Shown: positions 1 through 64,000 of the stretch, one piece after another
How positions within the stretch are numbered: position 1 is the stretch's first letter
Layout of the letters: every line of letters starts with the position of its first letter
Assembly: GCA_016790285.1 (NCBI GenBank)
Contig: JAEUPJ010000025.1
Location: 1 to 64,000 of the forward strand
Reading direction: 5' to 3'
From: Roseateles sp.
GTDB lineage: Bacteria > Pseudomonadota > Gammaproteobacteria > Burkholderiales > Burkholderiaceae_C
Length of the DNA stretch: 64,000 bases
Position numbers and translations under genes: made by a program
Notes under the pieces: model-generated
Database searches by the model: none
Told to the model about the DNA's origin: nothing
What the model saw: the letters and a program-made list of their open reading frames with translations, nothing else

Positions 1-141
1 GAAATGGTCATGCCTGGCGACAACGTCGGCATCACCGTGAAGCTGATCGCCCCGATCGCCATGGAAACCGGTCTGCGCTTCGCCATCCGTGAAGGTGGCC
101 GCACCGTCGGTTCGGGCGTCGTCGCCACGATCCTCGAGTAA
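1..141 (+). CDS. tuf: Elongation factor Tu, C-terminal fragment
   Basis: The reading frame is open at the left edge and encodes the last 46 residues of EF-Tu, the GTPase that delivers aminoacyl-tRNA to the ribosome. The end is the typical domain III strand set, finishing in SGVVATILE and a TAA stop. The rest of the gene lies outside the window. Its position directly upstream of rpsJ is the usual str-S10 junction of Betaproteobacteria. Only 66 nt separate it from rpsJ and I see no terminator there, so read-through into rpsJ is likely. Confidence 0.95.
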
Positions 142-207
142 TCACTGCGTGACCTGTGCCGGGCGGACGCCGCCCGGTGCTCACCACCTGCTCTTTTAGG
201 AACCGTC

Positions 208-519
208 ATGCAAAAGCAAAAGATCCGCATCCGCCTCAAGGCGTTCGATTACAAGCTGATCGACCAGTCGGCCCTCGAGATCGTCGAGACCGCCAAGCGC
301 ACCGGCGCCATCGTCAAGGGCCCCGTGCCCCTGCCCACGCGCATGGAGCGTTTCGACATCCTGCGTTCGCCGCACGTCAACAAGACCAGCCGCGACCAGT
401 TCGAGATCCGCACCCACCAGCGCCTGATGGACATCGTCGACCCGACCGACAAGACGGTCGACGCGCTGATGAAGCTCGACCTGCCCGCCGGCGTCGACGT
501 CGAAATCAAGCTGCAGTGA
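208..519 (+). CDS. rpsJ: 30S ribosomal protein S10
   Basis: This 103-residue protein has the normal S10 length and starts with the family's KIRIRLKAF strand. S10 sits in the head of the 30S subunit and in other bacteria also pairs with NusB in antitermination. The ATG follows an aggaa ribosome-binding site. Unlike in E. coli, it is not directly coupled to rplC: a terminator hairpin (546-587) and a new promoter (611-640) lie between them. It is therefore probably co-transcribed with tuf rather than heading the S10 operon. Confidence 0.97.
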
Positions 520-545
520 TTCCCAGGCCTCGCGCCTGAGATCCC

Positions 546-587
546 AAGGCCCCGCAACCTGCTCCGGCAGGTCGGGGCCTTGTCTTT
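546..587 (+). terminator. Rho-independent terminator after rpsJ
   Basis: A 9-bp arm AAGGCCCCG (546-554) pairs with CGGGGCCTT (573-581). An additional inner CCTG/CAGG pairing is possible, and the run GTCTTTT follows. This is a strong GC hairpin with a short U tract, placed 27 nt after the rpsJ stop. It separates rpsJ from the rest of the S10 operon. Confidence 0.8.
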
Positions 588-610
588 TGGCAGTGGCGCG
601 GCGAGATTGC

Positions 611-640
611 TTGCATCCGGAGTATCCCGCACGCTATACT
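611..640 (+). promoter_or_regulatory. Predicted sigma-70 promoter for the rplC operon
   Basis: TTGCAT (611-616), an 18-nt spacer and TATACT (635-640) match the sigma-70 consensus well. The predicted transcript has a leader of about 145 nt before rplC at 794. That leader is GC-rich and could carry regulatory structure, for example for L4 feedback, but I could not assign a conserved fold. The rest of 520-793 shows no gene. Confidence 0.6.
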
Positions 641-793
641 CGCCAGCTTTCCCGGGTTGGCCCATGCCTGCTCGGGGTTCGCGCGTTGGATGCCCGGCTT
701 CGGTTGGGCGGCGACGCAAGGTCAGCCCGGCCAATCGATGTCGGGTGTTCGCAATAGCTTCGGTCGTGCAAGCGGTCGGGGCTGGAGAAAAAC

Positions 794-1465
794 ATGAGTC
801 TGAGCAACCGTCTCGGTTTGCTGGGCCGCAAGGTGGGCATGATGCGCATCTTCACGGACGATGGCGATGCCATCCCTGTGACGGTGCTGGACGTGTCCAA
901 CAACCGCGTGACCCAGGTCAAGACCCAAGAGACCGACGGCTACAGCGCCATCCAGGTGGCGTTCGGTACGCGCAAAGCTTCGCGCGTCACCAAGCCTGAA
1001 GCCGGCCACCTCGCCAAGGCAGGTGTCGAAGCCGGTGAAATCCTCAAGGAATTCCGCGTCGATGCCGACGTCGCTGCCCAGTACAAGGCTGGCACGACCG
1101 TCCCCGTCACGCTGTTCGCCACGGGCCAGCTGGTCGATGTGCAAGGCACGTCCATCGGCAAGGGCTACGCCGGCACCATCAAGCGCCACAACTTCAGCTC
1201 GCAGCGCGCGTCGCACGGTAACAGCCGTTCGCACAACGTGCCGGGTTCGATCTCCATGGCGCAAGACCCGGGTCGCGTGTTCCCGGGCAAGAAGATGACC
1301 GGCCACATGGGCGACGAAACCGTCACCACCCAAAACCTCGACATCGTGCGCGTGGACGAAGCCCGTTCGCTGCTGCTGGTTCGCGGTGCGGTCCCGGGCT
1401 CCAAGAATGGCCACGTCGTCGTTCGCCCCGCCGTCAAGGTCAAGATCAAGAAGGGAGCCAACTGA
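794..1465 (+). CDS. rplC: 50S ribosomal protein L3
   Basis: The 223-residue length is normal for betaproteobacterial L3, an early-assembling protein near the peptidyl transferase centre. The [15 protein letters not shown] loop includes the glutamine equivalent to the one methylated by PrmB in E. coli. The ATG follows a ggagaaaaac ribosome-binding site. The TGA stop shares one base with the rplD ATG, so the two genes are probably translationally coupled. It is the first gene after the predicted promoter at 611-640. Confidence 0.97.
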
Positions 1466-2085
1466 TGCAGCTCGAGCTCCTGAACGAGCAAGGTCAGGCC
1501 ACCTCCAAGGTGGACGCCCCTGACACCGTCTTCGCTCGCGACTACAACGAAGCCCTGGTGCACCAGGTGGTCGTGGCCTTCCAGGCCAACGCCCGTCAAG
1601 GCACCCGCGCCCAGAAGGACCGTGAACAGGTCCATCACTCGACCAAGAAGCCTTTCCGCCAGAAGGGCACCGGCCGCGCTCGCGCCGGTATGACCTCGTC
1701 GCCGCTGTGGCGCGGGGGCGGTCGCATCTTCCCGAACATGCCTGACGAGAACTTCTCGCACAAGCTGAACAAGAAGATGTATCGCGCCGGCATGGCTGCC
1801 ATCCTGTCGCAGCTGGCCCGTGAAGGCCGTCTGGCTGTGGTGGATTCGATCTCGATCGAAGCCCCCAAGACCAAGCTGCTGGCCGCCAAGTTCAAGGCCA
1901 TGGGCCTGGACTCGGTGATGGTCATCGCCGACACCGTGGACGACAACCTGCTGCTGGCCTCGCGCAACCTGGCCAACGTGCTCGTCGTCGAGCCGCGCTA
2001 CGCCGACCCCCTGTCGCTCGTCTTCTACAAGAAGGTGCTGGTGACCAAGGCTGCGGTCGAGCAACTCAAGGAGATGCTGGCATGA
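1465..2085 (+). CDS. rplD: 50S ribosomal protein L4
   Basis: This 206-residue L4 carries the basic loop region ([14 protein letters not shown]) that lines the peptide exit tunnel. In E. coli, L4 also represses its own operon through the S10 leader. Whether that applies here is uncertain because rpsJ is detached and the leader now precedes rplC. Its ATG overlaps the rplC stop by 1 nt and its own stop overlaps rplW by 4 nt (ATGA). Confidence 0.97.
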
Positions 2086-2396
2086 CCGCTCCCAAGTTTG
2101 CTGAAGGCCGTCTGGCCTCCGTGCTGCTCGCGCCGATCGTGTCCGAAAAGGCCACGCAAGTCGCCGAGAAGCACAACCAGGTGCTGTTCAAGGTCCTGCG
2201 CGACGCCACCAAGCCCGAGATCAAGGCCGCTGTTGAACTGATGTTCAAGGTCGAGGTCGAGTCGGTCAACGTGGTCAACGTCAAGGGCAAGACCAAGCGC
2301 TTCGGTGGCCGTGCCGGCCGCCGTGACCATGTCAAGAAGGCCTACGTGGCCCTCAAGGCTGGTCAAGAGCTCAATTTCTCCGGGGAGGCCGCGTAA
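2082..2396 (+). CDS. rplW: 50S ribosomal protein L23
   Basis: This 104-residue protein has the L23 signature ([11 protein letters not shown] near the N-terminus, [17 protein letters not shown] in the extended loop). L23 sits at the exit of the peptide tunnel, where trigger factor and SRP dock. The start overlaps the rplD stop in an ATGA junction. The stop is immediately followed by the rplB ATG with no spacer. Confidence 0.97.
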
Positions 2397-3221
2397 ATGG
2401 CCATCGTCAAAGTCAAGCCTACTTCGCCCGGTCGCCGCGGCGTCGTCAAGGTGGTGCACAAGCACCTGCACAAGGGCGCGCCCCATGCAGCACTGCTCGA
2501 GCCCCAAATCCAGAACTCGGGCCGCAACAACAACGGTCACATCACAATTCGCCACAAGGGCGGTGGTCACAAGCACCACTACCGTGTGGTCGACTTCAAG
2601 CGCAACAAGGACGGCATTCCTGCCAAGGTCGAGACCATCGAGTACGACCCGAACCGCACGGCCCACATCGCCCTGGTGGTGTATGCCGACGGCGAGCGCC
2701 GTTATGTGATCGCGCCTCGCGGCCTGGAAGTCGGTGCAACCATCCTGAGCGGCTCTGAAGCGCCGATCAAGGCTGGCAACACCCTGCCCATCCGCAATAT
2801 TCCGGTGGGTTCGACCATCCATTGCATCGAGCTGCAGCCTGGCAAGGGTGCCCAGATGATCCGTTCGGCCGGCACTTCCGCCGTCCTGATGGCTCGTGAA
2901 GGCGTTTACGCTCAGGTCCGCCTGCGCTCTGGCGAAGTTCGCCGTGTGCACATTGACTGCCGCGCCACCATCGGTGAAGTGAGCAACGAAGAGCACAGCC
3001 TGCGCCAGTACGGCAAGGCCGGTGCCATCCGCTGGAAGGGCATTCGCCCGACCGTCCGCGGCGTCGCCATGAACCCGGTGGATCACCCGCACGGCGGCGG
3101 TGAAGGCCGCACCGGCGAAGGCCAGGTCCCCGTGTCCCCGTGGAACACGATGACCAAGGGCTATCGCACTCGCAACAACAAGCGCACGCAGACGTTCATC
3201 GTCTCGCGTCGCAAGAAGTAA
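2397..3221 (+). CDS. rplB: 50S ribosomal protein L2
   Basis: This 274-residue protein is full-length L2, required for subunit association and peptidyl transferase activity. The diagnostic C-terminal stretch [11 protein letters not shown], with its essential histidine, is present. The ATG abuts the rplW stop, and a ggggagg ribosome-binding site lies inside the end of rplW. It is followed 10 nt later by rpsS. Confidence 0.98.
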
Positions 3222-3231
3222 GGGCTAGGCC

Positions 3232-3510
3232 ATGACTCGTTCGCTGAAGAAGGGCCCCTTCGTTGACCACCACCTGCAGGCCAAGGTCGACAAGGCGGTT
3301 GCCAACAAGGACAAGAAGCCTATCAAGACCTGGTCGCGTCGCTCGACGATCCTGCCCGAGTTCATCGGTCTGACGATCGCCGTGCACAACGGCAAGCAGC
3401 ACGTGCCGGTTTATGTGTCGGACCAGATGGTCGGCCACAAGCTGGGTGAATTCGCACTGACCCGGACCTTCAAGGGCCACCCGGCCGACAAGAAGGCCGG
3501 GAAGAAGTAA
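3232..3510 (+). CDS. rpsS: 30S ribosomal protein S19
   Basis: The 92-residue length is standard. It has the [12 protein letters not shown] start and the [23 protein letters not shown] core of S19, which contacts 16S rRNA and S13 in the 30S head. The gene lies between rplB and rplV with short spacers, as in the S10 operon of other bacteria. Confidence 0.98.
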
Positions 3511-3521
3511 GGATGCCGACG

Positions 3522-3851
3522 ATGGAAACCAAAGCAATCGTTCGCGGCGTTCGCCTCTCGTGTGACAAGGGCCGCCTCGTGGCGGACATGATCCGCGGCA
3601 AGAAGGTGGACCACGCCCTCAACATCCTGACCTTCACCCAGAAGAAGGCGGCTCTGATCATCAAGAAGGCGCTGGAAAGCGCCATCGCCAACGCCGAGCA
3701 CAACGACGGCGCTGACATCGATGAACTCAAGGTCACCTCGATCTACGTCGAACAGGGTGCCACGCTGAAGCGCTTCTCGGCTCGCGCCAAGGGCCGCGGC
3801 AACCGCATCAGCAAGCCCACTTGCCACATCTTCGTGGCAGTCGGCAACTAA
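3522..3851 (+). CDS. rplV: 50S ribosomal protein L22
   Basis: L22 lines the exit tunnel through a long beta-hairpin that is also a site of macrolide resistance changes. I chose the ATG at 3522, giving 109 residues starting METKAIVRG. It matches the usual start of betaproteobacterial L22 and has an AAGG about 9 nt upstream. An in-frame ATG at 3513 would add three residues but leaves almost no space for a ribosome-binding site. The C-terminus ([19 protein letters not shown]) is typical. Confidence 0.96.
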
Positions 3852-3866
3852 GGCGCAAGGAAGACT

Positions 3867-4727
3867 ATGGGACAGAAAATCCATCCGGTTGGCTTCCGCC
3901 TGCCTGTCACCCGTAACTGGGCCTCGCGCTGGTACGCCAACAACCAGAACTTCGCCACGATGCTGGCCGAAGATCTGCAGGTGCGCGAGTACCTCAAGGC
4001 CAAGCTCAAGAATGCTGCGGTCTCGCGCATCCTGATCGAGCGCCCCGCCAAGAACGCCCGCATCACGATCTTCTCGGCTCGTCCGGGCGTCGTGATCGGC
4101 AAGAAGGGCGAGGACATCGAAGCGCTGAAGGCTGAGCTGACGAAGCGCCTGGGCGTGCCCGTCGCGGTCAACATCGAAGAAGTGCGCAAGCCCGAAGTCG
4201 ATGCCCAGCTGATCGCCGACTCGATCACCCAGCAGCTCGAAAAGCGCATCATGTTCCGCCGCGCCATGAAGCGCGCGATGCAGAACGCCATGCGTCTGGG
4301 TGCCCAGGGCATCAAGATCATGAGCGCGGGTCGCCTGAATGGCATCGAAATCGCTCGTACCGAGTGGTATCGCGAAGGTCGTGTGCCCCTGCACACCCTG
4401 AAGGCCGACATCGACTACGGCTTCTCGGAAGCCAAGACCACCTACGGCGTCATCGGCGTCAAGGTCTGGGTCTACCGCGGTGACCGCCTGGCCAATGGCG
4501 AGGCTCCTGTCATCAACACCCCCGCTGGCGCCGAAGACGATCGTCGCCCGCGCCGTAACGCCCGTCCGGGCGCTCCCGGTGGCCGTGGCCGCCCGGGTGG
4601 CGACCGTGGCCCGCGTGACGGAGCAGACCAGCCCGCTGCCGCCGCCCCCACGGGTGACGCAGCCAAGCCCGCGGCCAAGCGTGTGATCCGCAAGGCTCCC
4701 GCCGCCGGTGAGGCCAAAGGAGAATAA
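3867..4727 (+). CDS. rpsC: 30S ribosomal protein S3 with basic C-terminal extension
   Basis: This 286-residue S3 forms part of the mRNA entry channel. The KH domain with the GKKG loop lies at about residues 70-85. After the conserved core (about residue 215) there is a roughly 65-residue tail rich in Arg, Gly, Pro and Ala, longer than in E. coli S3 (233 residues) but of a kind seen in Burkholderiales. It probably binds RNA or is disordered. The stop is 2 nt before rplP. Confidence 0.97.
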
Positions 4728-4729
4728 AC

Positions 4730-5146
4730 ATGCTGCAACCCGCTCGTCGTAAATACCGCAAGGAGCAGAAGGGCCGCAACACTGGTGTTGCGACCCGAGG
4801 CGCCGCGGTGTCTTTCGGTGATTTCGGCCTGAAGGCCACCGAGCGCGGCCGTCTGACGGCCCGCCAGATCGAAGCGGCTCGCCGTGCGATCTCGCGTCAC
4901 ATCAAGCGTGGCGGTCGGATCTTCATCCGCGTGTTCCCGGACAAGCCCATCTCGCAAAAGCCCGCCGAAGTCCGGATGGGTAACGGCAAGGGCAACCCCG
5001 AGTACTACGTTGCCGAGATCCAGCCCGGCAAGGTGATCTACGAAGTGAATGGCGTTCCCGAGCAACTCGCTCGCGAAGCCTTCACGCTGGCCGCTGCCAA
5101 GCTGCCGCTGAAGTGCACCTTCGTGGCCCGCCAAGTCGGTACCTGA
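4730..5146 (+). CDS. rplP: 50S ribosomal protein L16
   Basis: This 138-residue protein is standard L16, which positions the acceptor ends of tRNAs in the A and P sites. The region [17 protein letters not shown] contains the arginine that is hydroxylated by YcfD in E. coli. It sits between rpsC and rpmC with short spacers, in the usual order. Confidence 0.97.
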
Positions 5147-5157
5147 GGAAGGACACC

Positions 5158-5358
5158 ATGAAAGCATCTGAACTCCGCGCCAAGGACGTCGCTGCCCTCG
5201 AAAAGGAAGTGACCGACCTGCTCAAGGCCCACTTCGGCCTGCGCATGCAAAAGGCGACGCAACAGCTGACCAACCACAGCCAGCTGGGCAATACCCGCCG
5301 CGACATCGCTCGCGCCAAGACCATCCTGGCCGAGAAGAAGAAGGAGGCCACGAAATGA
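5158..5358 (+). CDS. rpmC: 50S ribosomal protein L29
   Basis: This 66-residue protein starts with [10 protein letters not shown], the family's usual first helix. L29 is a small two-helix protein next to L23 at the tunnel exit. The frame is open upstream to 5113, but the ATG at 5158 is preceded by the strong site gaggaagg and gives the family's length, so it is the start. Its stop overlaps rpsQ by 4 nt. Confidence 0.96.
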
Positions 5359-5624
5359 CTGAGGCCCAAGCCAAGAACACCCGCACCCTCGTCGGTCGCG
5401 TGGTGAGCGACAAGCGCGCCAAGACGGTCACCGTCCTGGTCGAGCGTCGCGCCAAGCACGAGCTCTACGGCAAGATCGTGGCCCGTTCCCGCAAGTACCA
5501 CGCCCACGACGAAAAGGGCGAGTACAAGATGGGTGACGTCGTCGAAATCTCCGAAGGCCGTCCGATCTCCAAGACCAAGAGCTGGGTTGTGACCCGCCTG
5601 GTCGAGAAGGCCGAGATCGTCTAA
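5355..5624 (+). CDS. rpsQ: 30S ribosomal protein S17
   Basis: This 89-residue protein has the S17 core ([29 protein letters not shown]). S17 is an early 16S rRNA binder of the 30S body. It starts in an ATGA overlap with rpmC. A terminator hairpin at 5653-5688 follows, so this appears to be the last gene of the S10 transcription unit in this genome. Confidence 0.97.
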
Positions 5625-5652
5625 GAAGCTGCCGGTCCCATGACCGCTGCAC

Positions 5653-5688
5653 AACCGGCTCGCTGGGCAACTGGCGCGCCGGTTTTTC
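5653..5688 (+). terminator. Terminator after rpsQ
   Basis: AACCGGC (5653-5659) pairs with GCCGGTT (5678-5684) around an 18-nt loop that can itself fold. A TTTTTC run follows. It lies 28 nt after the rpsQ stop and before the peroxiredoxin gene, ending the S10 unit. Confidence 0.7.
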
Positions 5689-5722
5689 ATTTGAAGCATC
5701 CCATTCACCGAGGACCGGAACC

Positions 5723-6232
5723 ATGATCAAGGTTGGCGACAAACTGCCCGCAGGCAGCCTGCAGGAATTCATCGAAGTCGAAGGCGAGGGCTGCTCGCTC
5801 GGCCCCAACAGCTTCGACATCGCCACGTCGACCGCTGGCAAGACCATCGCCATCTTCGGCCTGCCTGGTGCCTTCACGCCGACCTGCTCGGCCAAGCACG
5901 TACCTGGCTATGTGGAGTCCGCCGATGCCTTCAAGGCGGCAGGCGTCGATGAGATCTGGTGTGTCTCCGTGAACGACGCCTTCGTCATGGGTGCCTGGGG
6001 CCGTGACCAGAAGACTGCTGGCAAGGTCCGCATGATGGCCGACGGCAGCGCCGCCTTTGCCCAGGCGACAGGCCTCACGCTGGATCTGATCGCGCGCGGC
6101 ATGGGCCTGCGTTCGCAGCGCTACTCCATGCTCGTGAAGGACGGCGTCGTGCAGACGCTCAACGTCGAAGGCCCCGGCAAATTCGAGGTAAGCGACGCGG
6201 CCACGCTGCTGGCGCAGGTCAAGGCTGGCTGA
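5723..6232 (+). CDS. Peroxiredoxin, Prx5/AhpC-TSA type
   Basis: This 169-residue thiol peroxidase-like protein reduces hydroperoxides through a cysteine. The active-site motif PGAFTPTC places the peroxidatic cysteine at residue 55. The GLRSQRY segment (residues 128-134) carries the arginine expected in the Prx5 group. Cys24 and Cys80 are the other cysteines; which of them resolves the disulfide is unknown. There is no signal peptide, so it should be cytoplasmic. The gene interrupts the ribosomal string between rpsQ and rplN, is bracketed by hairpins, and has a ggaccggaacc region upstream of the ATG. It is not part of the ribosome; its placement may link redox defence to growth or be incidental. 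Confidence 0.9.
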   Translation: MIKVGDKLPAGSLQEFIEVEGEGCSLGPNSFDIATSTAGKTIAIFGLPGAFTPTCSAKHVPGYVESADAFKAAGVDEIWCVSVNDAFVMGAWGRDQKTAGKVRMMADGSAAFAQATGLTLDLIARGMGLRSQRYSMLVKDGVVQTLNVEGPGKFEVSDAATLLAQVKAG

Positions 6233-6241
6233 TTTCCACCC

Positions 6242-6270
6242 CTGGGCCGCGCGGCCCAGCAAAATCTTTC
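6242..6270 (+). terminator. Palindromic terminator-like hairpin after the peroxiredoxin gene
   Basis: CTGGGCCGCGCGGCCCAG (6242-6259) is a perfect 18-nt palindrome 10 nt after the stop, followed by CAAAATCTTTC. The T-run is imperfect, so termination may be partial. Confidence 0.55.
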
Positions 6271-6280
6271 TGCGCAGGCA

Positions 6281-6310
6281 TTGACGGCCCAAGGGTTCTC
6301 ACTGCATAAT
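6281..6310 (+). promoter_or_regulatory. Predicted sigma-70 promoter for the spc operon
   Basis: TTGACG (6281-6286), an 18-nt spacer and CATAAT (6305-6310) form a near-consensus promoter. The predicted leader to rplN at 6477 is about 160 nt. It contains a small perfect hairpin, GCACAT (6333-6338) with ATGTGC (6344-6349). In E. coli, S8 represses the spc operon at rplE; I see no comparable element that I could assign in this leader. Confidence 0.65.
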
Positions 6311-6476
6311 GCGCAGCTTCGCCGAACGCTAGGCACATGAGCAATGTGCTGTGGCCTCGGATTCGCCCTCAACCGTTGGGCGGCAACAAGGTGCAACGCC
6401 TTGAGCCGGCTGACTTACGGGCCCAAGACTGACCGGTTTGCACTTCGGTGTGTTCCGGGAAAAGTTGGGGACAGAC

Positions 6477-6845
6477 ATGATCCAAATGCAATCGCGGCTT
6501 GATGTCGCGGACAACACTGGCGCCAAGTCCGTTCAGTGCATCAAGGTGCTGGGCGGCTCCAAGCGTCGCTATGCGCACATCGGCGACATCATCAAGGTCA
6601 GCATCAAAGAAGCTGCCCCGCGTGGTCGCGTGAAGAAGGGCGAGGTCTACAGCGCCGTGGTGGTCCGCACCGCCAAGGGCGTGCGCCGCCAGGACGGCTC
6701 GCTCGTCAAGTTCGACGGCAACGCCGCCGTGCTGCTCAACGCCAAGCTGGAGCCCATCGGCACCCGCATCTTCGGCCCGGTCACGCGTGAACTGCGTACC
6801 GAGCGCTTCATGAAGATCGTGTCGCTGGCGCCCGAGGTGCTCTGA
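6477..6845 (+). CDS. rplN: 50S ribosomal protein L14
   Basis: This 122-residue protein starts [19 protein letters not shown], the invariant start of L14, which contacts the 30S subunit in bridge B8. The frame is open upstream to 6438, but the ATG at 6477 follows a gttgggga ribosome-binding site and gives exactly the family length. It is the first gene of the spc unit downstream of the 6281-6310 promoter. Confidence 0.97.
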
Positions 6846-6868
6846 GCCCCCACTGTCTGAGGTAAGCC

Positions 6869-7183
6869 ATGAACAAGATCCGTACCGGCGACCAGGTCAT
6901 CGTTTTGACCGGCCGCGACAAGGGCAAGCGCGGCACCGTGACCGCGCGCGCTGATGTTGACCACGTCGTCGTCGAAGGCGTCAACGTCGTCAAGAAGCAC
7001 GTCAAGCCCAACCCCATGAAGGGCACCACCGGCGGCGTCGTCGACAAGACCATGCCCATCCATCAATCCAACGTGGCGATCTTCAACGCCGCCTCCGGCA
7101 AGGCCGATCGCGTGGGCGTCAAGCTCGTCGACGGCAAGCGGGTGCGCGTCTTCAAGTCGACCGGCGAAGAGATCAAGGCATAA
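6869..7183 (+). CDS. rplX: 50S ribosomal protein L24
   Basis: This 104-residue protein has the KOW motif near the N-terminus ([18 protein letters not shown]). L24 is an assembly initiator near the tunnel exit. A gaggtaagcc ribosome-binding site precedes the ATG. rplE follows after 10 nt. Confidence 0.97.
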
Positions 7184-7193
7184 GAGGTCCGAC

Positions 7194-7733
7194 ATGGCTC
7201 GTCTGCAAACGCATTACCGCGAAAAAATCGTGCCCGGCCTGGTCGAGAAGTTCGGCTACAAGTCGGTCATGGAAGTGCCCCGCATCACCAAGATCACGCT
7301 CAACATGGGTGTGAGCGAGGCGGTGGCCGATAAGAAGGTCATGGACCACGCCGTTGGCGACCTGACCAAGATCGCTGGCCAGAAGCCCGTGGTCACCAAG
7401 TCCAAGAAGGCCATCGCCGGTTTCAAGATCCGCGACGGTGTGCCCATCGGTGCGATGGTGACCCTGCGTGGCGTCCAGATGTACGAATTCCTGGACCGCT
7501 TCGTGACGATCGCGCTGCCGCGCGTTCGTGACTTCCGTGGTATCTCCGGCCGGTCGTTCGACGGTCGTGGCAACTACAACATCGGCGTCAAAGAGCAAAT
7601 CATCTTCCCCGAGATCGAGTACGACAAGGTGGATGCTCTGCGTGGTCTGAACATCAGCATCACGACGACTGCCAAGACGGACGACGAAGCCAAGGCTCTC
7701 CTGGCTGCGTTCAAGTTTCCGTTCAAGAACTGA
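7194..7733 (+). CDS. rplE: 50S ribosomal protein L5
   Basis: This 179-residue protein is standard L5, a 5S rRNA binder at the central protuberance that touches the P-site tRNA. Diagnostic stretches include [10 protein letters not shown] and [19 protein letters not shown]. rpsN follows 8 nt after the stop. Confidence 0.98.
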
Positions 7734-7741
7734 GGTGACCC

Positions 7742-8047
7742 GTGGCAAAACTCTCGATCAAACAACGTGAGCTGAAGCGCGAGGCGCTGGTCGCCAAGTT
7801 CGCCAAGAAGTACGCTGAACTCAAGGCCATCATCGACGACAGCAAGAAGTCCGATGAAGAGCGCTATGCCGCTCGCCTGGAGCTGCAAAAGCTGCCCCGC
7901 AACGCTTACCCGACCCGCCTGCGCAACCGCTGCGAGCTGACCGGTCGTCCGCGCGGCACCTTCCGCAAGTTCGGCCTGGCCCGTAACAAGATCCGTGAAC
8001 TGGCCTTCAAGGGCGACATCCCCGGTGTCGTCAAGGCCAGCTGGTAA
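7742..8047 (+). CDS. rpsN: 30S ribosomal protein S14
   Basis: This 101-residue S14 starts at a GTG preceded by a tgaggtgacc site. It is the long, zinc-free form: the two CxxC pairs of the short paralogue are absent, and the conserved C-terminal block [19 protein letters not shown] is present. It belongs to the 30S head. Confidence 0.97.
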
Positions 8048-8070
8048 TCGGCTGATAGGAGATATCGCAA

Positions 8071-8466
8071 ATGAGCATGAGTGATCCCATCGCCGATATG
8101 CTGACCCGCATCCGCAACGCGCAGATCGTCGAAAAGACGAGCGTTGCCATGCCGTCGTCCAAGCTGAAGGTGGCGATTGCCAAGGTCCTCAAGGACGAAG
8201 GCTACATCGACGACTTCGCCGTGCGTGGCGAAGCCGCCCGCCCGGAACTGGAAATCTCGCTGAAGTACTACGCTGGCCGTCCGGTCATCGAACGTATTGA
8301 GCGTGTCAGCCGCCCCGGTCTGCGCATCTACAAGGGCCGCCACGACATCCCTCAGGTCATGAATGGCCTGGGTGTGGCGATTGTGACGACCCCGCAAGGC
8401 GTCATGACGGACCGCAAGGCCCGCGCTGCCGGTATCGGTGGCGAGGTCCTCTGCTACGTCGCCTAA
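8071..8466 (+). CDS. rpsH: 30S ribosomal protein S8
   Basis: This 131-residue protein starts [18 protein letters not shown], the standard S8 start, and ends with the GGEVLCYVA motif. S8 binds helix 21 of 16S rRNA and in E. coli represses the spc operon. The ATG follows a taggaga ribosome-binding site. Confidence 0.97.
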
Positions 8467-8483
8467 GCGAAGGAGTAGGAACA

Positions 8484-9017
8484 ATGTCCCGCGTTGGAAA
8501 AATGCCGGTCGTCGTCCCGCAAGGCGTGGACGTGACCATCGGCGCTGAAGCAATCAGCGTCAAGGGCTCGCTCGGCACGCTGGTGCGTCCGTCGAACAAG
8601 CTCGTCACCGTCAAGAACGAAGCTGGCAAGCTGAGCTTCGTGCCCGTCAACGAATCGGCCGAAGCCGATGCGATGAGCGGCACGATGCGCGCCCTGGTGG
8701 CCAACATGGTCAACGGCGTGAGCAAGGGCTTCGAGAAGAAGCTGAACCTGGTCGGCGTGGGTTTCCGCGCCCAGGCCCAGGGTCAGAAGCTCAACCTGCA
8801 GATCGGTTTCTCTCACCCTGTGGTGAAGGACATGCCGGCTGGCATCAAGGTCGAGTGCCCGACCCAGACGGAAATCGTCATCAAGGGTGCTGATCGCCAA
8901 GTCGTCGGCCAGATCGCCGCTGAGGTGCGTGCCTTCCGTCCGCCCGAGCCTTACAAGGGCAAGGGCATCCGTTACTCGGACGAGAAGGTCTCCCTCAAAG
9001 AGACCAAGAAGAAGTAA
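8484..9017 (+). CDS. rplF: 50S ribosomal protein L6
   Basis: This 177-residue protein has the two tandem L6 domains. The C-terminal signature [11 protein letters not shown] lies at about residues 154-164. L6 lies close to the factor-binding site beneath the L7/L12 stalk. It is preceded by a strong gaaggagtagg ribosome-binding site and sits between rpsH and rplR. Confidence 0.97.
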
Positions 9018-9028
9018 GGAGCAGCGCC

Positions 9029-9385
9029 ATGATGACCAAGAAAGAACAACGCCTGCGTCGTTCGCGCCAGACCCGCGCTCGCATTGCGATCCAGCGCGTG
9101 GCCCGTCTGACGGTGTTCCGCTCCAACCTGCACATCTACGCCCAGGTCCTGTCGGAAGACGGCGACAAGGTGCTGGCTGCTGCCTCCACCGCCGAGAAGT
9201 CGGTTCGCGAACAGGTGAGCAACGGCGGCAACGTCGCGGCTGCCACCCTGGTCGGCAAGCTGATCGCCGAGAAGGCCAAGGCTGCTGGCGTCGAGAAGGT
9301 CGCCTTCGACCGCTCGGGTTTCGCCTACCACGGCCGTGTCAAGGCCCTCGCCGAAGCGGCCCGCGAAGCCGGTCTGCAGTTCTGA
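9029..9385 (+). CDS. rplR: 50S ribosomal protein L18
   Basis: This 118-residue L18 has a strongly basic N-terminus that contacts 5S rRNA and ends with the [24 protein letters not shown] motif of the family. Two adjacent ATG codons begin the frame; the first is 7 nt after AAGGAG and was chosen, though the second would remove only one residue. Confidence 0.96.
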
Positions 9386-9401
9386 CGCATAGGAATACGA
9401 A

Positions 9402-9923
9402 ATGGCAAAGTTTCAACCCCGCGGCGCCCAGGCTGAAGGCAACGACGACGGCCTGAAGGAAAAGATGATCGCGGTCAACCGCGTCACCAAGGTTGTGAAG
9501 GGCGGCCGCACGCTGTCCTTCGCCGCTCTGACGGTGGTCGGCGACGGCGATGGTCGCATCGGCATGGGCAAGGGCAAGGCCAAGGAAGTGCCGGTCGCGG
9601 TGCAGAAGGCCATGGAATCGGCCCGCCGCAACATGGTCAAGGTCCAGCTCAAGAACGGCACCATCCACCACAACGTGGTCGGTGAGCACGGCGCAGCGCA
9701 CGTCATCATGGCTCCGGCACCTGCCGGTACCGGCGTCATCGCCGGCGGCCCGATGCGCGCCGTCTTCGAAGTGATGGGCGTGACCGACATCGTGACCAAG
9801 AGCCACGGTTCGACCAACCCGTACAACATGGTCCGCGCCACGCTGGACGCTCTGAAGCGTTCCACCACGGCGTCGGAAGTCGCTGCCAAGCGCGGCAAGA
9901 CGGTTGAAGAAATCTTCAACTGA
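9402..9923 (+). CDS. rpsE: 30S ribosomal protein S5
   Basis: This 173-residue protein has the S5 double-stranded RNA-binding fold ([17 protein letters not shown]) and the C-terminal [17 protein letters not shown] motif. S5 is involved in decoding accuracy and in unwinding mRNA at the entry channel. It sits in the usual rplR-rpsE-rpmD order. Confidence 0.98.
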
Positions 9924-9943
9924 TCGCCCAAGCGGAGCACAAG

Positions 9944-10126
9944 ATGTCTGACAAGAAAACCGTGACGGTCAAGCTGGTGCGTAGCCCCATCGGCTGCCGC
10001 GCCTCGCACCGTGCCACCGTGGTCGGCCTGGGTCTGCGCAAGCTGAACAGCCAGAGCACGCTGGAAGACACGCCCGCCGTGCGCGGCATGATCAACAAGA
10101 TCGCCTATCTGGTGCAGGTGCTCTAA
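9944..10126 (+). CDS. rpmD: 50S ribosomal protein L30
   Basis: This 60-residue protein is bacterial L30 of normal length ([25 protein letters not shown]). The start is an ATG after a gcggagcac ribosome-binding site. It lies between rpsE and rplO. Confidence 0.96.
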
Positions 10127-10153
10127 GCGCCGTTGCACACCGAGGACAAGACG

Positions 10154-10585
10154 ATGGAACTCAACACGATCAAGCCCGCTGAGGGCGCCAAGCATGCCAA
10201 GCGCCGTGTCGGCCGTGGCATCGGCTCCGGCCTGGGCAAGACCGCAGGTCGCGGCCACAAGGGCCAGAAGTCCCGCGCTGGCGGCTACCACAAGGTCGGC
10301 TTCGAAGGCGGCCAGATGCCGCTGCAGCGTCGCCTGCCCAAGCGTGGCTTCAAGTCGCTGACGCTGAAGTACAACGCCGAAATCACCCTGTCGGATCTGC
10401 AAGATCTGGCGGGCGACGAGATCGACGTCTCGACGCTCAAGGCTGTCGGCCTGGTGCCGCAGCTTGCGAAGTCGGTCAAGGTCATCCTGTCCGGCAAGAT
10501 CGAACGCAAGGTCGCGCTCAAGGGCGTGAACGCCACGAAGGGCGCCAAGGCGGCCATCGAGGCGGCCGGCGGCTCGGTCGCCTGA
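10154..10585 (+). CDS. rplO: 50S ribosomal protein L15
   Basis: This 143-residue protein starts [20 protein letters not shown], as in other Betaproteobacteria, with the glycine- and arginine-rich N-terminal extension that reaches into 23S rRNA. The frame is open back to 10133, but the ATG at 10154 follows a cgaggacaag site and fits the family length. secY begins 26 nt later. Confidence 0.97.
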
Positions 10586-10611
10586 TTCAGCGCACAAGGG
10601 ACTGATCCAGC

Positions 10612-11919
10612 GTGGCTACCAACGCGAATCAGCTGGCCAAGAGCGGCAAGTTCGGCGACCTGCGTCGCCGGCTTGTGTTCCTGCTGCTGGCTCTGGTCGT
10701 CTACCGCATCGGGGCGCATATCCCCGTGCCCGGTATCGACCCGAACCAACTGGCCCAATTCTTCAAGGGTCAGGCTGGTGGCATCCTGAGCCTGTTCAAC
10801 ATGTTCTCGGGCGGCGCGCTGTCGCGCTTCACCGTGTTCGCGTTGGGCATCACGCCCTACATCTCGGCGTCCATCGTCCTGCAGCTGATGACCTACGTCG
10901 TTCCGACGCTGGAACAGCTGAAGAAGGAAGGCGAAGCCGGTCGGCGCAAGATCACCCAGTACACGCGCTATGCGACGCTGGGTCTGGCTCTGTTCCAGAG
11001 CTTGTCCATTGCGCTGGCGCTGGAAGGTTCGGCGGGTCTCGTGCTCAGCCCGGGCTTCATGTTCCGGCTCACCACGGTTTCCAGCCTGGTGGCAGGCACG
11101 ATGTTCCTGATGTGGCTGGGTGAGCAGATCACCGAGCGCGGTCTGGGCAACGGCATCTCGATCCTGATCTTTGGCGGTATCGCGGCGGGTTTGCCGGGCG
11201 CGATCGGCGGCTTGTTCGAGCTGGTGCGTACTGGCGCGATGGGCTACGGTTCCGCACTGGTTGTGATCTCGCTGGTCGTGCTGGTGACCTACGCCGTGGT
11301 GTTTGTTGAACGTGGTCAGCGCAAGATCTTGGTGAATTACGCCAAGCGTCAGGTCGGCAACAAGGTCTACGGCGGTCAGTCGTCGCACCTGCCCCTGAAG
11401 CTGAACATGTCTGGTGTCATCCCGCCGATCTTCGCGTCGTCGATCATCCTGCTGCCGACGACCATCGTCAGCTGGGTGGCCACGGGTGACAGCATGCGCT
11501 GGCTGAAGGACCTGGCGGCCATGGTCAGCCCGGGTCAGCCGATCTACGTGCTGCTGTACTCCGCTGCGATCGTGTTCTTCTGCTTCTTCTACACGGCGCT
11601 GGTGTTCAACAGCCGTGAGACGGCAGACAACCTGAAGAAGAGCGGTGCGTTCATCCCGGGGATCCGCCCGGGCGAACAGACGGCCAAGCACATCGACAAG
11701 ATCTTGTCGCGGCTCACGCTGGCGGGTGCGATCTACATCACGCTGGTCTGCCTGCTGCCCGAGTTCCTGACGCTCAAGTACAACGTTCCGTTCTACTTCG
11801 GTGGCACGTCCCTGTTGATCATCGTCGTCGTGACGATGGACTTCTGGGCCCAGGTGCAGAGCTACATCATGAGTCAGCAGTACGAATCGCTGCTGAAGAA
11901 AGCCAGCTTCAAGTCCTGA
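10612..11919 (+). CDS. secY: Preprotein translocase subunit SecY
   Basis: This 435-residue inner-membrane protein has about ten membrane segments and forms the channel of the SecYEG translocon. The plug and lateral-gate region ([30 protein letters not shown]) and the cytoplasmic loop ending YAKRQVGNK are typical. Translation starts at a GTG 8 nt after AAGGGAC. It lies in the spc operon between rplO and infA, its usual place. Confidence 0.98.
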
Positions 11920-11978
11920 GGGGCGGCGAGCTGACGGTGAGATAAGGTTTTTATTCAACCCACTCCGCAACGTAAGGC

Positions 11979-12197
11979 ATGGCGAAAGACGACGTCATTC
12001 AGATGCAGGGCGAGATTCTTGAGAACCTCCCCAATGCCACGTTTCGGGTGAAGTTGGAGAACGGGCACGTCGTTCTCGGTCACATCTCCGGCAAGATGCG
12101 TATGCACTACATCCGCATCCTGCCTGGCGACAAAGTGACCGTGGAGCTGACGCCCTACGATTTGAGTCGTGCTCGCATCGTGTTCCGGGCGAAGTGA
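11979..12197 (+). CDS. infA: Translation initiation factor IF-1
   Basis: This 72-residue S1-like OB-fold protein binds the 30S A site during initiation. The sequence ([20 protein letters not shown] at the start, [10 protein letters not shown] at the end) is canonical. Placement between secY and rpmJ is usual for Betaproteobacteria. Confidence 0.97.
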
Positions 12198-12256
12198 GCT
12201 GTTTGAACCCCCGGGAACGCGTGAGAGCGCATAAGAGTTAGGCCAAGGAGCAGACC

Positions 12257-12370
12257 ATGAAAGTTTCGGCATCCGTGAAGCAGATGTGCCGCAATTGCAA
12301 GATCATCCGCCGCAAGGGCGTGGTGCGTGTGATCTGCACCGACCCGCGCCACAAGCAGCGCCAGGGCTGA
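12257..12370 (+). CDS. rpmJ: 50S ribosomal protein L36
   Basis: This 37-residue protein has the zinc-ribbon ligands Cys11, Cys14, Cys27 and His32, so it is the zinc-binding form of L36. The ATG follows aaggagcagacc. The coding part was read directly from the sequence. It separates infA from the alpha operon genes; rpsM starts 30 nt later. Confidence 0.96.
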
Positions 12371-12400
12371 TTGGCCGCACGACAGGACTAGAGGACCACC

Positions 12401-12766
12401 ATGGCACGTATTGCTGGTATCAACATTCCGCCGCAAAAGCACACTGAGATCGGCCTGACCTCGATCTACGGCATTGGCCGTACGACCGCTCAGAAGATCT
12501 GCACGACCTGCGGCATTCCGTTCGACAAGAAGGTCAAGGACCTGACCGACGGCGATCTCGAAAAGATCCGTGACGAGGTCAACAAGCTGACCATCGAAGG
12601 CGATCTGCGCCGTGAGCAGTCCATCAACATCAAGCGTCTGATGGACCTCGGCTGCTACCGCGGTTTCCGTCATCGCCGTGGCCTGCCCATGCGTGGCCAG
12701 CGCACCCGCACGAATGCCCGTACCCGCAAGGGTCCGCGCAAGTCGGCTGCGACCGGCAAGAAGTAA
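12401..12766 (+). CDS. rpsM: 30S ribosomal protein S13
   Basis: This 121-residue protein starts [14 protein letters not shown] and ends with the basic tail [16 protein letters not shown] that touches P-site tRNA. S13 forms intersubunit bridges in the 30S head. It is the first gene of the alpha operon order rpsM-rpsK-rpsD-rpoA-rplQ. Confidence 0.98.
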
Positions 12767-12792
12767 GCTGCCCGAACTGAAAGAAGGTCAAT

Positions 12793-13197
12793 ATGGCAAA
12801 GGCACCCAACAATTCGGCGGCTCAGCGCGTTCGCAAGAAGGTCCGCAAGAACGTTGCTGACGGCATCGCGCACGTCCACGCCTCGTTCAACAACACCATC
12901 ATCACCATCACCGACCGTCAAGGCGGTGCCCTGTCCTGGGCTTCGTCGGGTGGTCAGGGCTTCAAGGGCTCGCGCAAGTCGACCCCCTTCGCTGCCCAGG
13001 TGGCTGCTGAAGTCGCTGGCCGCGCTGCGCAAGAGCAAGGCATCAAGAACCTGGACGTCAAGATCAAGGGCCCGGGCCCGGGTCGTGAGTCGTCGGTGCG
13101 CGCCCTGGCTGCTCTGGGCATCCGCATCAACTCGATCTCTGACGTGACGCCGGTGCCGCACAACGGCTGCCGTCCGCAGAAGCGTCGCCGCATCTAA
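12793..13197 (+). CDS. rpsK: 30S ribosomal protein S11
   Basis: This 134-residue protein has the S11 core ([33 protein letters not shown]) and C-terminus ([19 protein letters not shown]). It lies on the 30S platform near the E site. After it the alpha operon is interrupted by a 220-nt gap with a new promoter before rpsD. Confidence 0.98.
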
Positions 13198-13223
13198 GTT
13201 CCGGACCTCACGGTCAAGGGAAC

Positions 13224-13251
13224 TTGCAGATTCGGATGACGGTGCGATAAT
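13224..13251 (+). promoter_or_regulatory. Predicted extended -10 promoter for rpsD
   Basis: TTGCAG (13224-13229), a 16-nt spacer and GATAAT (13246-13251), with a TG one base before the -10, form an extended -10 sigma-70 promoter. It lies 27 nt after the rpsK stop and would give an rpsD leader of about 160 nt. Confidence 0.6.
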
Positions 13252-13264
13252 CGCGCGTTTTCCC

Positions 13265-13299
13265 GAAGCCGGCGGGCACTCAGGTGCCGCGCCGGCTTC
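13265..13299 (+). promoter_or_regulatory. Strong hairpin in the rpsD leader
   Basis: GAAGCCGGC (13265-13273) pairs with GCCGGCTTC (13291-13299), and GGCAC/GTGCC pairs within it. There is no U tract after it (AGTCTTGAG). Because it lies downstream of the predicted promoter it would be in the rpsD mRNA leader, as an attenuator, an S4-binding candidate or a terminator of rpsK transcripts. Confidence 0.5.
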
Positions 13300-13417
13300 A
13301 GTCTTGAGCCGGAGCCGTTTCGGCCCAGCTCATAAGCCCACCGTCCAAGCCCATAACAACACCGGCTGGACTCGCGTCAGGCAACCCCTGGCGTCAGATT
13401 GAACAAGGACACTCAAA

Positions 13418-14041
13418 GTGGCACGCTACCTCGGCCCCAAGGCCAAACTTTCCCGCCGTGAAGGCACCGACCTGTTCCTGAAGAGCGCCCGCCGCGCCAT
13501 CAGCGACAAGGCCAAGTTCGACAGCAAGCCCGGCCAGCATGGTCGCACTTCCGGCCAGCGCACCAGCGACTTCGGCCTGCAGCTGCGCGAAAAGCAGAAG
13601 GTCAAGCGCATGTACGGCGTGCTGGAGCGCCAGTTCCGCCGCTACTTCGCTGAAGCCGAGCGCCGCAAGGGCTCGACCGGCGTGAACCTGCTGCAACTGC
13701 TCGAGTCGCGCCTGGACAACGTCGTCTACCGCATGGGCTTCGGCTCCACTCGCGCCGAAGCTCGCCAGCTCGTGTCGCACAAGGGTGTGACGGTGAACGG
13801 CGAAGTCGTGAACATCGCTTCCTACCTGGTCAAGGCCGGTGACGTCGTCGCCGTGCGCGAAAAGGCCAAGAAGCAGCTGCGCGTCACCGATGCCTTCAAG
13901 CTCGCCGACTCCATCGGCCTGCCGGCCTGGGTCAGCGTCGACGGCACCAAGCTCGAAGGCGTGTTCAAGAAGGCTCCGGACCGCGACGAGTTCGGCGCCG
14001 AGATCAACGAATCGCTGATCGTCGAGTTGTACTCGCGTTAA
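13418..14041 (+). CDS. rpsD: 30S ribosomal protein S4
   Basis: This 207-residue S4 nucleates 30S body assembly and in E. coli autoregulates the alpha operon. The S4 RNA-binding domain is clear at about residues 97-155 ([30 protein letters not shown]). Translation starts at a GTG after acaaggacactcaaa. A strong terminator (14052-14087) follows 10 nt after the stop. Confidence 0.98.
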
Positions 14042-14051
14042 TCGTTCCCCC

Positions 14052-14087
14052 CGCCGACCACGCCCGCTTTGGGCGCGGTCGGCGTTT
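14052..14087 (+). terminator. Terminator or attenuator between rpsD and rpoA
   Basis: CGCCGACC (14052-14059) pairs with GGTCGGCG (14077-14084), and CGCCC/GGGCG pairs inside it, giving a nearly continuous 13-bp stem followed by TTTCC. The short T-run suggests partial termination that could lower rpoA expression relative to rpsD. I found no clear promoter between it and rpoA. Confidence 0.65.
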
Positions 14088-14181
14088 CCTCGTCCGGGCC
14101 TCCCAGCCCTTCGAAGGCTCTGCCCGGCTGGTCCTCAGCCTTATCGGTGTAACGAACCGAGGGTATTGAAAGAAAGACCTC

Positions 14182-15171
14182 ATGCAAACCAACTTGCTCA
14201 AACCCAAGTCCATCAACGTGGAGCCCCTGGGCGGTCATCGCGCCAAGGTCACCCTGGAGCCGTTCGAACGCGGCTACGGTCACACCCTGGGCAACGCCCT
14301 GCGCCGTGTGCTGCTCTCGTCGATGGTGGGTTATGCGCCGACGGAAGTGACGATCGCCGGCGTGCTGCACGAGTACTCGGCCATCGACGGCGTGCAAGAG
14401 GACGTGGTTCACATCATGCTGAACCTCAAGGGCGTCGTCTTCCGCCTGCACAACCGCGAGGAAGTCACGCTGGTCCTGCGCAAGGAAGGTGAAGGCCCCG
14501 TCACCGCGGCCGACATCCAGACCCCGCACGACGTGGAGATCATCAACCCCGAGCACGTCATCGCCCACCTGTCGCAAGGCGGCAAGCTCGACATGCAGAT
14601 CAAGGTCGAGAAGGGCCGTGGTTACGTGCCGGGCACGATGCGCCGCTTCGGCGACGAGCCGACGAAGAGCATCGGCCGCATCGTGCTGGACGCCTCGTTC
14701 AGCCCGGTCAAGCGCGTGAGCTACGCCGTCGAGAACGCCCGCGTCGAGCAGCGTACCGACCTGGACAAGCTCGTGATGGAGATCGAAACCAACGGCGCCA
14801 TCTCGCCCGAGGAAGCCATCCGCGCCTCCGCCAAGATCCTGGTGGAACAGCTCGCCGTGTTCGCCCAACTGCAAGGCACCGACCTGGTCGACGCCTTCGA
14901 CCAGCCGGCCCAGCGCTCCAGCAGCTTCGACCCGATCCTGCTGCGCCCGGTCGACGAGCTCGAGCTCACCGTGCGTTCGGCCAACTGCCTCAAGGCCGAG
15001 AACATCTACTACATCGGCGACCTCATCCAGCGCACCGAGACCGAGCTGCTCAAGACCCCGAACCTGGGTCGCAAGTCGCTCAACGAGATCAAGGAAGTCC
15101 TGGCTTCCCGCGGCCTCACCCTCGGCGCCCGCCTCGAGAACTGGCCTCCCCAAGGCCTCGACAAGCGCTGA
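14182..15171 (+). CDS. rpoA: DNA-directed RNA polymerase subunit alpha
   Basis: This 329-residue protein has the N-terminal assembly domain ([18 protein letters not shown]) and the C-terminal domain that contacts UP elements and activators ([23 protein letters not shown] ends in [13 protein letters not shown]). The ATG at 14182 follows gaaagacctc. It lies in the conserved rpsD-rpoA-rplQ order. Confidence 0.98.
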
Positions 15172-15187
15172 AATAGACCACCCCGTA

Positions 15188-15214
15188 CCGGCTTCGCCGG
15201 CCCCCTCAAGGGGG
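15188..15214. repeat. REP-like double hairpin in the rpoA-rplQ gap
   Basis: CCGGC/GCCGG (15188-15200, loop ttc) is followed at once by CCCCC/GGGGG (15201-15214, loop tcaa). Tandem small hairpins of this kind resemble dispersed intergenic repeats of Burkholderiales. Only one copy is in the window, so the repeat nature is inferred. The rest of 15172-15378 holds no gene. Confidence 0.35.
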
Positions 15215-15378
15215 CGCACTGAGTGGCCTGGCAAAGCCAGATCCACCAGTGCCGCTGAGTCGGTCGGATGAGTGGCAAGAGTTTTTTGAAATGGCCAAGG
15301 TGTTGACAAGCCTTGGTCGGTGCACCCGCCAGTACCTGATCCGGCTGGCGGTATCAACGAAGTGAAAGGAATAGCACC

Positions 15379-15768
15379 ATGCGTCACCGTAACGGCCTCC
15401 GCAAACTCAACCGCACCAGCGCCCACCGCGCTGCCATGCTGCGCAACATGTGCGTTTCGCTGCTCCAGCACGAAGCCATCAAGACCACGGTCCCCAAGGC
15501 CAAGGAACTGCGCCGCGTCGTCGAGCCCCTGATCACCCTCGCCAAGGAACCCACGCTGGCCAACCGCCGCCTGGCTTTCGACCGCCTGCGTGACCGCGAC
15601 ATCGTCACCAAGCTCTTCAACGAGCTTGGCCCGCGCTTCAAGACCCGTCCGGGCGGCTACACCCGCATCCTGAAGATGGGCTTCCGCGTCGGCGACAACG
15701 CCCCGATGGCCTTCGTCGAACTGGTGGACCGCCCTGAAGGCGAAACCGCCGGCGAAGCCGTCGAATAA
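15379..15768 (+). CDS. rplQ: 50S ribosomal protein L17
   Basis: This 129-residue protein starts [17 protein letters not shown], the conserved start of L17, a component of the tunnel-exit side of the 50S subunit. The ATG follows gtgaaaggaatagcacc. It is the last gene of the ribosomal cluster and is followed by a strong terminator (15792-15816). Confidence 0.98.
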
Positions 15769-15791
15769 GCTCAGCACCCGCTGACCTGCCC

Positions 15792-15816
15792 AAGCCCGCC
15801 TCTGGCGGGCTTTTTT
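15792..15816 (+). terminator. Rho-independent terminator after rplQ
   Basis: AAGCCCGCC (15792-15800) pairs with GGCGGGCTT (15804-15812) around a 3-nt loop, and six T residues start at 15811. It is the clearest terminator in the window and ends the alpha operon. Confidence 0.92.
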
Positions 15817-15973
15817 GTGCCCGGCATCTCGTTCGGTATCTGGCCCCGGTATCTGGCCCCGGCCTACCTGGCGGGCTCGTGCAGGCTGACACCAGCCCCG
15901 TGGCCGTCCGTCGAGAGTGGCAAGACGCACGAGACAAGGCAACCGCTGCGTCCGTCGCGCCCAGGAGAACGCC

Positions 15974-16147
15974 ATGCCCCGCACCCACGGTCACCGCAAC
16001 GGTCCCGTCGAGCACAAGCCCAGTGACTTCGTGACGAGCAAGTCGACGCAGGGCCAAACCCTGACACGGCAGCCCAAGCCGCCAGCGCGCCAGGAGGATG
16101 GCTCGGTGCGCGAGGCGCCCCAGGGCCCGCCGCAGCACAAGATCTGA
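15974..16147 (+). CDS. Small basic hypothetical protein (57 aa)
   Basis: The ATG at 15974 has a good caggagaacgcc ribosome-binding site and encodes a 57-residue hydrophilic protein rich in Gln, Pro, His, Lys and Arg, with no membrane segment or recognised motif. The stop ends one base before the last base of the convergent pdeM gene. The composition suggests a disordered, possibly nucleic-acid-binding peptide. I do not recognise a family. The start signal is the main support; the frame is also open a little upstream of the chosen start. Confidence 0.45.
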   Translation: MPRTHGHRNGPVEHKPSDFVTSKSTQGQTLTRQPKPPARQEDGSVREAPQGPPQHKI

Positions 16148-16849
16148 TCACCAACCCGCACCGCCGCCCGGCCCCGGGCCCGCGTCCCGTGCGGGCAGGG
16201 GCAGCCAGTGCAGCCGGCCTTCACCGAGCACGGCCACTTCGGCCTGGTCACGCGCCAGCTCGCCCAGTTCCATCGTCAGCGCGCCGGTGAGGCCGCCAAA
16301 CGCTGGCAGCACCAGCGCGTGCGGGTAGCGCACGAAGCAGGGCCGGCGCAGCCGGTCGCCCGCGCGGCTGCGCAGCGACACGGCCGGATGCCAGTGCCCG
16401 GCCAGCGTGAAGCCCGCGGCGCCGGGCGGCGGCGGCTCGTGGGCCGCCAGCAAAGGCCCCATCGGCAAGGCGTGGGTCGACACCTCCAGCGGCAGCCCGT
16501 CCGGGTGGATGCGCCGGTCGTGGTTGCCCAGCACCAGCACCGTCGGCACGCGCTGCCCGAACGACGCCACCGCCGCGAGCAGTGACGGCGTCAGCCCTTG
16601 CGGGCCGTGCCAGAAATCCCCCAGCACGACGAGGCGCGCAGCACCCTGCGCGGCCACGAGCGACTCCAACCGGGCCAAGGTGCGGGCACTGCTGCCGGCC
16701 GGCACGGCCTGCCCCTGGGCCCGGAACGCCGCCCCCTTGCCCAGGTGCAGGTCGGCCGCGAACACGGTGCGCCCGGCCGGCCACCACACCGCGCCTTCGG
16801 GCAGCAGCCACAACACCTCACCGGCGGCGTCCACGCGCAGGTTGTTCAC
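16148..16849 (-). CDS. pdeM: Ligase-associated DNA repair phosphoesterase PdeM
   Basis: This 233-residue calcineurin-like metallophosphoesterase is of the kind encoded with Lhr-type helicases. All metal-binding motifs are visible: D33LH35, GD78F, GNH110D111, H137 and GH152WH154. Characterised members are manganese-dependent DNA nucleases or phosphodiesterases. The start overlaps the helicase stop by 4 nt, so it is the last gene of the exonuclease-ligase-helicase-PdeM operon. It is probably cytoplasmic. Confidence 0.9.
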   Translation of the reverse strand: MNNLRVDAAGEVLWLLPEGAVWWPAGRTVFAADLHLGKGAAFRAQGQAVPAGSSARTLARLESLVAAQGAARLVVLGDFWHGPQGLTPSLLAAVASFGQRVPTVLVLGNHDRRIHPDGLPLEVSTHALPMGPLLAAHEPPPPGAAGFTLAGHWHPAVSLRSRAGDRLRRPCFVRYPHALVLPAFGGLTGALTMELGELARDQAEVAVLGEGRLHWLPLPARDAGPGPGGGAGW

Positions 16850-19356
16850 CGCCGCCTCCCGCGGGAACGCCCGCGCGGCCGCGCGTCCCTGGGTGCCTGA
16901 CCAAAGGCGAGCCGCTCACCCACGTCGGCCACGGCCTGGCCGCCCGCGGCGGCTTCCAGCTCGGCCAGCATCCGGCCCAGTCGCTGCGCCAGCGTTTCCG
17001 TCGAGGCCCGTTCGCGCAGGCGCTCCACCAGGAGCGGAAAGCCCAGCGGGGTGGGGCGAAGCGGCCGCTGCAGGTCCAGCGTCTGGCGGGCCATGCGGGC
17101 GAGCGTGGCCGCCAGCGCCTGCACGTCCAGCTCTGCCGACAGCAGCTCGGCCTCGGCCTGGCGCAAGAGGCCGTTGTCGGGGTCGTGCTCGCGAAAGACG
17201 TCGAAGTACAACGACGCCGACGCCTGCAGTTGCCGCTGGCTGCGCGCCTCGCCCGGGTGGCTCTGGAAGATCAACCCGGCGATGCGCGCGATCTGCCTGA
17301 AGCGCCGCCGCGCCAGCTCGCTTGCGTTCAGGCTCGCGAGCACCTCGTCGCGCAAGGTGGCGCGGTCCACCGGGGCGAGCAGCGTCGGCAAGCGCGCGGC
17401 CCAGTCGATCTCGGTCGCACTGAGCAGCTCCAGGCCGTAGTCGGTGATGGCCATCGTGAAGGTCGCCGGCGTGTCGCGCCCGGCGCGCCAGGCCAGCAGC
17501 GATGCCAGCCCCAGGTGCACCGTGCGGCCGGCGAACGGAAAGAGGAAGAGGTGATGCCCGTCAGCCGACGTGAGCACCTCCGCCACCAGCCGCTCCTCGC
17601 CGGGCAGCGCCGACCACGCCGCCTGCAGCTTCAGCAGCGGCGCCACGAAGCGCATCTCCCGGTCGGCCCAGCGCCCCTGCCGGGCCTCGTCGAAGCGCGC
17701 GAGCATGGCGTGCGCCAGCGTGTCGGAGATCGGGAACTGCCCGCCGTCCCAGCGCGGCAGCACCGCCTTGCCTGGTTTGGCGGCGCGCACATAGGCCGTC
17801 AGCCCCCCCACCCGCACCAGCTCCAGCGCCCGCCCACCCAGCAGGAAGACGTCGCCCGTGCGCAGCCTGGCGATGAAGCTCTCCTCCACCGTCGCGATGC
17901 GCCCGCCGGTCAGGAACTGCACGCTCACGCTCGCGTCCGACACGATGGTGCCGATGTTGCTGCGGTGTCGCCGCGCCAGCCGCGCATCGGGCACGCGCCA
18001 GACGCCCTCCTCATCGGGCACGACGCGTTGGAAGTCCGGGTAGGCGCGCAGCGTCTCGCCGCCGTGGCGCACGAAGGCCAGCGCCCACTGCCAGGACTCG
18101 TCGCTCAGGCGCTGGTAGCTCGGCGCGGTGCGCACCTCCGCCAACAGCGCGGCCGGCCGGAACCCGCCGCCCAGGGCCACCGTCACCAGGTGCTGCACCA
18201 GCACGTCCAGCGGCGCCTCGGGCGGGCGGCGCGGTTCGATGTGGCCGGCCTGCACGGCCGCGCGCAACGCCGAGGCCTCCACGATCTCCAGGCTGTGCGT
18301 GGGCACCATCGTGACCCGCGAGCGCCGCCCCGGCGCATGGCCACTGCGGCCCGCGCGCTGCAGCAGCCGCGCCACGCCCTTGGCCGAGCCGATCTGCAGC
18401 ACCTGCTCCACCGGCAGGAAGTCCACGCCCAGGTCCAGGCTTGCCGTGCAAACCACGCACTTGAGCTGACCCGCCTTCATCGCGCCCTCCACCCACCGGC
18501 GCATCTCGGCATCCACCGAGCCGTGGTGCAGCGCGATGAGCCCGGCCCAATCGGGCCGCGCATCGAGCAGCGCCTGGAACCAGCGTTCGCACTGCGAGCG
18601 GGTGTTCGTGAACACCAGCGTGCTGGCCGCACCCTCGATGTGCTCGACCACCGCGGGCAGCATCGTCAGCCCCATGTGGCCGCCCCAGGCGAAGCGCTCG
18701 ATGCGGGGCGGCAGCAGCGTGTCGATGGCGATCTTCTTGTCCTGGGCACCGCGCACGATGACGGCGTGCGGCGCCAGGGTGTCACGAGCCTCGTCGAGGT
18801 TGGCGAGGGTGGCCGACAGTCCCCAGGTCATGAGCGCCGGGTTCCAGTGGCGCAGCCGGGCGAGCGCCAGCTGCAGCTGCACGCCGCGCTTGGTGCCGAG
18901 CAGTTCATGCCATTCGTCGACGACGACCAGGCGCACGCGCTTCATGACCTCCGGCGCGTCGGCGCGAGAGAGCATGAGGCTCAGCGATTCGGGCGTCGTG
19001 ACCAGGGCCGTGGGCCAGCGGCGCTGCTGCGAGGCGCGCTCGCTGGTGGAGGTGTCGCCGGTGCGGGCCGCCAGTGTCCAGCGTGGCGCCAGCGCCGTGG
19101 CCGCGTCCTGCAGGGCCAGCAGGGTGTCGTGGCTGAGCGCACGCATGGGGGTGACCCAGAGCACGGTCAGCGGAGCCTCATCGTCCGCGAGAGCCTGCAG
19201 GGCGCCGAGCCAGACGGCCAGGGTCTTGCCGGCGCCGGTGGTGGCGTGCAGCAGGCCCGAGTGGCCGTGGGACATGGCCTTCCAGACCTTCTTCTGGAAG
19301 GGGAAGGGCTGCCAGCCTTTGGCGGCGAGCCACGCACCAACAGCCCCCGAGGTCAC
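16846..19356 (-). CDS. Ligase-associated DEXH-box DNA helicase (Lhr-type)
   Basis: This 836-residue superfamily 2 helicase resembles the Lhr core. The Walker A motif is ATTGAGKT (residues 38-45), motif II is DEWH (147-150), motif III is SAT (181-183), and the later motifs VFTNTRSQ and QRAGRSGH are present. The C-terminal half has the winged-helix and Lhr-specific region. The GTG start lies in a 4-nt GTGA overlap with the ligase gene, which implies coupled translation. Lhr-core enzymes are 3'-to-5' translocases; its use in DNA damage repair is inferred from the operon. Confidence 0.92.
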   Translation of the reverse strand: MTSGAVGAWLAAKGWQPFPFQKKVWKAMSHGHSGLLHATTGAGKTLAVWLGALQALADDEAPLTVLWVTPMRALSHDTLLALQDAATALAPRWTLAARTGDTSTSERASQQRRWPTALVTTPESLSLMLSRADAPEVMKRVRLVVVDEWHELLGTKRGVQLQLALARLRHWNPALMTWGLSATLANLDEARDTLAPHAVIVRGAQDKKIAIDTLLPPRIERFAWGGHMGLTMLPAVVEHIEGAASTLVFTNTRSQCERWFQALLDARPDWAGLIALHHGSVDAEMRRWVEGAMKAGQLKCVVCTASLDLGVDFLPVEQVLQIGSAKGVARLLQRAGRSGHAPGRRSRVTMVPTHSLEIVEASALRAAVQAGHIEPRRPPEAPLDVLVQHLVTVALGGGFRPAALLAEVRTAPSYQRLSDESWQWALAFVRHGGETLRAYPDFQRVVPDEEGVWRVPDARLARRHRSNIGTIVSDASVSVQFLTGGRIATVEESFIARLRTGDVFLLGGRALELVRVGGLTAYVRAAKPGKAVLPRWDGGQFPISDTLAHAMLARFDEARQGRWADREMRFVAPLLKLQAAWSALPGEERLVAEVLTSADGHHLFLFPFAGRTVHLGLASLLAWRAGRDTPATFTMAITDYGLELLSATEIDWAARLPTLLAPVDRATLRDEVLASLNASELARRRFRQIARIAGLIFQSHPGEARSQRQLQASASLYFDVFREHDPDNGLLRQAEAELLSAELDVQALAATLARMARQTLDLQRPLRPTPLGFPLLVERLRERASTETLAQRLGRMLAELEAAAGGQAVADVGERLAFGQAPRDARPRGRSRGRRR

Positions 19357-20999
19357 GGCCCCAGCTCCATCAGCGCCTGCAAGGCGGCCATCGCATCCGC
19401 CTCATGCAACGGCTTGTCTTCCCTGATCCTCAGCATCCGCGGGAACCGCACCGCAATCCCGCTCTTGTGCCGCGAGCTCAACTGGATACCCTCGAAGCCC
19501 AGCTCGAACACCAGCGTCGGCCGTACGCGGCGCACCGGGCCGAACTTCTCCACCGTGGTCTGGCGCACCACGCGGTCCACGCGCTTGATCTCCTCGTCGG
19601 TGAGGCCCGAGTAGGCCTTCGCGAAGGGCACGAGCTGCAGGTCGCTGACGCCCCCGTCGAGCGCCGCCTCGGCCTCGGCGGCATCGCGGGGCGGGCGGCT
19701 CCACACGGCGAAGCTGTAGTCGGTGTACAGGTTGGCGCGCCGGCCGTGGCCCGCCTGGGCGTAGATCAGCACGGCGTCCACGCTCAGCGGGGCGATCTTC
19801 CACTTCCACCACGCGCTGCCCGTGCGGCCGATGCCGTAGGGCGAGTCGCGGTGCTTGAGCATCAGTCCCTCGACGCGCCGCTCGCGCGAGCCCTCGCGTG
19901 CGGCGGCGAGGCCGGCCCAGTCTGGCGCCTCCACCAGGGGCGACACCGCGATGCCCAGCGCCAGCAAACGCTCGCGCCGCTGGTGCAGCGGCTCCATGCG
20001 GCGGTCCTCGCCGTCGCTTTCCAGCAGGTCGTAGGCCAGCAGCCGCACCGGCGCCTCGGCCAGGATGGCCTTGCTCAGCTTCGTGCGGCCGATGCGTTTT
20101 TGCAGCAGCGCGAAGGGCGCGGGCTCCGCTTCGCCGTGCCGCCAGGCCAGCAGTTCGCCGTCGACCACGGTGCCGTCCGGCCACGTGGCGGCTTCCAGCG
20201 CCACCTCGGGAAAGCGCTCGGTGACGAGCTCCTCGCCGCGCGACCAGATCCACACCTGGCCGTCGCGCTTCACGACCTGCGCACGGATGCCGTCGTACTT
20301 CCACTCCGCCACCCACGGCTCGCGTGCGCCCAGCGTGCTCGCCGGCAGGCCGGGCAGCGGGTGCGCCAGGAAGAACGGGTAGGGCTGGCCGCCCCGGGCG
20401 CCGCTGGCGTCTTCCACCAGCAGCGACTGGAAGCGCTCGGCCGTGGGCGGCGTGTCGATGTCGGTGTAGCCCATCATGCGTTGCGCAATGCCGGCCGCGT
20501 CGGCCCCTGACCACTCGGCCAGCGCGCGTTGCACGAGCAGCTTGCTCACGCCGACCCGAAAGCCCCCGCCTACGAGCTTCACGAACATGAAGCGCTCGTC
20601 CGCCGACAGACCGCGCCAGGCCGCCAGCACCGCCTCTCGCCGCGCGCTGGCGTCCAGCGCCCGCAGCGGCAGGATGCGCTCGATCATCCAGTTCGACAGC
20701 GGCTCGTCCAGCAGGTCCTCGGGCTCGGGCAGCACGTAGGCGATGGCCTCGGCGAGGTCGCCCGTGGCGGCGTAGCCGGCTTCGAACAACCATTCCGGCA
20801 GGCCCGCGGCCTCGCAGGCCAGGGCGCGCAGCTCGCCCGTGGGCACGGCCCGGCGCGGCGTGCCGCCGGCCAGCAGGTACACGGCCCAGGCCGCGTCCTG
20901 CGCGGGGGCCTCGGCGAGGTAGCGCTTGAGCGCGGCCACCTTGGCCAGCGTCGAGGTGCTCGCGTCCAGCGCGAGGTACAGGGCCACGAAGCGCTTCAT
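19353..20999 (-). CDS. ATP-dependent DNA ligase of the Lhr-associated cluster
   Basis: This 548-residue ligase has the nucleotidyltransferase motif EWKYDG with catalytic Lys234, then SRGEE, VDGELLAW, EGLMLKH and WWKWKIAP. The N-terminal 200 residues match the DNA-binding domain of ligases of this cluster. The frame continues far upstream, but the ATG at 20999 overlaps the exonuclease stop by 4 nt (ATGA) and begins the expected MKRFVALYLALD, so it is the start. It should seal nicks produced by the partner nucleases. Confidence 0.93.
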   Translation of the reverse strand: MKRFVALYLALDASTSTLAKVAALKRYLAEAPAQDAAWAVYLLAGGTPRRAVPTGELRALACEAAGLPEWLFEAGYAATGDLAEAIAYVLPEPEDLLDEPLSNWMIERILPLRALDASARREAVLAAWRGLSADERFMFVKLVGGGFRVGVSKLLVQRALAEWSGADAAGIAQRMMGYTDIDTPPTAERFQSLLVEDASGARGGQPYPFFLAHPLPGLPASTLGAREPWVAEWKYDGIRAQVVKRDGQVWIWSRGEELVTERFPEVALEAATWPDGTVVDGELLAWRHGEAEPAPFALLQKRIGRTKLSKAILAEAPVRLLAYDLLESDGEDRRMEPLHQRRERLLALGIAVSPLVEAPDWAGLAAAREGSRERRVEGLMLKHRDSPYGIGRTGSAWWKWKIAPLSVDAVLIYAQAGHGRRANLYTDYSFAVWSRPPRDAAEAEAALDGGVSDLQLVPFAKAYSGLTDEEIKRVDRVVRQTTVEKFGPVRRVRPTLVFELGFEGIQLSSRHKSGIAVRFPRMLRIREDKPLHEADAMAALQALMELGP

Positions 21000-22045
21000 T
21001 CGGCGGCCTCCACGCCATGGCCTTCGTCGCCGTACTCGGTCGCGAAGGCCTCGGCCTGCAGGCCCAGCTCGCCCAGGTAGCGGATCAGCGCGCCCTCGTC
21101 GCCATGCGTGACGATGACGCGCCCCGCGCCACTGGCGCGGATGGCGCTCAGCAGGCCCGGCCAATCGGCGTGGTCGCTGAAGACGAAGCCACGGTCCACG
21201 CCGCGACGGCGGCGCGCGCCGCGCAGGCGCATCCAGCCGCTGGCGAACGCGTCGCTGTGCGGCCCCATCGCCTTGGCCCAGCGGCTGCCCTGCACCGCGG
21301 GTGGCGCGATGACGAGCGCACCGCGCAGCGACTTGAACGGGGTCTCCGCCGTGACCGTGTCGACGAGCGGCAGCGCCACGCCGGCCGCGCGGTAGGCCTC
21401 GTTGAGCCGGGCGACGGCCGCATGCACGAGCACCGGGCCGGGCGCGTCCGCCGTGGTCAGGCCCGCCACCATGCGCTGCGCCTTGCCCAGGCTGTAGCCC
21501 ATCAGCAGCGCATGTCGTCCCTCGGCCGCACAGCCGGCCCACCAGGCGCGCATGTCGGCAAGCACCTCCGTCTGCGGCGCCCAGCGGTAGATGGGCAGGC
21601 CGAAGGTGCTCTCGGTGATGAAGACGTCGCAGCGCACCGGCTCGAAGGGCGCGCAGGTGCTGTTGACGTCGCCCGCGCCGCTGACGAAGTAGTCGCCGGA
21701 CACCACCCACACCTCGCCGCGGTGCTCCACGCGCACCTGGGCCGAGCCCAGCACATGGCCCGCCGGGTGCAGGCTGACGGTCACGTCGCCCACCTGCAGC
21801 CGCTCGTCGTAGGCCAGGCCCTGGAAGGCGATGTCCTCGCCCAGCCGCGCGCGCATCAGGCCCTCGGCGTCGCGGTGGGCGAGGTAGTGGGCGTGGCCCC
21901 AGCGGGAATGGTCGGCGTGGGCGTGGGTGATGACGGCCCGATCGACGGGCCGCCAGGGGTCGATGTAGAAGCCGCCCGGTGGGCAGTACAGGCCCTCGGG
22001 GCGGCGCTGGATCAGGTCATCTCGGGGGGCGAGGAGGGCTGTCAT
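20996..22045 (-). CDS. Ligase-associated DNA exonuclease, MBL fold
   Basis: With the ATG at 22045 this is a 349-residue metallo-beta-lactamase-fold nuclease with the HAHADH motif (residues 41-46) near the N-terminus and a beta-CASP-like second half. The family is sometimes annotated as an mRNA 3'-end processing factor, but these bacterial members are DNA exonucleases. An earlier in-frame start at 22114 would add 23 residues of poor similarity, so the later one is preferred. It is the first gene of the four-gene repair operon. Confidence 0.88.
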   Translation of the reverse strand: MTALLAPRDDLIQRRPEGLYCPPGGFYIDPWRPVDRAVITHAHADHSRWGHAHYLAHRDAEGLMRARLGEDIAFQGLAYDERLQVGDVTVSLHPAGHVLGSAQVRVEHRGEVWVVSGDYFVSGAGDVNSTCAPFEPVRCDVFITESTFGLPIYRWAPQTEVLADMRAWWAGCAAEGRHALLMGYSLGKAQRMVAGLTTADAPGPVLVHAAVARLNEAYRAAGVALPLVDTVTAETPFKSLRGALVIAPPAVQGSRWAKAMGPHSDAFASGWMRLRGARRRRGVDRGFVFSDHADWPGLLSAIRASGAGRVIVTHGDEGALIRYLGELGLQAEAFATEYGDEGHGVEAAE

Positions 22046-22086
22046 CGGCGGCACGTGGGCAATCAGTGTGCCCAAAGCGCCGCCGC

Positions 22087-22119
22087 GGCGGGCATGCGGG
22101 GTCTTGGCCCGCATGCCCG
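22087..22119 (-). terminator. 13-bp perfect hairpin after the lipoprotein gene
   Basis: GCGGGCATGCGGG (22087-22099) and its exact complement (22107-22119) flank a 7-nt loop. It lies 12 nt beyond the stop of the minus-strand lipoprotein gene and before the repair operon start. There is no T-run, so it may act as an RNA 3'-end stabiliser or weak terminator. Confidence 0.5.
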
Positions 22120-22130
22120 CTGGCCACGGG

Positions 22131-23546
22131 TCAGCCGCGGCCGGGGGACGAGTGCTTCTGCCCGCCGCAGCCGGCGATGTCGATGCGGGTGGCGGTGAGC
22201 GTCGTGCCGCTGAGCGTGCCGCGCACCTTCACCTGCGCGCCCACGACGAGGCAGCTCGACGTGCCCGACTCGAACTCCGCCTTGCTCGCGTCCACCGTGT
22301 AGGTGCCCACCGGCACGGTGGTCGTGGCCGTCGTGACCGTCAGCGTGAACGACGTCGTGCTGGCCACGCTGGCCACCTTGCCCGACACGCCGGGGTTGAA
22401 CTTCTCGCCGCCGCCCGGGTTGCTGGTGGCGCCGTCCAGGTCGAAGACCGCGGCGGTGACCTTCGTCGTGCCCGTGCCGGCCGCCTTGCCGGCAAAGCGC
22501 ACCGAGGCGCCCACCGCCACATCGCTCAGCTGGCCGTGCGTGAAGCGCGCGGAGGCGGTGTCGACGACGACGCTGTTGCTGCTGGGCAGGAAGTTCGCGT
22601 CGGTGAGCGACACCGTGACGAGCGCGCCGCTCACCGCCGTCACCGTGCCCGCACCGCGCAGCCGCGGCACGCTGGCCGTGCCGTCGCCCGTGGAGCCGGC
22701 CGGCAGCACGTGCACGACCGAAGCCGTGACGGTGGACGGGTCGGCGGTGGTGGCCCCCGGCGTGACCTTGCCCTTGACCTCCACAGTGGCACCCACGGCC
22801 AGGTCGGCCAGCGTGAGCTTGGCCTGGGTCTGCTCGTTGATGAGGGTGGCGTCGGCCGCCAGCGTCACGACAACCGTGCCTAGGCGGCTGTCGGTCACGG
22901 TGAAGGTGCCGGCACCCGTGTTGACGGCCGTCACGCTGCCGTGCACTTCAGCCTGTTGGCGGATGAACTTGCCGAAGGCTTCACCGGCATCGCGCCGTTC
23001 GACGACGGCCGTCACGATGCCGGTGGTGGCGTCGTAGGTGAACTTGGCGAGGTTGAAGTCCAGCACCAGCTGGCCGCTGTTGGCAGGGTTGAGGTCCAGG
23101 TCGCGGATGGTCAGCACCTGGTCGCCGCCGGTGCTGTTGAAGCGTGCGCTGATCGTCTTGCTGCCGTCCAGCGACACGAGCTGGACCGCGTTGCCCAGCG
23201 TCACCTTGATCTGCGAATACACGCCGGCAGGCAGCGTGACGGTGGACATGAACTGACCCACGTCCGCGAGCGACGACAGGTTCACGGTGACGGGGCTGGC
23301 GCTTGCGTCCAGCAGCGTCACCTCGGTGCCGGCGCCGTCCACCGCCGTGATCTTCTTGAGCGTGACCCAGACCTTGGAATACTCGGTGGCCAGGTTGTCC
23401 GTGATGTAGGTCTGCAGCTTGTACGACAGCGGCGAGGCCGTGGGCGCCTGGGTGCTGCTGCCACCGCCGCCGCCACAGGCGACGAGCAGGGCCGTGGTGG
23501 CGCTGGCCGCAGCGGCCAGGCGCAGGAGGGAAGTGCTCAGCGTCAT
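22131..23546 (-). CDS. Lipoprotein with DUF4382- and DUF5666-like domains
   Basis: This 471-residue protein has a signal sequence and lipobox LVAC with the lipidated cysteine at residue 24, followed by a glycine linker. Residues 38-190 look like DUF4382 (YKLQTYITDN start, SLADVGQFMSTVTLPAGVYSQIKV). The rest consists of repeated beta-rich OB-like units of the DUF5666 type (VHGSVTAVN, GAGTVTAVSG, VSGKVASVAS). I chose the ATG at 23546, preceded by ggagatcaaca, over the longer frame. It is expected at the periplasmic side of a membrane. Function is unknown. Confidence 0.82.
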   Translation of the reverse strand: MTLSTSLLRLAAAASATTALLVACGGGGGSSTQAPTASPLSYKLQTYITDNLATEYSKVWVTLKKITAVDGAGTEVTLLDASASPVTVNLSSLADVGQFMSTVTLPAGVYSQIKVTLGNAVQLVSLDGSKTISARFNSTGGDQVLTIRDLDLNPANSGQLVLDFNLAKFTYDATTGIVTAVVERRDAGEAFGKFIRQQAEVHGSVTAVNTGAGTFTVTDSRLGTVVVTLAADATLINEQTQAKLTLADLAVGATVEVKGKVTPGATTADPSTVTASVVHVLPAGSTGDGTASVPRLRGAGTVTAVSGALVTVSLTDANFLPSSNSVVVDTASARFTHGQLSDVAVGASVRFAGKAAGTGTTKVTAAVFDLDGATSNPGGGEKFNPGVSGKVASVASTTSFTLTVTTATTTVPVGTYTVDASKAEFESGTSSCLVVGAQVKVRGTLSGTTLTATRIDIAGCGGQKHSSPGRG

Positions 23547-23655
23547 TGTTGATCTCCGCAGTTGAGCCGGGGCGCGGATGCGGGCCCGGTTGCTGCGGAG
23601 AACGCTGCGCGCGGCGGCTTTGTTCCGTGGCCGGCAGCGCTTGTGTGACGAAAAG

Positions 23656-25191
23656 TCAGTGCGCCGCGGCCAGTGCCGTGGGCGCGAGGCCCACGACGCC
23701 ATGGCCGTAGACGCGGTCGCGCCCCGGCTCGCCGGCATCCGTCGCCAGGCGCGCCAGCTGCTCCACGGCGCGCGGCGCGGCTGCAACGTCGGGTGCGGGC
23801 AGGCGCAGCGCGAGCGCGGCGGCGACGACCGGCGCGGCCAGCGACGTGCCACGCCAGCTGCGCGGGCTGCCGTCGGGCGCCGGCAGCTCCACGACCCCCG
23901 GCGCCGCAAAGGCGACGTGCTCGCCACGGCCCGCCTCCACGAGCACGCGGCCCTGGCGGTCCACCGCCGTCACGCCGACGACGCCCGGGTAGGCGGCCGG
24001 GTACAGCGGCGGTGCCGCGGGGCCGTCGTTGCCCACCGCCGCCACCAGCAGATGCCCGCGCGCCAGGAAGGCCGCGACGACGGCGGCCATCACGCGGTTG
24101 TAGGGCCCCACCGCGCTCACGTTCACGACCGGCACGCGCTCGGCGTCCATGGCCTGCAACGCGGCCGCGATGGCGTCCACCGCGCCCTGGCCGCAGCCGA
24201 TGTCGGCAGCGTGCAGCACGGGCCGCCGGCCGGCGTCCCGCACGCTGCGCGCGAGCACGGTGGCGACGGCCATGCCATGCCCCTCGGGGCGCGCTGGCGG
24301 CGCACAGCGGCGGCCCACCGGCCTCACCTCGGCCGGCAGGGCGGGCTCGCCGCCGGGCGGCAGGGCCTCGTCGATGAGGCCCACGTGCACGGCATCGGCG
24401 GCCGCTGGCGGTGCGGGCGTGCTTGCCACCGGCAAACCCGCCGGCCCCCGCGCGGGCGCGGAAGGCGCCGGGCGGCCGCTGCCCAGCAGCACGTGATTGA
24501 AGTCGATCTCCGCCTCGGGCGCGAGTCGCCGGCCCAGGTCCACGGCCATCGGCAGCGTCAGGTCGGCGGGCGTGCGCAGCACCACCAACCGGCGGCCGAG
24601 CACGACCGCCTCGCGCACCGCGATGAAGCCGCGGCGCGCCAGCCCCGCGGGCAGCTCGGCGTCGGGTGGCAGCAGCAACGTGATCTCGGCGCGCAGCACC
24701 GGCGCCCCGATGGGGTCGCGCTCGTAGACCAGCGGCTGGCTGCGCACGAGCCGCTCGCCGCGCTGCCAGCGGCCGTCGGGCCCATCGCCACCGGGCCGCG
24801 CTGGCGTGGCGCCGCCGCGCTCATCGCCCTCGCGGCGGCCGGGGTCGTCGCGGCCACTGCGGCCGGGCAGGTTGTCCTTGGCGGCATCCTTCGCGGCTTC
24901 CTTGGCGGCCTCCTTGGCGGCATCCCTGGCGGCATCCCTGGCCGCGTCGTCCATCCGCGTGGCGTCCTTGCCGCTGCCACTGCTGCTGGCGTTGCCCGGC
25001 GTGGTGCGGTTGCCGGGCCAGGGCGTCGAGACGGTCGAGGGCAGGCCCATCGGGCGTGTCATGCCGCCACCCGGTCCACTGCTTCCGCTGCTCCCGCTGG
25101 TGCTTGCGCGGTTGTCGCTCCAAGCCGGCGCACACAGCAGCAGCAAGGCCAGGCCCAGGGGCCGCAGAAGGGCGAAGGTCACGGCAGCCAT
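23656..25191 (-). CDS. S8-family serine peptidase (subtilase)
   Basis: This 511-residue protein has a signal peptide (residues 1-25), a low-complexity Ser/Gly region, an Ala/Lys/Asp helix (about 76-106), and a C-terminal subtilase domain. Triad candidates are Asp274 in VGLIDEA, His305 in GHGMAVA and Ser450 in GTSLAAP, with oxyanion Asn388 in VGNDGP. It should act in the periplasm or outside. Its start lies inside the 3' end of the small membrane protein gene, so it is the last gene of the sigma/anti-sigma operon. It might cleave the anti-sigma factor or mature the exported proteins nearby; both are inferences. Confidence 0.88.
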   Translation of the reverse strand: MAAVTFALLRPLGLALLLLCAPAWSDNRASTSGSSGSSGPGGGMTRPMGLPSTVSTPWPGNRTTPGNASSSGSGKDATRMDDAARDAARDAAKEAAKEAAKDAAKDNLPGRSGRDDPGRREGDERGGATPARPGGDGPDGRWQRGERLVRSQPLVYERDPIGAPVLRAEITLLLPPDAELPAGLARRGFIAVREAVVLGRRLVVLRTPADLTLPMAVDLGRRLAPEAEIDFNHVLLGSGRPAPSAPARGPAGLPVASTPAPPAAADAVHVGLIDEALPPGGEPALPAEVRPVGRRCAPPARPEGHGMAVATVLARSVRDAGRRPVLHAADIGCGQGAVDAIAAALQAMDAERVPVVNVSAVGPYNRVMAAVVAAFLARGHLLVAAVGNDGPAAPPLYPAAYPGVVGVTAVDRQGRVLVEAGRGEHVAFAAPGVVELPAPDGSPRSWRGTSLAAPVVAAALALRLPAPDVAAAPRAVEQLARLATDAGEPGRDRVYGHGVVGLAPTALAAAH

Positions 25192-25331
25192 GCCTCATCA
25201 TCGGCGCAAATCCAGCCGGTGGCGCGGGGCGGCTCGGCCGGGGCGGCGGCCACCGCCAGCCACCAGGCTGCCGCGGCCAGGGCCAGGCCCAGCAGGCCCA
25301 TCAGCCGATGCCGGCGCGGGCCGCGCTTCAT
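25179..25331 (-). CDS. Small single-span membrane protein (50 aa)
   Basis: Read directly from the sequence, this 50-residue frame begins MKRGPRRHRLMG with five basic residues, followed by one hydrophobic segment (residues 11-30) and a short C-terminal tail with Cys42 and acidic residues. Its ATG overlaps the anti-sigma stop (ATGA), and its last 13 nt overlap the subtilase start. Such tight packing between two real genes supports it as a gene. The charge pattern predicts the N-terminus in the cytoplasm and the tail in the periplasm. It could partner the anti-sigma factor or the peptidase. No family recognised. Confidence 0.6.
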   Translation of the reverse strand: MKRGPRRHRLMGLLGLALAAAAWWLAVAAAPAEPPRATGWICADDEAWLP

Positions 25332-26074
25332 GGCGCCCAGCGGGCGTCGCGGGCCGCGCGTTCCTGGGCGGCGTCCAGCGCCAGGCCGGCGATGCGCTGC
25401 TCCACGGCCTCCAGCAGGGCCGCAGGCAGCTCGCCGTTGGCCAGCCGCAGCCGCTCGCCCGGTGCCGAGGCCGCGGCGGCAGCCGGCGCCGTCAGCACCA
25501 CCACCTGCCAGTGGCCGCCCTCGCGGCAGGCCAGGCCCCGGCCGACCGGTGCGGCAAAGCTGCGGCAGAACTCGCCGCTGCGATCACGAAAGCTCAGCAG
25601 CAGCCGCGTGCCGTCCGGCCGGGTCTCACTGGCCAGGCCGCGCTCCAGGGCGTCGGCGAGTGCACCGCGGGCCATCAGCCGGCCGTCGGCCCGGGCCTGC
25701 ACCGTGTCGCCCGGCCGGTCGCCGCCAGGCATGAGCTGCGGCACCAGCGCCACCACCAGCGCCACGCCCGCCGCAAGGCCGCCCCATTGCATCCAGCCCC
25801 GTCGGCGGCGCGACGCCAGCGGCACGACGCGGGCGCCCGTGGCCGGCGCGGCGAGGTGCTCGCCCCGGGCGACGGCGGCAAGCGCGTCGGGCACGGGCTC
25901 GTCCAGCTCGGCGGCAAAGGCCTGGCGCAACTGGCGGTTCAGGCCCTGCAGGCGCGCCGCGCGGGCAGCCAGCGCGGTGTCCGCCGCCACGGCGGCGGAC
26001 ACGCGGTCGGCGTCGGGCGGCGGCAGCTCGCCGTCCACCCAGGCCATCAGCTCTTCATCGGTCACGCCGAGCAT
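25328..26074 (-). CDS. Transmembrane anti-sigma factor
   Basis: This 248-residue protein starts with the anti-sigma-like MLGVTDEELMAWVDGELPP helix region, followed by a membrane segment at about residues 94-113 and a periplasmic C-terminal domain. I see no HxxxCxxC zinc motif. Its start overlaps the sigma factor gene by 13 nt, the usual arrangement for a cognate pair. It should hold the ECF sigma at the membrane until an envelope signal releases it. Confidence 0.82.
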   Translation of the reverse strand: MLGVTDEELMAWVDGELPPPDADRVSAAVAADTALAARAARLQGLNRQLRQAFAAELDEPVPDALAAVARGEHLAAPATGARVVPLASRRRRGWMQWGGLAAGVALVVALVPQLMPGGDRPGDTVQARADGRLMARGALADALERGLASETRPDGTRLLLSFRDRSGEFCRSFAAPVGRGLACREGGHWQVVVLTAPAAAAASAPGERLRLANGELPAALLEAVEQRIAGLALDAAQERAARDARWAP

Positions 26075-26580
26075 GGGCGGTCCTCCTCGGGCGCCAGCAG
26101 CGCCTGCAGTTGTTCGCGCGCGCGGGCCAGGCGGCTTGTCAGCGTGCCGATCGGCACGCCCAGCACCTGGGCGGCTTCCTTGTAGGACAGGCCTTCCACC
26201 AGCACCAGCGCCACGGCGGCGCGCTGGTCGTCGTTGAGCCGGGCCACGGCCTGGCGCACGGCCAGGGCGTCCAGCGGCGAGGACTCGGGGCCGGCCGCGG
26301 CCTGCACGTCGGCGCCGTCCACCAGCACCTGGGCCTGGCGCTGGCGGGCGCGGATTTCATCGATCCAGGCGTTTTGCATGATGCGAAAGACCCAGCTGTC
26401 CAGCCGGGTGTCGGGGGTCCAGCGGGCCTGGTGCTGCCAGGCCCGTTCGAGGGCGAGCTGCACCAGGTCGTCCGCGTCGTGCGGATGACCGGTGAGCAGC
26501 CGTCCGAAGCGGCGCAGGCGCGGCACCAGGGCCGCCAGCTCGGACCCGAAAGGGGCAGGGGTGGCTGGGTGCGAATTCAT
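26062..26580 (-). CDS. ECF RNA polymerase sigma factor
   Basis: This 172-residue protein has sigma region 2 (DADDLVQLALERAWQH, SWVFRIMQNAWIDEIR) and region 4 (LNDDQRAAVALV, YKEAAQVLGVPIGTLTSRL). An ATG at 26580 is preferred to an in-frame TTG at 26595. It is the first gene of the operon sigma - anti-sigma - small membrane protein - subtilase, divergent from the two-partner secretion operon. It is the best candidate to read the GGAAC-N15-GTCACTCA promoters found in this region. I see no copy of that motif upstream of its own gene. Confidence 0.9.
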   Translation of the reverse strand: MNSHPATPAPFGSELAALVPRLRRFGRLLTGHPHDADDLVQLALERAWQHQARWTPDTRLDSWVFRIMQNAWIDEIRARQRQAQVLVDGADVQAAAGPESSPLDALAVRQAVARLNDDQRAAVALVLVEGLSYKEAAQVLGVPIGTLTSRLARAREQLQALLAPEEDRPCSA

Positions 26581-26666
26581 GACATGCCCCGACAACGAAC
26601 GCCGGGACCACTTTCTTCCCTCGGGCGATGAATTGAGAGTGTGCCGCCTGCATTCGAGGGGGGCGC

Positions 26667-26694
26667 GGAACTCAAAGCCCGCCGCCGTGACTCA
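26667..26694 (+). promoter_or_regulatory. ECF-type promoter of the TpsB-TpsA operon
   Basis: GGAAC (26667-26671), exactly 15 nt, then GTGACTCA (26687-26694). This matches four further copies in the window, three of which have GTCACTCA at the same spacing. It lies 56 nt before the tpsB start, in the 170-nt divergent gap after the ECF sigma gene. Confidence 0.65.
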
Positions 26695-26750
26695 CCCCGC
26701 GTGCGACCGCCAGGTCGACGGCAGCTTGCTGCCCAGCTCCGGACCTGACC

Positions 26751-28478
26751 TTGCCTGCCTTGTTTCCCGCCCACCGTCATCGCTGCCGCCCGCTCCCGCG
26801 CCTGCCCCTGCTGGCGGCGTTGCTGGCCGGCCCGGTGGGCGCGGCTGCAGCCACGCCGCCGGTGGTGCCCACGCCCACCGAGCTGGCGCGCTCGCCCGAG
26901 GCGGCCCGCCAAGGCGAATTGCCGCCCGAGCGCCCGGCACCGGCCCGTGAGCTGGGCAAGCCCGAGGACGAGTTGAAGATCGACGTGCAGGCCTACAGCG
27001 TCGGGCCTGACGCGCCGGCCGCCCTGCGCGAGGCCCTGCCGCGGCTCACAGCCGCCTTCGTGGGCCGGGACCGCGGCTTCGAGGATCTCGTCAACGCCGC
27101 CAACGAGGTGACACGCTTCCTGCAGCGCGATCTCGGCTACTACCTCGGCTACGCCTACATCCCCGAGCAGGTGTTCGACGGCCGCACGGTGCGCATCGCC
27201 GTGCTGGAAGGGCGCCTCGACCGCGTCGTGCTGAACTGGCCCGACGGCCTGCCGGTGGACCGCGAGGTCGTGGAGGCCTTTCTCGCGCGGCTCAAGCCGG
27301 GCGACGTGCTGACCGTGGACGCCGTGGAGCGCACCGTCTTCCTGATCAACGACCTGCGCGGCATCGCCACGCGGGCCGAGGTCAAGGCCGGCAGCACGCC
27401 GGGCACGGCCATCCTCGAATTCACGCCGCGGGCCGAGGCGCGCTGGAGCGGCAGCGTGGACGCCGACCTCAACGGCTCGCGCTACATCGGTGGCCAGCGC
27501 CTGGGCGCCCAGGTGCTGATGGCCAGCCCGTTGGGGCGCGGCGACGGGCTCTCGGCGTCGGTGCTGAGCTCCACCACCGGCGGGCTGCGCTTCGCGCTGC
27601 TGGGCTACACCACGCCGATCGGCGCGGACGGCTTCAAGGCCGGCGCGTCGCTCTCCGCCGTGAGCTACCAGCTCGACAAGAAGGAGTTCCCCCTCGGCCT
27701 GGACGGCACCGGCACCACGCTCAACGTGTTCGGCCTGTACCCCTGGGTGCGCTCGCGCAACCTCAACCTGTTCGTGCTCGGCGCCGTCGACACCAAGCGT
27801 TATGTCGACCGCGTCGCCGCGCTGGCCACGACCAAGCGGGTGGACGACGTGGCCATCGGCGTCAGCGGCGACTTCCGCGACAGCCTGCTCAGCGGCAGCG
27901 TGAACACCTTCGAGCTCAACCTGGCGCAGGGCCGGCTCAACTTCCCCGCGGGCACGCCGGCGGGCAACGACGACGCGGCTCGCTTCGGCAAGGTCACCTT
28001 CACCGCCTCGCGCCTGCAGAACGTGCTCAGCAACCGGCTGCTGGCCTACCTCACGCTGCGCGGCCAGTGGGCGCTGCACAACCTCGACTCGACCGAGCAG
28101 TTCCGCGCGGGCGGCCCGAGCGGCGTGCGCGCCTTCGCCCCGGGCGAGGGCACGGGCGACAGCGGCGTCGTCGGCAGCCTGGAGCTGCGCTGGCTGCCCC
28201 CGGCGAGCCTGTTCGGCCGCTGGGCGAGCGAGCTGGTGCTGGCGGCCTTCTACGACGGCGCGCTCATCCAGTACCGCCACGATCCCGACCGCGTCGTGCG
28301 CGACCCCGGCTACGTCAACCACACCCGGCTCGGTGGCGCGGGCCTGTCGCTGGTGTGGGCCCGCGGTAGCCAGTACGCGCTGCGCATGAGCCTGGCCACG
28401 CCCACCGCCGGCCAGGCCAGCGGCGACGGCGCGTCGCGCAAGCTGCGCTTCTACGCCCAGGGCAGCTGGAGTTTCTGA
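26751..28478 (+). CDS. TpsB/FhaC-family outer-membrane transporter
   Basis: This 575-residue Omp85-superfamily transporter has a signal peptide (about residues 1-34), a proline-rich linker, two POTRA-like regions (about 65-225) and a beta-barrel ending in the terminal phenylalanine of barrel proteins. The GPSGVRAF segment is the family's VRGY-like motif of loop 6. No in-frame ATG gives a signal sequence; the TTG at 26751 does and was taken as the start. It should export the adjacent TpsA protein. Its stop shares one base with the tpsA ATG. Confidence 0.88.
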   Translation: MPALFPAHRHRCRPLPRLPLLAALLAGPVGAAAATPPVVPTPTELARSPEAARQGELPPERPAPARELGKPEDELKIDVQAYSVGPDAPAALREALPRLTAAFVGRDRGFEDLVNAANEVTRFLQRDLGYYLGYAYIPEQVFDGRTVRIAVLEGRLDRVVLNWPDGLPVDREVVEAFLARLKPGDVLTVDAVERTVFLINDLRGIATRAEVKAGSTPGTAILEFTPRAEARWSGSVDADLNGSRYIGGQRLGAQVLMASPLGRGDGLSASVLSSTTGGLRFALLGYTTPIGADGFKAGASLSAVSYQLDKKEFPLGLDGTGTTLNVFGLYPWVRSRNLNLFVLGAVDTKRYVDRVAALATTKRVDDVAIGVSGDFRDSLLSGSVNTFELNLAQGRLNFPAGTPAGNDDAARFGKVTFTASRLQNVLSNRLLAYLTLRGQWALHNLDSTEQFRAGGPSGVRAFAPGEGTGDSGVVGSLELRWLPPASLFGRWASELVLAAFYDGALIQYRHDPDRVVRDPGYVNHTRLGGAGLSLVWARGSQYALRMSLATPTAGQASGDGASRKLRFYAQGSWSF

Positions 28479-31400
28479 TGCGCCGCGTGCCGCCCCTGGT
28501 CCTCGCCCTGAGCCTCGCACTGGCCTACCCGGCTGCGCTCGCGCTGCCGCAGGGCGGGCAGGTCGTGCAAGGCCAGGTGGCGCTCAGCCCGGGCCTCATC
28601 CAGCAGGGCAGCGACAAGGCCATCGTCAACTGGCAGAGCTTTTCCATCGCCGCGGGCGAGACGCTGCGCGTGCAGCAGCCCGGCGTGAACTCGGTGCTGC
28701 TCAACCGCGTGGTGGGCGGCGACCCATCGCTCATCCTCGGCCAGCTGCAGGCCAACGGCCGGGTGTTCCTCGTCAACCCGCGCGGCATCGTCTTCGGCCG
28801 TGGCTCGCAGGTGGACGCCGGCGGCCTCGTCGCCTCGACGCTGGACCTGTCGGACACCGACTTCACCGCCGGCATCTACCGCTTCACCGCCAGCCGCGAC
28901 GCCGGCACGCTGCAGGCCGACGGCCGCATCTCGGCGCCGGGCGGCACGGTGGCACTCGTCGCGCCGCAACTCGACGTGGCCGGCAGCATCGAGGCCCGCC
29001 GCGTGGGCCTGGCGGCCGGCAGCACCGTGCAGGTGGACGTGGAGGGCGACGGCCTCGTGCTCTTCAACCTGCGCAACGACGACAGCCGCGACGTGTCCCT
29101 GCGCCTGGCCGGCCGTGTGCTGGCCGACGGCGGCAGCGCCGAGCTGCGCGCCCAGGCCCGCGCGGGGGCGGCCGGTCAGGTGCTCAACATGGACGGCGTC
29201 GTGCAGGCGCGGGGCCTGCGCCAGCAGGGCGGTCGCATCGTCATCGATGGCGGCACGGCCGGCATCACGCAGGTGAGCGGCCAGCTCGACGCCACGGGCG
29301 AGGCCGGCGGCGACATCACCGTGCTCGGCCAGAAACTCGCGCTGCTGGACGCCGCGCGGGTGGACGCCTCCGGCCGGCTTGGCGGGGGGCGCGTGCAGCT
29401 CGGTGGCGGCTTCGAAGGCCTGGGCACGTCGCACACCGCCGAACGCACGTGGATCGGCGCTGGCGCCGAGATCCGCGCGGATGCTGGCGACCAGGGCGAC
29501 GGCGGCCGCATCGCGGTCTGGGCCGAGCAGCGCACCGACATGCTCGGCCGCATCAGCGCCCGTGGCGGGCGGCTCGGCGGCAACGGCGGCCTGGTCGAGA
29601 CCTCGGCGCGCGGCCAGCTGAACGTGGCCGGCCAGGTGGACGCCGGCGCGCCGAAGGGCTCGCCCGGCCAGTGGCTGCTGGACCCCAACGACATCGTCAT
29701 CAAGGCCAACGGCAACAGCAACGTCAACGTGGGCGCCGCGCCCGACTTCCTCAGCACCGACGACGCCGCCATCGTCGACGTGGGCGCGCTCAACACGGCG
29801 CTCGCAGGCGGCACCGCGGTGCGCGTGCAGACCCAGGCGCTCGGCACCAATGCGCAGTCGGGCAACATCGACGTGCAGGCGGCGATCGTGCCCACCGGCG
29901 CGGCGGCCCTGCACCTCACCGCAGCGGGCCACATCACCTTCAGCAGCGGCAGCATCGCGGCCGGCGGCGGCGCGCTGGACGTCGTGCTCAAGGCCGGCGG
30001 CAACATCACGGGCTCCACGATCAACACCGGTGGCGGCGACCTGCAGGCCGATGCCTCAGGCACCATCAACCTCGGCACGGTCACCGCACGAGACCTCGTC
30101 ATCAACGGCGGCGCGGGCACCGTCACGCTGCCCTCCGGCAGCCTGAGCGGGCTGCTGACGGTCAACACCAGCGGCGCCATCAGCCAGGGGGGCGCACTCA
30201 CGGTGGGCGCAGCGGCCAGCCTCACCACGGCCAATGCCCCGGTGACGCTGGGCAGCCTCGACAGCCACGGCCTGTCCGTCACGACGACGGGTGGCGCCAT
30301 CACGCTGGGCACGGGCACCGTGCAGGGCAACCTCTCGGCCACCAGCGGCGGTGGGCTGATCACGCAGGCCGCAGGCGGCCTCGTCGTCACGGGCGGCACG
30401 TCCCTGGGCGCGGGTGCCGGCAGCATCCTGCTCACGGAATCCAACGACCTGCAGGACACCGTGACGCTGACCGGCGCCACGGCCCAACTCATCAACGCCA
30501 GGGACGCCTCCCGCACGCTCAAGCTCGGCGCCAGCACGCTCACCGGGTCTCTCACCGCCACGACCGGTGGCGGGGACATCGTGCAGGGCGGCACGCTCAG
30601 CGTCGGCGGCACGGCGCTGCTGCAGGCGGCCGGCGGCAGCATCAGCCTGGCCGGTGGCAGCGCCGGCGTGCTGACGGCCAGCACGAGCGGCACCGGCGCC
30701 ATCACGCAGGCGGGCAGCTTGACGGCGAGCGGTGCCGCCACGCTGACCGCCGGCAGCGGCGGCGTGGCGCTCGGCAGCTTCAACAGCCAGCGGCTGGACA
30801 TCACCGCCACCGGCGGCGGCGTGGTGCTGGGCAGCGGCACGGTCAGCGGCGCACTCACGGTCGACAGCGGCGGCACGTCCATCAGCCAGACGGGCACCGG
30901 CCTCACCGTGACCGGCACCAGCCAGCTCGACGCCGGCAGCGGCACCATCACGCTGGCCCTCGCCGGCAACGACCTGCAGGACACCGTCACCGTGACGGGT
31001 GGCGCCACGCAGCTCGTCAGCAGCAAGACGGCCTTGAGCGTGCTCAAGCTCGGCAGCGGCAACGTCGGCGGCACGTTCAGCGCCACGACGGGTGGCGGTG
31101 CCATCACGCAGACCGGCACGCTCGCCATCACGGGCAACGCCACGCTGGAGGCCGCGGGCGGCGCCATCACGCTGGCGCGGCTGGACAGCGCCGACTTCAC
31201 CGCCCACACCAGCGGCGGCCCGATCACGCTGGGCACGGGCACGGTCAGCGGCGTGCTGTCGGCAGTGTCGGGCGGCGGCACGATTGACCAGGCGGCCGGT
31301 GGCCTGGTCGTGACGGGCAACGCCACCGTCAACGCCGGTGCGGGCGCTGTCACGCTGGCCGATCCCGGCAACGACTGGCGCGGCACGGTGAACCTGCGCG

Positions 31401-34400
31401 GCGGCACCAGCCAGCTGCGCAGCACGCTCAGCGCCACCTCGGTGCTGACGCTGGGCACGGTCAATGCCGGCAGCCTCACGGTGCGCACGGCCGGCGGGGC
31501 GCTCAACCTGGGCAGCGGCACCATCGCCGGAGCGCTGGATGCACGCAGCTTCGGTGGCGACATCACGCAGGCCGGCGCGCTGTCGGTCAGCGGCGTGGCC
31601 ACGCTGAACGCGACCACCAACGGCAACATCACGCTCGCCGACACCCTCAACCAGTGGAACGGCCTGCACCTCACCGGCAACACGCTGGACGTGCGCTCCG
31701 GTGGCGACATCACCGTGCTCAGCCTCACGCAGCCCGTCAACCGCGCGCTGACGCTGTCGGCCGGCGGCAACCTCGCCCTGGGTCCGGCCGCGAGCATCGA
31801 CACCGGCAACGCCGACCTCACGCTCGCCAGCCTCGGTGGCAGCTTCGCCGTCGGCGGCGTGCTCAAGGGGCGCAATATCAGCCTGCAGGCGCAAAGCGGC
31901 CTCACGCTGAGCAACGACCTGACCGCCACCGGCAACCTCACGCTCGCGACCGCCAGCGGCGGCATCACCCAGAGCACCGGTCAGCTGACCGTGACGGGCA
32001 GCACGACGGTGACGGCCGGCACCTCGGGCATCACGCTGAACAGCACGGGCAACGACTTCACCGGCGCCGTCAGCCTGACCGGTGGCACCACCGCCATCCG
32101 CGACGGCGGTGCGCTCACGCTCGGTGCACTGAGCACCGGCGCGCTGACGGTGAGATCCGACGGGCTGCTCGACCTCGGCCAGGGCATCGTCACCGGCACG
32201 CTCAATGCCAACAGCGGCGGCTTTGCCGTCACCCAGGCCAGCGGCGGCGGCGTGCGGCTGAAGGTCACCGGCACCTCCACGCTGGCCGCCGGCATCGCCG
32301 ACATCACGCTGATGGAAACCGCCAACGACTTCCAGGGCGCCATCACGGCCACCGGCGGCGGCGTCTCGCTGCACAGCGCCGGCAACCTGCATCTCACCGC
32401 CTTGACCCAGCCGGGCAACCGCGCGCTGGTCCTGGAGGCCGCCGGCACCCTGACGCTGCCGGCGGGCACCACCAGCATCGACACCGGCAGCGCCGCGCTG
32501 ACCCTGTCCAGCGGCGCCGCGTTCGCGACGCTGGACACGCTCAAGGGCGGCAACATCACCCTCAAGGGCACCACGGCCACGCTGGCCCATGACATCACGG
32601 CCAGCGGCAACCTCGACGTGCGCGCCACGGCCGGGGGCATCAACCAGACCGGCGGCCGCCTGAGCGTGCTGGGCACCACGCTGCTCAGCGCCACGGGCGG
32701 CACCGTGGTGGCCAGCCGGCCTTTGAACAGCTTCCAGGATGCCGTGACGCTGGCGGGCAGCTCGGCGCAGGTCTTCGGCCTGGGCACGCTCACGCTGGCG
32801 GGGCTGACGGTGGACAACCTGACGGCCCAGTCGGGCGGCGCGATGCGCCTGGGCACGGGCACGCTCAGCGGCAATCTGACGGCCACGGCCGGCGGGGCCA
32901 TCACCCAGGCTTCCGGCGGCCTGCGGGTGGCGGGCCTGGCCAGCCTCACCGCCAGCGGCCCCATCACGCTGCTGGACGCGGCCAATGACTGGACCGGCTC
33001 GCTCACGCTCAGCGGCGGCGCGGTGCAGCTCAAGGGCAGCAGCGGCCTGGCGCTGAACGCGAGCTCCGTCAACTCGCTGGCCCTGACGGCCGGTGGCGCG
33101 GTGACCCAGGGCGGGGCCTTGTCGGTGACGGGCACGGCCAGCGTGGACGCCGGCACGTCCCCCGTCACGCTGGCCCACGGCAGCAACCAGTTCGGCGGCG
33201 CGCTGACGCTGACCGGCGGCGCGACCCGCGTCACGGCGCAAGGCCCGCTCGCGCTCGGCGTGCTCAACGTGGGCGACCTGACGCTGCAGTCGGGCGGCGC
33301 CTTGCAGCTCGGCCAGGGTGGCATCGGCGGCGACCTGGTGGCGTCGGCCAGCGGCAACGTCACGCAGGGCGGGGCGCTGAACGTGGGCGGCACGGCGAGC
33401 GTGCAGGCGGGCTCGGCGTCGATCACGCTCAACAACGGTGGCAACCACTGGGGCGGCGCCGTGAGCCTCACGGGGGGCACGACCCAGCTCAGCAGCAACG
33501 CCGGGCTGACGCTGGGCACGCTGGCCGTCGGAGCCCTGACCGTGCGAGCCAACGGCCCGCTGGGGCTGGGCGCCGGTACGGTGGGCGGCGCGCTCGATGC
33601 AGACAGCCAGGCCGGGGCGATCACGCAGGCCGGCGCCCTCGACGTGACGGGCCCGGCCACGCTGCATGGCGGCAGCCTGACGCTGACGCAGGCCAACAAC
33701 CGCTGGCGCGGCGTCGTCCACCTGGCCGGCGGCAGCGCGCAGGTCACCGGCAGCGGCGCGCTGCGCCTGGGCACCCTCGGCACGGGCTCGCTGACGGCGA
33801 TCTCCACCGGGCCGCTGGACCTGGGGCAAGGAGCGGTCGCGGGCAACCTGGTCGCCGACAGCGGCGGTGGGGCCATCACGCAGACGGGTGCGCTCGACGT
33901 GACGGGCAACGCGGCCTTCACGGCCACGGGGGCGGACATCACGCTCACGCAAACCGGCAACCGGTTCCTCGGCGCGCTGAGCCTCACCGGCAACGCCGTG
34001 GCCATCTTCAACCAGCCGAGCCTGGCTTTCGGCACGCTGAGCTTCAACAGCCTGGACGCGACCAGCAACGGCAGCATCTCGCTGGGCACCGGCACGCTGG
34101 GCGGCAACCTCACTGCGCGGGCGCTCGGCGGCGACGTGACGCAGTCGGCCGGCGGCCTGACCGTCAACGGCAGCACCACGCTGCAAGCCAGCGGCGCCAT
34201 CACGCTGGCCGACGCGGCCAACCGGCTGCAGGGCCTCGTGAACCTGGACGGCGGCACCACCGCCGTCACCACGTCGGGCGCGCTGCGCCTGGGCAGCGTG
34301 CGTACCGGCGCACTGACCGTGCGCAGCACCGGCGCGCTGGACCTGGGCACGGCCCGCGTCGGCGGTGCGCTGGTGGCCACCAGCGCGGGCGCCCTCACGC

Positions 34401-37400
34401 AGGTCGGCGCGCTGAGCGTGGCAGGCACCAGCAGCCTGGACGCGGGCAGCGCCCCCATCACGCTGACGCAGGCGGGCAATGCGTTCACCGGTGCCGTCAG
34501 CCTGCGCGGGGGCGTGACCCAGGTCAGCGCCGGTGGTGCGCTCAGCCTGGGGAGCCTGGGCGTGGCGGAGCTGACGGTGCAGTCGGGCGGCGCCTTGCAG
34601 CTCGGCACCGGCCGCGTGGCCGGCACGCTGGTGGCGCGCAGCGGCGGTTCGCCCGTCACGCAGGCGGCTGGGGGCCTGTCGGTCGGCGCCAGCGCCACGG
34701 TGGAGGCCGGCAGCAGCACCGTGCTCCTGGGCGACGCCGCCAATGCCTTCTCCGGCCTCGTCCATCTCAATGCCGGTGACGTGACGCTTGCCAATGCGGG
34801 CGCCCTGCAGCTGGGCCATGTCACGGCGCACGACTTCACCGTCAGCGCCGGGGGCGACCTGGACCTGGGCAGCAGCCAGGTCTCCGGCAACCTCGCCGCC
34901 ACGACGCGCGGCACGCGCATCAGCCAGACCGGTGCGTTGCACGTCACCGGCGCGGCGGGCTTCATCGCCGACGGCAGCCTGGTCGACCTGGTGCTGGACA
35001 ACCCCGGCAACCAGTTGCTTGGCGCCATCCAGATGCGTGGCATCAACGGCGGCAGCTTCCTGAGCGCGAGCTTCAGCACGAGCCAGGACCTCAGCTTCAG
35101 CGGCGACGTGCAGACCCTCACGCTGAGCAGCGGCGGGCGCCTGACGCTCGGCGGCGGCCGCAGCCAGACGCTCACCGCCAAGGCCCGCACGGGCATCGTG
35201 CAGACCGGTGTGCTGGAGGTCAGCGGGCAGACGACGCTCGTGGCCCAGGGCGGCGTGGCCATGGCGGTGGACCTCGCGCAGGCCGGCAACGACCTGCATG
35301 CGGTCACGCTCCAGGCCGACAGCGGCGGCAGCCTCGGCCGCGTGCAGCTGCGCGAAGCGGACGCGAGCCGGCACGACGGCCTGCAGGTGGCAGGCGACGC
35401 TGCGGCGCTGGAGATCACGTCGGCTGGCGCGCTCACGCTGGGCGGCGGCCGCTACAGCAGCCTGAGCGCGGACACGGCGGCGGGCGCCGCGGCCATCACG
35501 CAGACCGCGGCACTGAACGTGAGTGGCACCGCCAGCCTGCAGGCCGGCGGCGGCGACATCACGCTGGACCGCGCCGACAACCAGCTGCCGAACCTGCGCG
35601 TGGTCAGCGCCGGCACCGCCCGCCTCGCAAGCCAGGGCGACTACACGGTGGATGCCGGCCTTGTGGCCACCCAACTGGCGCTGGCCGGGCCGGGTGCCAT
35701 CGCGCTGACGGGCCGCCTGAGCGGCACTGGCGAGCTGCTGATGGCCGGCAGCGGCAGCCTGACTCTGTCCACGGCCCACGACCACAGTGGCGGCACCCGC
35801 ATCGACGCGGGGCGCCTCGTGCTGCAGGGCGCAGGCGCCCAGCCCGGCAGCGGCGCGGTGCAGCTGGGCGCCGCCGGCGCGCTGGACCTGCGCGACGGCG
35901 CCGTGCTGACGGCCGCCCTCGTGGCCCAAGGGGGGCGCATCACCAACACCTCGGGGAGCGGCACGCTCGCCGGCCCGGTCACGCTGCAGGCGACGACGCC
36001 GTTCGCGCCCGGCGCCGCGGGCCTGGCCGTGACGGGCGCCATCGGTGACAACGGCGCGGGCTTCGGCGTGGAACTGGCCGGCCCGGGGACGCTGACGCTG
36101 TCGGGCCCCAACGACTACCGCGGCAGCACCCGCGTGACGGGCGGCACCCTGTTCGCCACAGGGCCCGGCGCGCTGCCGGCCACGAGCGCCGTCGAGCTGG
36201 CGGCCGGCGCCACGCTGGCGCTGGGGGCCGACCAGGCCATCGGCTCGCTCGCCGGGGCCGGGCGCGTGAGCCTGGACCGCTTCACGCTCGCCACCGGGGC
36301 GGATGGCGGTGACACGACCTTCACCGGCACGCTGGCCGGCAGCGGCGGCCTCACCAAGCTGGGCGCGGGCCGCTTCACGCTGGCAGGCAGCAGCACGCAC
36401 GCGGGGGCCACGCAGGTGGCGGCGGGCGAGCTGGTGCTGGCCAGCGCCACCGCGCTGAACGAGGCCACCGCGGTGACCGTGGACGCGGGTGCCCAGCTCA
36501 CGGTGGCGGCCGCTGCCAGCCTCGGCTCGCTCGCCGGCGTCGGCACGGTGGACGTGCAATCTGCGCAGCTGGCGGTGGGTGCGAACGACGCCAGCACGCG
36601 CTGGGCCGGCACGCTGCAAGGTGCGGGCGGGCTGGCCAAGCGGGGCATGGGCACATTCACGCTGGCCGGCGGCAACACCCTGGCGGGCGACGTGGCGGTG
36701 CAGGCCGGCACGCTGCTGCTCGAAGGCGCTGGCGTGCGGCCGCTGGCAGCAGGCCTGGCCGCGGCGCCTGTGCTGCCGGCCGCCGCCGGCGTGGCGGTGG
36801 ACCCGGGCGCCACCTTGGCCTTGGCTGGCGACATCGACCTCGGCGCACTCTCTGGCGCGGGGCTGGTGCAGCTCGGCAGCCATGTGCTGACGCTGGGTGC
36901 CAGCGGCCGCAGCAGCCGCTTTGACGGCACGCTGGCGGGCGCAGGCAGCCTCGTCAAGGCGGGCAGCGGCACCTTCACGCTCGGCGGCGCGAACACCTAC
37001 ACCGGCGGCACGCGCGTGAGTGACGGCCTGCTCGTGGCGGCGGCGAGCCAGGCCCTGCCCACGGCGGGCGCGCTGACGCTGGACAGCGCGGGCCGCGTGC
37101 AGATCGATGCCGCGCAGTCGGTCGGTTCGCTGGCGGGCAGCGGCAGCCTCGTGCTCAACGGCGCCGACCTGGCCACGGGCAGCGACGGCCGCGACAGCCG
37201 CTTCGACGGTGTCGCCAGCGGCACGGGCGGCCTTGTCAAGCAGGGGGCGGGCACGCTGGTGCTGACAGCGGCCAGCACGCACAGCGGCGCCAACCGCATC
37301 GAGGCCGGCGCGGTGACCCTCGCCGCGCAGGGCCGCCTGGGCTCTGGCGACGTGTTCAACGACGGCCAGCTCGTGCTGTCGCGCACCGACGCCATGACGC

Positions 37401-38911
37401 TGGACGCCGCCGTCAGTGGCCGCGGCAGCCTCGTCGTCACCGCCGGCGAGGTGACGCTTGCCAACGCCGCGAACCGCTACACGGGGGCCACCCAGGTGCT
37501 GGGCGGCGTGCTGCGCACCACGGCCGCCGAGCGGCTGCCGGACGCCTCCGCCGTGCAGGTGGCGGCCGGCGCGCAGCTCGACCTCGGCGGCGCCGAGACG
37601 GTGGCGTCGCTTCAGGCCGCCGGCAGCGTGCGCCTGGCGGGCAACTTCACGACGCAGGCCGAGCAGGTCTACACGGGCAGCCTCACGCTCGCCAACCCGG
37701 CGGGCCTCACGCTGGCAGGCAGCGTCATCGACGCCAGCCGCAGCAGCAACCAGTTCGGGAGCGTGCCGCTCGGCCTCTCGGGCGGGCAGGCGCTGCTGGC
37801 CAGCACGGGCACGCTGGTGCTGGGCGACGTGACGCTGGCGGGCGGCGGGCGCATCGAGGCCGGCCGGCTGCAGCTCGACGGCCGGCTGCAGCTCGGCGGC
37901 GGGGCGCTCCAGCTCGTGGCCACCGCTGCACCCGAGGATGCCAAGGCCACGCTCCTGGGCACGGCCCAGGTGCCGGTGGCCGGCCAGCCCCTCGCGCTGG
38001 CGGAGGCGACCGTGCAGCAGGGCGTGGGCAGCGCGATCACGGTGGCCGAGGGCGCGAGCCTGCAGGTCACCGCCAGCGGCGGCGGCTCGGTGCTGCTCAC
38101 GCGCGATGCCAACAGCTTCCGCGGCGCCCTGGCCGTGCTCAGCGGCACCGCGTACGACACGGCCTGGGCGCCGAACGTGCGCGGCGCGCAGGCGGTGCAG
38201 TCGCAGGTGAGCGTGGCCGGCAGCGTCGTGAACGTGGGCGGGGCGGGCCTCGAGGCCGACCTCGTGCACGTGCGCGCCGACCAGCTCGCCACGAGCGGCA
38301 GCGCCGCGCTGGTGGCCCGGCTGCCCTTCGACGAAATCGTGCTCGGCCGCGCGCTGTCGGCCCCGGGCTTGACGCTGGAGCTGGCGCCGGGGGCCTTCGG
38401 CGTGCCGGGCAGCTTCGGTGCCATCAACGGGCAGGCCATCCAGGTGGCGGTCGGCAGCACGGCCACCGGCGCGCGCACCGTGGGGCCGAACGCGGGCTAC
38501 GTGACCGTGCTGCCCAAGGGCGGTGCCCAGGGCGCGACGGCGGTGGTGCTCGTCGGCCCCAAGGTCGGCAGCGTGCCGGCCAGTGGTGGCGCGCCTTACC
38601 GCTTCTTCCACGACGGCGCGAGCCGCCCGACCGAGATTCCTGTCGTCTACAACGGCGTGCTGCCGCTGACGCCGGCGGCCACCGGCGCGCTGTCGTCCAT
38701 CAACGGAGACGCCGAGGATGCGCGCCGCGCGCGCTTCCAGGACACCGTGCGCACCGAGAACGTGACGGTGCGGCTGCGTGCCGGCGTCATTGCCGAGGTG
38801 GGCCCCGGGCGCGCCTCCACCCAGGGCAGCGAAGGCGCGCGGCCGCCCGAACTGTGCGACCCCGCTGACAAACCCGCGCTGAGCTGCAAGCCGCCGACAC
38901 CCCTGCCATGA
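28478..38911 (+). CDS. Giant two-partner secretion exoprotein (TpsA, filamentous haemagglutinin-like)
   Basis: This 3477-residue protein has a signal peptide (residues 1-23) and the TPS secretion domain, including NRVVGGDPSLILG and NPRGI (residues 100-104, the family's NPNGI). A long middle section of about 100-residue beta repeats follows (about residues 530-2350), then units resembling autotransporter-associated beta-strand repeats (about 2410-3010). There is no autotransporter barrel. The C-terminus has a cysteine pair, Cys3460 and Cys3470; I noticed no other cysteine. It is probably a surface adhesin or secreted fibre. Its stop overlaps the caspase-like gene by 4 nt. Confidence 0.9.
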   Translation: MRRVPPLVLALSLALAYPAALALPQGGQVVQGQVALSPGLIQQGSDKAIVNWQSFSIAAGETLRVQQPGVNSVLLNRVVGGDPSLILGQLQANGRVFLVNPRGIVFGRGSQVDAGGLVASTLDLSDTDFTAGIYRFTASRDAGTLQADGRISAPGGTVALVAPQLDVAGSIEARRVGLAAGSTVQVDVEGDGLVLFNLRNDDSRDVSLRLAGRVLADGGSAELRAQARAGAAGQVLNMDGVVQARGLRQQGGRIVIDGGTAGITQVSGQLDATGEAGGDITVLGQKLALLDAARVDASGRLGGGRVQLGGGFEGLGTSHTAERTWIGAGAEIRADAGDQGDGGRIAVWAEQRTDMLGRISARGGRLGGNGGLVETSARGQLNVAGQVDAGAPKGSPGQWLLDPNDIVIKANGNSNVNVGAAPDFLSTDDAAIVDVGALNTALAGGTAVRVQTQALGTNAQSGNIDVQAAIVPTGAAALHLTAAGHITFSSGSIAAGGGALDVVLKAGGNITGSTINTGGGDLQADASGTINLGTVTARDLVINGGAGTVTLPSGSLSGLLTVNTSGAISQGGALTVGAAASLTTANAPVTLGSLDSHGLSVTTTGGAITLGTGTVQGNLSATSGGGLITQAAGGLVVTGGTSLGAGAGSILLTESNDLQDTVTLTGATAQLINARDASRTLKLGASTLTGSLTATTGGGDIVQGGTLSVGGTALLQAAGGSISLAGGSAGVLTASTSGTGAITQAGSLTASGAATLTAGSGGVALGSFNSQRLDITATGGGVVLGSGTVSGALTVDSGGTSISQTGTGLTVTGTSQLDAGSGTITLALAGNDLQDTVTVTGGATQLVSSKTALSVLKLGSGNVGGTFSATTGGGAITQTGTLAITGNATLEAAGGAITLARLDSADFTAHTSGGPITLGTGTVSGVLSAVSGGGTIDQAAGGLVVTGNATVNAGAGAVTLADPGNDWRGTVNLRGGTSQLRSTLSATSVLTLGTVNAGSLTVRTAGGALNLGSGTIAGALDARSFGGDITQAGALSVSGVATLNATTNGNITLADTLNQWNGLHLTGNTLDVRSGGDITVLSLTQPVNRALTLSAGGNLALGPAASIDTGNADLTLASLGGSFAVGGVLKGRNISLQAQSGLTLSNDLTATGNLTLATASGGITQSTGQLTVTGSTTVTAGTSGITLNSTGNDFTGAVSLTGGTTAIRDGGALTLGALSTGALTVRSDGLLDLGQGIVTGTLNANSGGFAVTQASGGGVRLKVTGTSTLAAGIADITLMETANDFQGAITATGGGVSLHSAGNLHLTALTQPGNRALVLEAAGTLTLPAGTTSIDTGSAALTLSSGAAFATLDTLKGGNITLKGTTATLAHDITASGNLDVRATAGGINQTGGRLSVLGTTLLSATGGTVVASRPLNSFQDAVTLAGSSAQVFGLGTLTLAGLTVDNLTAQSGGAMRLGTGTLSGNLTATAGGAITQASGGLRVAGLASLTASGPITLLDAANDWTGSLTLSGGAVQLKGSSGLALNASSVNSLALTAGGAVTQGGALSVTGTASVDAGTSPVTLAHGSNQFGGALTLTGGATRVTAQGPLALGVLNVGDLTLQSGGALQLGQGGIGGDLVASASGNVTQGGALNVGGTASVQAGSASITLNNGGNHWGGAVSLTGGTTQLSSNAGLTLGTLAVGALTVRANGPLGLGAGTVGGALDADSQAGAITQAGALDVTGPATLHGGSLTLTQANNRWRGVVHLAGGSAQVTGSGALRLGTLGTGSLTAISTGPLDLGQGAVAGNLVADSGGGAITQTGALDVTGNAAFTATGADITLTQTGNRFLGALSLTGNAVAIFNQPSLAFGTLSFNSLDATSNGSISLGTGTLGGNLTARALGGDVTQSAGGLTVNGSTTLQASGAITLADAANRLQGLVNLDGGTTAVTTSGALRLGSVRTGALTVRSTGALDLGTARVGGALVATSAGALTQVGALSVAGTSSLDAGSAPITLTQAGNAFTGAVSLRGGVTQVSAGGALSLGSLGVAELTVQSGGALQLGTGRVAGTLVARSGGSPVTQAAGGLSVGASATVEAGSSTVLLGDAANAFSGLVHLNAGDVTLANAGALQLGHVTAHDFTVSAGGDLDLGSSQVSGNLAATTRGTRISQTGALHVTGAAGFIADGSLVDLVLDNPGNQLLGAIQMRGINGGSFLSASFSTSQDLSFSGDVQTLTLSSGGRLTLGGGRSQTLTAKARTGIVQTGVLEVSGQTTLVAQGGVAMAVDLAQAGNDLHAVTLQADSGGSLGRVQLREADASRHDGLQVAGDAAALEITSAGALTLGGGRYSSLSADTAAGAAAITQTAALNVSGTASLQAGGGDITLDRADNQLPNLRVVSAGTARLASQGDYTVDAGLVATQLALAGPGAIALTGRLSGTGELLMAGSGSLTLSTAHDHSGGTRIDAGRLVLQGAGAQPGSGAVQLGAAGALDLRDGAVLTAALVAQGGRITNTSGSGTLAGPVTLQATTPFAPGAAGLAVTGAIGDNGAGFGVELAGPGTLTLSGPNDYRGSTRVTGGTLFATGPGALPATSAVELAAGATLALGADQAIGSLAGAGRVSLDRFTLATGADGGDTTFTGTLAGSGGLTKLGAGRFTLAGSSTHAGATQVAAGELVLASATALNEATAVTVDAGAQLTVAAAASLGSLAGVGTVDVQSAQLAVGANDASTRWAGTLQGAGGLAKRGMGTFTLAGGNTLAGDVAVQAGTLLLEGAGVRPLAAGLAAAPVLPAAAGVAVDPGATLALAGDIDLGALSGAGLVQLGSHVLTLGASGRSSRFDGTLAGAGSLVKAGSGTFTLGGANTYTGGTRVSDGLLVAAASQALPTAGALTLDSAGRVQIDAAQSVGSLAGSGSLVLNGADLATGSDGRDSRFDGVASGTGGLVKQGAGTLVLTAASTHSGANRIEAGAVTLAAQGRLGSGDVFNDGQLVLSRTDAMTLDAAVSGRGSLVVTAGEVTLANAANRYTGATQVLGGVLRTTAAERLPDASAVQVAAGAQLDLGGAETVASLQAAGSVRLAGNFTTQAEQVYTGSLTLANPAGLTLAGSVIDASRSSNQFGSVPLGLSGGQALLASTGTLVLGDVTLAGGGRIEAGRLQLDGRLQLGGGALQLVATAAPEDAKATLLGTAQVPVAGQPLALAEATVQQGVGSAITVAEGASLQVTASGGGSVLLTRDANSFRGALAVLSGTAYDTAWAPNVRGAQAVQSQVSVAGSVVNVGGAGLEADLVHVRADQLATSGSAALVARLPFDEIVLGRALSAPGLTLELAPGAFGVPGSFGAINGQAIQVAVGSTATGARTVGPNAGYVTVLPKGGAQGATAVVLVGPKVGSVPASGGAPYRFFHDGASRPTEIPVVYNGVLPLTPAATGALSSINGDAEDARRARFQDTVRTENVTVRLRAGVIAEVGPGRASTQGSEGARPPELCDPADKPALSCKPPTPLP
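30070..35530 (+). repeat. Internal ~300-bp coding repeats of tpsA
   Basis: The encoded pattern recurs about every 100 residues: an ITQ...GALxVTG start, then AxLxAGxxxITLxxAGNxFxGAVSLTGG, then LxLGxLxxGALTVxSxGALxLG and GxVxGxLxA. Copies are diverged at the DNA level but share phrases such as cacgctgggcacgggca. Boundaries are approximate. Such repeats promote recombination and size variation. Confidence 0.7.
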
Positions 38912-40311
38912 GTGCCACCGCCCCCCATCTCCCTGCGCGCCTGGCGCGCCGCCGCTTCCTGTGGGCCACGCTGCTGGGCGCCAGCCTGGCCGAACGCGCC
39001 CGCGCGGCGCCGCCCACCGACAGCCGGCCGCCGAGCAGCGAGGTGCGCCTGGCCCTGCTGATGGGCAACCGCAGCTACCCGCAGCCCTTCGACCTGCCGC
39101 CCATCCCGAAGAACCTGCGCGACCTGGAGGCCGTGCTGACGCAGCGGGGCTTTCAGGTGACGTCGGCGCTGGACCTGGAGCTGCCCGCCGCGCGTCGCGC
39201 GCTGGACGACTTCATCGCCCGGGCCGCCGCCAGCCCGCCGGATGCGACGGTGTTCTTCTACTTCAGCGGTCACGGCGTGCAGGTGGACGCCGCCAACCTG
39301 CTGCTGCCCGCGGGCCTGAACCCGTCGGCCAAGGGCGAGCTGCTGCAGACGAGCAGCGTGCAGCTCATCAGCGACGTCGTGCGGCGCCTGCCGCCGCGGC
39401 GCGACGGCATGGTCATCGCGGTGGTGGACGCCTGCCGCACGGGGCTGAAGTCGGACGAGGTCGTGGGGCTCAACCAGGTGGAGGCGCCGCCGGGTTGCCT
39501 CATCACCTTCTCCACGGCGGCGGGCAAGCCGGCCATCGCGCCGGCGGTGGAGACGCAGAACACCTTCTACACCGGCTCGCTCGTCAAGCTCATGGCCAGC
39601 GTGTCCGGCCAGACCACCTTCCCCGAGCTGATGCAGCTGGTGCGCAGCGACGTGCGCGAGACCATGCTCAACCACCCGCTGCAGGCCATCCGCCAGCTGG
39701 CGCAGGACCCCTTCATCGCCGACCACACCCGGGTGCGGCTGACGGTGGAGCCGCGCCGCGAGGGCGCCGCGGCACCGGCGAGGCCCGACATCGACGAGGA
39801 GGCTGAGCTCAAGAAGCTGGAGCGCCTGGCCTGGCCGGCCGAGGTGCTGCAGGTGGCCGAGGCCTTCCTGAAGGCGCGGCCCGACAGTCCCTTCGCGCCC
39901 GGCGTGCAGGTGGCGCGTGACGGCGCGCGCACGGCGCTCAAGGCGCTGCAGCGCAGCGATGTGCGGCTCTTCAAGGCCGCGTTCGCCTACAGCGACGACA
40001 TGCCCGACGACCAGCGCCAGGACCTGCTGCGCTGCGGGCGCGGCGACAAGGACGCGGCCGCGCGCATGGCCTGGCGCTTTCGCGGCGGCGGCAGCGGCGC
40101 GGGCAGCGGCGGCTACGGGGCCTCCGCGGCGCAGTCCCGTTATGAAGGCTGGCTGCAGTACGCCGTGGCCCTGGGCAACGGCATCGCGAGCTACGAGCTG
40201 GCCTTGCACTTCCGCAACACGGGCCAGCCGCTGCAGGCGGCGCAGTTCGAGGCCCGCGCGCGCGAGCTGGGCTACACGCCGCCGCCGGACCTGGACAACG
40301 TGCGCAAGTAG
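38908..40311 (+). CDS. Caspase-like (peptidase C14) protein with Tat signal
   Basis: This 467-residue protein starts with a twin-arginine-type signal (residues 11-34, ARRRFLWATLLGAS). The caspase fold follows at about 45-260 with His122 in YFSGHG and Cys176 in VVDACRTG, the expected dyad. The C-terminal 200 residues are helical, with a glycine-rich patch and a Sel1-like segment (YEGWLQYAVALGNGIASYELALHF). It starts in an ATGA overlap with tpsA and is the third gene of that operon. Export suggests a periplasmic or surface task, perhaps processing of TpsA. No substrate is known. Confidence 0.87.
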   Translation: MSATAPHLPARLARRRFLWATLLGASLAERARAAPPTDSRPPSSEVRLALLMGNRSYPQPFDLPPIPKNLRDLEAVLTQRGFQVTSALDLELPAARRALDDFIARAAASPPDATVFFYFSGHGVQVDAANLLLPAGLNPSAKGELLQTSSVQLISDVVRRLPPRRDGMVIAVVDACRTGLKSDEVVGLNQVEAPPGCLITFSTAAGKPAIAPAVETQNTFYTGSLVKLMASVSGQTTFPELMQLVRSDVRETMLNHPLQAIRQLAQDPFIADHTRVRLTVEPRREGAAAPARPDIDEEAELKKLERLAWPAEVLQVAEAFLKARPDSPFAPGVQVARDGARTALKALQRSDVRLFKAAFAYSDDMPDDQRQDLLRCGRGDKDAAARMAWRFRGGGSGAGSGGYGASAAQSRYEGWLQYAVALGNGIASYELALHFRNTGQPLQAAQFEARARELGYTPPPDLDNVRK

Positions 40312-40362
40312 GGGCGGCGGTCAGAGGCTTCGTCCGAGCAACCTGGCGTGGAAGGTCCCGAG

Positions 40363-40390
40363 GGAACTTGCGGCGCCGCTGCGTCACTCA
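40363..40390 (+). promoter_or_regulatory. ECF-type promoter of the helical-repeat protein operon
   Basis: GGAAC (40363-40367), 15 nt, then GTCACTCA (40383-40390). It ends 32 nt before the ATG at 40423. It is the same motif as at 26667, 47917, 57109 and 57148. Confidence 0.65.
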
Positions 40391-40422
40391 CTGTTCCAAG
40401 ACGATCACCGAGGATCACCACG

Positions 40423-42150
40423 ATGGCTCAAGTCAAACTGCCGGCGGCGCTCACCGCGGCCCATTGGGACAAGCAGAAGTCTGCCCTGGCCAAGGCCGCC
40501 AAGGCGCCCGCCACCAAGCTCCCCGATGAGCTCAAGGAGCTGGCCAAGCTCAACGGAGCCATCGACTGGGATGAGTTCAACGCCGACAACTATGACTCCG
40601 AGGGCGAGATCGCTGCGATCACCGGGGAACTGGACAAGGCCGTCGGCGGCGCCGTCAAGGCCTTGCTGGCCCAGCTGCAGACCGTGGAGAAATCGGCCAC
40701 CAGCTTCGAGACCGAGGCCAAGAAGGACAAGGCCTTCCCCAAGGAGCCGCTGACGGCCGTGGCGGCCATCATCAAGGCGGCCAAGGACCATCGCGACGAG
40801 GTCAACGCGTCGGTCGAAGCCGCGAAGAAGGCGCTGAAGACCAAGGGCGACAAGCTGGCGGCCGAGCAGAAGAAGGCCGGCGCCGGCGGGCCGCCGCCCA
40901 AGCTGGTGGCCACCGCCAGGAGCCGCCTGCTGTCGACCATCGGGCTGCTGGTCAAGCCGGGCGGCGCGCCCAAGCCGGTGCGCTTCATGATCGTGCAGGG
41001 CAAGAAGACCACCGGCCTGGCTCTGGCCTATGCCGTCGGCCCCGCCCAGGAAAAGCTGCTGAAGGGCCTGCTGCCGGGTGAGGCGCCCTACAAGGTGCTG
41101 AAGGACCCCAAGGCCCAGGTGATCTGGGAGAACAAGTCGCTCACCTTCGTCAGCGACAAGCTCTCGGGCACCATCCTGAAGAAGATCCAGCTCTGGTTGA
41201 AGAAGCAGTTCAAGCTCAACCTGAAGATGCGGGTGCGCAAGTCCGACGGGCAGGTCGAGGAAGGCGATGCCGGCGAGGACATCTCCGACGACCTGCTGAA
41301 GCAGGCCGCGAGCGCCGCCTCGGGCCTCACCACGGCCGAGGTCTCCAAGCGCCGCGCCGACATGGCCGACGACATCAAGAAGGGCCTGGCCGGCCCGGCC
41401 CAGGCGCAGATCAAGGCGCTCTACGCCAGCATCACGGAGCTCATCAAGGCCGGCAAGGCGGATGAGGCGGACGAGGCCCTGGACGAGATGGAAGCGCTGC
41501 TGCATGCCGACGACGGCGGCGGCAACGACACCCTCGACGAGGACACCGACGAGATCCAGGCCGAGGAGACGGGCGGCACCGGCCGCGCACAGCTCCCGGC
41601 CAAGGAAGACAACCAGGCCAACGACAGCGAGACGCAGGAGAAGCCGGGCGCGGCCTTCACCAAGCGCATGGCGACCATGGGCGCGGCCATCAAGGCCGGC
41701 CTGGCAGGGCCCGAGAAGGCCCGCATCAAGCTGGGCATGGAGAAGATTGCCGAGCTGACCGGCAAGAGCAAGTTCGCCGATGCCGGCAAGGTGCTGGACG
41801 CCATCGAAGGCCTGCTGGGCAACAAGGGGGGCGGCGGTGGCGACGCGCCCGGCAAGGAAGCCGCCCTGCAAGCCTGGAAGACCCGCCGTGCCGCGGCCGT
41901 GGCCTCGCTGAAGGCCGTGGCCACCCAAGTCGCCAATGCCAAGCACGCCAGCTCGGCCAAGGCCATCGTCGAACTGCAGGCCGTCATCAAGAACCTGACC
42001 GAAGCGCCGTCCACGATGCAGCAGGTCACGGAGCTGGAGCGCTGGCTGAAGGACGACGACGTCGTCACCGACGTCTGCGAGCTGGCCGAGGACATTCGCA
42101 CGCCGCTGCTGGGCGCGCTGACCGAACTTCGCGGCGCCATCGCTGCCTGA
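40423..42150 (+). CDS. Unrecognised helical-repeat protein beside the T6SS
   Basis: This 575-residue soluble protein is rich in Lys, Ala and Glu and probably largely alpha-helical. A 54-residue module is duplicated at residues 307-360 and 412-465 (both read xxKRxAxMxxxIKxGLAGP...ALDxxEALL or similar), separated by an acidic linker. Residues 185-275 contain a basic segment with predicted beta strands (VRFMIVQGK, TFVSDKL). There is no signal peptide. I chose the ATG at 40423 rather than the longer frame from 40348 because it follows a gaggatcacc site and a matching promoter. It heads a three-gene operon with a metallopeptidase-like protein and may be a T6SS adaptor or cargo. Function unknown. 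Confidence 0.75.
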   Translation: MAQVKLPAALTAAHWDKQKSALAKAAKAPATKLPDELKELAKLNGAIDWDEFNADNYDSEGEIAAITGELDKAVGGAVKALLAQLQTVEKSATSFETEAKKDKAFPKEPLTAVAAIIKAAKDHRDEVNASVEAAKKALKTKGDKLAAEQKKAGAGGPPPKLVATARSRLLSTIGLLVKPGGAPKPVRFMIVQGKKTTGLALAYAVGPAQEKLLKGLLPGEAPYKVLKDPKAQVIWENKSLTFVSDKLSGTILKKIQLWLKKQFKLNLKMRVRKSDGQVEEGDAGEDISDDLLKQAASAASGLTTAEVSKRRADMADDIKKGLAGPAQAQIKALYASITELIKAGKADEADEALDEMEALLHADDGGGNDTLDEDTDEIQAEETGGTGRAQLPAKEDNQANDSETQEKPGAAFTKRMATMGAAIKAGLAGPEKARIKLGMEKIAELTGKSKFADAGKVLDAIEGLLGNKGGGGGDAPGKEAALQAWKTRRAAAVASLKAVATQVANAKHASSAKAIVELQAVIKNLTEAPSTMQQVTELERWLKDDDVVTDVCELAEDIRTPLLGALTELRGAIAA

Positions 42151-42165
42151 TCTCCGCCGCACGTC

Positions 42166-44397
42166 ATGTCACGACCCTCCGAACATCTGGAAAACTCAGA
42201 CACCGTCCCAGTTCGCCGCAAGAGCAGCGTGGGCGAGGTGCTGCTGGCCATCAGCAGCGAGACGGTTGCGTTGAGCGAGGACGATGGCGGCAAGGGCGAG
42301 GACGGCAGCACACCGGTGCTGACGCCGCCGCCCAAGGTCGACCCCGACGCGGCGCTCGAAAAGCTGCAGCAGCAGTTGCTGGGCCTGAGCTCGGACGTCG
42401 AAGTGCTGCCCGACGAGGCCCCCGCCATCGGCGAGCTCAAGCGGCGTCGCGAAGCGCTGTCCAGCGAGCTGACATCGCCCCCGCTCGACCTCGACGCCTT
42501 GCTGCTCAAACTGGGCCAGCTCGAAAAGGACGTGGCGGACGCCCAGTTGAAGATCGACGACCTGGCCAGGAAGAAGGCCGGGGCCTTCAAGAAGCACTTC
42601 GAGGGCCCGCGCGCCACGTACGACAAGGACATCGATCGCTTCGACAAGGCCGATTTCGGCTCGCCGCCGCCGGCTGACCTGAAGGTCGCCTGGGAGATGT
42701 ACAGCGCCGCACGGCCGCAGCTGAAGAAGGCGGAAGAGGCCGGCGACTATGTGCGCGCCATGTCTGCCCTGAACAAGGTCATCGAGGGCATCAAGGTCAT
42801 CAAACTGGCATTGCCCAAGTTGACGGCCAAGCTGGAGAACGCGGAAAAGATCTCGCGCTCGGTCGACGAATACAAGCGCATCGACGCCTTCAAGAAGCAC
42901 GCGCAGGAGGTCGTTGCCGCCTTGGAGCGTGCCAAGAAGGCGAACGGGGAAGACAACTTCGGCGCGGCCTATGTGGCGCTTGCCGAGATGGAGAAGGCGC
43001 GCAGCGACCTGCGCGCGGCGAGCGCCAAGGATCTGCTCGATGCCGACCAGGGCGGCGCCAGCAAGGCCGACGTGCTGAAGAAGGCCATGGCTTTTGTGGA
43101 CAAGGACCCGGGCATGCTCCAGGCCCTGGTGGCGAACAAGCCCGAGGGCGAGAAGCTGCTCGACGAGTTGGTGGCCTCCCTGGGTGGCAAGGCCAAGGGC
43201 AGGGCGGGAGAAGGCCAGAAGGCCTTCGTCAAGCAGGCCATCATTGCCCGCTACGGCCTGGAGGAAGAGGGCCTGACGGGCATCCTGAGCACCAAGGCCC
43301 TGCCGCGCCTGTACAAGGTCATGGGCATGGTGCCCGCCAGCCACACCCTGGACAACGACGCGCTGAAGAAGGTCGAGCGCGTGCGCGAGGGTGATGCCTC
43401 GTTCTACGACTCCACGCGCAAGAAGGTCGTCGTCACCTGCAAGCGCACGGGCTGGAACGCCGGCTCCTCGACCTTCGACCCGGACTCGGGCGAGAAGTCC
43501 AAGGTGCCGGAGTTCGACGCGCACACCCTGCACGAGATTGGCCATGCGGTGGATGCCAAAGAGAAGTTCATGGACGGGGAAGAGGGCAAGAAGAGCGAGC
43601 ACGGTGGCTGGGAGCAGGAGCTCACGCCCGAGGGCATCGCGGACAAGCTGTATGCCGACTCGAAGTTCAGTTTCGCGTCCACATGGGAGTCGCGCGATTG
43701 CCCGGCCGCCTTTCTGAAGGCCTATCTGGTGGCCGCACTGAAGGGCAATGCGGCCAAGGCCGCCGGCGCCGGCAAGATGAAGGACACCGAGCTGCTGGCC
43801 GATGCAGCGATCAAGGCGGCCGAGGACACGGCCAAGGAATTGAAGGACAAACCCAAGCCTGTAGGCGCCGATGCAGTCGCCAAGTTCGAAGCCGCCAAGC
43901 TGAAGTTGGCCAAGGCCGCGGTCGGCAAGTCCAAGTCCAAGGACGCCGACGTGAAGAACCTGCTGCTGCAGGTGGCCCTGCTCATCCTGGGCGGTACGGC
44001 CAAGGAAGACGCCGTCAGGCAGGCGCTTTCCGAGTTCAAGATCGACGCGACGCCGGACGGGGTGGACTGGGCTGGCCTGGCCAAGGATCCGGCGGTGAAG
44101 TGGTGCGAGGCCATCCGGCTCAAGGGCTCCTCCACGGGCCTGTGGGGCTCAGGCGCCAGCGGCGCCACGGCCAACGCCCTGTCCGACAAGCGGGTCTATC
44201 AAGAGGCCTACAGGGGCAAATGGGTCAGCTATGAGCTGAAGGCCCGGGCTGCGGGCGTCAGCTCCTACCAGTTCCGCGCGCCCGGCGAGTGGTTCGCCGA
44301 AGCCTATGCGGCCTTCTTCCTGCGCAAGCTGAAGAACAGCCATCCGCTGTACAGCTGGCTGCAGGGGCAGCTGCCCGCCGAACATCCGCTCAAATGA
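42166..44397 (+). CDS. Putative zinc metallopeptidase (HEIGH), candidate T6SS cargo
   Basis: This 743-residue protein has a long helical N-terminal part (about 60-330) and a C-terminal catalytic-like region. The zinc motif HEIGH is at residues 456-460, and EWFAEAYA near residues 708-715 supplies a likely third ligand, Glu712, as in anthrax lethal factor-like gluzincins. There is no signal peptide. It starts 15 nt after the preceding gene and ends 13 nt before the CpXC gene, so it is in the same operon. Its position next to T6SS genes and its helical front suggest a toxin or effector, but this is inferred. Confidence 0.72.
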   Translation: MSRPSEHLENSDTVPVRRKSSVGEVLLAISSETVALSEDDGGKGEDGSTPVLTPPPKVDPDAALEKLQQQLLGLSSDVEVLPDEAPAIGELKRRREALSSELTSPPLDLDALLLKLGQLEKDVADAQLKIDDLARKKAGAFKKHFEGPRATYDKDIDRFDKADFGSPPPADLKVAWEMYSAARPQLKKAEEAGDYVRAMSALNKVIEGIKVIKLALPKLTAKLENAEKISRSVDEYKRIDAFKKHAQEVVAALERAKKANGEDNFGAAYVALAEMEKARSDLRAASAKDLLDADQGGASKADVLKKAMAFVDKDPGMLQALVANKPEGEKLLDELVASLGGKAKGRAGEGQKAFVKQAIIARYGLEEEGLTGILSTKALPRLYKVMGMVPASHTLDNDALKKVERVREGDASFYDSTRKKVVVTCKRTGWNAGSSTFDPDSGEKSKVPEFDAHTLHEIGHAVDAKEKFMDGEEGKKSEHGGWEQELTPEGIADKLYADSKFSFASTWESRDCPAAFLKAYLVAALKGNAAKAAGAGKMKDTELLADAAIKAAEDTAKELKDKPKPVGADAVAKFEAAKLKLAKAAVGKSKSKDADVKNLLLQVALLILGGTAKEDAVRQALSEFKIDATPDGVDWAGLAKDPAVKWCEAIRLKGSSTGLWGSGASGATANALSDKRVYQEAYRGKWVSYELKARAAGVSSYQFRAPGEWFAEAYAAFFLRKLKNSHPLYSWLQGQLPAEHPLK

Positions 44398-44410
44398 AGG
44401 TTGCCTGACC

Positions 44411-45100
44411 ATGTCCCTGCTCCAGACCGAGGCCGTCACCTGCCCCCATTGCGGCGAGGCGTCGGATGTCGACGTGCTCTACAGCGTCTATGCCGACCGC
44501 CGCCCCGACCTGCGTCAGGCCGTCCTCGACGACGGCCTGCAGCGCGAGACCTGCCCGCACTGCGGTGCCGGATTTCGCATCGAACCCGTGCTGACCTTTT
44601 TGGACATGGGCCGCAAGCTGTGGCTGCTGCTGCAGCCCGCCGAGAACCTCACGCTGTGGCCCGAACTCGAACAATCGGCCCGCACCACTTTCGACATGGC
44701 CTATGGCCAGCGTGCCACGCCAGCGGCGCAGGCCCTGGCCGTTGGCCTGCAGGCGCGGGTCACCTTCGGCTGGCCGGCGCTGCGCGAGAAGGTGCTGTGT
44801 ACCGAACACGGCCTGGATGACGTCGTCCTCGAGCTGAGCAAGCTGGCCTTGATCCGCAGCCAGCCCCAGTTGCGCCTGAGCGACGATGTCGAGCTGCGCC
44901 TCGCCGAGGTGGGGCAGGAACAGCTGGTCTTGCGCTGGGTCAACGCGACGTCGGAATTGGTCGAGGACGAACTGCGGGTGCCCAGGCAGGTCTACGACGA
45001 CATCGCGGCCAACCAGAAGCCGTGGGCGGCGCTGCGCAGCGAGCTGACGGCCGGCCCCTTTGTCGACGTGCACCGCCTGCTCGTGCCGGAAGTGGCTTGA
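44411..45100 (+). CDS. CpXC-domain zinc-ribbon protein
   Basis: This 229-residue protein has two CPHC motifs (Cys11/Cys14 and Cys48/Cys51) that define the CpXC domain, likely a zinc ribbon. The rest is alpha/beta with no recognised domain. It is the last gene of the 40423-45100 operon and converges on the HENAH protein gene. CpXC proteins have no settled function; here it could be a chaperone or an immunity partner for the upstream metallopeptidase-like protein. Confidence 0.7.
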   Translation: MSLLQTEAVTCPHCGEASDVDVLYSVYADRRPDLRQAVLDDGLQRETCPHCGAGFRIEPVLTFLDMGRKLWLLLQPAENLTLWPELEQSARTTFDMAYGQRATPAAQALAVGLQARVTFGWPALREKVLCTEHGLDDVVLELSKLALIRSQPQLRLSDDVELRLAEVGQEQLVLRWVNATSELVEDELRVPRQVYDDIAANQKPWAALRSELTAGPFVDVHRLLVPEVA

Positions 45101-45313
45101 CAGAACGGCTTGCGGCCACAGCACGAGTCGGCGGTCCATGTCGAAGTGATTGGCGCCAAGGGCGCCGGCATTCCCAGTGCGCCCGGGGCGCGCCTCACCT
45201 CGCGCGACACCACGCGCATCCGGCTGCCCGCTGACGAACTGGCCTGGGCTTGCGGCGCTCGCAGGCCTGGCGATCTGCAGCCGCAGCGGGCGCCACGGCT
45301 GCCCCATGTGACG

Positions 45314-47887
45314 TCAGGCGAGCTTGTCGACGGACTCGTCCAGGACCAGCCGGGCATGCTCGACATCGACTTCGTCCGTCGCGCGCACCACGGCGGTCTG
45401 GTCGTCCTCGCTGCCGCTGGCTTCCCAGTCCTCCTGGTCCAGCACGTCGTCGAAGAGGGCCTTGCGTTCACTCTTGCTGAGCTCGGCGAGCTTCTTGCCC
45501 GGGTGCCGGGTCTTCGCGAGAGCGATCATTTCCTGCTCGACCTCGGTCTTGCTGACCATGCGGCCGCGAAGACCCGAGGCGTTGTAGGTCAGCTGGAGGG
45601 TGAATTCGTCGATGACCTTGTCGACCACCAGGCGCGTCGTGGGCGCGAGGCCCGGCACGCCTTCGAGCGTGAGCTTCTTGTCCTTGGCCCGCTCGCCTTC
45701 CCATTCGTCGACGTAGATGCCGTGCCGCTCGGTCAGCCGCACGCGGGCTCCCGCCGAGCGCGACATCGATGAGACCACCCAGAACTTGTTCTTCAGCCCC
45801 TTGCTCGAATCGAAGCTGCGCTTCGGGGGCGGCACCAGCAGCGCCTGCGATGACTTGCCGCCCATCGTCCAGGCATGCTCCTCCAGCGGCTCGTGCCGGT
45901 AGGGGTCGCCGGCACCGGCGTAGCTGGTGAGGTTCTCGGCGAACAGTTCGGCCTGCACCTTCATCGCCGGCAGCGCGGTGGCGCCCCTGACCTTGGCTTG
46001 GTCCTGCGGGCCGAAGGGGTCCTCACCCTTGAACTGCTTGATGATCATCATCTGCCAGGCGTGGGCGTTCTCGTGCAGGATGGTGTCCATCATCTCCTTG
46101 TAGTCGCCGAACATGTGGTGCTCGGAGTTGATGGTGATCGTGGCCGGAAAGTCGGCCGTCGTTTCCCCGAAGGTGTTGGGATTGAGCGGTACGACACTCA
46201 CGCGCACCGGCGGGGCGGGGAAGTTCTGCGGCAGGTTGTCGGGGTCCAGGCCACTGAGCTTGATCAGCTCCTTGAACTGCATCTCGGCGATCTTCTGGAA
46301 GATGCCTTCGAGCTTGGGGATGTCCTTGGCGCCGGGCTGCTCGGGATCGTTGCCCGTCCAGGCGGCCCAGTTCTTCTCGTTGTCCTCCCACTCCTCCTTG
46401 GCCTTGAGGCTCTCGGGGGTGGCTTTCTTGCCGTCATCGCCGCGCAGCCGCGTGATGATGTTCTTGAGCACCTTCTGCTCTTCCTTCACGAACTCCTCGT
46501 CCATGGCGCCGTTGGCGAAGAGCTCGAACCGCGCCGCCTGGTTGGTGGCGCCGGCCGGCATCTTGCGCAGCAGGTCCAGCTGCTGCTTGGCCGTCAGGAT
46601 CTTGAGCAGGCCCTTGTTCTTGAGGTCGGCCACGACGCCGCGGGCCTGCCCTTGATTGGCAGCGCCCGACACCTGCGTGTCGATGCTGGCGCGGCGCTTG
46701 TCGAGCAGGGCCTTCATCAGTCGGGCGCAGTTGGCCAGCTCAACGTTCGCCTCGCGGAACTTCCCTGCATCCTGCAGCACCACGACCGCGTCACGGGAGA
46801 CGTCGTAAGCCTGGCGCTCGGCTTTCCAGGGGGTGTCCGATCCGTTGTCCACCTCGGGCAGGGTGTCGGCCACCTGGATCTGGGGCGTCATGCGCTTGAG
46901 GGTGGCGAAGTACTTGCGCACCTGCTCGTCATGCGCGCGCAGCAGCGGCAGGGCCGTGTCGATCTTCTGGCGCAGGGTGCTGATCGCGGCGGTGGCGACC
47001 TTGGCGGCCTGGCCGCGCGCCGGCTCACCGGAAGCGCGGCTGAAGTCTGCCAGCCTGAGCTGGGCTTCCATGCGGGCCGTGTCGACGGCCTGGGTGGCCT
47101 TGCGCATCGCGGCGGACTGGTACTCGCCCGGGTATTTGGTGATGTCGTCCAGGCGCAGCTTCAGGCGCTCGTACAGAACGGTCGGGTCGGCGGAGGTCAC
47201 CTCCAGGCGCCGTTCGATGGCTTCGATGGCGCTGAAGACCGGCTTGGCCAGCTTGCGTGCGGCCTCGATCTTCTCGGCGCTGAGCTCGCCGTCCATGGCC
47301 TTCAGCGCGGCAGCCTTCAGGCCCTCGATCTCCTTCGTCTCCTTGGGCAGCGCGCCCTCGGGCACGCTGGCATTGATCTCGTCTCGCAGGATCTGTGCGA
47401 CCCGCTCCAGCCCGAGGTCCGTTCGCGCCTGTGCGCGGGCGCTGATGGCACCGAGCTGCTCCACCTCGTCCGCTGCCTCGTCCAGCTTCATCGCGCCGAT
47501 GTCTTCGGCAATGCTCAGGCGCAGCTGGCGGGCGTGCTCGCGCTCTTCGTCGGTCATGGCCGGCGTGTCGGCGTAGAGCGCCGCATCTTCCTGAATGGCG
47601 ATGCAGGCCTTGATGTCGCCGTTGAACGCGCTCAGCAGCTGGCGCGCCTGGGCGTAGTTCTTGGCATCGATCTGCTCGACGATGGCGTCGCGCCGCTCCA
47701 CCAGCTTGCCGGCCAGCGTGATGCCGGCGTTCGTGGCGCTGCGGAAGGCCTGGATGGTCTCTCCGCCGAGGCCCAGGGCCTCGAAGTCGACCGTCTGGAC
47801 GTCGGCCACCATCGGGTTGACCTTCTTCTTCTTTTTCTTGAACGGATTGATGCTTTCCAGCACTTCCCGGATTGCGGACTTGCCCAT
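45314..47887 (-). CDS. Second HExxH metallopeptidase-like protein (HENAH)
   Basis: This 857-residue protein starts MGKSAIREVLESINPF followed by a run of six lysines. A long helical region with ALDxxE-type and NYAQARQLL-type helices covers about residues 40-480, and a C-terminal domain has HENAH at 605-609. A candidate third ligand is Glu669 or Glu670 (PLEEHAW). There is no signal peptide. It is read in the same direction as the T6SS genes, 99 nt after the TssB-TssC fusion, and has its own copy of the ECF-type promoter (47917-47944). It resembles the 42166-44397 protein in layout more than in sequence. A T6SS-associated effector is plausible but unproven. Confidence 0.7.
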   Translation of the reverse strand: MGKSAIREVLESINPFKKKKKKVNPMVADVQTVDFEALGLGGETIQAFRSATNAGITLAGKLVERRDAIVEQIDAKNYAQARQLLSAFNGDIKACIAIQEDAALYADTPAMTDEEREHARQLRLSIAEDIGAMKLDEAADEVEQLGAISARAQARTDLGLERVAQILRDEINASVPEGALPKETKEIEGLKAAALKAMDGELSAEKIEAARKLAKPVFSAIEAIERRLEVTSADPTVLYERLKLRLDDITKYPGEYQSAAMRKATQAVDTARMEAQLRLADFSRASGEPARGQAAKVATAAISTLRQKIDTALPLLRAHDEQVRKYFATLKRMTPQIQVADTLPEVDNGSDTPWKAERQAYDVSRDAVVVLQDAGKFREANVELANCARLMKALLDKRRASIDTQVSGAANQGQARGVVADLKNKGLLKILTAKQQLDLLRKMPAGATNQAARFELFANGAMDEEFVKEEQKVLKNIITRLRGDDGKKATPESLKAKEEWEDNEKNWAAWTGNDPEQPGAKDIPKLEGIFQKIAEMQFKELIKLSGLDPDNLPQNFPAPPVRVSVVPLNPNTFGETTADFPATITINSEHHMFGDYKEMMDTILHENAHAWQMMIIKQFKGEDPFGPQDQAKVRGATALPAMKVQAELFAENLTSYAGAGDPYRHEPLEEHAWTMGGKSSQALLVPPPKRSFDSSKGLKNKFWVVSSMSRSAGARVRLTERHGIYVDEWEGERAKDKKLTLEGVPGLAPTTRLVVDKVIDEFTLQLTYNASGLRGRMVSKTEVEQEMIALAKTRHPGKKLAELSKSERKALFDDVLDQEDWEASGSEDDQTAVVRATDEVDVEHARLVLDESVDKLA

Positions 47888-47916
47888 GGGTTCTCCTGCA
47901 GGTGGTCAGTTCCACA

Positions 47917-47944
47917 TGAGTGGGCGGGATGCGCCGTTGGTTCC
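47917..47944 (-). promoter_or_regulatory. Degenerate ECF-type promoter before the HENAH gene
   Basis: Read on the minus strand: GGAAC (47944-47940), 15 nt, then CCCACTCA (47924-47917). The -35 half continues as GGAACCAACGGCGC, very like the ompA copy; the first two -10 bases differ. It lies 29 nt before the ATG at 47887. Confidence 0.5.
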
Positions 47945-47986
47945 GCCGAGGCCCCTTGCGCGTGCTGGAGCGCGGCGCCTGCCGCG

Positions 47987-49864
47987 TCAGCCCAGCGACT
48001 TGAGCAGCGCTTCGAGTTCGACGTCGACGTCGTCCTGAGCCGCTTCAGCGGCCGGCGCCTCGGCGGGACTGTCGTTGTTGAGGCTGGCGAGCAGGGCGTC
48101 GAGGTCGTCGAGGTCCGATGTGTCAGCCGCCGCGGGCGCGGGTGCGGCGGCGCTGTCGCTCCCACCAGTCAGGTCGGCCAGCAGCGCGTCCAGCTCCGCG
48201 CTGTCGTCGTCGGACGCGCTGCGGGCCGGTGCAGCTTCTTCCTCGGCTTCTTGTGCAGCCTCTTGCTTCTTGACCGCAGCTTTCGACGCCGCCTTGGGTG
48301 CGGCGGCCTTGCCCTCTTCAGGATCGGGCAGCTTGCTGCGCACCGCCATCTCCACCCCCATGCGTGCGCCGGGCTTGGCGGCGACGGCGGCGGGCGGCGT
48401 GAAGGTGCCCGCCACCGTGTCCGGCCCGGTCAGCTGCACCAGCGGCTCGCCCTTGTGCGCCATCAGGGCCTTGATGCCATAACGGGCCAGCTCGGTGGCC
48501 ACGGGTGTGGAGATGAAACGCTCGGTGCAGGGCAGGGCCGTGCTGTCGCCGTCGGCATCCACGAAGTGGTGGAAGGGCAGGTCGCCCACGTTGGGCGCGC
48601 CGTTCTGGCCGGCCAGCACCGTCAGCGCGAGCAGCGCCGGGTGGCCCCAGAGCAGGCCGGCCAGGCCGTCCGCGGCGGTGAATTCCTCGAAGGCGAACGA
48701 CGAGATCGGGTCGCTCTTCTTGCCGTAGGGGTGGCGCAGCAGGAAGCGCGGGCCGAGCAGGCCCAGTCGCCTGGCCTCGGGCAGGCCGCGCAGCGCGGCG
48801 AAGGCCTCCACCACCAGCGGGTGGGGCGGCACGCGCGGGTTGCCGAGGTCGTCCACCGCCATCGCGGTGAAGAAGGTGGCGCCGGCTGCGTCGGCGACCT
48901 TGGCCATGCGGCCGAGCAGCTCGGTGTGCGGCGGCGTGGCCTCGAACTGGTAGAGGCCGGCGATGTAGGTGTAGCCGCCGTCCTTGGCCTCGGCGGGCTT
49001 GCTCACGAGCAGCTGGTACAGGCCGCTGTCGGTGAGGTCGTCACCCGCGCTCAGGTCGGCGGCGAACTCCTCGGCGCTCACGTCGATGAGGTGGACCTGC
49101 AGCATGGGCCCCGTCTCCAGCCGGCGCAGCAGGAAGTCCACGCCGCGCCACAGCGACTCAGTGGCCTGGAAGTCGGCCTGGTGGAGCACCGCGCGCATGC
49201 CGTCGGCAATGGATTCGTCGAGCACCTTGAGCAGGCCCACCTTCTCCGGCTTGGCAGACGGCACTACGAACGGGCCGATGACGTTGCGCAGCAGGGCATC
49301 GATGTTGCCGCCGCCTTGCGCCACGCTGGTGCGACCGGTCAGGCGGGCGAAGTCGCTCAGCCGGGCGCCGGCTGAAGGGCTGGCGCCGCGGGCGCGCACG
49401 CCCCGCGCGGCGCGCGAGGCCTTCAGCGTCGAGCCCGCCATCTTGGCCACCTCGGCCGCGGCCTTGTCGAAGCTGGCGGGGTTGTTCAGGCGCTTGCGCA
49501 GGTCGTTGAGCGACTTGAACAGCGCCAGCTCGCGGAACAGCGTGTCGGGGTGGAAGGAGTCGAGGTCGGACAGGGCCACCTCCACCGGCGCGCCCTCGGC
49601 GCGGTGATCGCCTTGAGCGCCTTGAGCGCCTTGCGCGCCAATTGGAAGATTCAGCGTGATGCCCTGCTGGCCCAGCCAGTCTTCCAGCGAGTCGAACTCC
49701 ACCGTGCGTGGCTTGCGGCGGGCAAGCTCCGCGCCGGTGTCCAGCCGGCCGGCGCAGGCGCCCGCGCCGAAGTCACCCAGCAGGGCGATGCGCACCGGGC
49801 GGCGCGGGGCCCAGGTGGGCTTGGCGGCGTCGAGGTGGCCGAAGTTGGGGGTCCAGTCACTCAT
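47987..49864 (-). CDS. TssB-TssC fusion sheath-like protein with acidic tail
   Basis: This 625-residue protein joins both T6SS sheath subunits. Residues 15-170 are TssB-like (VRIALLGDFGAG, SLEDW, then DLDSFHPDTLF and SLNDLRKRL). Residues 200-470 are TssC-like, with the signature HQADFQATESLWRGVDFLL and the later GYTYIAGLYQFEATP region. The last 75 residues are Ala/Asp-rich and repeat ELDALLADL (557-565), DLDALLASL (587-595) and ELEALLKSL (616-624). The ATG at 49864 lies 4 nt after the tagF stop. It may form an unusual sheath or a sheath-binding accessory. Confidence 0.8.
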   Translation of the reverse strand: MSDWTPNFGHLDAAKPTWAPRRPVRIALLGDFGAGACAGRLDTGAELARRKPRTVEFDSLEDWLGQQGITLNLPIGAQGAQGAQGDHRAEGAPVEVALSDLDSFHPDTLFRELALFKSLNDLRKRLNNPASFDKAAAEVAKMAGSTLKASRAARGVRARGASPSAGARLSDFARLTGRTSVAQGGGNIDALLRNVIGPFVVPSAKPEKVGLLKVLDESIADGMRAVLHQADFQATESLWRGVDFLLRRLETGPMLQVHLIDVSAEEFAADLSAGDDLTDSGLYQLLVSKPAEAKDGGYTYIAGLYQFEATPPHTELLGRMAKVADAAGATFFTAMAVDDLGNPRVPPHPLVVEAFAALRGLPEARRLGLLGPRFLLRHPYGKKSDPISSFAFEEFTAADGLAGLLWGHPALLALTVLAGQNGAPNVGDLPFHHFVDADGDSTALPCTERFISTPVATELARYGIKALMAHKGEPLVQLTGPDTVAGTFTPPAAVAAKPGARMGVEMAVRSKLPDPEEGKAAAPKAASKAAVKKQEAAQEAEEEAAPARSASDDDSAELDALLADLTGGSDSAAAPAPAAADTSDLDDLDALLASLNNDSPAEAPAAEAAQDDVDVELEALLKSLG

Positions 49865-49868
49865 GGTG

Positions 49869-50483
49869 TCAGCTCGGTTTGAACAGCGCGGCAAAGGCCG
49901 GGCCGGTGGGGAGGGCGGGATGCACGCGCGGCGGGCTGCCTTCGTGCAGCCACAGGCTGCAGCCCTGCAGGCCGTCCCAGGCGGCCTGGCTGAGCAGGGC
50001 GGCCAGCGGTGCCGGCACGGCAGTGTCGGCGGCCAGGAACACGGGCAGCGGCGCGGCAGCCAGGGCGGCGTCGAGCGTGTCGGCGGTCCAGTCGTACTGC
50101 AGGGCCTGCACGGCAATGTCTTCGAGCTGGCCCACCCAGTGCCAGAGGGCTGCCACCTGCGCGCCATCGGCCGGGCGCGGCAGCGGCGCGCTCACGACCA
50201 CCAGCGGGAAGTAGCGCCCCACGCGGTCCACCGAGGGCACCAGCACGCCCACGCGCAGGCCGCTGCCGGCGCTGTCGGGCAGGGCGCCGGGCAGCAGGGC
50301 GAAGCGCCAGGCGGGGCTGGCCAGGTAGTTCTCCAGCCAGGCGTCGGGCGCGGCCTCGCGCAGCTGGTGCAGGCCGGTGGCGAGCCAGGTGTCCCAGGGC
50401 GTGATCCATTCGGGGCTCAGCCGCCGCGAGGCGAAGTCGCCCAGCGCGGGCAGCTTGCCGAACCAGCCCGGCACGCCGCTCAC
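49869..50483 (-). CDS. tagF: T6SS-associated protein TagF
   Basis: This 204-residue protein has the TagF start pattern GVPGWFGKLPALGDF and the SLDRVGRYFP-like segment (SVDRVGRYFPLVV). TagF is a post-translational repressor of some T6SSs. The start is a GTG in a 4-nt GTGA overlap with tssM; the open frame further upstream lies inside tssM and is not used. It precedes the sheath fusion gene by 4 nt. Confidence 0.87.
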   Translation of the reverse strand: MSGVPGWFGKLPALGDFASRRLSPEWITPWDTWLATGLHQLREAAPDAWLENYLASPAWRFALLPGALPDSAGSGLRVGVLVPSVDRVGRYFPLVVVSAPLPRPADGAQVAALWHWVGQLEDIAVQALQYDWTADTLDAALAAAPLPVFLAADTAVPAPLAALLSQAAWDGLQGCSLWLHEGSPPRVHPALPTGPAFAALFKPS

Positions 50484-53400
50484 AGCGCCCCCGGGCAGCG
50501 GAACTGCTGCAGCTCGCGCAGCCGGAAGGGGTTGAAGACGCTGCTGGCCGTCACCTCCAGCCGCGCGCGGTGGCCGTCCAGGTTCATGACCACGATGAAG
50601 CGCTCGGGCTGCTGTGGCGAGCCCTGCACCTCGAAGCGGTCGAACAGCCTGAACAGCGCCCAGGGCCCGTCGAAGGTGATGGGCGTGCCGCCCGGTTGGC
50701 CCGTCAGCTTGATCTGCGAGGACAGCTTCGCCCCCGGCCACTGCAGGCTCACCGGCTGGGTGTTGCCGGCGGTGAACTTGCTGACCTGGCCGTCGATGTC
50801 CAGCGTGAGCTCCTTCAGGCCGTCGCCCAGCTCCAGCGCGCGCACGTCCACGCGGAAGGACGGCGCCTTGCCACCGTTGCGGAAGAACACCTCGCGCACG
50901 CGCGCCGCGCGTTGGAAGTCCGCCAGCGCGGCGGGCGAGACCGGCTTGGTGCCATCGCCCGTGGGCCGGAAGCTCCACGGGTTGCTGCCCACGTCCACCA
51001 GCGGGCTGAGCTTGCGCGTGAAGAAGTCGTCCATCATGCCGCCGGGGGCGAAGAACTGGCCGAAGTCTTCGGGCAGCACGTCGACCTTGGAGCCCTGCGC
51101 GACCGGGTAGCGGCCGGCGATGGCGCGGGCGCAGAACTCCGCCACCGGCTGCAGCTCGCCGGTGAGGCTCTGGCGCTCCACCAGGCGGCTCTGGTTGTCG
51201 GCCGCCTCGGCCAGGCTCTCCAGCGCCGCGCGCAGCGGCTCGGGCTGCTGGCCGGCCGCGGCCTTGAGCTTGGCCCCGCCGCCACCCGCGGGCGGCGGCG
51301 ACTTGCTCTTGAGGGCCTCCTGCACGGCACTGAGCTGCACGTAGACCTCGTTGAACATCTTCATCACGTCGTCCAGCGGCGGCGGTGTGCCGGTGACGAG
51401 GCGGCGCAGCGACGCGAAGTGGTCGTCGACGATCTTCTCCAGCGGCCCGTCGCGGGAGATGGACGTGGGCGCCTTGGCCTGGTTGCCGGCCAGGCGCGCG
51501 AGCTCGCCGCCCTTGGCGAAGATGGCGTCGTCGGCGCGCTTGTTGAGCTCCTTGTTGATCGTGTTGCCGTTGTCCACGGGGTCGATCAGCGTCGTCTCCT
51601 TGGAGGCGGCGCGCAGGAAGGCGGCCAGCGGCGAGTCCACCGCCGAGAGCAGGCGCGACACGGCGATGCCGCGGTCCAGGCCGCCCAGCTTCACGAGGCG
51701 CACGTCGGCGAGGTAGGCGTCCCAGACCTTGACGTACTCCTCCAGGTACAGGCGCCGCACGCGGTCCACCAGGGTCTTGTCCGCCGCCAGCCGCTTGGCC
51801 GTGGCGGGGTTGGTGCCCAGCACCCACGACTCCTCCTCGGCGAGCTGCTTGGCGGTCTTGTCGACCGAGGTCTGGAAGGCCTTCTTGTAGCCGTCCTTCG
51901 TGAACATGCCCGGGATGCCCTGGGTCAGCGGCGCACCGCTCGCCCGCTCGAAGACGTTGGGGCTTTGCGGGCCGGCGGCTGCGGCCACGGTGAAGGGCGG
52001 CAGGTCGCCGTCGATCTGGGCGCGGCGCAGCCGGCTGAAGATGCGGTACTCCAGCGGGTAGGCGCCGAGCATCTCGCGCACGCTGGCCACCAGCGTCTTG
52101 TCCATGGGCTGGGCCACCTCGAAGGCGCCGCGCGAGAGCAGGGCGTCGAGGTGGTTCTTCAGCAGCGCCACCTTCTCGGGGCCGAGGCTGCCTTCGAGGT
52201 TGGCGTCCCAGTCCAGGCCCACCCAGGCCTGCAGGCCGGGCTTGTCCAGGTGCTCGGGCGTGTAGAGCATCAGGTAGGCCTTGAGGGACTCGTAGGCGAA
52301 CTCCAGGTTGTCGCGGTTGGCAGTGCGCAGCCGCTCCTCCAGGCGCGCGGCCACGCGCGGCGCGAGTGCGCGCTGCAGCACGCGGTGGTAGGAAACCTGG
52401 GCGCCGGCGTCGAGCTTGTCGCCCTGGAAGAGGCCAAAGCCCAGCGACAGCGGCGGGCTGCTCAGCGCAAAGCCCGGCGGCTGGGCGGCATCGCGCAGCG
52501 CGGCGAGTGCCTCGGGCAGGGCCGAGGGGTCGCTGCCGCTGGTGGGCGGCAGGGCCGCGACGGTGTCCTTGAGTGCCGGCAGCTTGGCCTCGATGTCGGC
52601 GATGTAGCGTTGGTTGCCGAGGTAGCTGAAGCCCCAGCCGATCAGCAGCGTGAGCGTCACGAGGCTCAGCACCGCCAGGCCCGCCAGCCGCAGCCTTGCG
52701 CTGCGCCGCTCGACGGCGGCGTTCTGCCCGACGAGGTACTGCTCGACGAAGATCACCCGGCGCAGCAGGTGGTTCAGGAAGAAGCTCTTGCCCTTGGCCG
52801 CGGCCGGCGGCGTGAGGCGGCGCTCCACGCCGAAGGTGCGCGCCAGCGCGCCGAGCACGCGGTCGATGGGCGTGCCCTCCTGCGTGCCGCTCGTGAAGTA
52901 CACGCCGCGCAGGCGCGGGGCTTCGTCCAGCGCGCCACCGCCGCCGAACACGGTCTCCAGGTAGCCGCCCAGCAGCCCGCGCAGGCCGCCGAACTGCTGC
53001 GGGAAGGCGAAGACCACGGCGCGCTTGAGCGGGTCGCTCTCGGCCTCCATGCGCTCGATGAGTCGCTCGCGCAGGCGCTTTTCCAGCGAGGCGAACTCAC
53101 TGCCGAAGTTCGCCATGACCTCCTCGCCCGGCTGCGTGGACAGCGGGAAGGTGAAGCCCAGCACCTGGTCGCGCTCCTCCTTGCCGAGCGGCCCGAAGGT
53201 CTCGTTGAAGCCGGCCAGCAGGTCGCACTTGGTGACGAGCACATACACCGGCACCTTCACGCCCAGGCGCTGCTGCAGCTCCTGCATGCGGCCGCGCATG
53301 CGCGAGGCCTGCTCCTTGCGCTGCTCGGGCGGCAGGGCCAGCAGGTCCTGCACGCTCACGGTCAGCAGCACGCCGTTGATGGGGCGGCGCGGGCGGGCCT

Positions 53401-54025
53401 TGCGCAACAGGCCGAGGAAGGTGTCCCAGGCGGCGGCGTCAGTGTCCTTGTCGGAGTCCTGCGTGGCGTAGCGGCCGGCGGTGTCGATGAGCACGGCCTC
53501 GTCGCTGAACCACCACTCGCAGTTGCGCGTCCCGCCCACGCCGCGCACGCTGGCCTGGCCGAGCTTCTCCGTCAGCGGGAAGTTCAGGCCGGCGTTGAGC
53601 AGCGCCGTCGTCTTGCCCGAGCCCGGCGCGCCGATGAAGACGTACCAGGGCAGCTCGTACAGCGACGCGCCGCCGCTGAAGAGGCCCTTCTTCGTGCCGG
53701 GGGCGGTCTTGAGCAGCGCAATCGCCTGGCTGAAGCGCTCCTGCAACACGGCCTCTTCCTGCGCGGCGGCGGAAGGGCCGGTGGACATGCCCTTGACGAG
53801 GGCGGCGTTGATGCGGCGCCGGCGCAGCAGCGACCACACCAGGCGCAGCCCGCCCAGCAGCCACAGCACGGCCAGCGCGATGGTGCGCGACAGCGCCGTG
53901 TCCAGCGGCCGGTGCTCGCCGAAAGCGATCAGCGGCCCGACCGACCACACCAGCGCCGAGGCGACGAGCAGGAAGAACACGCCGAGGGTGATCGGATGCA
54001 GCAGGAAGGAAAGAACTTTCTTCAT
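50480..54025 (-). CDS. tssM: T6SS membrane complex protein TssM (IcmF)
   Basis: This 1181-residue inner-membrane protein has two N-terminal membrane segments (about 11-30 and 47-65), a cytoplasmic GTPase-like domain with Walker A GAPGSGKT (132-139), a third membrane segment at about 445-465, and a large periplasmic part. The ATG at 54025 (MKKVLSFLLHP) is chosen over a longer frame that reads through a repeat. With TssL it forms the T6SS trans-envelope channel. Walker A is intact, so energy use by TssM is possible. Confidence 0.93.
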   Translation of the reverse strand: MKKVLSFLLHPITLGVFFLLVASALVWSVGPLIAFGEHRPLDTALSRTIALAVLWLLGGLRLVWSLLRRRRINAALVKGMSTGPSAAAQEEAVLQERFSQAIALLKTAPGTKKGLFSGGASLYELPWYVFIGAPGSGKTTALLNAGLNFPLTEKLGQASVRGVGGTRNCEWWFSDEAVLIDTAGRYATQDSDKDTDAAAWDTFLGLLRKARPRRPINGVLLTVSVQDLLALPPEQRKEQASRMRGRMQELQQRLGVKVPVYVLVTKCDLLAGFNETFGPLGKEERDQVLGFTFPLSTQPGEEVMANFGSEFASLEKRLRERLIERMEAESDPLKRAVVFAFPQQFGGLRGLLGGYLETVFGGGGALDEAPRLRGVYFTSGTQEGTPIDRVLGALARTFGVERRLTPPAAAKGKSFFLNHLLRRVIFVEQYLVGQNAAVERRSARLRLAGLAVLSLVTLTLLIGWGFSYLGNQRYIADIEAKLPALKDTVAALPPTSGSDPSALPEALAALRDAAQPPGFALSSPPLSLGFGLFQGDKLDAGAQVSYHRVLQRALAPRVAARLEERLRTANRDNLEFAYESLKAYLMLYTPEHLDKPGLQAWVGLDWDANLEGSLGPEKVALLKNHLDALLSRGAFEVAQPMDKTLVASVREMLGAYPLEYRIFSRLRRAQIDGDLPPFTVAAAAGPQSPNVFERASGAPLTQGIPGMFTKDGYKKAFQTSVDKTAKQLAEEESWVLGTNPATAKRLAADKTLVDRVRRLYLEEYVKVWDAYLADVRLVKLGGLDRGIAVSRLLSAVDSPLAAFLRAASKETTLIDPVDNGNTINKELNKRADDAIFAKGGELARLAGNQAKAPTSISRDGPLEKIVDDHFASLRRLVTGTPPPLDDVMKMFNEVYVQLSAVQEALKSKSPPPAGGGGAKLKAAAGQQPEPLRAALESLAEAADNQSRLVERQSLTGELQPVAEFCARAIAGRYPVAQGSKVDVLPEDFGQFFAPGGMMDDFFTRKLSPLVDVGSNPWSFRPTGDGTKPVSPAALADFQRAARVREVFFRNGGKAPSFRVDVRALELGDGLKELTLDIDGQVSKFTAGNTQPVSLQWPGAKLSSQIKLTGQPGGTPITFDGPWALFRLFDRFEVQGSPQQPERFIVVMNLDGHRARLEVTASSVFNPFRLRELQQFRCPGAL

Positions 54026-54080
54026 CACTTGGTTTCCGTCGCGCGACGCGCAGCGTCGGGTGCCGTCCACAGGCACGAGG

Positions 54081-54176
54081 AACACAGCCACAGAGACACA
54101 GAGACACAGAGGCGCGGCGGCAGGGCGCAGGCCGCAGCCCGGTCTCTCTGGGCCTCTGTGCCTCTGTGGCCGTGTT
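54081..54176. repeat. Dispersed inverted repeat, copy 1 (CACAGAG/CTCTGTG)
   Basis: A left arm beginning aacacagccacagag pairs with a right arm ending ctctgtggccgtgtt across a GC-rich centre. The same element recurs at 55580-55690. It fills the gap between tssL and tssM. Such arms are typical of small non-autonomous repeats. Confidence 0.7.
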
Positions 54177-54206
54177 GTGCGACCGGGGCAGGGTGCAGCT
54201 TCATGC

Positions 54207-55553
54207 TCAGCGCTCCTGCACCATCAGCGTCACCTCGACGCGGCGGTTCTTCGCGCGGCCGGCTGGCGTGGCGTTGTCGGCCACGGCCTCGGCGTCGGCG
54301 CGGCCCTCGGCGCGCAGGCGGCCGATCTCCACCCGCTCGGCCAGCAGGTTGCGGAAGGCCTCCGCGCGCGCCTGCGACAGGTGCCAGTTGGACGGGAAGC
54401 GCAGCGAGCGGATGGGCTGGTTGTCGGTGTGGCCGGTGACGAGCACCGAGCCCTTGAGCCGCTGCAGCGCCTCGCCGATGCGCAGCACCAGAGGCCGCAG
54501 CTCGCTCGACACCTCGGCGCTGCCGGGCCCGAACAGCCCGTCGCCCTTGATGATGACGACCGAGCGGTCGGCCAGGTCGTTGACCTGCACGAGGCCGGCC
54601 TTGATGTCGGCGTCCAGCAGGCCGGCCAGGCGCGGCGCGGCAGGCGGCGGCGTGGGTGCGGCCACGGCGGCGGTCTTCACGTCGAAGCTGCGCAGCGTCG
54701 TGAACACGTCGTCCGAGGCACCATTGATGCTGAAGCGCAGGCCGATGTAGACGATGAGCAGCACCAGGGCCGTGGCTGCCGCGATGGCCCACAGCGGCAG
54801 CCGCTGGCGCAGGCCGCGCTCGCCGGGCTCGGCGCCCTGCCAGCGGGGCGAGAGGGCCGGGTCGGGCGTGTGGCCCTGGCGCAGCATCTGCGACAGGCGC
54901 GCGCGCACGCCGTCGAGCTGCGCGCGGCCGTTGTCGATGACGCGATAGCGGCCCTCGAAACCGAAGGCTAGGCACACGTACAGGAGCTCCAGCAGGTGGC
55001 GGTTGGCGGGCACGTTCTCGGCCAGCTTGGCCATCAGCGCGAACACCTTCTCGCCGCCCCAGGATTCGTTGTGGAACTGCACCAGCAGGCTCTGCGCCGC
55101 CCAGGCGCCGGAGCCGCCCCAGGGCGTGCTCGCGGCGGACTCGTCCAGCAGCGTGCACAGGATGTAGCGCCCCGCGATGACCTGCTCGTTGGGCAGGCCC
55201 TCGCCGCGCGCCTTGGCCTCGAAGGCGCGGATGCCTTCGGCCAACGCCTCCTTGAGCCCGGCCGGGTTGGGGTGCTGCGCGCTGTGCCGGATGCGCGGCG
55301 CGGCCGACAGCAGCGGCATGGCCGCGGCCACCAGCGGGTTGAGGCTGGCGGTGGTCAGCGCCTCCAGCGCCATCGGGGCCTCGCGCCCGGCAGGGCCCGC
55401 GGGCAGGCCCACAGGCGCGGCGCCACCCGGGTTGGCGGGCCGTGCCGCGGCCGGCGGCTGCACGCCCGTGGCCGGGCGGCCGGCGCTGGGCTTGATGACC
55501 GTGCGGTCCTGCCCGAAGGCGGCAAAGGGGTCGTCTTGTTGGGGGTCGCTCAT
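54207..55553 (-). CDS. tssL: T6SS protein TssL with C-terminal OmpA domain
   Basis: This 448-residue protein has a Pro/Ala-rich N-terminus (1-55), a DotU/IcmH domain (about 60-250, with LCTLLDESA and LVQFHNESWGGEK), one membrane segment at about 262-282, and an OmpA-like peptidoglycan-binding domain at the end (TGHTDNQPI, LSQARAEAF). It anchors the TssL-TssM complex to the cell wall directly, as in evolved TssL proteins. It lies between two copies of the same inverted repeat. Confidence 0.92.
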   Translation of the reverse strand: MSDPQQDDPFAAFGQDRTVIKPSAGRPATGVQPPAAARPANPGGAAPVGLPAGPAGREAPMALEALTTASLNPLVAAAMPLLSAAPRIRHSAQHPNPAGLKEALAEGIRAFEAKARGEGLPNEQVIAGRYILCTLLDESAASTPWGGSGAWAAQSLLVQFHNESWGGEKVFALMAKLAENVPANRHLLELLYVCLAFGFEGRYRVIDNGRAQLDGVRARLSQMLRQGHTPDPALSPRWQGAEPGERGLRQRLPLWAIAAATALVLLIVYIGLRFSINGASDDVFTTLRSFDVKTAAVAAPTPPPAAPRLAGLLDADIKAGLVQVNDLADRSVVIIKGDGLFGPGSAEVSSELRPLVLRIGEALQRLKGSVLVTGHTDNQPIRSLRFPSNWHLSQARAEAFRNLLAERVEIGRLRAEGRADAEAVADNATPAGRAKNRRVEVTLMVQER

Positions 55554-55579
55554 GCTTCAACCAATCGCGCCAAGGCAGG

Positions 55580-55690
55580 AACACAGCCACAGATGCACAG
55601 AGACACAGAGGCAGCCCGCCAGCGCAGCGGGCCGAGCGCCGGCACAGGCCCGCCCTCTCTGAGCCTCTGTGCCTCTGTGGCTGTGTTTTT
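55580..55690. repeat. Dispersed inverted repeat, copy 2 (CACAGAG/CTCTGTG)
   Basis: The left arm at 55580-55612 and right arm at 55663-55690 match copy 1 closely (cctctgtgcctctgtgg). It occupies the tssK-tssL gap, so the tssL gene is framed by two copies. On the plus strand the right arm ends in a TTTTT run, so it could also terminate transcription entering from that side. Confidence 0.7.
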
Positions 55691-55701
55691 GAACCATGGC
55701 A

Positions 55702-57039
55702 TCACGAACGAATCGCCCAGAACTCGAGTTCCAGGCCGGGGAACTCGCCGGCGATGTGCAGCGCCAGGCCACCGGAGCTTTCGAGCTGCTTCCACAGCTC
55801 GTTGCCGCGCGTCTCCAGCTCGAAGTAGTTGTGGCCGGCGTGGTAGGGGATCTGGCGCGGCGCCACGGGCAGCGGGCGCAGCGCGACGCCGGGCAGCTGC
55901 AGGTTGACGAGGTCGCGGATGCGCTCGACCGGGCCGATCTTGACCTGCGTCGGGAAGCGCGCCCGCAGCGCGTCGCCCGGCAGCTGGGCCGACACCGCCA
56001 GCACGAAGGTCGCGTTGCGCTGCAGCCCCACGTCGGGGATGAGCGCTACGCGCACGCCGTAGGCCCGGTCCTGCAGCTCGATGGGGATGGCGGTCTGCTC
56101 CATCACCATCGACAGCGACTGGCGCAGGTCGTCGATGACGGGCCGGAAGGTGGCGGCCAGGTCGTCGTGCACATAGGTGGCGTAGGCCGAGGGGCGGCGC
56201 GTGTCGCGGAAGGTGGCGAGGTCGCCCGCGAGCGACAGGCAGGCCGTGTACAGCCGCTCGGGGTGCAGCAGCGACACCGTGCGCAGGTGCTGGAACGTGG
56301 CCTGGTTGCGGTTCACGGCCTCCAGCAGCAGGAAGTCGGAGATCTCGCCCACGCCACCGCGGCCCGGCGCCGCCAGCCGCGCGGCCAGGGCCTCGCCGCG
56401 CTGGTTGAGCAGGCCGCAGAGTTCGCGCAGATAGCCGTCCAGCACCGCATGGGCCGGCGCGTGCAGCAGGGGCGGCACATAGCTCGGGTCCAGCACCACG
56501 CGGTTGTCGGCGCGGCGCTCCACCACGCGGGCCACGCCCAGCGTCACATAGCCTTCGCCCGCGTCGCGCTGCAGCATGAGGCGCAGGTTCAGCCGGCCGA
56601 TCTGCAGCGGGGCGTCGCGGTCGATGGCGGCATTGCTGTCAGCCACGCTGACCTCGGCCGTCGTGAAACGCGCGCCCATGGCGCTGGCCGCCTGCTCGGC
56701 GTCGGTCTCCACCACGCCGGGGCGCTGCAGCGTCACCGCCAGCACCACCACCTCGTTGCGCGCGTCGGCGGGGATGTCGAGTGCAGCCGGGGCGGCGTCG
56801 CTGCCCGGCGCGGAGAAGGCGGTGCCGTCGGCCAGCAGCCCTTGCGCCGAGGCCAGGCCCACCTTGCCGAGCGTCAGGGAGGCTTCGTCCAGGCTCAGCG
56901 CCGTGAAGCCCCAGGCGTAGGCCACGGCCTGCTGCAGGCGCTGGCGCCACTGGTGCTCCCAGTGGCGGTCGTGCTGCTGGAAGTGCTGCGGCTGGAGGAA
57001 CATGCCCTCCGTCCAGATCACGCGGTCACGCCAGGTCAT
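55702..57039 (-). CDS. tssK: T6SS baseplate protein TssK
   Basis: This 445-residue protein starts with the family's hallmark WTEGMFLQPQHFQQHDR. TssK connects the baseplate to the membrane complex. Full length is retained. It is the first gene of the T6SS operon and has a good ECF-type promoter 69 nt upstream (57109-57136). It diverges from the ompA gene. Confidence 0.95.
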   Translation of the reverse strand: MTWRDRVIWTEGMFLQPQHFQQHDRHWEHQWRQRLQQAVAYAWGFTALSLDEASLTLGKVGLASAQGLLADGTAFSAPGSDAAPAALDIPADARNEVVVLAVTLQRPGVVETDAEQAASAMGARFTTAEVSVADSNAAIDRDAPLQIGRLNLRLMLQRDAGEGYVTLGVARVVERRADNRVVLDPSYVPPLLHAPAHAVLDGYLRELCGLLNQRGEALAARLAAPGRGGVGEISDFLLLEAVNRNQATFQHLRTVSLLHPERLYTACLSLAGDLATFRDTRRPSAYATYVHDDLAATFRPVIDDLRQSLSMVMEQTAIPIELQDRAYGVRVALIPDVGLQRNATFVLAVSAQLPGDALRARFPTQVKIGPVERIRDLVNLQLPGVALRPLPVAPRQIPYHAGHNYFELETRGNELWKQLESSGGLALHIAGEFPGLELEFWAIRS

Positions 57040-57108
57040 GGATGGGTTTGCCTCAAACGGAACGAAACATGGGGGAGCAGGCCGCCTGGGGCGCCTGCGA
57101 TCCCCGGG

Positions 57109-57136
57109 TGAGTGACTCCGGCCCCCGCTTGGTTCC
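57109..57136 (-). promoter_or_regulatory. ECF-type promoter of the tssK operon
   Basis: Read on the minus strand: GGAAC (57136-57132), 15 nt, then GTCACTCA (57116-57109). It is arranged back to back with the plus-strand copy at 57148-57175, which makes the pair a large inverted repeat. Confidence 0.7.
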
Positions 57137-57147
57137 CGGCCGCCGCG

Positions 57148-57175
57148 GGAACCAACCGGCGCGTGGCGTCACTCA
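57148..57175 (+). promoter_or_regulatory. ECF-type promoter of the ompA-family gene
   Basis: GGAAC (57148-57152), 15 nt, then GTCACTCA (57168-57175), ending 36 nt before the ATG at 57212. The -35 halves of this and the tssK copy also pair as an 8-bp hairpin (57131-57138 with 57146-57153). Confidence 0.7.
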
Positions 57176-57211
57176 ACCAGCGTCTTCCTCCGTCCACGGT
57201 GAGTGCCTGCC

Positions 57212-57778
57212 ATGAAGAAGTTCCCTCTCCTGCTGCTGGTTTCCCTCTGCGGCCTGGGCCTCGGTCTGCCCGCCGCCGCGCAGACGCCCGAGGTGCCGCC
57301 GCCCGCCGCCTCGGCCGCCGAGGCCGTGGACCTGGGCAAGAGCGTGCCCACGGCCGATGCCATCGCCGAAGGCCTCTTCCCTGACGACAAGTGCAAGGAG
57401 CTGGAGGCCAACGGCTTCAAGTGCATGGGCTTCAAGCCCGCGATCCGCTACTCGCTGCCGGCGACCTCGTTCAAGGTCGGCTCGGCGGAACTTCCGCCGC
57501 TGCTCAAGCGCCAGCTCGACGTCTTCGCCGACGTGCTCAAGACCAAGAAGAACGCCGACCGCCAGGTGCGCGTCATCGGCCACGCCGACGCCTCCGGCAC
57601 CCCGGCGGCCAACCAGGCCCTCTCCGTGCGCCGCGCCGAGGCCGTGCGCAACTACCTCGTCAGCAAGGGCACCGACCCGGCGCTGCTCGTCATCGAGGGC
57701 GTGGGCTCCAAGGACCTCAAGAACCCGGCCAAGCCGACGGCGGATGAGAACCGGCGGGTGGAGATTGGGCGGAAGTAG
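57212..57778 (+). CDS. OmpA-family peptidoglycan-binding protein
   Basis: This 188-residue exported protein has a signal peptide (residues 1-23, ending AAA) and a C-terminal OmpA domain (VIGHADASG, LSVRRAEAVRNYL, IEGVGSKD). A Cys-containing segment (DDKCKELEANGFKCMG) lies between them. The ATG at 57212 is preferred to an upstream GTG because GGTGAG lies 8 nt before it. It probably binds the cell wall near the T6SS or TPS machinery; its promoter matches the T6SS promoter. Confidence 0.88.
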   Translation: MKKFPLLLLVSLCGLGLGLPAAAQTPEVPPPAASAAEAVDLGKSVPTADAIAEGLFPDDKCKELEANGFKCMGFKPAIRYSLPATSFKVGSAELPPLLKRQLDVFADVLKTKKNADRQVRVIGHADASGTPAANQALSVRRAEAVRNYLVSKGTDPALLVIEGVGSKDLKNPAKPTADENRRVEIGRK

Positions 57779-57799
57779 GGGGCGGCTCCCCCGTTGCGC

Positions 57800-58336
57800 T
57801 CAACTCAGCGCGGCGGCAATCTTCGCCACGAAGTCATCCAGATCTTCGGGCTTGCGGCTGGTGATGACGCCATCGTCCTCCACCACCGATTCATCCACGA
57901 CGATGCCGCCCGCGTTCGAGAGGTCCGTGCGCAAGGACGGCCATGACGTCACCCGGCGCCCGCGCACCAGCCCGGCGTCGATCAGCAGCCAGGGCGCATG
58001 GCACACCGCGGCCACGGGCTTGCCGGCCTGGGCAAAGTCCTGGATGAGCGTGATGGCGGCCGCCTCCAGGCGCAACGCATCGGGGTTCATCTGCCCACCC
58101 GGCAGGACCAGCGCGTCGTAGTCGGCCACGCGGGCCTCAGACAGCGGCAGATCGACCGTGACGGCATCGCCCCAGTCCTTCTTGTCCCAGCCCTTGATGG
58201 AGCCCGGCTTCGGTGATGCCACGTGGACGGTTGCACCCAGCTCCGCCAACTGCTGTTGTGGCACCTTCAGCTCGGACTGTTCAAAGCCATCAGTGGCGAC
58301 GATCAGGATGCGGCGGTCGTTCAAGGGCTTGCTCAT
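57800..58336 (-). CDS. DJ-1/PfpI-family protein
   Basis: This 178-residue protein belongs to the PfpI branch of the DJ-1 superfamily. The nucleophile elbow AVCHAP has Cys112 followed by His113, and Glu19 in GFEQSE is the conserved acidic partner. Members have been reported as proteases, deglycases or chaperones. The start at 58336 (MSKPLNDRRIL) is chosen; the frame continues upstream without family similarity. It is convergent with ompA and separated from it by 21 nt. Confidence 0.9.
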   Translation of the reverse strand: MSKPLNDRRILIVATDGFEQSELKVPQQQLAELGATVHVASPKPGSIKGWDKKDWGDAVTVDLPLSEARVADYDALVLPGGQMNPDALRLEAAAITLIQDFAQAGKPVAAVCHAPWLLIDAGLVRGRRVTSWPSLRTDLSNAGGIVVDESVVEDDGVITSRKPEDLDDFVAKIAAALS

Positions 58337-59201
58337 GATGGCGGTCTGGGCATCGGGTGGAAGAGGCTTCAAGCCTAGGCAGCCGCATGGACGCGCGATG
58401 TCGGACAAGACCTTATCGGCGTTCAGGCGCAAGTGCCGGGTTGACGCGTGGTTCGCGAGCGAGGGGGCCTCCTCTATTGACGCCGGGCCGGGCGGTCCAA
58501 TGCGCCCTTCACGAACTGGTACCGTCAGCGCTTGACGGCGGCATACACCCCCCAAGCAGGCGTTTGAGCGCATGACTGCAGCCAGTAGGCATATTCGTCG
58601 GTGCCGTCAGTTCACGAATTCGGACGTGCGCCTGTGGTAGCACTGCGGCTGGCAGCTTTGCAGCGATCTCGGTCGGTCGGCGCCGCGCGTCCTGCGGCCG
58701 GTCCTTGGCGCATTCCGGTCACCCAGACGGCGGCCGGGTCAAGCTCCCACCATCCGGTCTGATGGTTGGACCGGCCGTTCGATGATGCCGCCCGCGGTAA
58801 CGACACCCGAGAGACCGCTTCGCGGCCGCACGACCGTCGCATATCGACCCTGAGTAGATATTCGAATCGCCGGTCTCGCTGCCGAAAAGCAGTCGCTAAT
58901 GACTGGTCTGTTGCTGCGACAGGCGGACATGCCAAGCAGCGGAACATCGGCGCTTCATCGGCCGCGGCTATGAGGCAATCGGTCAAAGGCTAGCGGGCCG
59001 TCAACTGACTCGCATTCAATGCAGGGTGCGGCGCGGCAAGCGCGCTTGGAAATCTAGACGATGATGCGCTGCTCGAATGCAGCTTGCTTCTTCACGAACG
59101 AATCGAAGGTTGGACCGTCCAAAGCATTCATCGAACGCGGGATCGTCGGCGACGGACGTGAGGATGTCCACGTCAGGGTGGGCAGGATCGGTGCGACCTG
59201 C
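58337..59201. other. Gene-poor stretch between PfpI and the HEPN operon
   Basis: I see no convincing gene in these 865 nt. Composition is less GC-rich than to the left. On the minus strand just after the HEPN gene, two overlapping frames (about 59055-59185) read like protein, for example a 25-residue stretch starting MNALDGPTFDSFVKKQ and ending at a TAG near 59056. They may be remnants of a lost or frameshifted gene. No terminator is clear. Confidence 0.4.
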
Positions 59202-59702
59202 CTATTGATTCTTCTTGCCGTCGCTCATGCGGATGATCGCAGTGACCAAGCCAACCGCATGAACCAGGTTGTCGCGGTCACCCTCGAACCTGGCGATCCA
59301 TTTCGGACCGTGGAAGAGGTTGTTGCGATAGCGGTTCAAGATCAGCACACAGACGTCGAGCTGCTGCTGCACTGATGCGGAATCGCGCAGGCCGTTCTCG
59401 ACGGCCTCCTTCCACTTGTTCGCAAGCTTGAGGTCGGCAAAGTGTGGCGACGGCTTGCCGTCGACGAGGTATCGCTGCCGAAAGTGCGCAAACGCCGGCT
59501 CGATTGCAGCCCCATCAAGCAGGCCGGCTTCGGCCACCTTCTCGACCATATGCAGCAGGACCTCCGGCTTGCCATCCATGCCGAGGTAGTTGGCCTCGAA
59601 ATACATCCACAGCAGCGAGAAATCGACGATGAGTTTTTGCATCTCTTCGTCGATGTACTGCAGGCCATCTGGTCGTTGTCGGAGCCATTCCAAAACGTTC
59701 AT
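59202..59702 (-). CDS. HEPN-like protein, putative RNase
   Basis: This 166-residue all-helical protein contains RNNLFH at residues 126-131, the R-N-x3-H motif of HEPN ribonucleases. The context (VLILNRYRNNLFHG) is typical of that helix, with the next helix starting near residue 145. The ATG follows gaggggg. It starts 63 nt after the helicase-nuclease stop on the same strand and is probably co-transcribed. It could be an effector RNase or its inactive partner. The family is not identified further. Confidence 0.68.
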   Translation of the reverse strand: MNVLEWLRQRPDGLQYIDEEMQKLIVDFSLLWMYFEANYLGMDGKPEVLLHMVEKVAEAGLLDGAAIEPAFAHFRQRYLVDGKPSPHFADLKLANKWKEAVENGLRDSASVQQQLDVCVLILNRYRNNLFHGPKWIARFEGDRDNLVHAVGLVTAIIRMSDGKKNQ

Positions 59703-59765
59703 CGAACCCCCTCATTTCGTTGACCAGCTCTGGAGCCGCCAACGCAGCGCCTGTTTGACCTGAAA

Positions 59766-62300
59766 CTATTCTTCGACGAAATGCTGCAGGTAGTTCTCGA
59801 CCAGGGCTCCACTGCGCACCTGTGATCGCTTCAGGCTCTTGGCGCACTCGGAGACCAGATCCTTGTCAGCCAGCTGGGACTCGCACAACTCCGTGAGTAG
59901 CACCCTGGCATCCGAGATCAACGCCGCCAGCTTTTCATAGGTGAGCGCATAGGACTCGCCAGCTGATGCCGCCTTCGTCGCCACGTTGTTCGGGTGGACC
60001 GATACCCGAACGACTTCGTAATCGGGGTAGTTGGCTTCAAACCATTCCTGGGCGACCAGCAACTGCCCGTGTTGCTCCTTGGTGAGCGCGTTCTTGCCTT
60101 TCTTGCGACTCTTAGCTTCGATGACAAAACCGACGTTACCCGGAAGCAGCCACAACAGATCTGGGCCTTCGCCGTTGTTGTCAAACCGTTCGGAAGACAG
60201 GCCCAGGAGCTGAGCCAGATCTGCAAGGGCCTGTTCGAACTGGTTGGCGGATGCACCGGCATGCAGATGCGCAACCACGTCCTCGAACCGATGCAGCAAG
60301 CCTCGTCGAATGCGGTAGCCCTCCAACTGCTGGGCGATCGCCTTGGCCTGCGGGGTGGGTTCGTCGAGTGGTCGATAAGGGGGGAGTACCTTGGGGCGGT
60401 GGAGGTTCGGATTCCTGGCGAACGCGTCGCGTTGGAGTTGATCACTGCGCTCGGATTGCCCCCACTGGCTTGAGATTCTGGCCGCCAACTGCAGAACCCA
60501 CCCGTGCGTCTGGCCATCGACGTTCTTGTCGTTCGCCAGCGCCTTGTCGAGCCGGGCTATTGCATTGGCGTGATTTCCGTTTGCCCACAGGTTGAATGCC
60601 TTGCGTTCGGCCGCTGCGAGTTCGAACCTTCCCGGATCAGCAGGTTCTGCTTCTACCCCTTCCGCCAGGGTCTCAGCGTGGTACTCAACCCAGTCTGCAT
60701 CGCGGTTGAAGCTCTTGCTGATAGTCGCACCAAGTTCCTTGGCCGCTTTCACTTCCTGGCTGACTGTGGTGCCCATCTCAAGCTGCGCACGAGTCGCACT
60801 GGTGAGCAGCCGAAAATTCGCGTCCTTGGCGACCCATCCTGCCAGCTCGGAGCCCACCAGCATGACCACGCAGTGGTCGCCGGCGCCACGCGCACCGCGC
60901 CCAATGCCCTGCTCGATTCGCTGCGCAAGCATGCGATTTATCGTCGCACCGCCGTACAGGGTCGCTGCGCGCAACAGCTCGTAGTCCGAGGTGCCGGAAG
61001 GCAAACCTTCCATCACCAGCAATCTGCAGGCATCTCCTGGCAGATCAATCCCGTCGTAGCGATTTGCGAAGACCATCGGTCCATTCGATTCCCGCGTTTG
61101 AAGCTGCTCCACTAAGGCTTCCACTTGGGCCGCATCTTCGGCATGCGTGGCGACGTCTGACCATTTCTCCGCCGCAGCGTTGGAAGACACCAGCACGACG
61201 GCGCCGAACTTTCTGGTCTTCGAAGTCCATTCCAGCAGCTTTTCAACGGTGGTACGTACCTTCTGCTTGAACGGCATCAGGTCGGGAATCAGGATCATCC
61301 GCTCGCTGATGCCGGCCAACGATCGTGAGGTCAGTGCCTTGTCGACGAACTTCGGATCGGCGTCGAACGTTCTCACGATCTCGCTGTCATCGGCAATCGT
61401 GGCGGACATGTAGATCCGGCGCGGCGCGTCCTCGAAGGTAGGGAACATGTTCACCAGAGGGAGTACGGGCGTGATCGTGAAAGTGTTGCGACTGATCAGC
61501 GCGTGGCAAAGATGGAGGTTGTCCCGAACGAGTGGCCAAATCAAACCGTAGCGTTTCTCTGCGTCCGCCTTAAGCACCTCACGTACCGCATCGAGCTGTT
61601 CGTGCCATGCCCAGTACGGGACCTCGACGACACCCCAGTTCAGGCCTGAGACCGTGTCGTCGAACGTCCCGAGGCGGTCCATTTCCTTGAAGGCGCGACG
61701 GAACAGGCCGGTCAACTCCTCGTAGCGTTCGCGATCCCTTTCCTTGTCCTTTCCTTCGCCGCGGGCCGGCACTTCCAGCGTGAAAGAGTCCCGTACAACC
61801 GAGAACGACACATGGGCATCGTCCAAGACGACCGCGCCCACCTTGACGGGGGCGCCTGGGCCGCCGCGAAGGCCGAACTTGGTTCGACCGTTAAACAGAG
61901 CTTTGTATGTCGCGACCATGATGGCCTTGCCGTTGACAAAGTCATCGTCAAGAGGCTCACCGGGCGCGTACGGCACCGCGCTGATGCCCAGCGCCTTCGC
62001 CTTTTCGAGGGTCTGATTAACCAGTTGGCGATTCGGTGCCAGATAGAGGACGGGCTCCTGCAACTCATTGATGGCGGATTGCGCCATGAGCAGGCCCACC
62101 AGCGTCTTGCCGCCACCGGTGTGCAGCTTGACGACCACATCTCGATCGTTCCGCCGCTCGAACCAGTTCTCCAGCACTTCGGCCTGGCTGGTGTACAGAT
62201 CGTTGATGCCAGGAGGCTTGGGCAGGCGCCTGAAAATTTCCAGGGGTTCCTTGGGCGCCACCCGCTTCTTTTGCGTCCTCAGCTTGGAAAAGTCGACCAC
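59766..62300 (-). CDS. Superfamily 2 helicase fused to a PD-(D/E)XK nuclease
   Basis: This 844-residue protein has Walker A TGGGKT (61-66), motif II DDAH (160-163), motif III-like MSATIADD, and motif VI-like QGIGRGARG. A C-terminal nuclease-like domain has Asp714 and Glu728-Ala-Lys730 (GPDLLW...VIEAKSRK). I chose the GTG at 62300 because AAGGAGG lies 4 nt upstream; earlier in-frame starts lack a site. It is the first gene of a two-gene operon with an HEPN protein and diverges from a second HEPN gene, which suggests phage defence. It is not a match to systems I can name. Confidence 0.82.
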   Translation of the reverse strand: MVDFSKLRTQKKRVAPKEPLEIFRRLPKPPGINDLYTSQAEVLENWFERRNDRDVVVKLHTGGGKTLVGLLMAQSAINELQEPVLYLAPNRQLVNQTLEKAKALGISAVPYAPGEPLDDDFVNGKAIMVATYKALFNGRTKFGLRGGPGAPVKVGAVVLDDAHVSFSVVRDSFTLEVPARGEGKDKERDRERYEELTGLFRRAFKEMDRLGTFDDTVSGLNWGVVEVPYWAWHEQLDAVREVLKADAEKRYGLIWPLVRDNLHLCHALISRNTFTITPVLPLVNMFPTFEDAPRRIYMSATIADDSEIVRTFDADPKFVDKALTSRSLAGISERMILIPDLMPFKQKVRTTVEKLLEWTSKTRKFGAVVLVSSNAAAEKWSDVATHAEDAAQVEALVEQLQTRESNGPMVFANRYDGIDLPGDACRLLVMEGLPSGTSDYELLRAATLYGGATINRMLAQRIEQGIGRGARGAGDHCVVMLVGSELAGWVAKDANFRLLTSATRAQLEMGTTVSQEVKAAKELGATISKSFNRDADWVEYHAETLAEGVEAEPADPGRFELAAAERKAFNLWANGNHANAIARLDKALANDKNVDGQTHGWVLQLAARISSQWGQSERSDQLQRDAFARNPNLHRPKVLPPYRPLDEPTPQAKAIAQQLEGYRIRRGLLHRFEDVVAHLHAGASANQFEQALADLAQLLGLSSERFDNNGEGPDLLWLLPGNVGFVIEAKSRKKGKNALTKEQHGQLLVAQEWFEANYPDYEVVRVSVHPNNVATKAASAGESYALTYEKLAALISDARVLLTELCESQLADKDLVSECAKSLKRSQVRSGALVENYLQHFVEE

Positions 62301-62653
62301 ATTGCCTCCTTGACTCTTATGAATGTGTGTGGCGCACGGTACTGAGGGCGGCAACGCTAGATATGAGGGACAACCCGAGGCACTGGCGAGCGCCTCGGTA
62401 TTTGCTCATCCCTACACAGGCCGGACCGGATCGGATCGAACGAATTGCATGCTCGGAGGGTACATATTGCGCAAGAGGGCGTGGACCGAGATCGCGGCGA
62501 GACTTCTAGCGCTCGGAACTCAGTGAGGCTCTGAGGGACAGCTGCCCAGCGACGAAGACATACACATTGGCAATAGGCCCATCACGTACAGTGCATTGGC
62601 CTTGCCAACGAATGACCTCCATCCAGATTATTTTCCCGACCAAAGGAGATATC
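62301..62653. other. Divergent intergenic region of the helicase/HEPN locus
   Basis: These 353 nt separate the two divergent starts and should hold both promoters. I found good ribosome-binding sites at each end (AAGGAGG for the helicase, AAGGAG at 62643-62648 for the HEPN gene) but no convincing -35/-10 pair. A hairpin CGAGGC/GCCTCG lies near 62374-62395. Short plus-strand frames here lack support. Confidence 0.4.
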
Positions 62654-63553
62654 TTGGCGTCGAAGAGCTCCAAAGAACGAGTCCGCAGAGCAGCGCCTCC
62701 GGCATCGAAGTCCGAATCAGGGGATGCCCCTCTACCAGGCCAACTGGAGAAGCAATTCAGGCTGTTGCTTGGCCGGCATAACCACCATTTCAACCTGCTT
62801 GAAGTGGCTGCGCACGATTTCGCGGACATCCTCGGCAAGCAGTCCAGTGAAGCGGCGTACATCAGGACTCGGGCGATCAAGATGGGGCAACACTCCGTGT
62901 ACCCGCATGCCACTTTCGCTAGTGCCCGCAACTACCTGATCTACTCCCATATTTCCTACGTGTTCAGCGCTGGGGACGTGATCTGCAAGCGCATCCGAGC
63001 AACGGCAAGGATGAAGGCGCTGAAGACTGAATCGAAATCATTCTTCGACGAGATCAACACCGGTGATTTCGTGAGGAAGACGCTTGCGCTCGCAGTTCTC
63101 GGCACATTGCCACCGGAACAGCGAGACGCCGAGACGGTGAATGCGAAGGTCGAGCAGATCCGATCGCTCGAGCCGTTCGCTCTCGTCGACTACTTCCGCA
63201 TCGTTCGCAATGAAGAACTTCATTCCAAAGGCGAGGCCGAACAGCGCGTCTCTGAAGCGCGGGACGCGCTGCCCGAGGCCAAGATTCGGGTGCTCTACGG
63301 AGAAATGCCGTCGTCGGCCGATCAACTGTCTGCGCAAGACGCGCTCCTGTGTTCCAAGGCCTGGCAGGACGTTGTGCGATGGCTCTGCCGACACATGCTG
63401 AATGATGCAGAGGCCCACGCGCTTCTGAAGAGCACCTTCGGTGGGCGGCTACATGGAGAGCGGAGGGCAACCGCGGCAGGAAAGTTCATGCAGTTCGAAC
63501 TGCTCTACTCAAAGGAGGACATCGCCAACGGGCTTTCGGCGATGGGCTGGTAG
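62654..63553 (+). CDS. Second HEPN-motif protein, putative RNase
   Basis: This 299-residue protein contains RNEELH at residues 185-190, again the R-N-x3-H motif of HEPN proteins, within a helical setting (LVDYFRIVRNEELHSKG). The N-terminal 30 residues are basic and probably disordered. The frame is open further upstream (ATG at 62612), but a TTG at 62654 has a perfect AAGGAG at 5-nt spacing and is taken as the start. It diverges from the helicase-nuclease gene. The tRNA-like RNA begins 11 nt after its stop. No other domain recognised. Confidence 0.7.
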   Translation: MASKSSKERVRRAAPPASKSESGDAPLPGQLEKQFRLLLGRHNHHFNLLEVAAHDFADILGKQSSEAAYIRTRAIKMGQHSVYPHATFASARNYLIYSHISYVFSAGDVICKRIRATARMKALKTESKSFFDEINTGDFVRKTLALAVLGTLPPEQRDAETVNAKVEQIRSLEPFALVDYFRIVRNEELHSKGEAEQRVSEARDALPEAKIRVLYGEMPSSADQLSAQDALLCSKAWQDVVRWLCRHMLNDAEAHALLKSTFGGRLHGERRATAAGKFMQFELLYSKEDIANGLSAMGW

Positions 63554-63564
63554 ACTCATGACAT

Positions 63565-63690
63565 GGCCGGTTAGCACAGCGGTAGTGCACCCCGGGGCTG
63601 CGAGCTTGCTCGCAGCCACCCGACGAAAGACGATCACGTGTGTCGTCTTTCGTCGGGAAGACGGAGGTTCGAATCCTCTGCCGGCCTCCA
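63565..63690 (+). ncRNA. tRNA-like RNA with remodelled anticodon region
   Basis: The 126-nt element has a complete tRNA framework: a 7-bp acceptor (63565-63571 with 63680-63686), U8, a 4-bp D stem with AGCGGTA loop (63574-63588), a 5-bp T stem with TTCGAAT loop (63663-63679), discriminator T and encoded CCA. Conserved A14, G18, G19 and A21 are present. Between D and T arms, however, lie a 9-bp hairpin (63596-63617) and a perfect 15-bp stem with a 9-nt loop (63619-63657) instead of a 5-bp anticodon arm. It should not decode. It lies 11 nt after the HEPN gene. Confidence 0.7.
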
Positions 63691-64000
63691 ATCAAATGAT
63701 GGCCAGCATCGGCGATGTCGGATGGGGCCACCTTGGTCTAGAACGTCCACCACGAGGGCATCGCTGCCAGCGACGCCAAGGCAGTTCGATTGCACCCAAC
63801 AGCCCGTTCTCTCAAAGAATCGTGCGGCCCATCTTCGATGTTGACCTACATGTCCTTGAGAAGAGGCGAAAATGCCGAGCGGCGGGCGTTCCAGCACAAC
63901 ATCACCGCTGCCACAACTCGCGCCGGCGCCACAACGAGAATCACTCGGAACATCAGTCAACTATGTTCTATGTCGTTGTCCGATTGCCGCCGCCATAGGC
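63691..64000. other. Right-edge region without a recognised gene
   Basis: I see no supported coding frame, terminator or repeat in these 310 nt. The minus-strand frame crossing 63634-63960 is the typical spurious frame that arises over a tRNA T arm. No copy of the tRNA-like 3' end, which would mark an attachment site, is visible here. Confidence 0.4.

Follow-up and report, generated by a model that had tools for sequence, protein, structure and literature searches.

Type III toxin-antitoxin systems consist of a repeat-bearing antitoxin RNA located 5' of a ToxN-like gene, the HEPN/MNT (type VII) systems combine an HEPN toxin with a nucleotidyltransferase partner, and the YrlA Y RNAs contain a tRNA-like module and have Rsr as the partner protein. 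Cas13 is an HEPN enzyme with an obligate RNA. Among tested cases, the C. difficile protein AbiF comes nearest to the module described here; according to passages of one paper, this HEPN-type toxin is neutralised by the neighbouring RNA RCd22 via direct binding (PMC12373285). In passages of a second paper, AbiD/F is placed near the root of Cas13 and predicted to co-occur with the RF03085 RNA (PMC12165695).

We analysed here a window of 64,000 nucleotides, the whole stretch of Roseateles sp. DNA under study, which contains a gene for an HEPN-type protein followed by a tRNA-like RNA. No printed description of a tRNA-like RNA/HEPN module was found in the open-access full-text literature, and the remark of an earlier note on this DNA that no named RNA family has this layout agreed with that literature as well as with the Rfam, Pfam and NCBIfam scans. 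The module is real, conserved and undescribed in the sources searched. The module unites two unnamed families, one of RNA and one of HEPN-type proteins, which travel as a unit in Pseudomonadota, on a Bacteroidota plasmid and in the class of Geobacteraceae, and it extends the AbiF/Cas13 theme of an HEPN nuclease with a partner RNA to a tRNA mimic. The module also offers a direct test of whether tRNA-shaped RNAs guard RNA-cutting toxins in cells.

Like AbiF (Abi_2/AbiD/F) with the RCd22/abiF RNA motif (RF03085), the module places a protein with an HEPN motif beside a structured RNA that contains hairpins, and it occurs in a defence setting. The RNxxxH motif of its protein fits the form R-phi-xxx-H in which passages of PMC12373285 quote the HEPN motif. 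In contrast to AbiF, the module proteins gave no Abi_2 match, nor a match to any other Pfam family, in all seven members scanned (E <= 1); the RNA is a tRNA body, and it lies 3' of the gene or overlaps the gene end in 11 of 11 members, whereas the AbiF RNA lies upstream. The abiF RNA family had no match at the gathering score in eight loci, nor at E <= 1 in positions 62000-64000 of the window. The proposed logic, in which an RNA restrains a ribonuclease toxin whose gene shares its strand, is that of the type III system ToxIN, but the module RNA is single, free of repeats, tRNA-like and 3' of the gene, and its protein has no Pfam or convincing NCBIfam family. The bacterial Y RNAs (YrlA) likewise include a non-decoding, tRNA-mimicking RNA that partners one protein; here, however, the acceptor forms true ends and the partner is of the HEPN type, not Rsr, and no Y RNA was matched by Rfam in positions 62000-64000 or the eight loci. 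With HEPN/MNT systems the module shares an HEPN toxin in a two-part arrangement, although its partner is an RNA gene instead of a nucleotidyltransferase. The module would work most like AbiF/RNA or a type III toxin-antitoxin system, yet it fails their tested defining features, and membership in the named systems tested was not shown beyond the HEPN motif.

Organization of the locus

The features of the module and its neighbours in the window were as follows.

59202-59702, - strand: 166-aa gene after the PDC-S28 gene, no convincing family match
59766..62354, - strand: divergent gene of a helicase-like candidate defence protein, PDC-S28 (PADLOC PDC-S28, E 3e-283)
62654..63553, + strand: HEPN-family gene, 299 aa, TTG start likely
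63565..63690, + strand: tRNA-like RNA, whole (fold; covariance model R1, 140.5 bits, the window being in the training set)
63565-63571, + strand: acceptor 5' strand, GGCCGGU
63574..63588, + strand: D-arm, GCAC-AGCGGTA-GTGC
63589..63595, + strand: 7-nt linker ACCCCGG, part of a CCYRGG motif (by eye)
63596..63617, + strand: hairpin 1, 9-10 bp, 4-nt loop in the minimum free energy (MFE) fold
63619..63657, + strand: hairpin 2, 15-16 bp, 7-nt loop in the MFE fold
63663..63679, + strand: T-arm, GGAGG-TTCGAAT-CCTCT
63680..63690, + strand: acceptor 3' strand, U73 and encoded CCA

The earlier note had described a tRNA body with acceptor, D-arm, T-arm and CCA at 63565-63690, and the sequence bore this out. 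The acceptor (GGCCGGU/GCCGGCC) contains one U-G pair and is followed by U8-A9 and a 4-bp D-arm with an AGCGGUA loop. Between the D-arm and the T-arm, the linker and the two hairpins replace the anticodon arm, as had been claimed for the decoding region. The additional claim of a 15-bp anticodon arm did not hold, as neither hairpin is an ordinary one: the loop of hairpin 2 has 7 nt on a 16-bp stem in the window but measures 3-5 nt in the remaining five members of the two-hairpin class (MFE folds). The window RNA had an MFE of -72.2 kcal/mol, which none of 200 shuffles equalled, with z values of -6.8 (128 nt) and -5.8 (126 nt). The gene stop codon is located at 63551-63553 and the RNA starts at 63565, in agreement with the 11-nt gap noted before. 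ARAGORN detected no tRNA in the window, and Rfam found nothing at E <= 1 within positions 62000-64000. One promoter-like site (0.5 expected) and zero terminator-like sites (1.6 expected) were counted in the window.

Linkage of the RNA to the gene family

Protein searches detected homologues in two of 299 genomes of the window's family, its own included, and in one of 369 genomes of its class, its own only; homologues are rare in both. Plasmids yielded 49 records with a homologue, 50 when the plasmid protein was the query (one of them a 17% fragment), and three with the Geobacteraceae protein as the query. Homologues were also found in three of 277 genomes of the class of L070 (a Geobacteraceae metagenome-assembled genome, MAG) and in two of 249 genomes of the phylum of an Erythrobacter genome, the centre genome being counted in both cases, and six relatives occurred among 35 pattern-bearing stretches of genome contigs. 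The 17% gene fragment lies on the plasmid NZ_CP090910.1 at 26901-27041, where no feature is annotated, and is perhaps a decayed copy.

After merging duplicates (L034 = L068) and counting the plasmid family once (two of its 50 records, CP035634 and NZ_CP129241, were read), 14 distinct homologues were examined, the window included. A tRNA-like RNA was present at the 3' end of the gene on the same strand in 11 of them. The three homologues in which no such RNA was found are all alphaproteobacterial: L069 (Erythrobacter), L102 (Methylobacterium) and L103 (Rhizobium). Six members form a two-hairpin class, namely the window, L065 (SZAS-59 MAG), L066 (Leeia oryzae), L067 (Gallionellaceae MAG), L068 (Azohydromonas) and L036, the last on plasmids mostly of Enterobacter. 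Five form a one-hairpin class: L070, L101 (Bernardetia plasmid, Bacteroidota), L108 and L109 from the class of L070, and L111 from the phylum of the Erythrobacter genome. Since the homologues were found by protein, the count of 11 in 14 is fair in the direction from gene to RNA.

The opposite direction was a smaller test. The covariance model run over 349 genomes of the order gave three matches above 60 bits (window, Leeia and Gallionellaceae), all adjoining the gene and all training sequences of the model; only 10 candidates per genome were scored, so that orphan RNAs could be missed. The other listed matches reached at most 51 bits, and most were 74-76 nt long like ordinary tRNAs. A 131-nt match (L079), considered as an orphan RNA, turned out to be a tandem tRNA remnant. 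A pattern for the one-hairpin class (class II), applied to 271 genomes, gave two matches, both adjoining the gene and both source members of the pattern. The model R1 was not sharp for remote members, as it scored L036, L070 and L101 at 53.4, 39.6 and 34.4 bits, at or within the range of ordinary and phage tRNAs, and had no match in L108 and L109. The gene and the tRNA-like RNA almost certainly constitute a real module.

Conserved structure and variation of the RNA

In the alignment of the six two-hairpin members, 25 of 42 pairs were changed on both sides and 98.8% of cells were paired; none of 500 shuffles was as good on all five measures, and slid controls showed 35-49% pairing. This alignment leans towards the structure, as L036 was added by the covariance model and fitted to it. 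The unfitted alignment of five members had 98.1% of cells paired and 14 of 43 pairs changed on both sides, with four of the five measures reached by none of 500 shuffles and the fifth (further pair types) by 13. Most both-side changes among the six sequences fell in hairpin 1 (nine of 10 pairs) and hairpin 2 (11 of 16 pairs). Judging from these alignments, the two-hairpin structure is under selection, and the comparison of members establishes both the structure of the RNA and its linkage to the gene family. The earlier note would have been contradicted by a lack of homologues with conserved stems or by homologues with no HEPN neighbour; neither was the case, because covarying stems and gene linkage were found.

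Over all 11 members, all 77 acceptor cells were paired, and as many as four pair types occurred at a position; the count of paired cells leans upward as the RNA ends were set by eye with acceptor pairing in view. The D-arm and T-arm were paired in 42 of 44 and 49 of 55 cells, respectively, where fixed offsets undercount L036, L070 and L101 in one or the other arm. Folding was strong in nine members (z -4.4 or lower) and weak in L101 (z -2.0), where 8 of 200 shuffles did as well, and in L109 (z -1.4), where 20 of 200 did. The CCYRGG motif seen by eye is common to the two-hairpin class, and all six of its members have a 3-4-nt loop on hairpin 1 in MFE folds. The single hairpin of the other class has a 4-10-nt loop (MFE folds); its 5' strand CCCCTYCANG and 3' strand TGAAGG recur in four of five members, not in L109, and a C-A mismatch followed after three pairs by a G-G or G-A mismatch is found in L070, L101 and L109. 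An encoded CCA, noted earlier for the window, occurs there and in eight of the 11 members in total but is not general, being absent from L065, L066 and L101. The discriminator base is A in eight members, T in two and G in one.

The HEPN-type protein and the overlap of gene and RNA

The likely TTG start at 62654 is preceded by AAAGGAGA, which by eye resembles a ribosome-binding site, at 62642-62649; the reading frame is also open from an upstream TTG at 62567. The predicted structure of the window protein is helical (pLDDT 78), and the RNxxxH motif, R184-N185-E-E-L-H189 in the numbering of 62657-63550, sits in the helix 172-189 of the model. R, N and H of R-N-x3-H are invariant in two alignments of seven and five rows, two rows being common to both, so that the R-phi-xxx-H motif of HEPN proteins is present in a predicted helical domain. 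The earlier designation as an HEPN gene was upheld by the motif together with a weak resemblance of the predicted fold to HEPN, and not by a Pfam match. The protein matched no PADLOC family. The profiles of the two-hairpin and one-hairpin class proteins aligned with an hhalign probability of 95.9 (E 6e-9) over 197 columns; given this match, the pairing of gene and RNA may be older than the split of the two classes.

The gap from the stop codon to the RNA is 11, 11, 14, 10 and 1 nt in five members, while in the other six the gene and the RNA overlap by 15, 47, 14, 10, 15 and 10 nt, with the stop codon inside the RNA. The five members with a gap may have departed from an overlap that was ancestral. 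In L108 and L111, the stop codon is T8-A9-G10 of the tRNA body itself. The cleavage action of RNase P is established, and a cut at G1 in these two members would take the stop codon off the message; such a transcript could be completed either as protein or as RNA but would not cleanly yield the two together. The C-terminal residues of the protein are G-W or G-W-L (-A, -TD), with GGCTGG or GGTTGG as the coding letters (window 63540-63575; L068 6815-6850; L036 4799-4813), and in L036 these letters are at the same time the acceptor 5' strand of the RNA.

Relation to tRNAs and viral sequences

All 11 members have the acceptor, D-arm and T-arm of a functional tRNA; in place of a 7-nt anticodon loop on a 5-bp stem they carry arms of about 9 to 21 pairs. 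ARAGORN detected no tRNA in L034-L037 or L065-L070. The existing annotations examined omit the RNA or call it tRNA-OTHER, the name given to one plasmid copy by RefSeq. An ordinary but odd origin would make the RNA a tRNA isoacceptor of unusual form, a tRNA gene that an inserted hairpin has disrupted, or what is left of an integration site. It would be in line with the two one-hairpin members (L111, 54.4 bits; L070, 31.9 bits) that pass the gathering score of the generic Rfam tRNA model among the eight loci scanned, a set without L067 and L068. This explanation is hardly credible in view of the missing ordinary anticodon arm, the covarying stems and the tie of the RNA to one gene family across phyla; moreover, the matches listed outside the locus in the window's own genome were short pieces of 18-25 bases.

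Protein and pattern scans detected no member in IMG/VR or phage records. The IMG/VR pattern scan returned 26 stretches, none of which had the layout on folding, and some looked like neighbouring tRNAs. Seven of them (L042, L048, L049, L051, L057, L061 and L062) contain a recurrent phage tRNA-like gene of about 120 nt in total, in which a short anticodon-like arm is combined with a variable region that is very long and forms several hairpins. The single IMG/VR match of another scan, L114, looks like damaged tRNA sequence.

Proposed mechanism and alternatives

We propose a two-part module in which an HEPN ribonuclease is bound and restrained by the tRNA-like RNA, a reading by analogy to which we assign a probability of roughly one half. 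The HEPN-type ribonuclease would be harmful to the cell or have a part in abortive infection. Its transcript would fold at the 3' end as a tRNA body with the anticodon arm replaced by one or two long hairpins, and RNase P, 3' nucleases and CCA addition of the host would excise a stable RNA. The hairpin part would then bind the HEPN protein and keep the enzyme inactive, with the tRNA body presumably serving maturation and stability and the hairpins specificity. Loss or remodelling of the RNA, for example upon phage infection, would release the enzyme. In members whose stop codon falls within the RNA, a single transcript would give either full-length protein or mature RNA, coupling their ratio. 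Transcription, maturation, binding, inhibition, toxicity and the defence role are all parts that we infer. Among the roles of decoy, sensor, antitoxin and substrate raised before, an antitoxin-like one is preferred because of the analogy to AbiF/RCd22. A more tentative extension, rather improbable as a whole, is that the tRNA-maturation line makes the control RNA of an immune or addiction module, the HEPN gene running into the RNA that inhibits its product and the transcript yielding toxin or inhibitor; tRNA damage or a takeover of tRNA processing by an invader would unleash the nuclease, and the RNA would guard tRNA integrity.

The tRNA body is kept while the acceptor sequence varies, more than a mere antitoxin seems to need. 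This would suit a dedicated substrate cut by the HEPN enzyme, or a sensor that gauges by intact tRNA whether a phage damages tRNA or its processing, cleavage or loss of the RNA being the signal. Many HEPN nucleases cleave tRNA anticodon loops, which points the same way, and passages of PMC12373285 give Cas13a as such a case. What such enzymes usually target, a 5-bp stem bearing an anticodon loop, is however absent, and the loops vary between members in length and sequence, leaving this alternative rather unlikely. The differing loops of hairpin 2, together with the precedent of Cas13, could instead indicate an activating guide or cofactor, a stable subunit required by the enzyme; the variation nevertheless resides in paired stems, short loops and a short linker, with no long variable single-stranded segment resembling a spacer, and we regard such a role as distinctly unlikely. 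The stop codon inside the RNA in six of 11 members would also allow a self-regulating mRNA end, in which the tRNA-like fold is a processing or decay signal, an RNase P cut removes the stop and limits a risky protein, and the released RNA has no function. Such a signal would account neither for the conservation of long hairpins at the site of the anticodon arm nor for the five members whose stop codon precedes the RNA, and it appears very unlikely. In the preferred reading, the restraint of a ribonuclease by the RNA, the protein-RNA module is perhaps a guarded toxin used in defence.

Genomic neighbourhood

Defence-type neighbours were found in five loci: the window, L066, L068, L036 and L070. 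The PDC-S28 gene of the window is context outside the module. The other neighbours with coordinates were the following.

L066 3536-5044, - strand: divergent SIR2 (PDC-S25) gene, 0.8-0.9 kb upstream
L068 3661-5088, - strand: divergent SIR2 (PDC-S25) gene, 0.8-0.9 kb upstream
L065 3395-3940, - strand: RNA 2'-phosphotransferase (Tpt1/KptA) gene, about 2 kb from the module (Pfam)

In L066 and L068, the SIR2 gene and the module possibly form a combined system. L036 has an Abi_C/AbiJ-like gene 0.75 kb downstream, and type I restriction genes lie immediately upstream in L070. The Tpt1/KptA family, found beside L065, is known for RNA repair, and L067 has a transposase neighbour by Pfam; for each of these two loci, the search covered a single neighbour and Pfam alone. 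Next to L108 lies an HNH endonuclease that weakly matches type II restriction, and next to L109 a DUF4145 protein. No defence gene is annotated within 3 kb in L101, where a GTTGCAGAGCAACG-like repeat occurs in both direct and inverted copies at 3890-4080, behind the module and ahead of an IS200/IS605 transposase gene.
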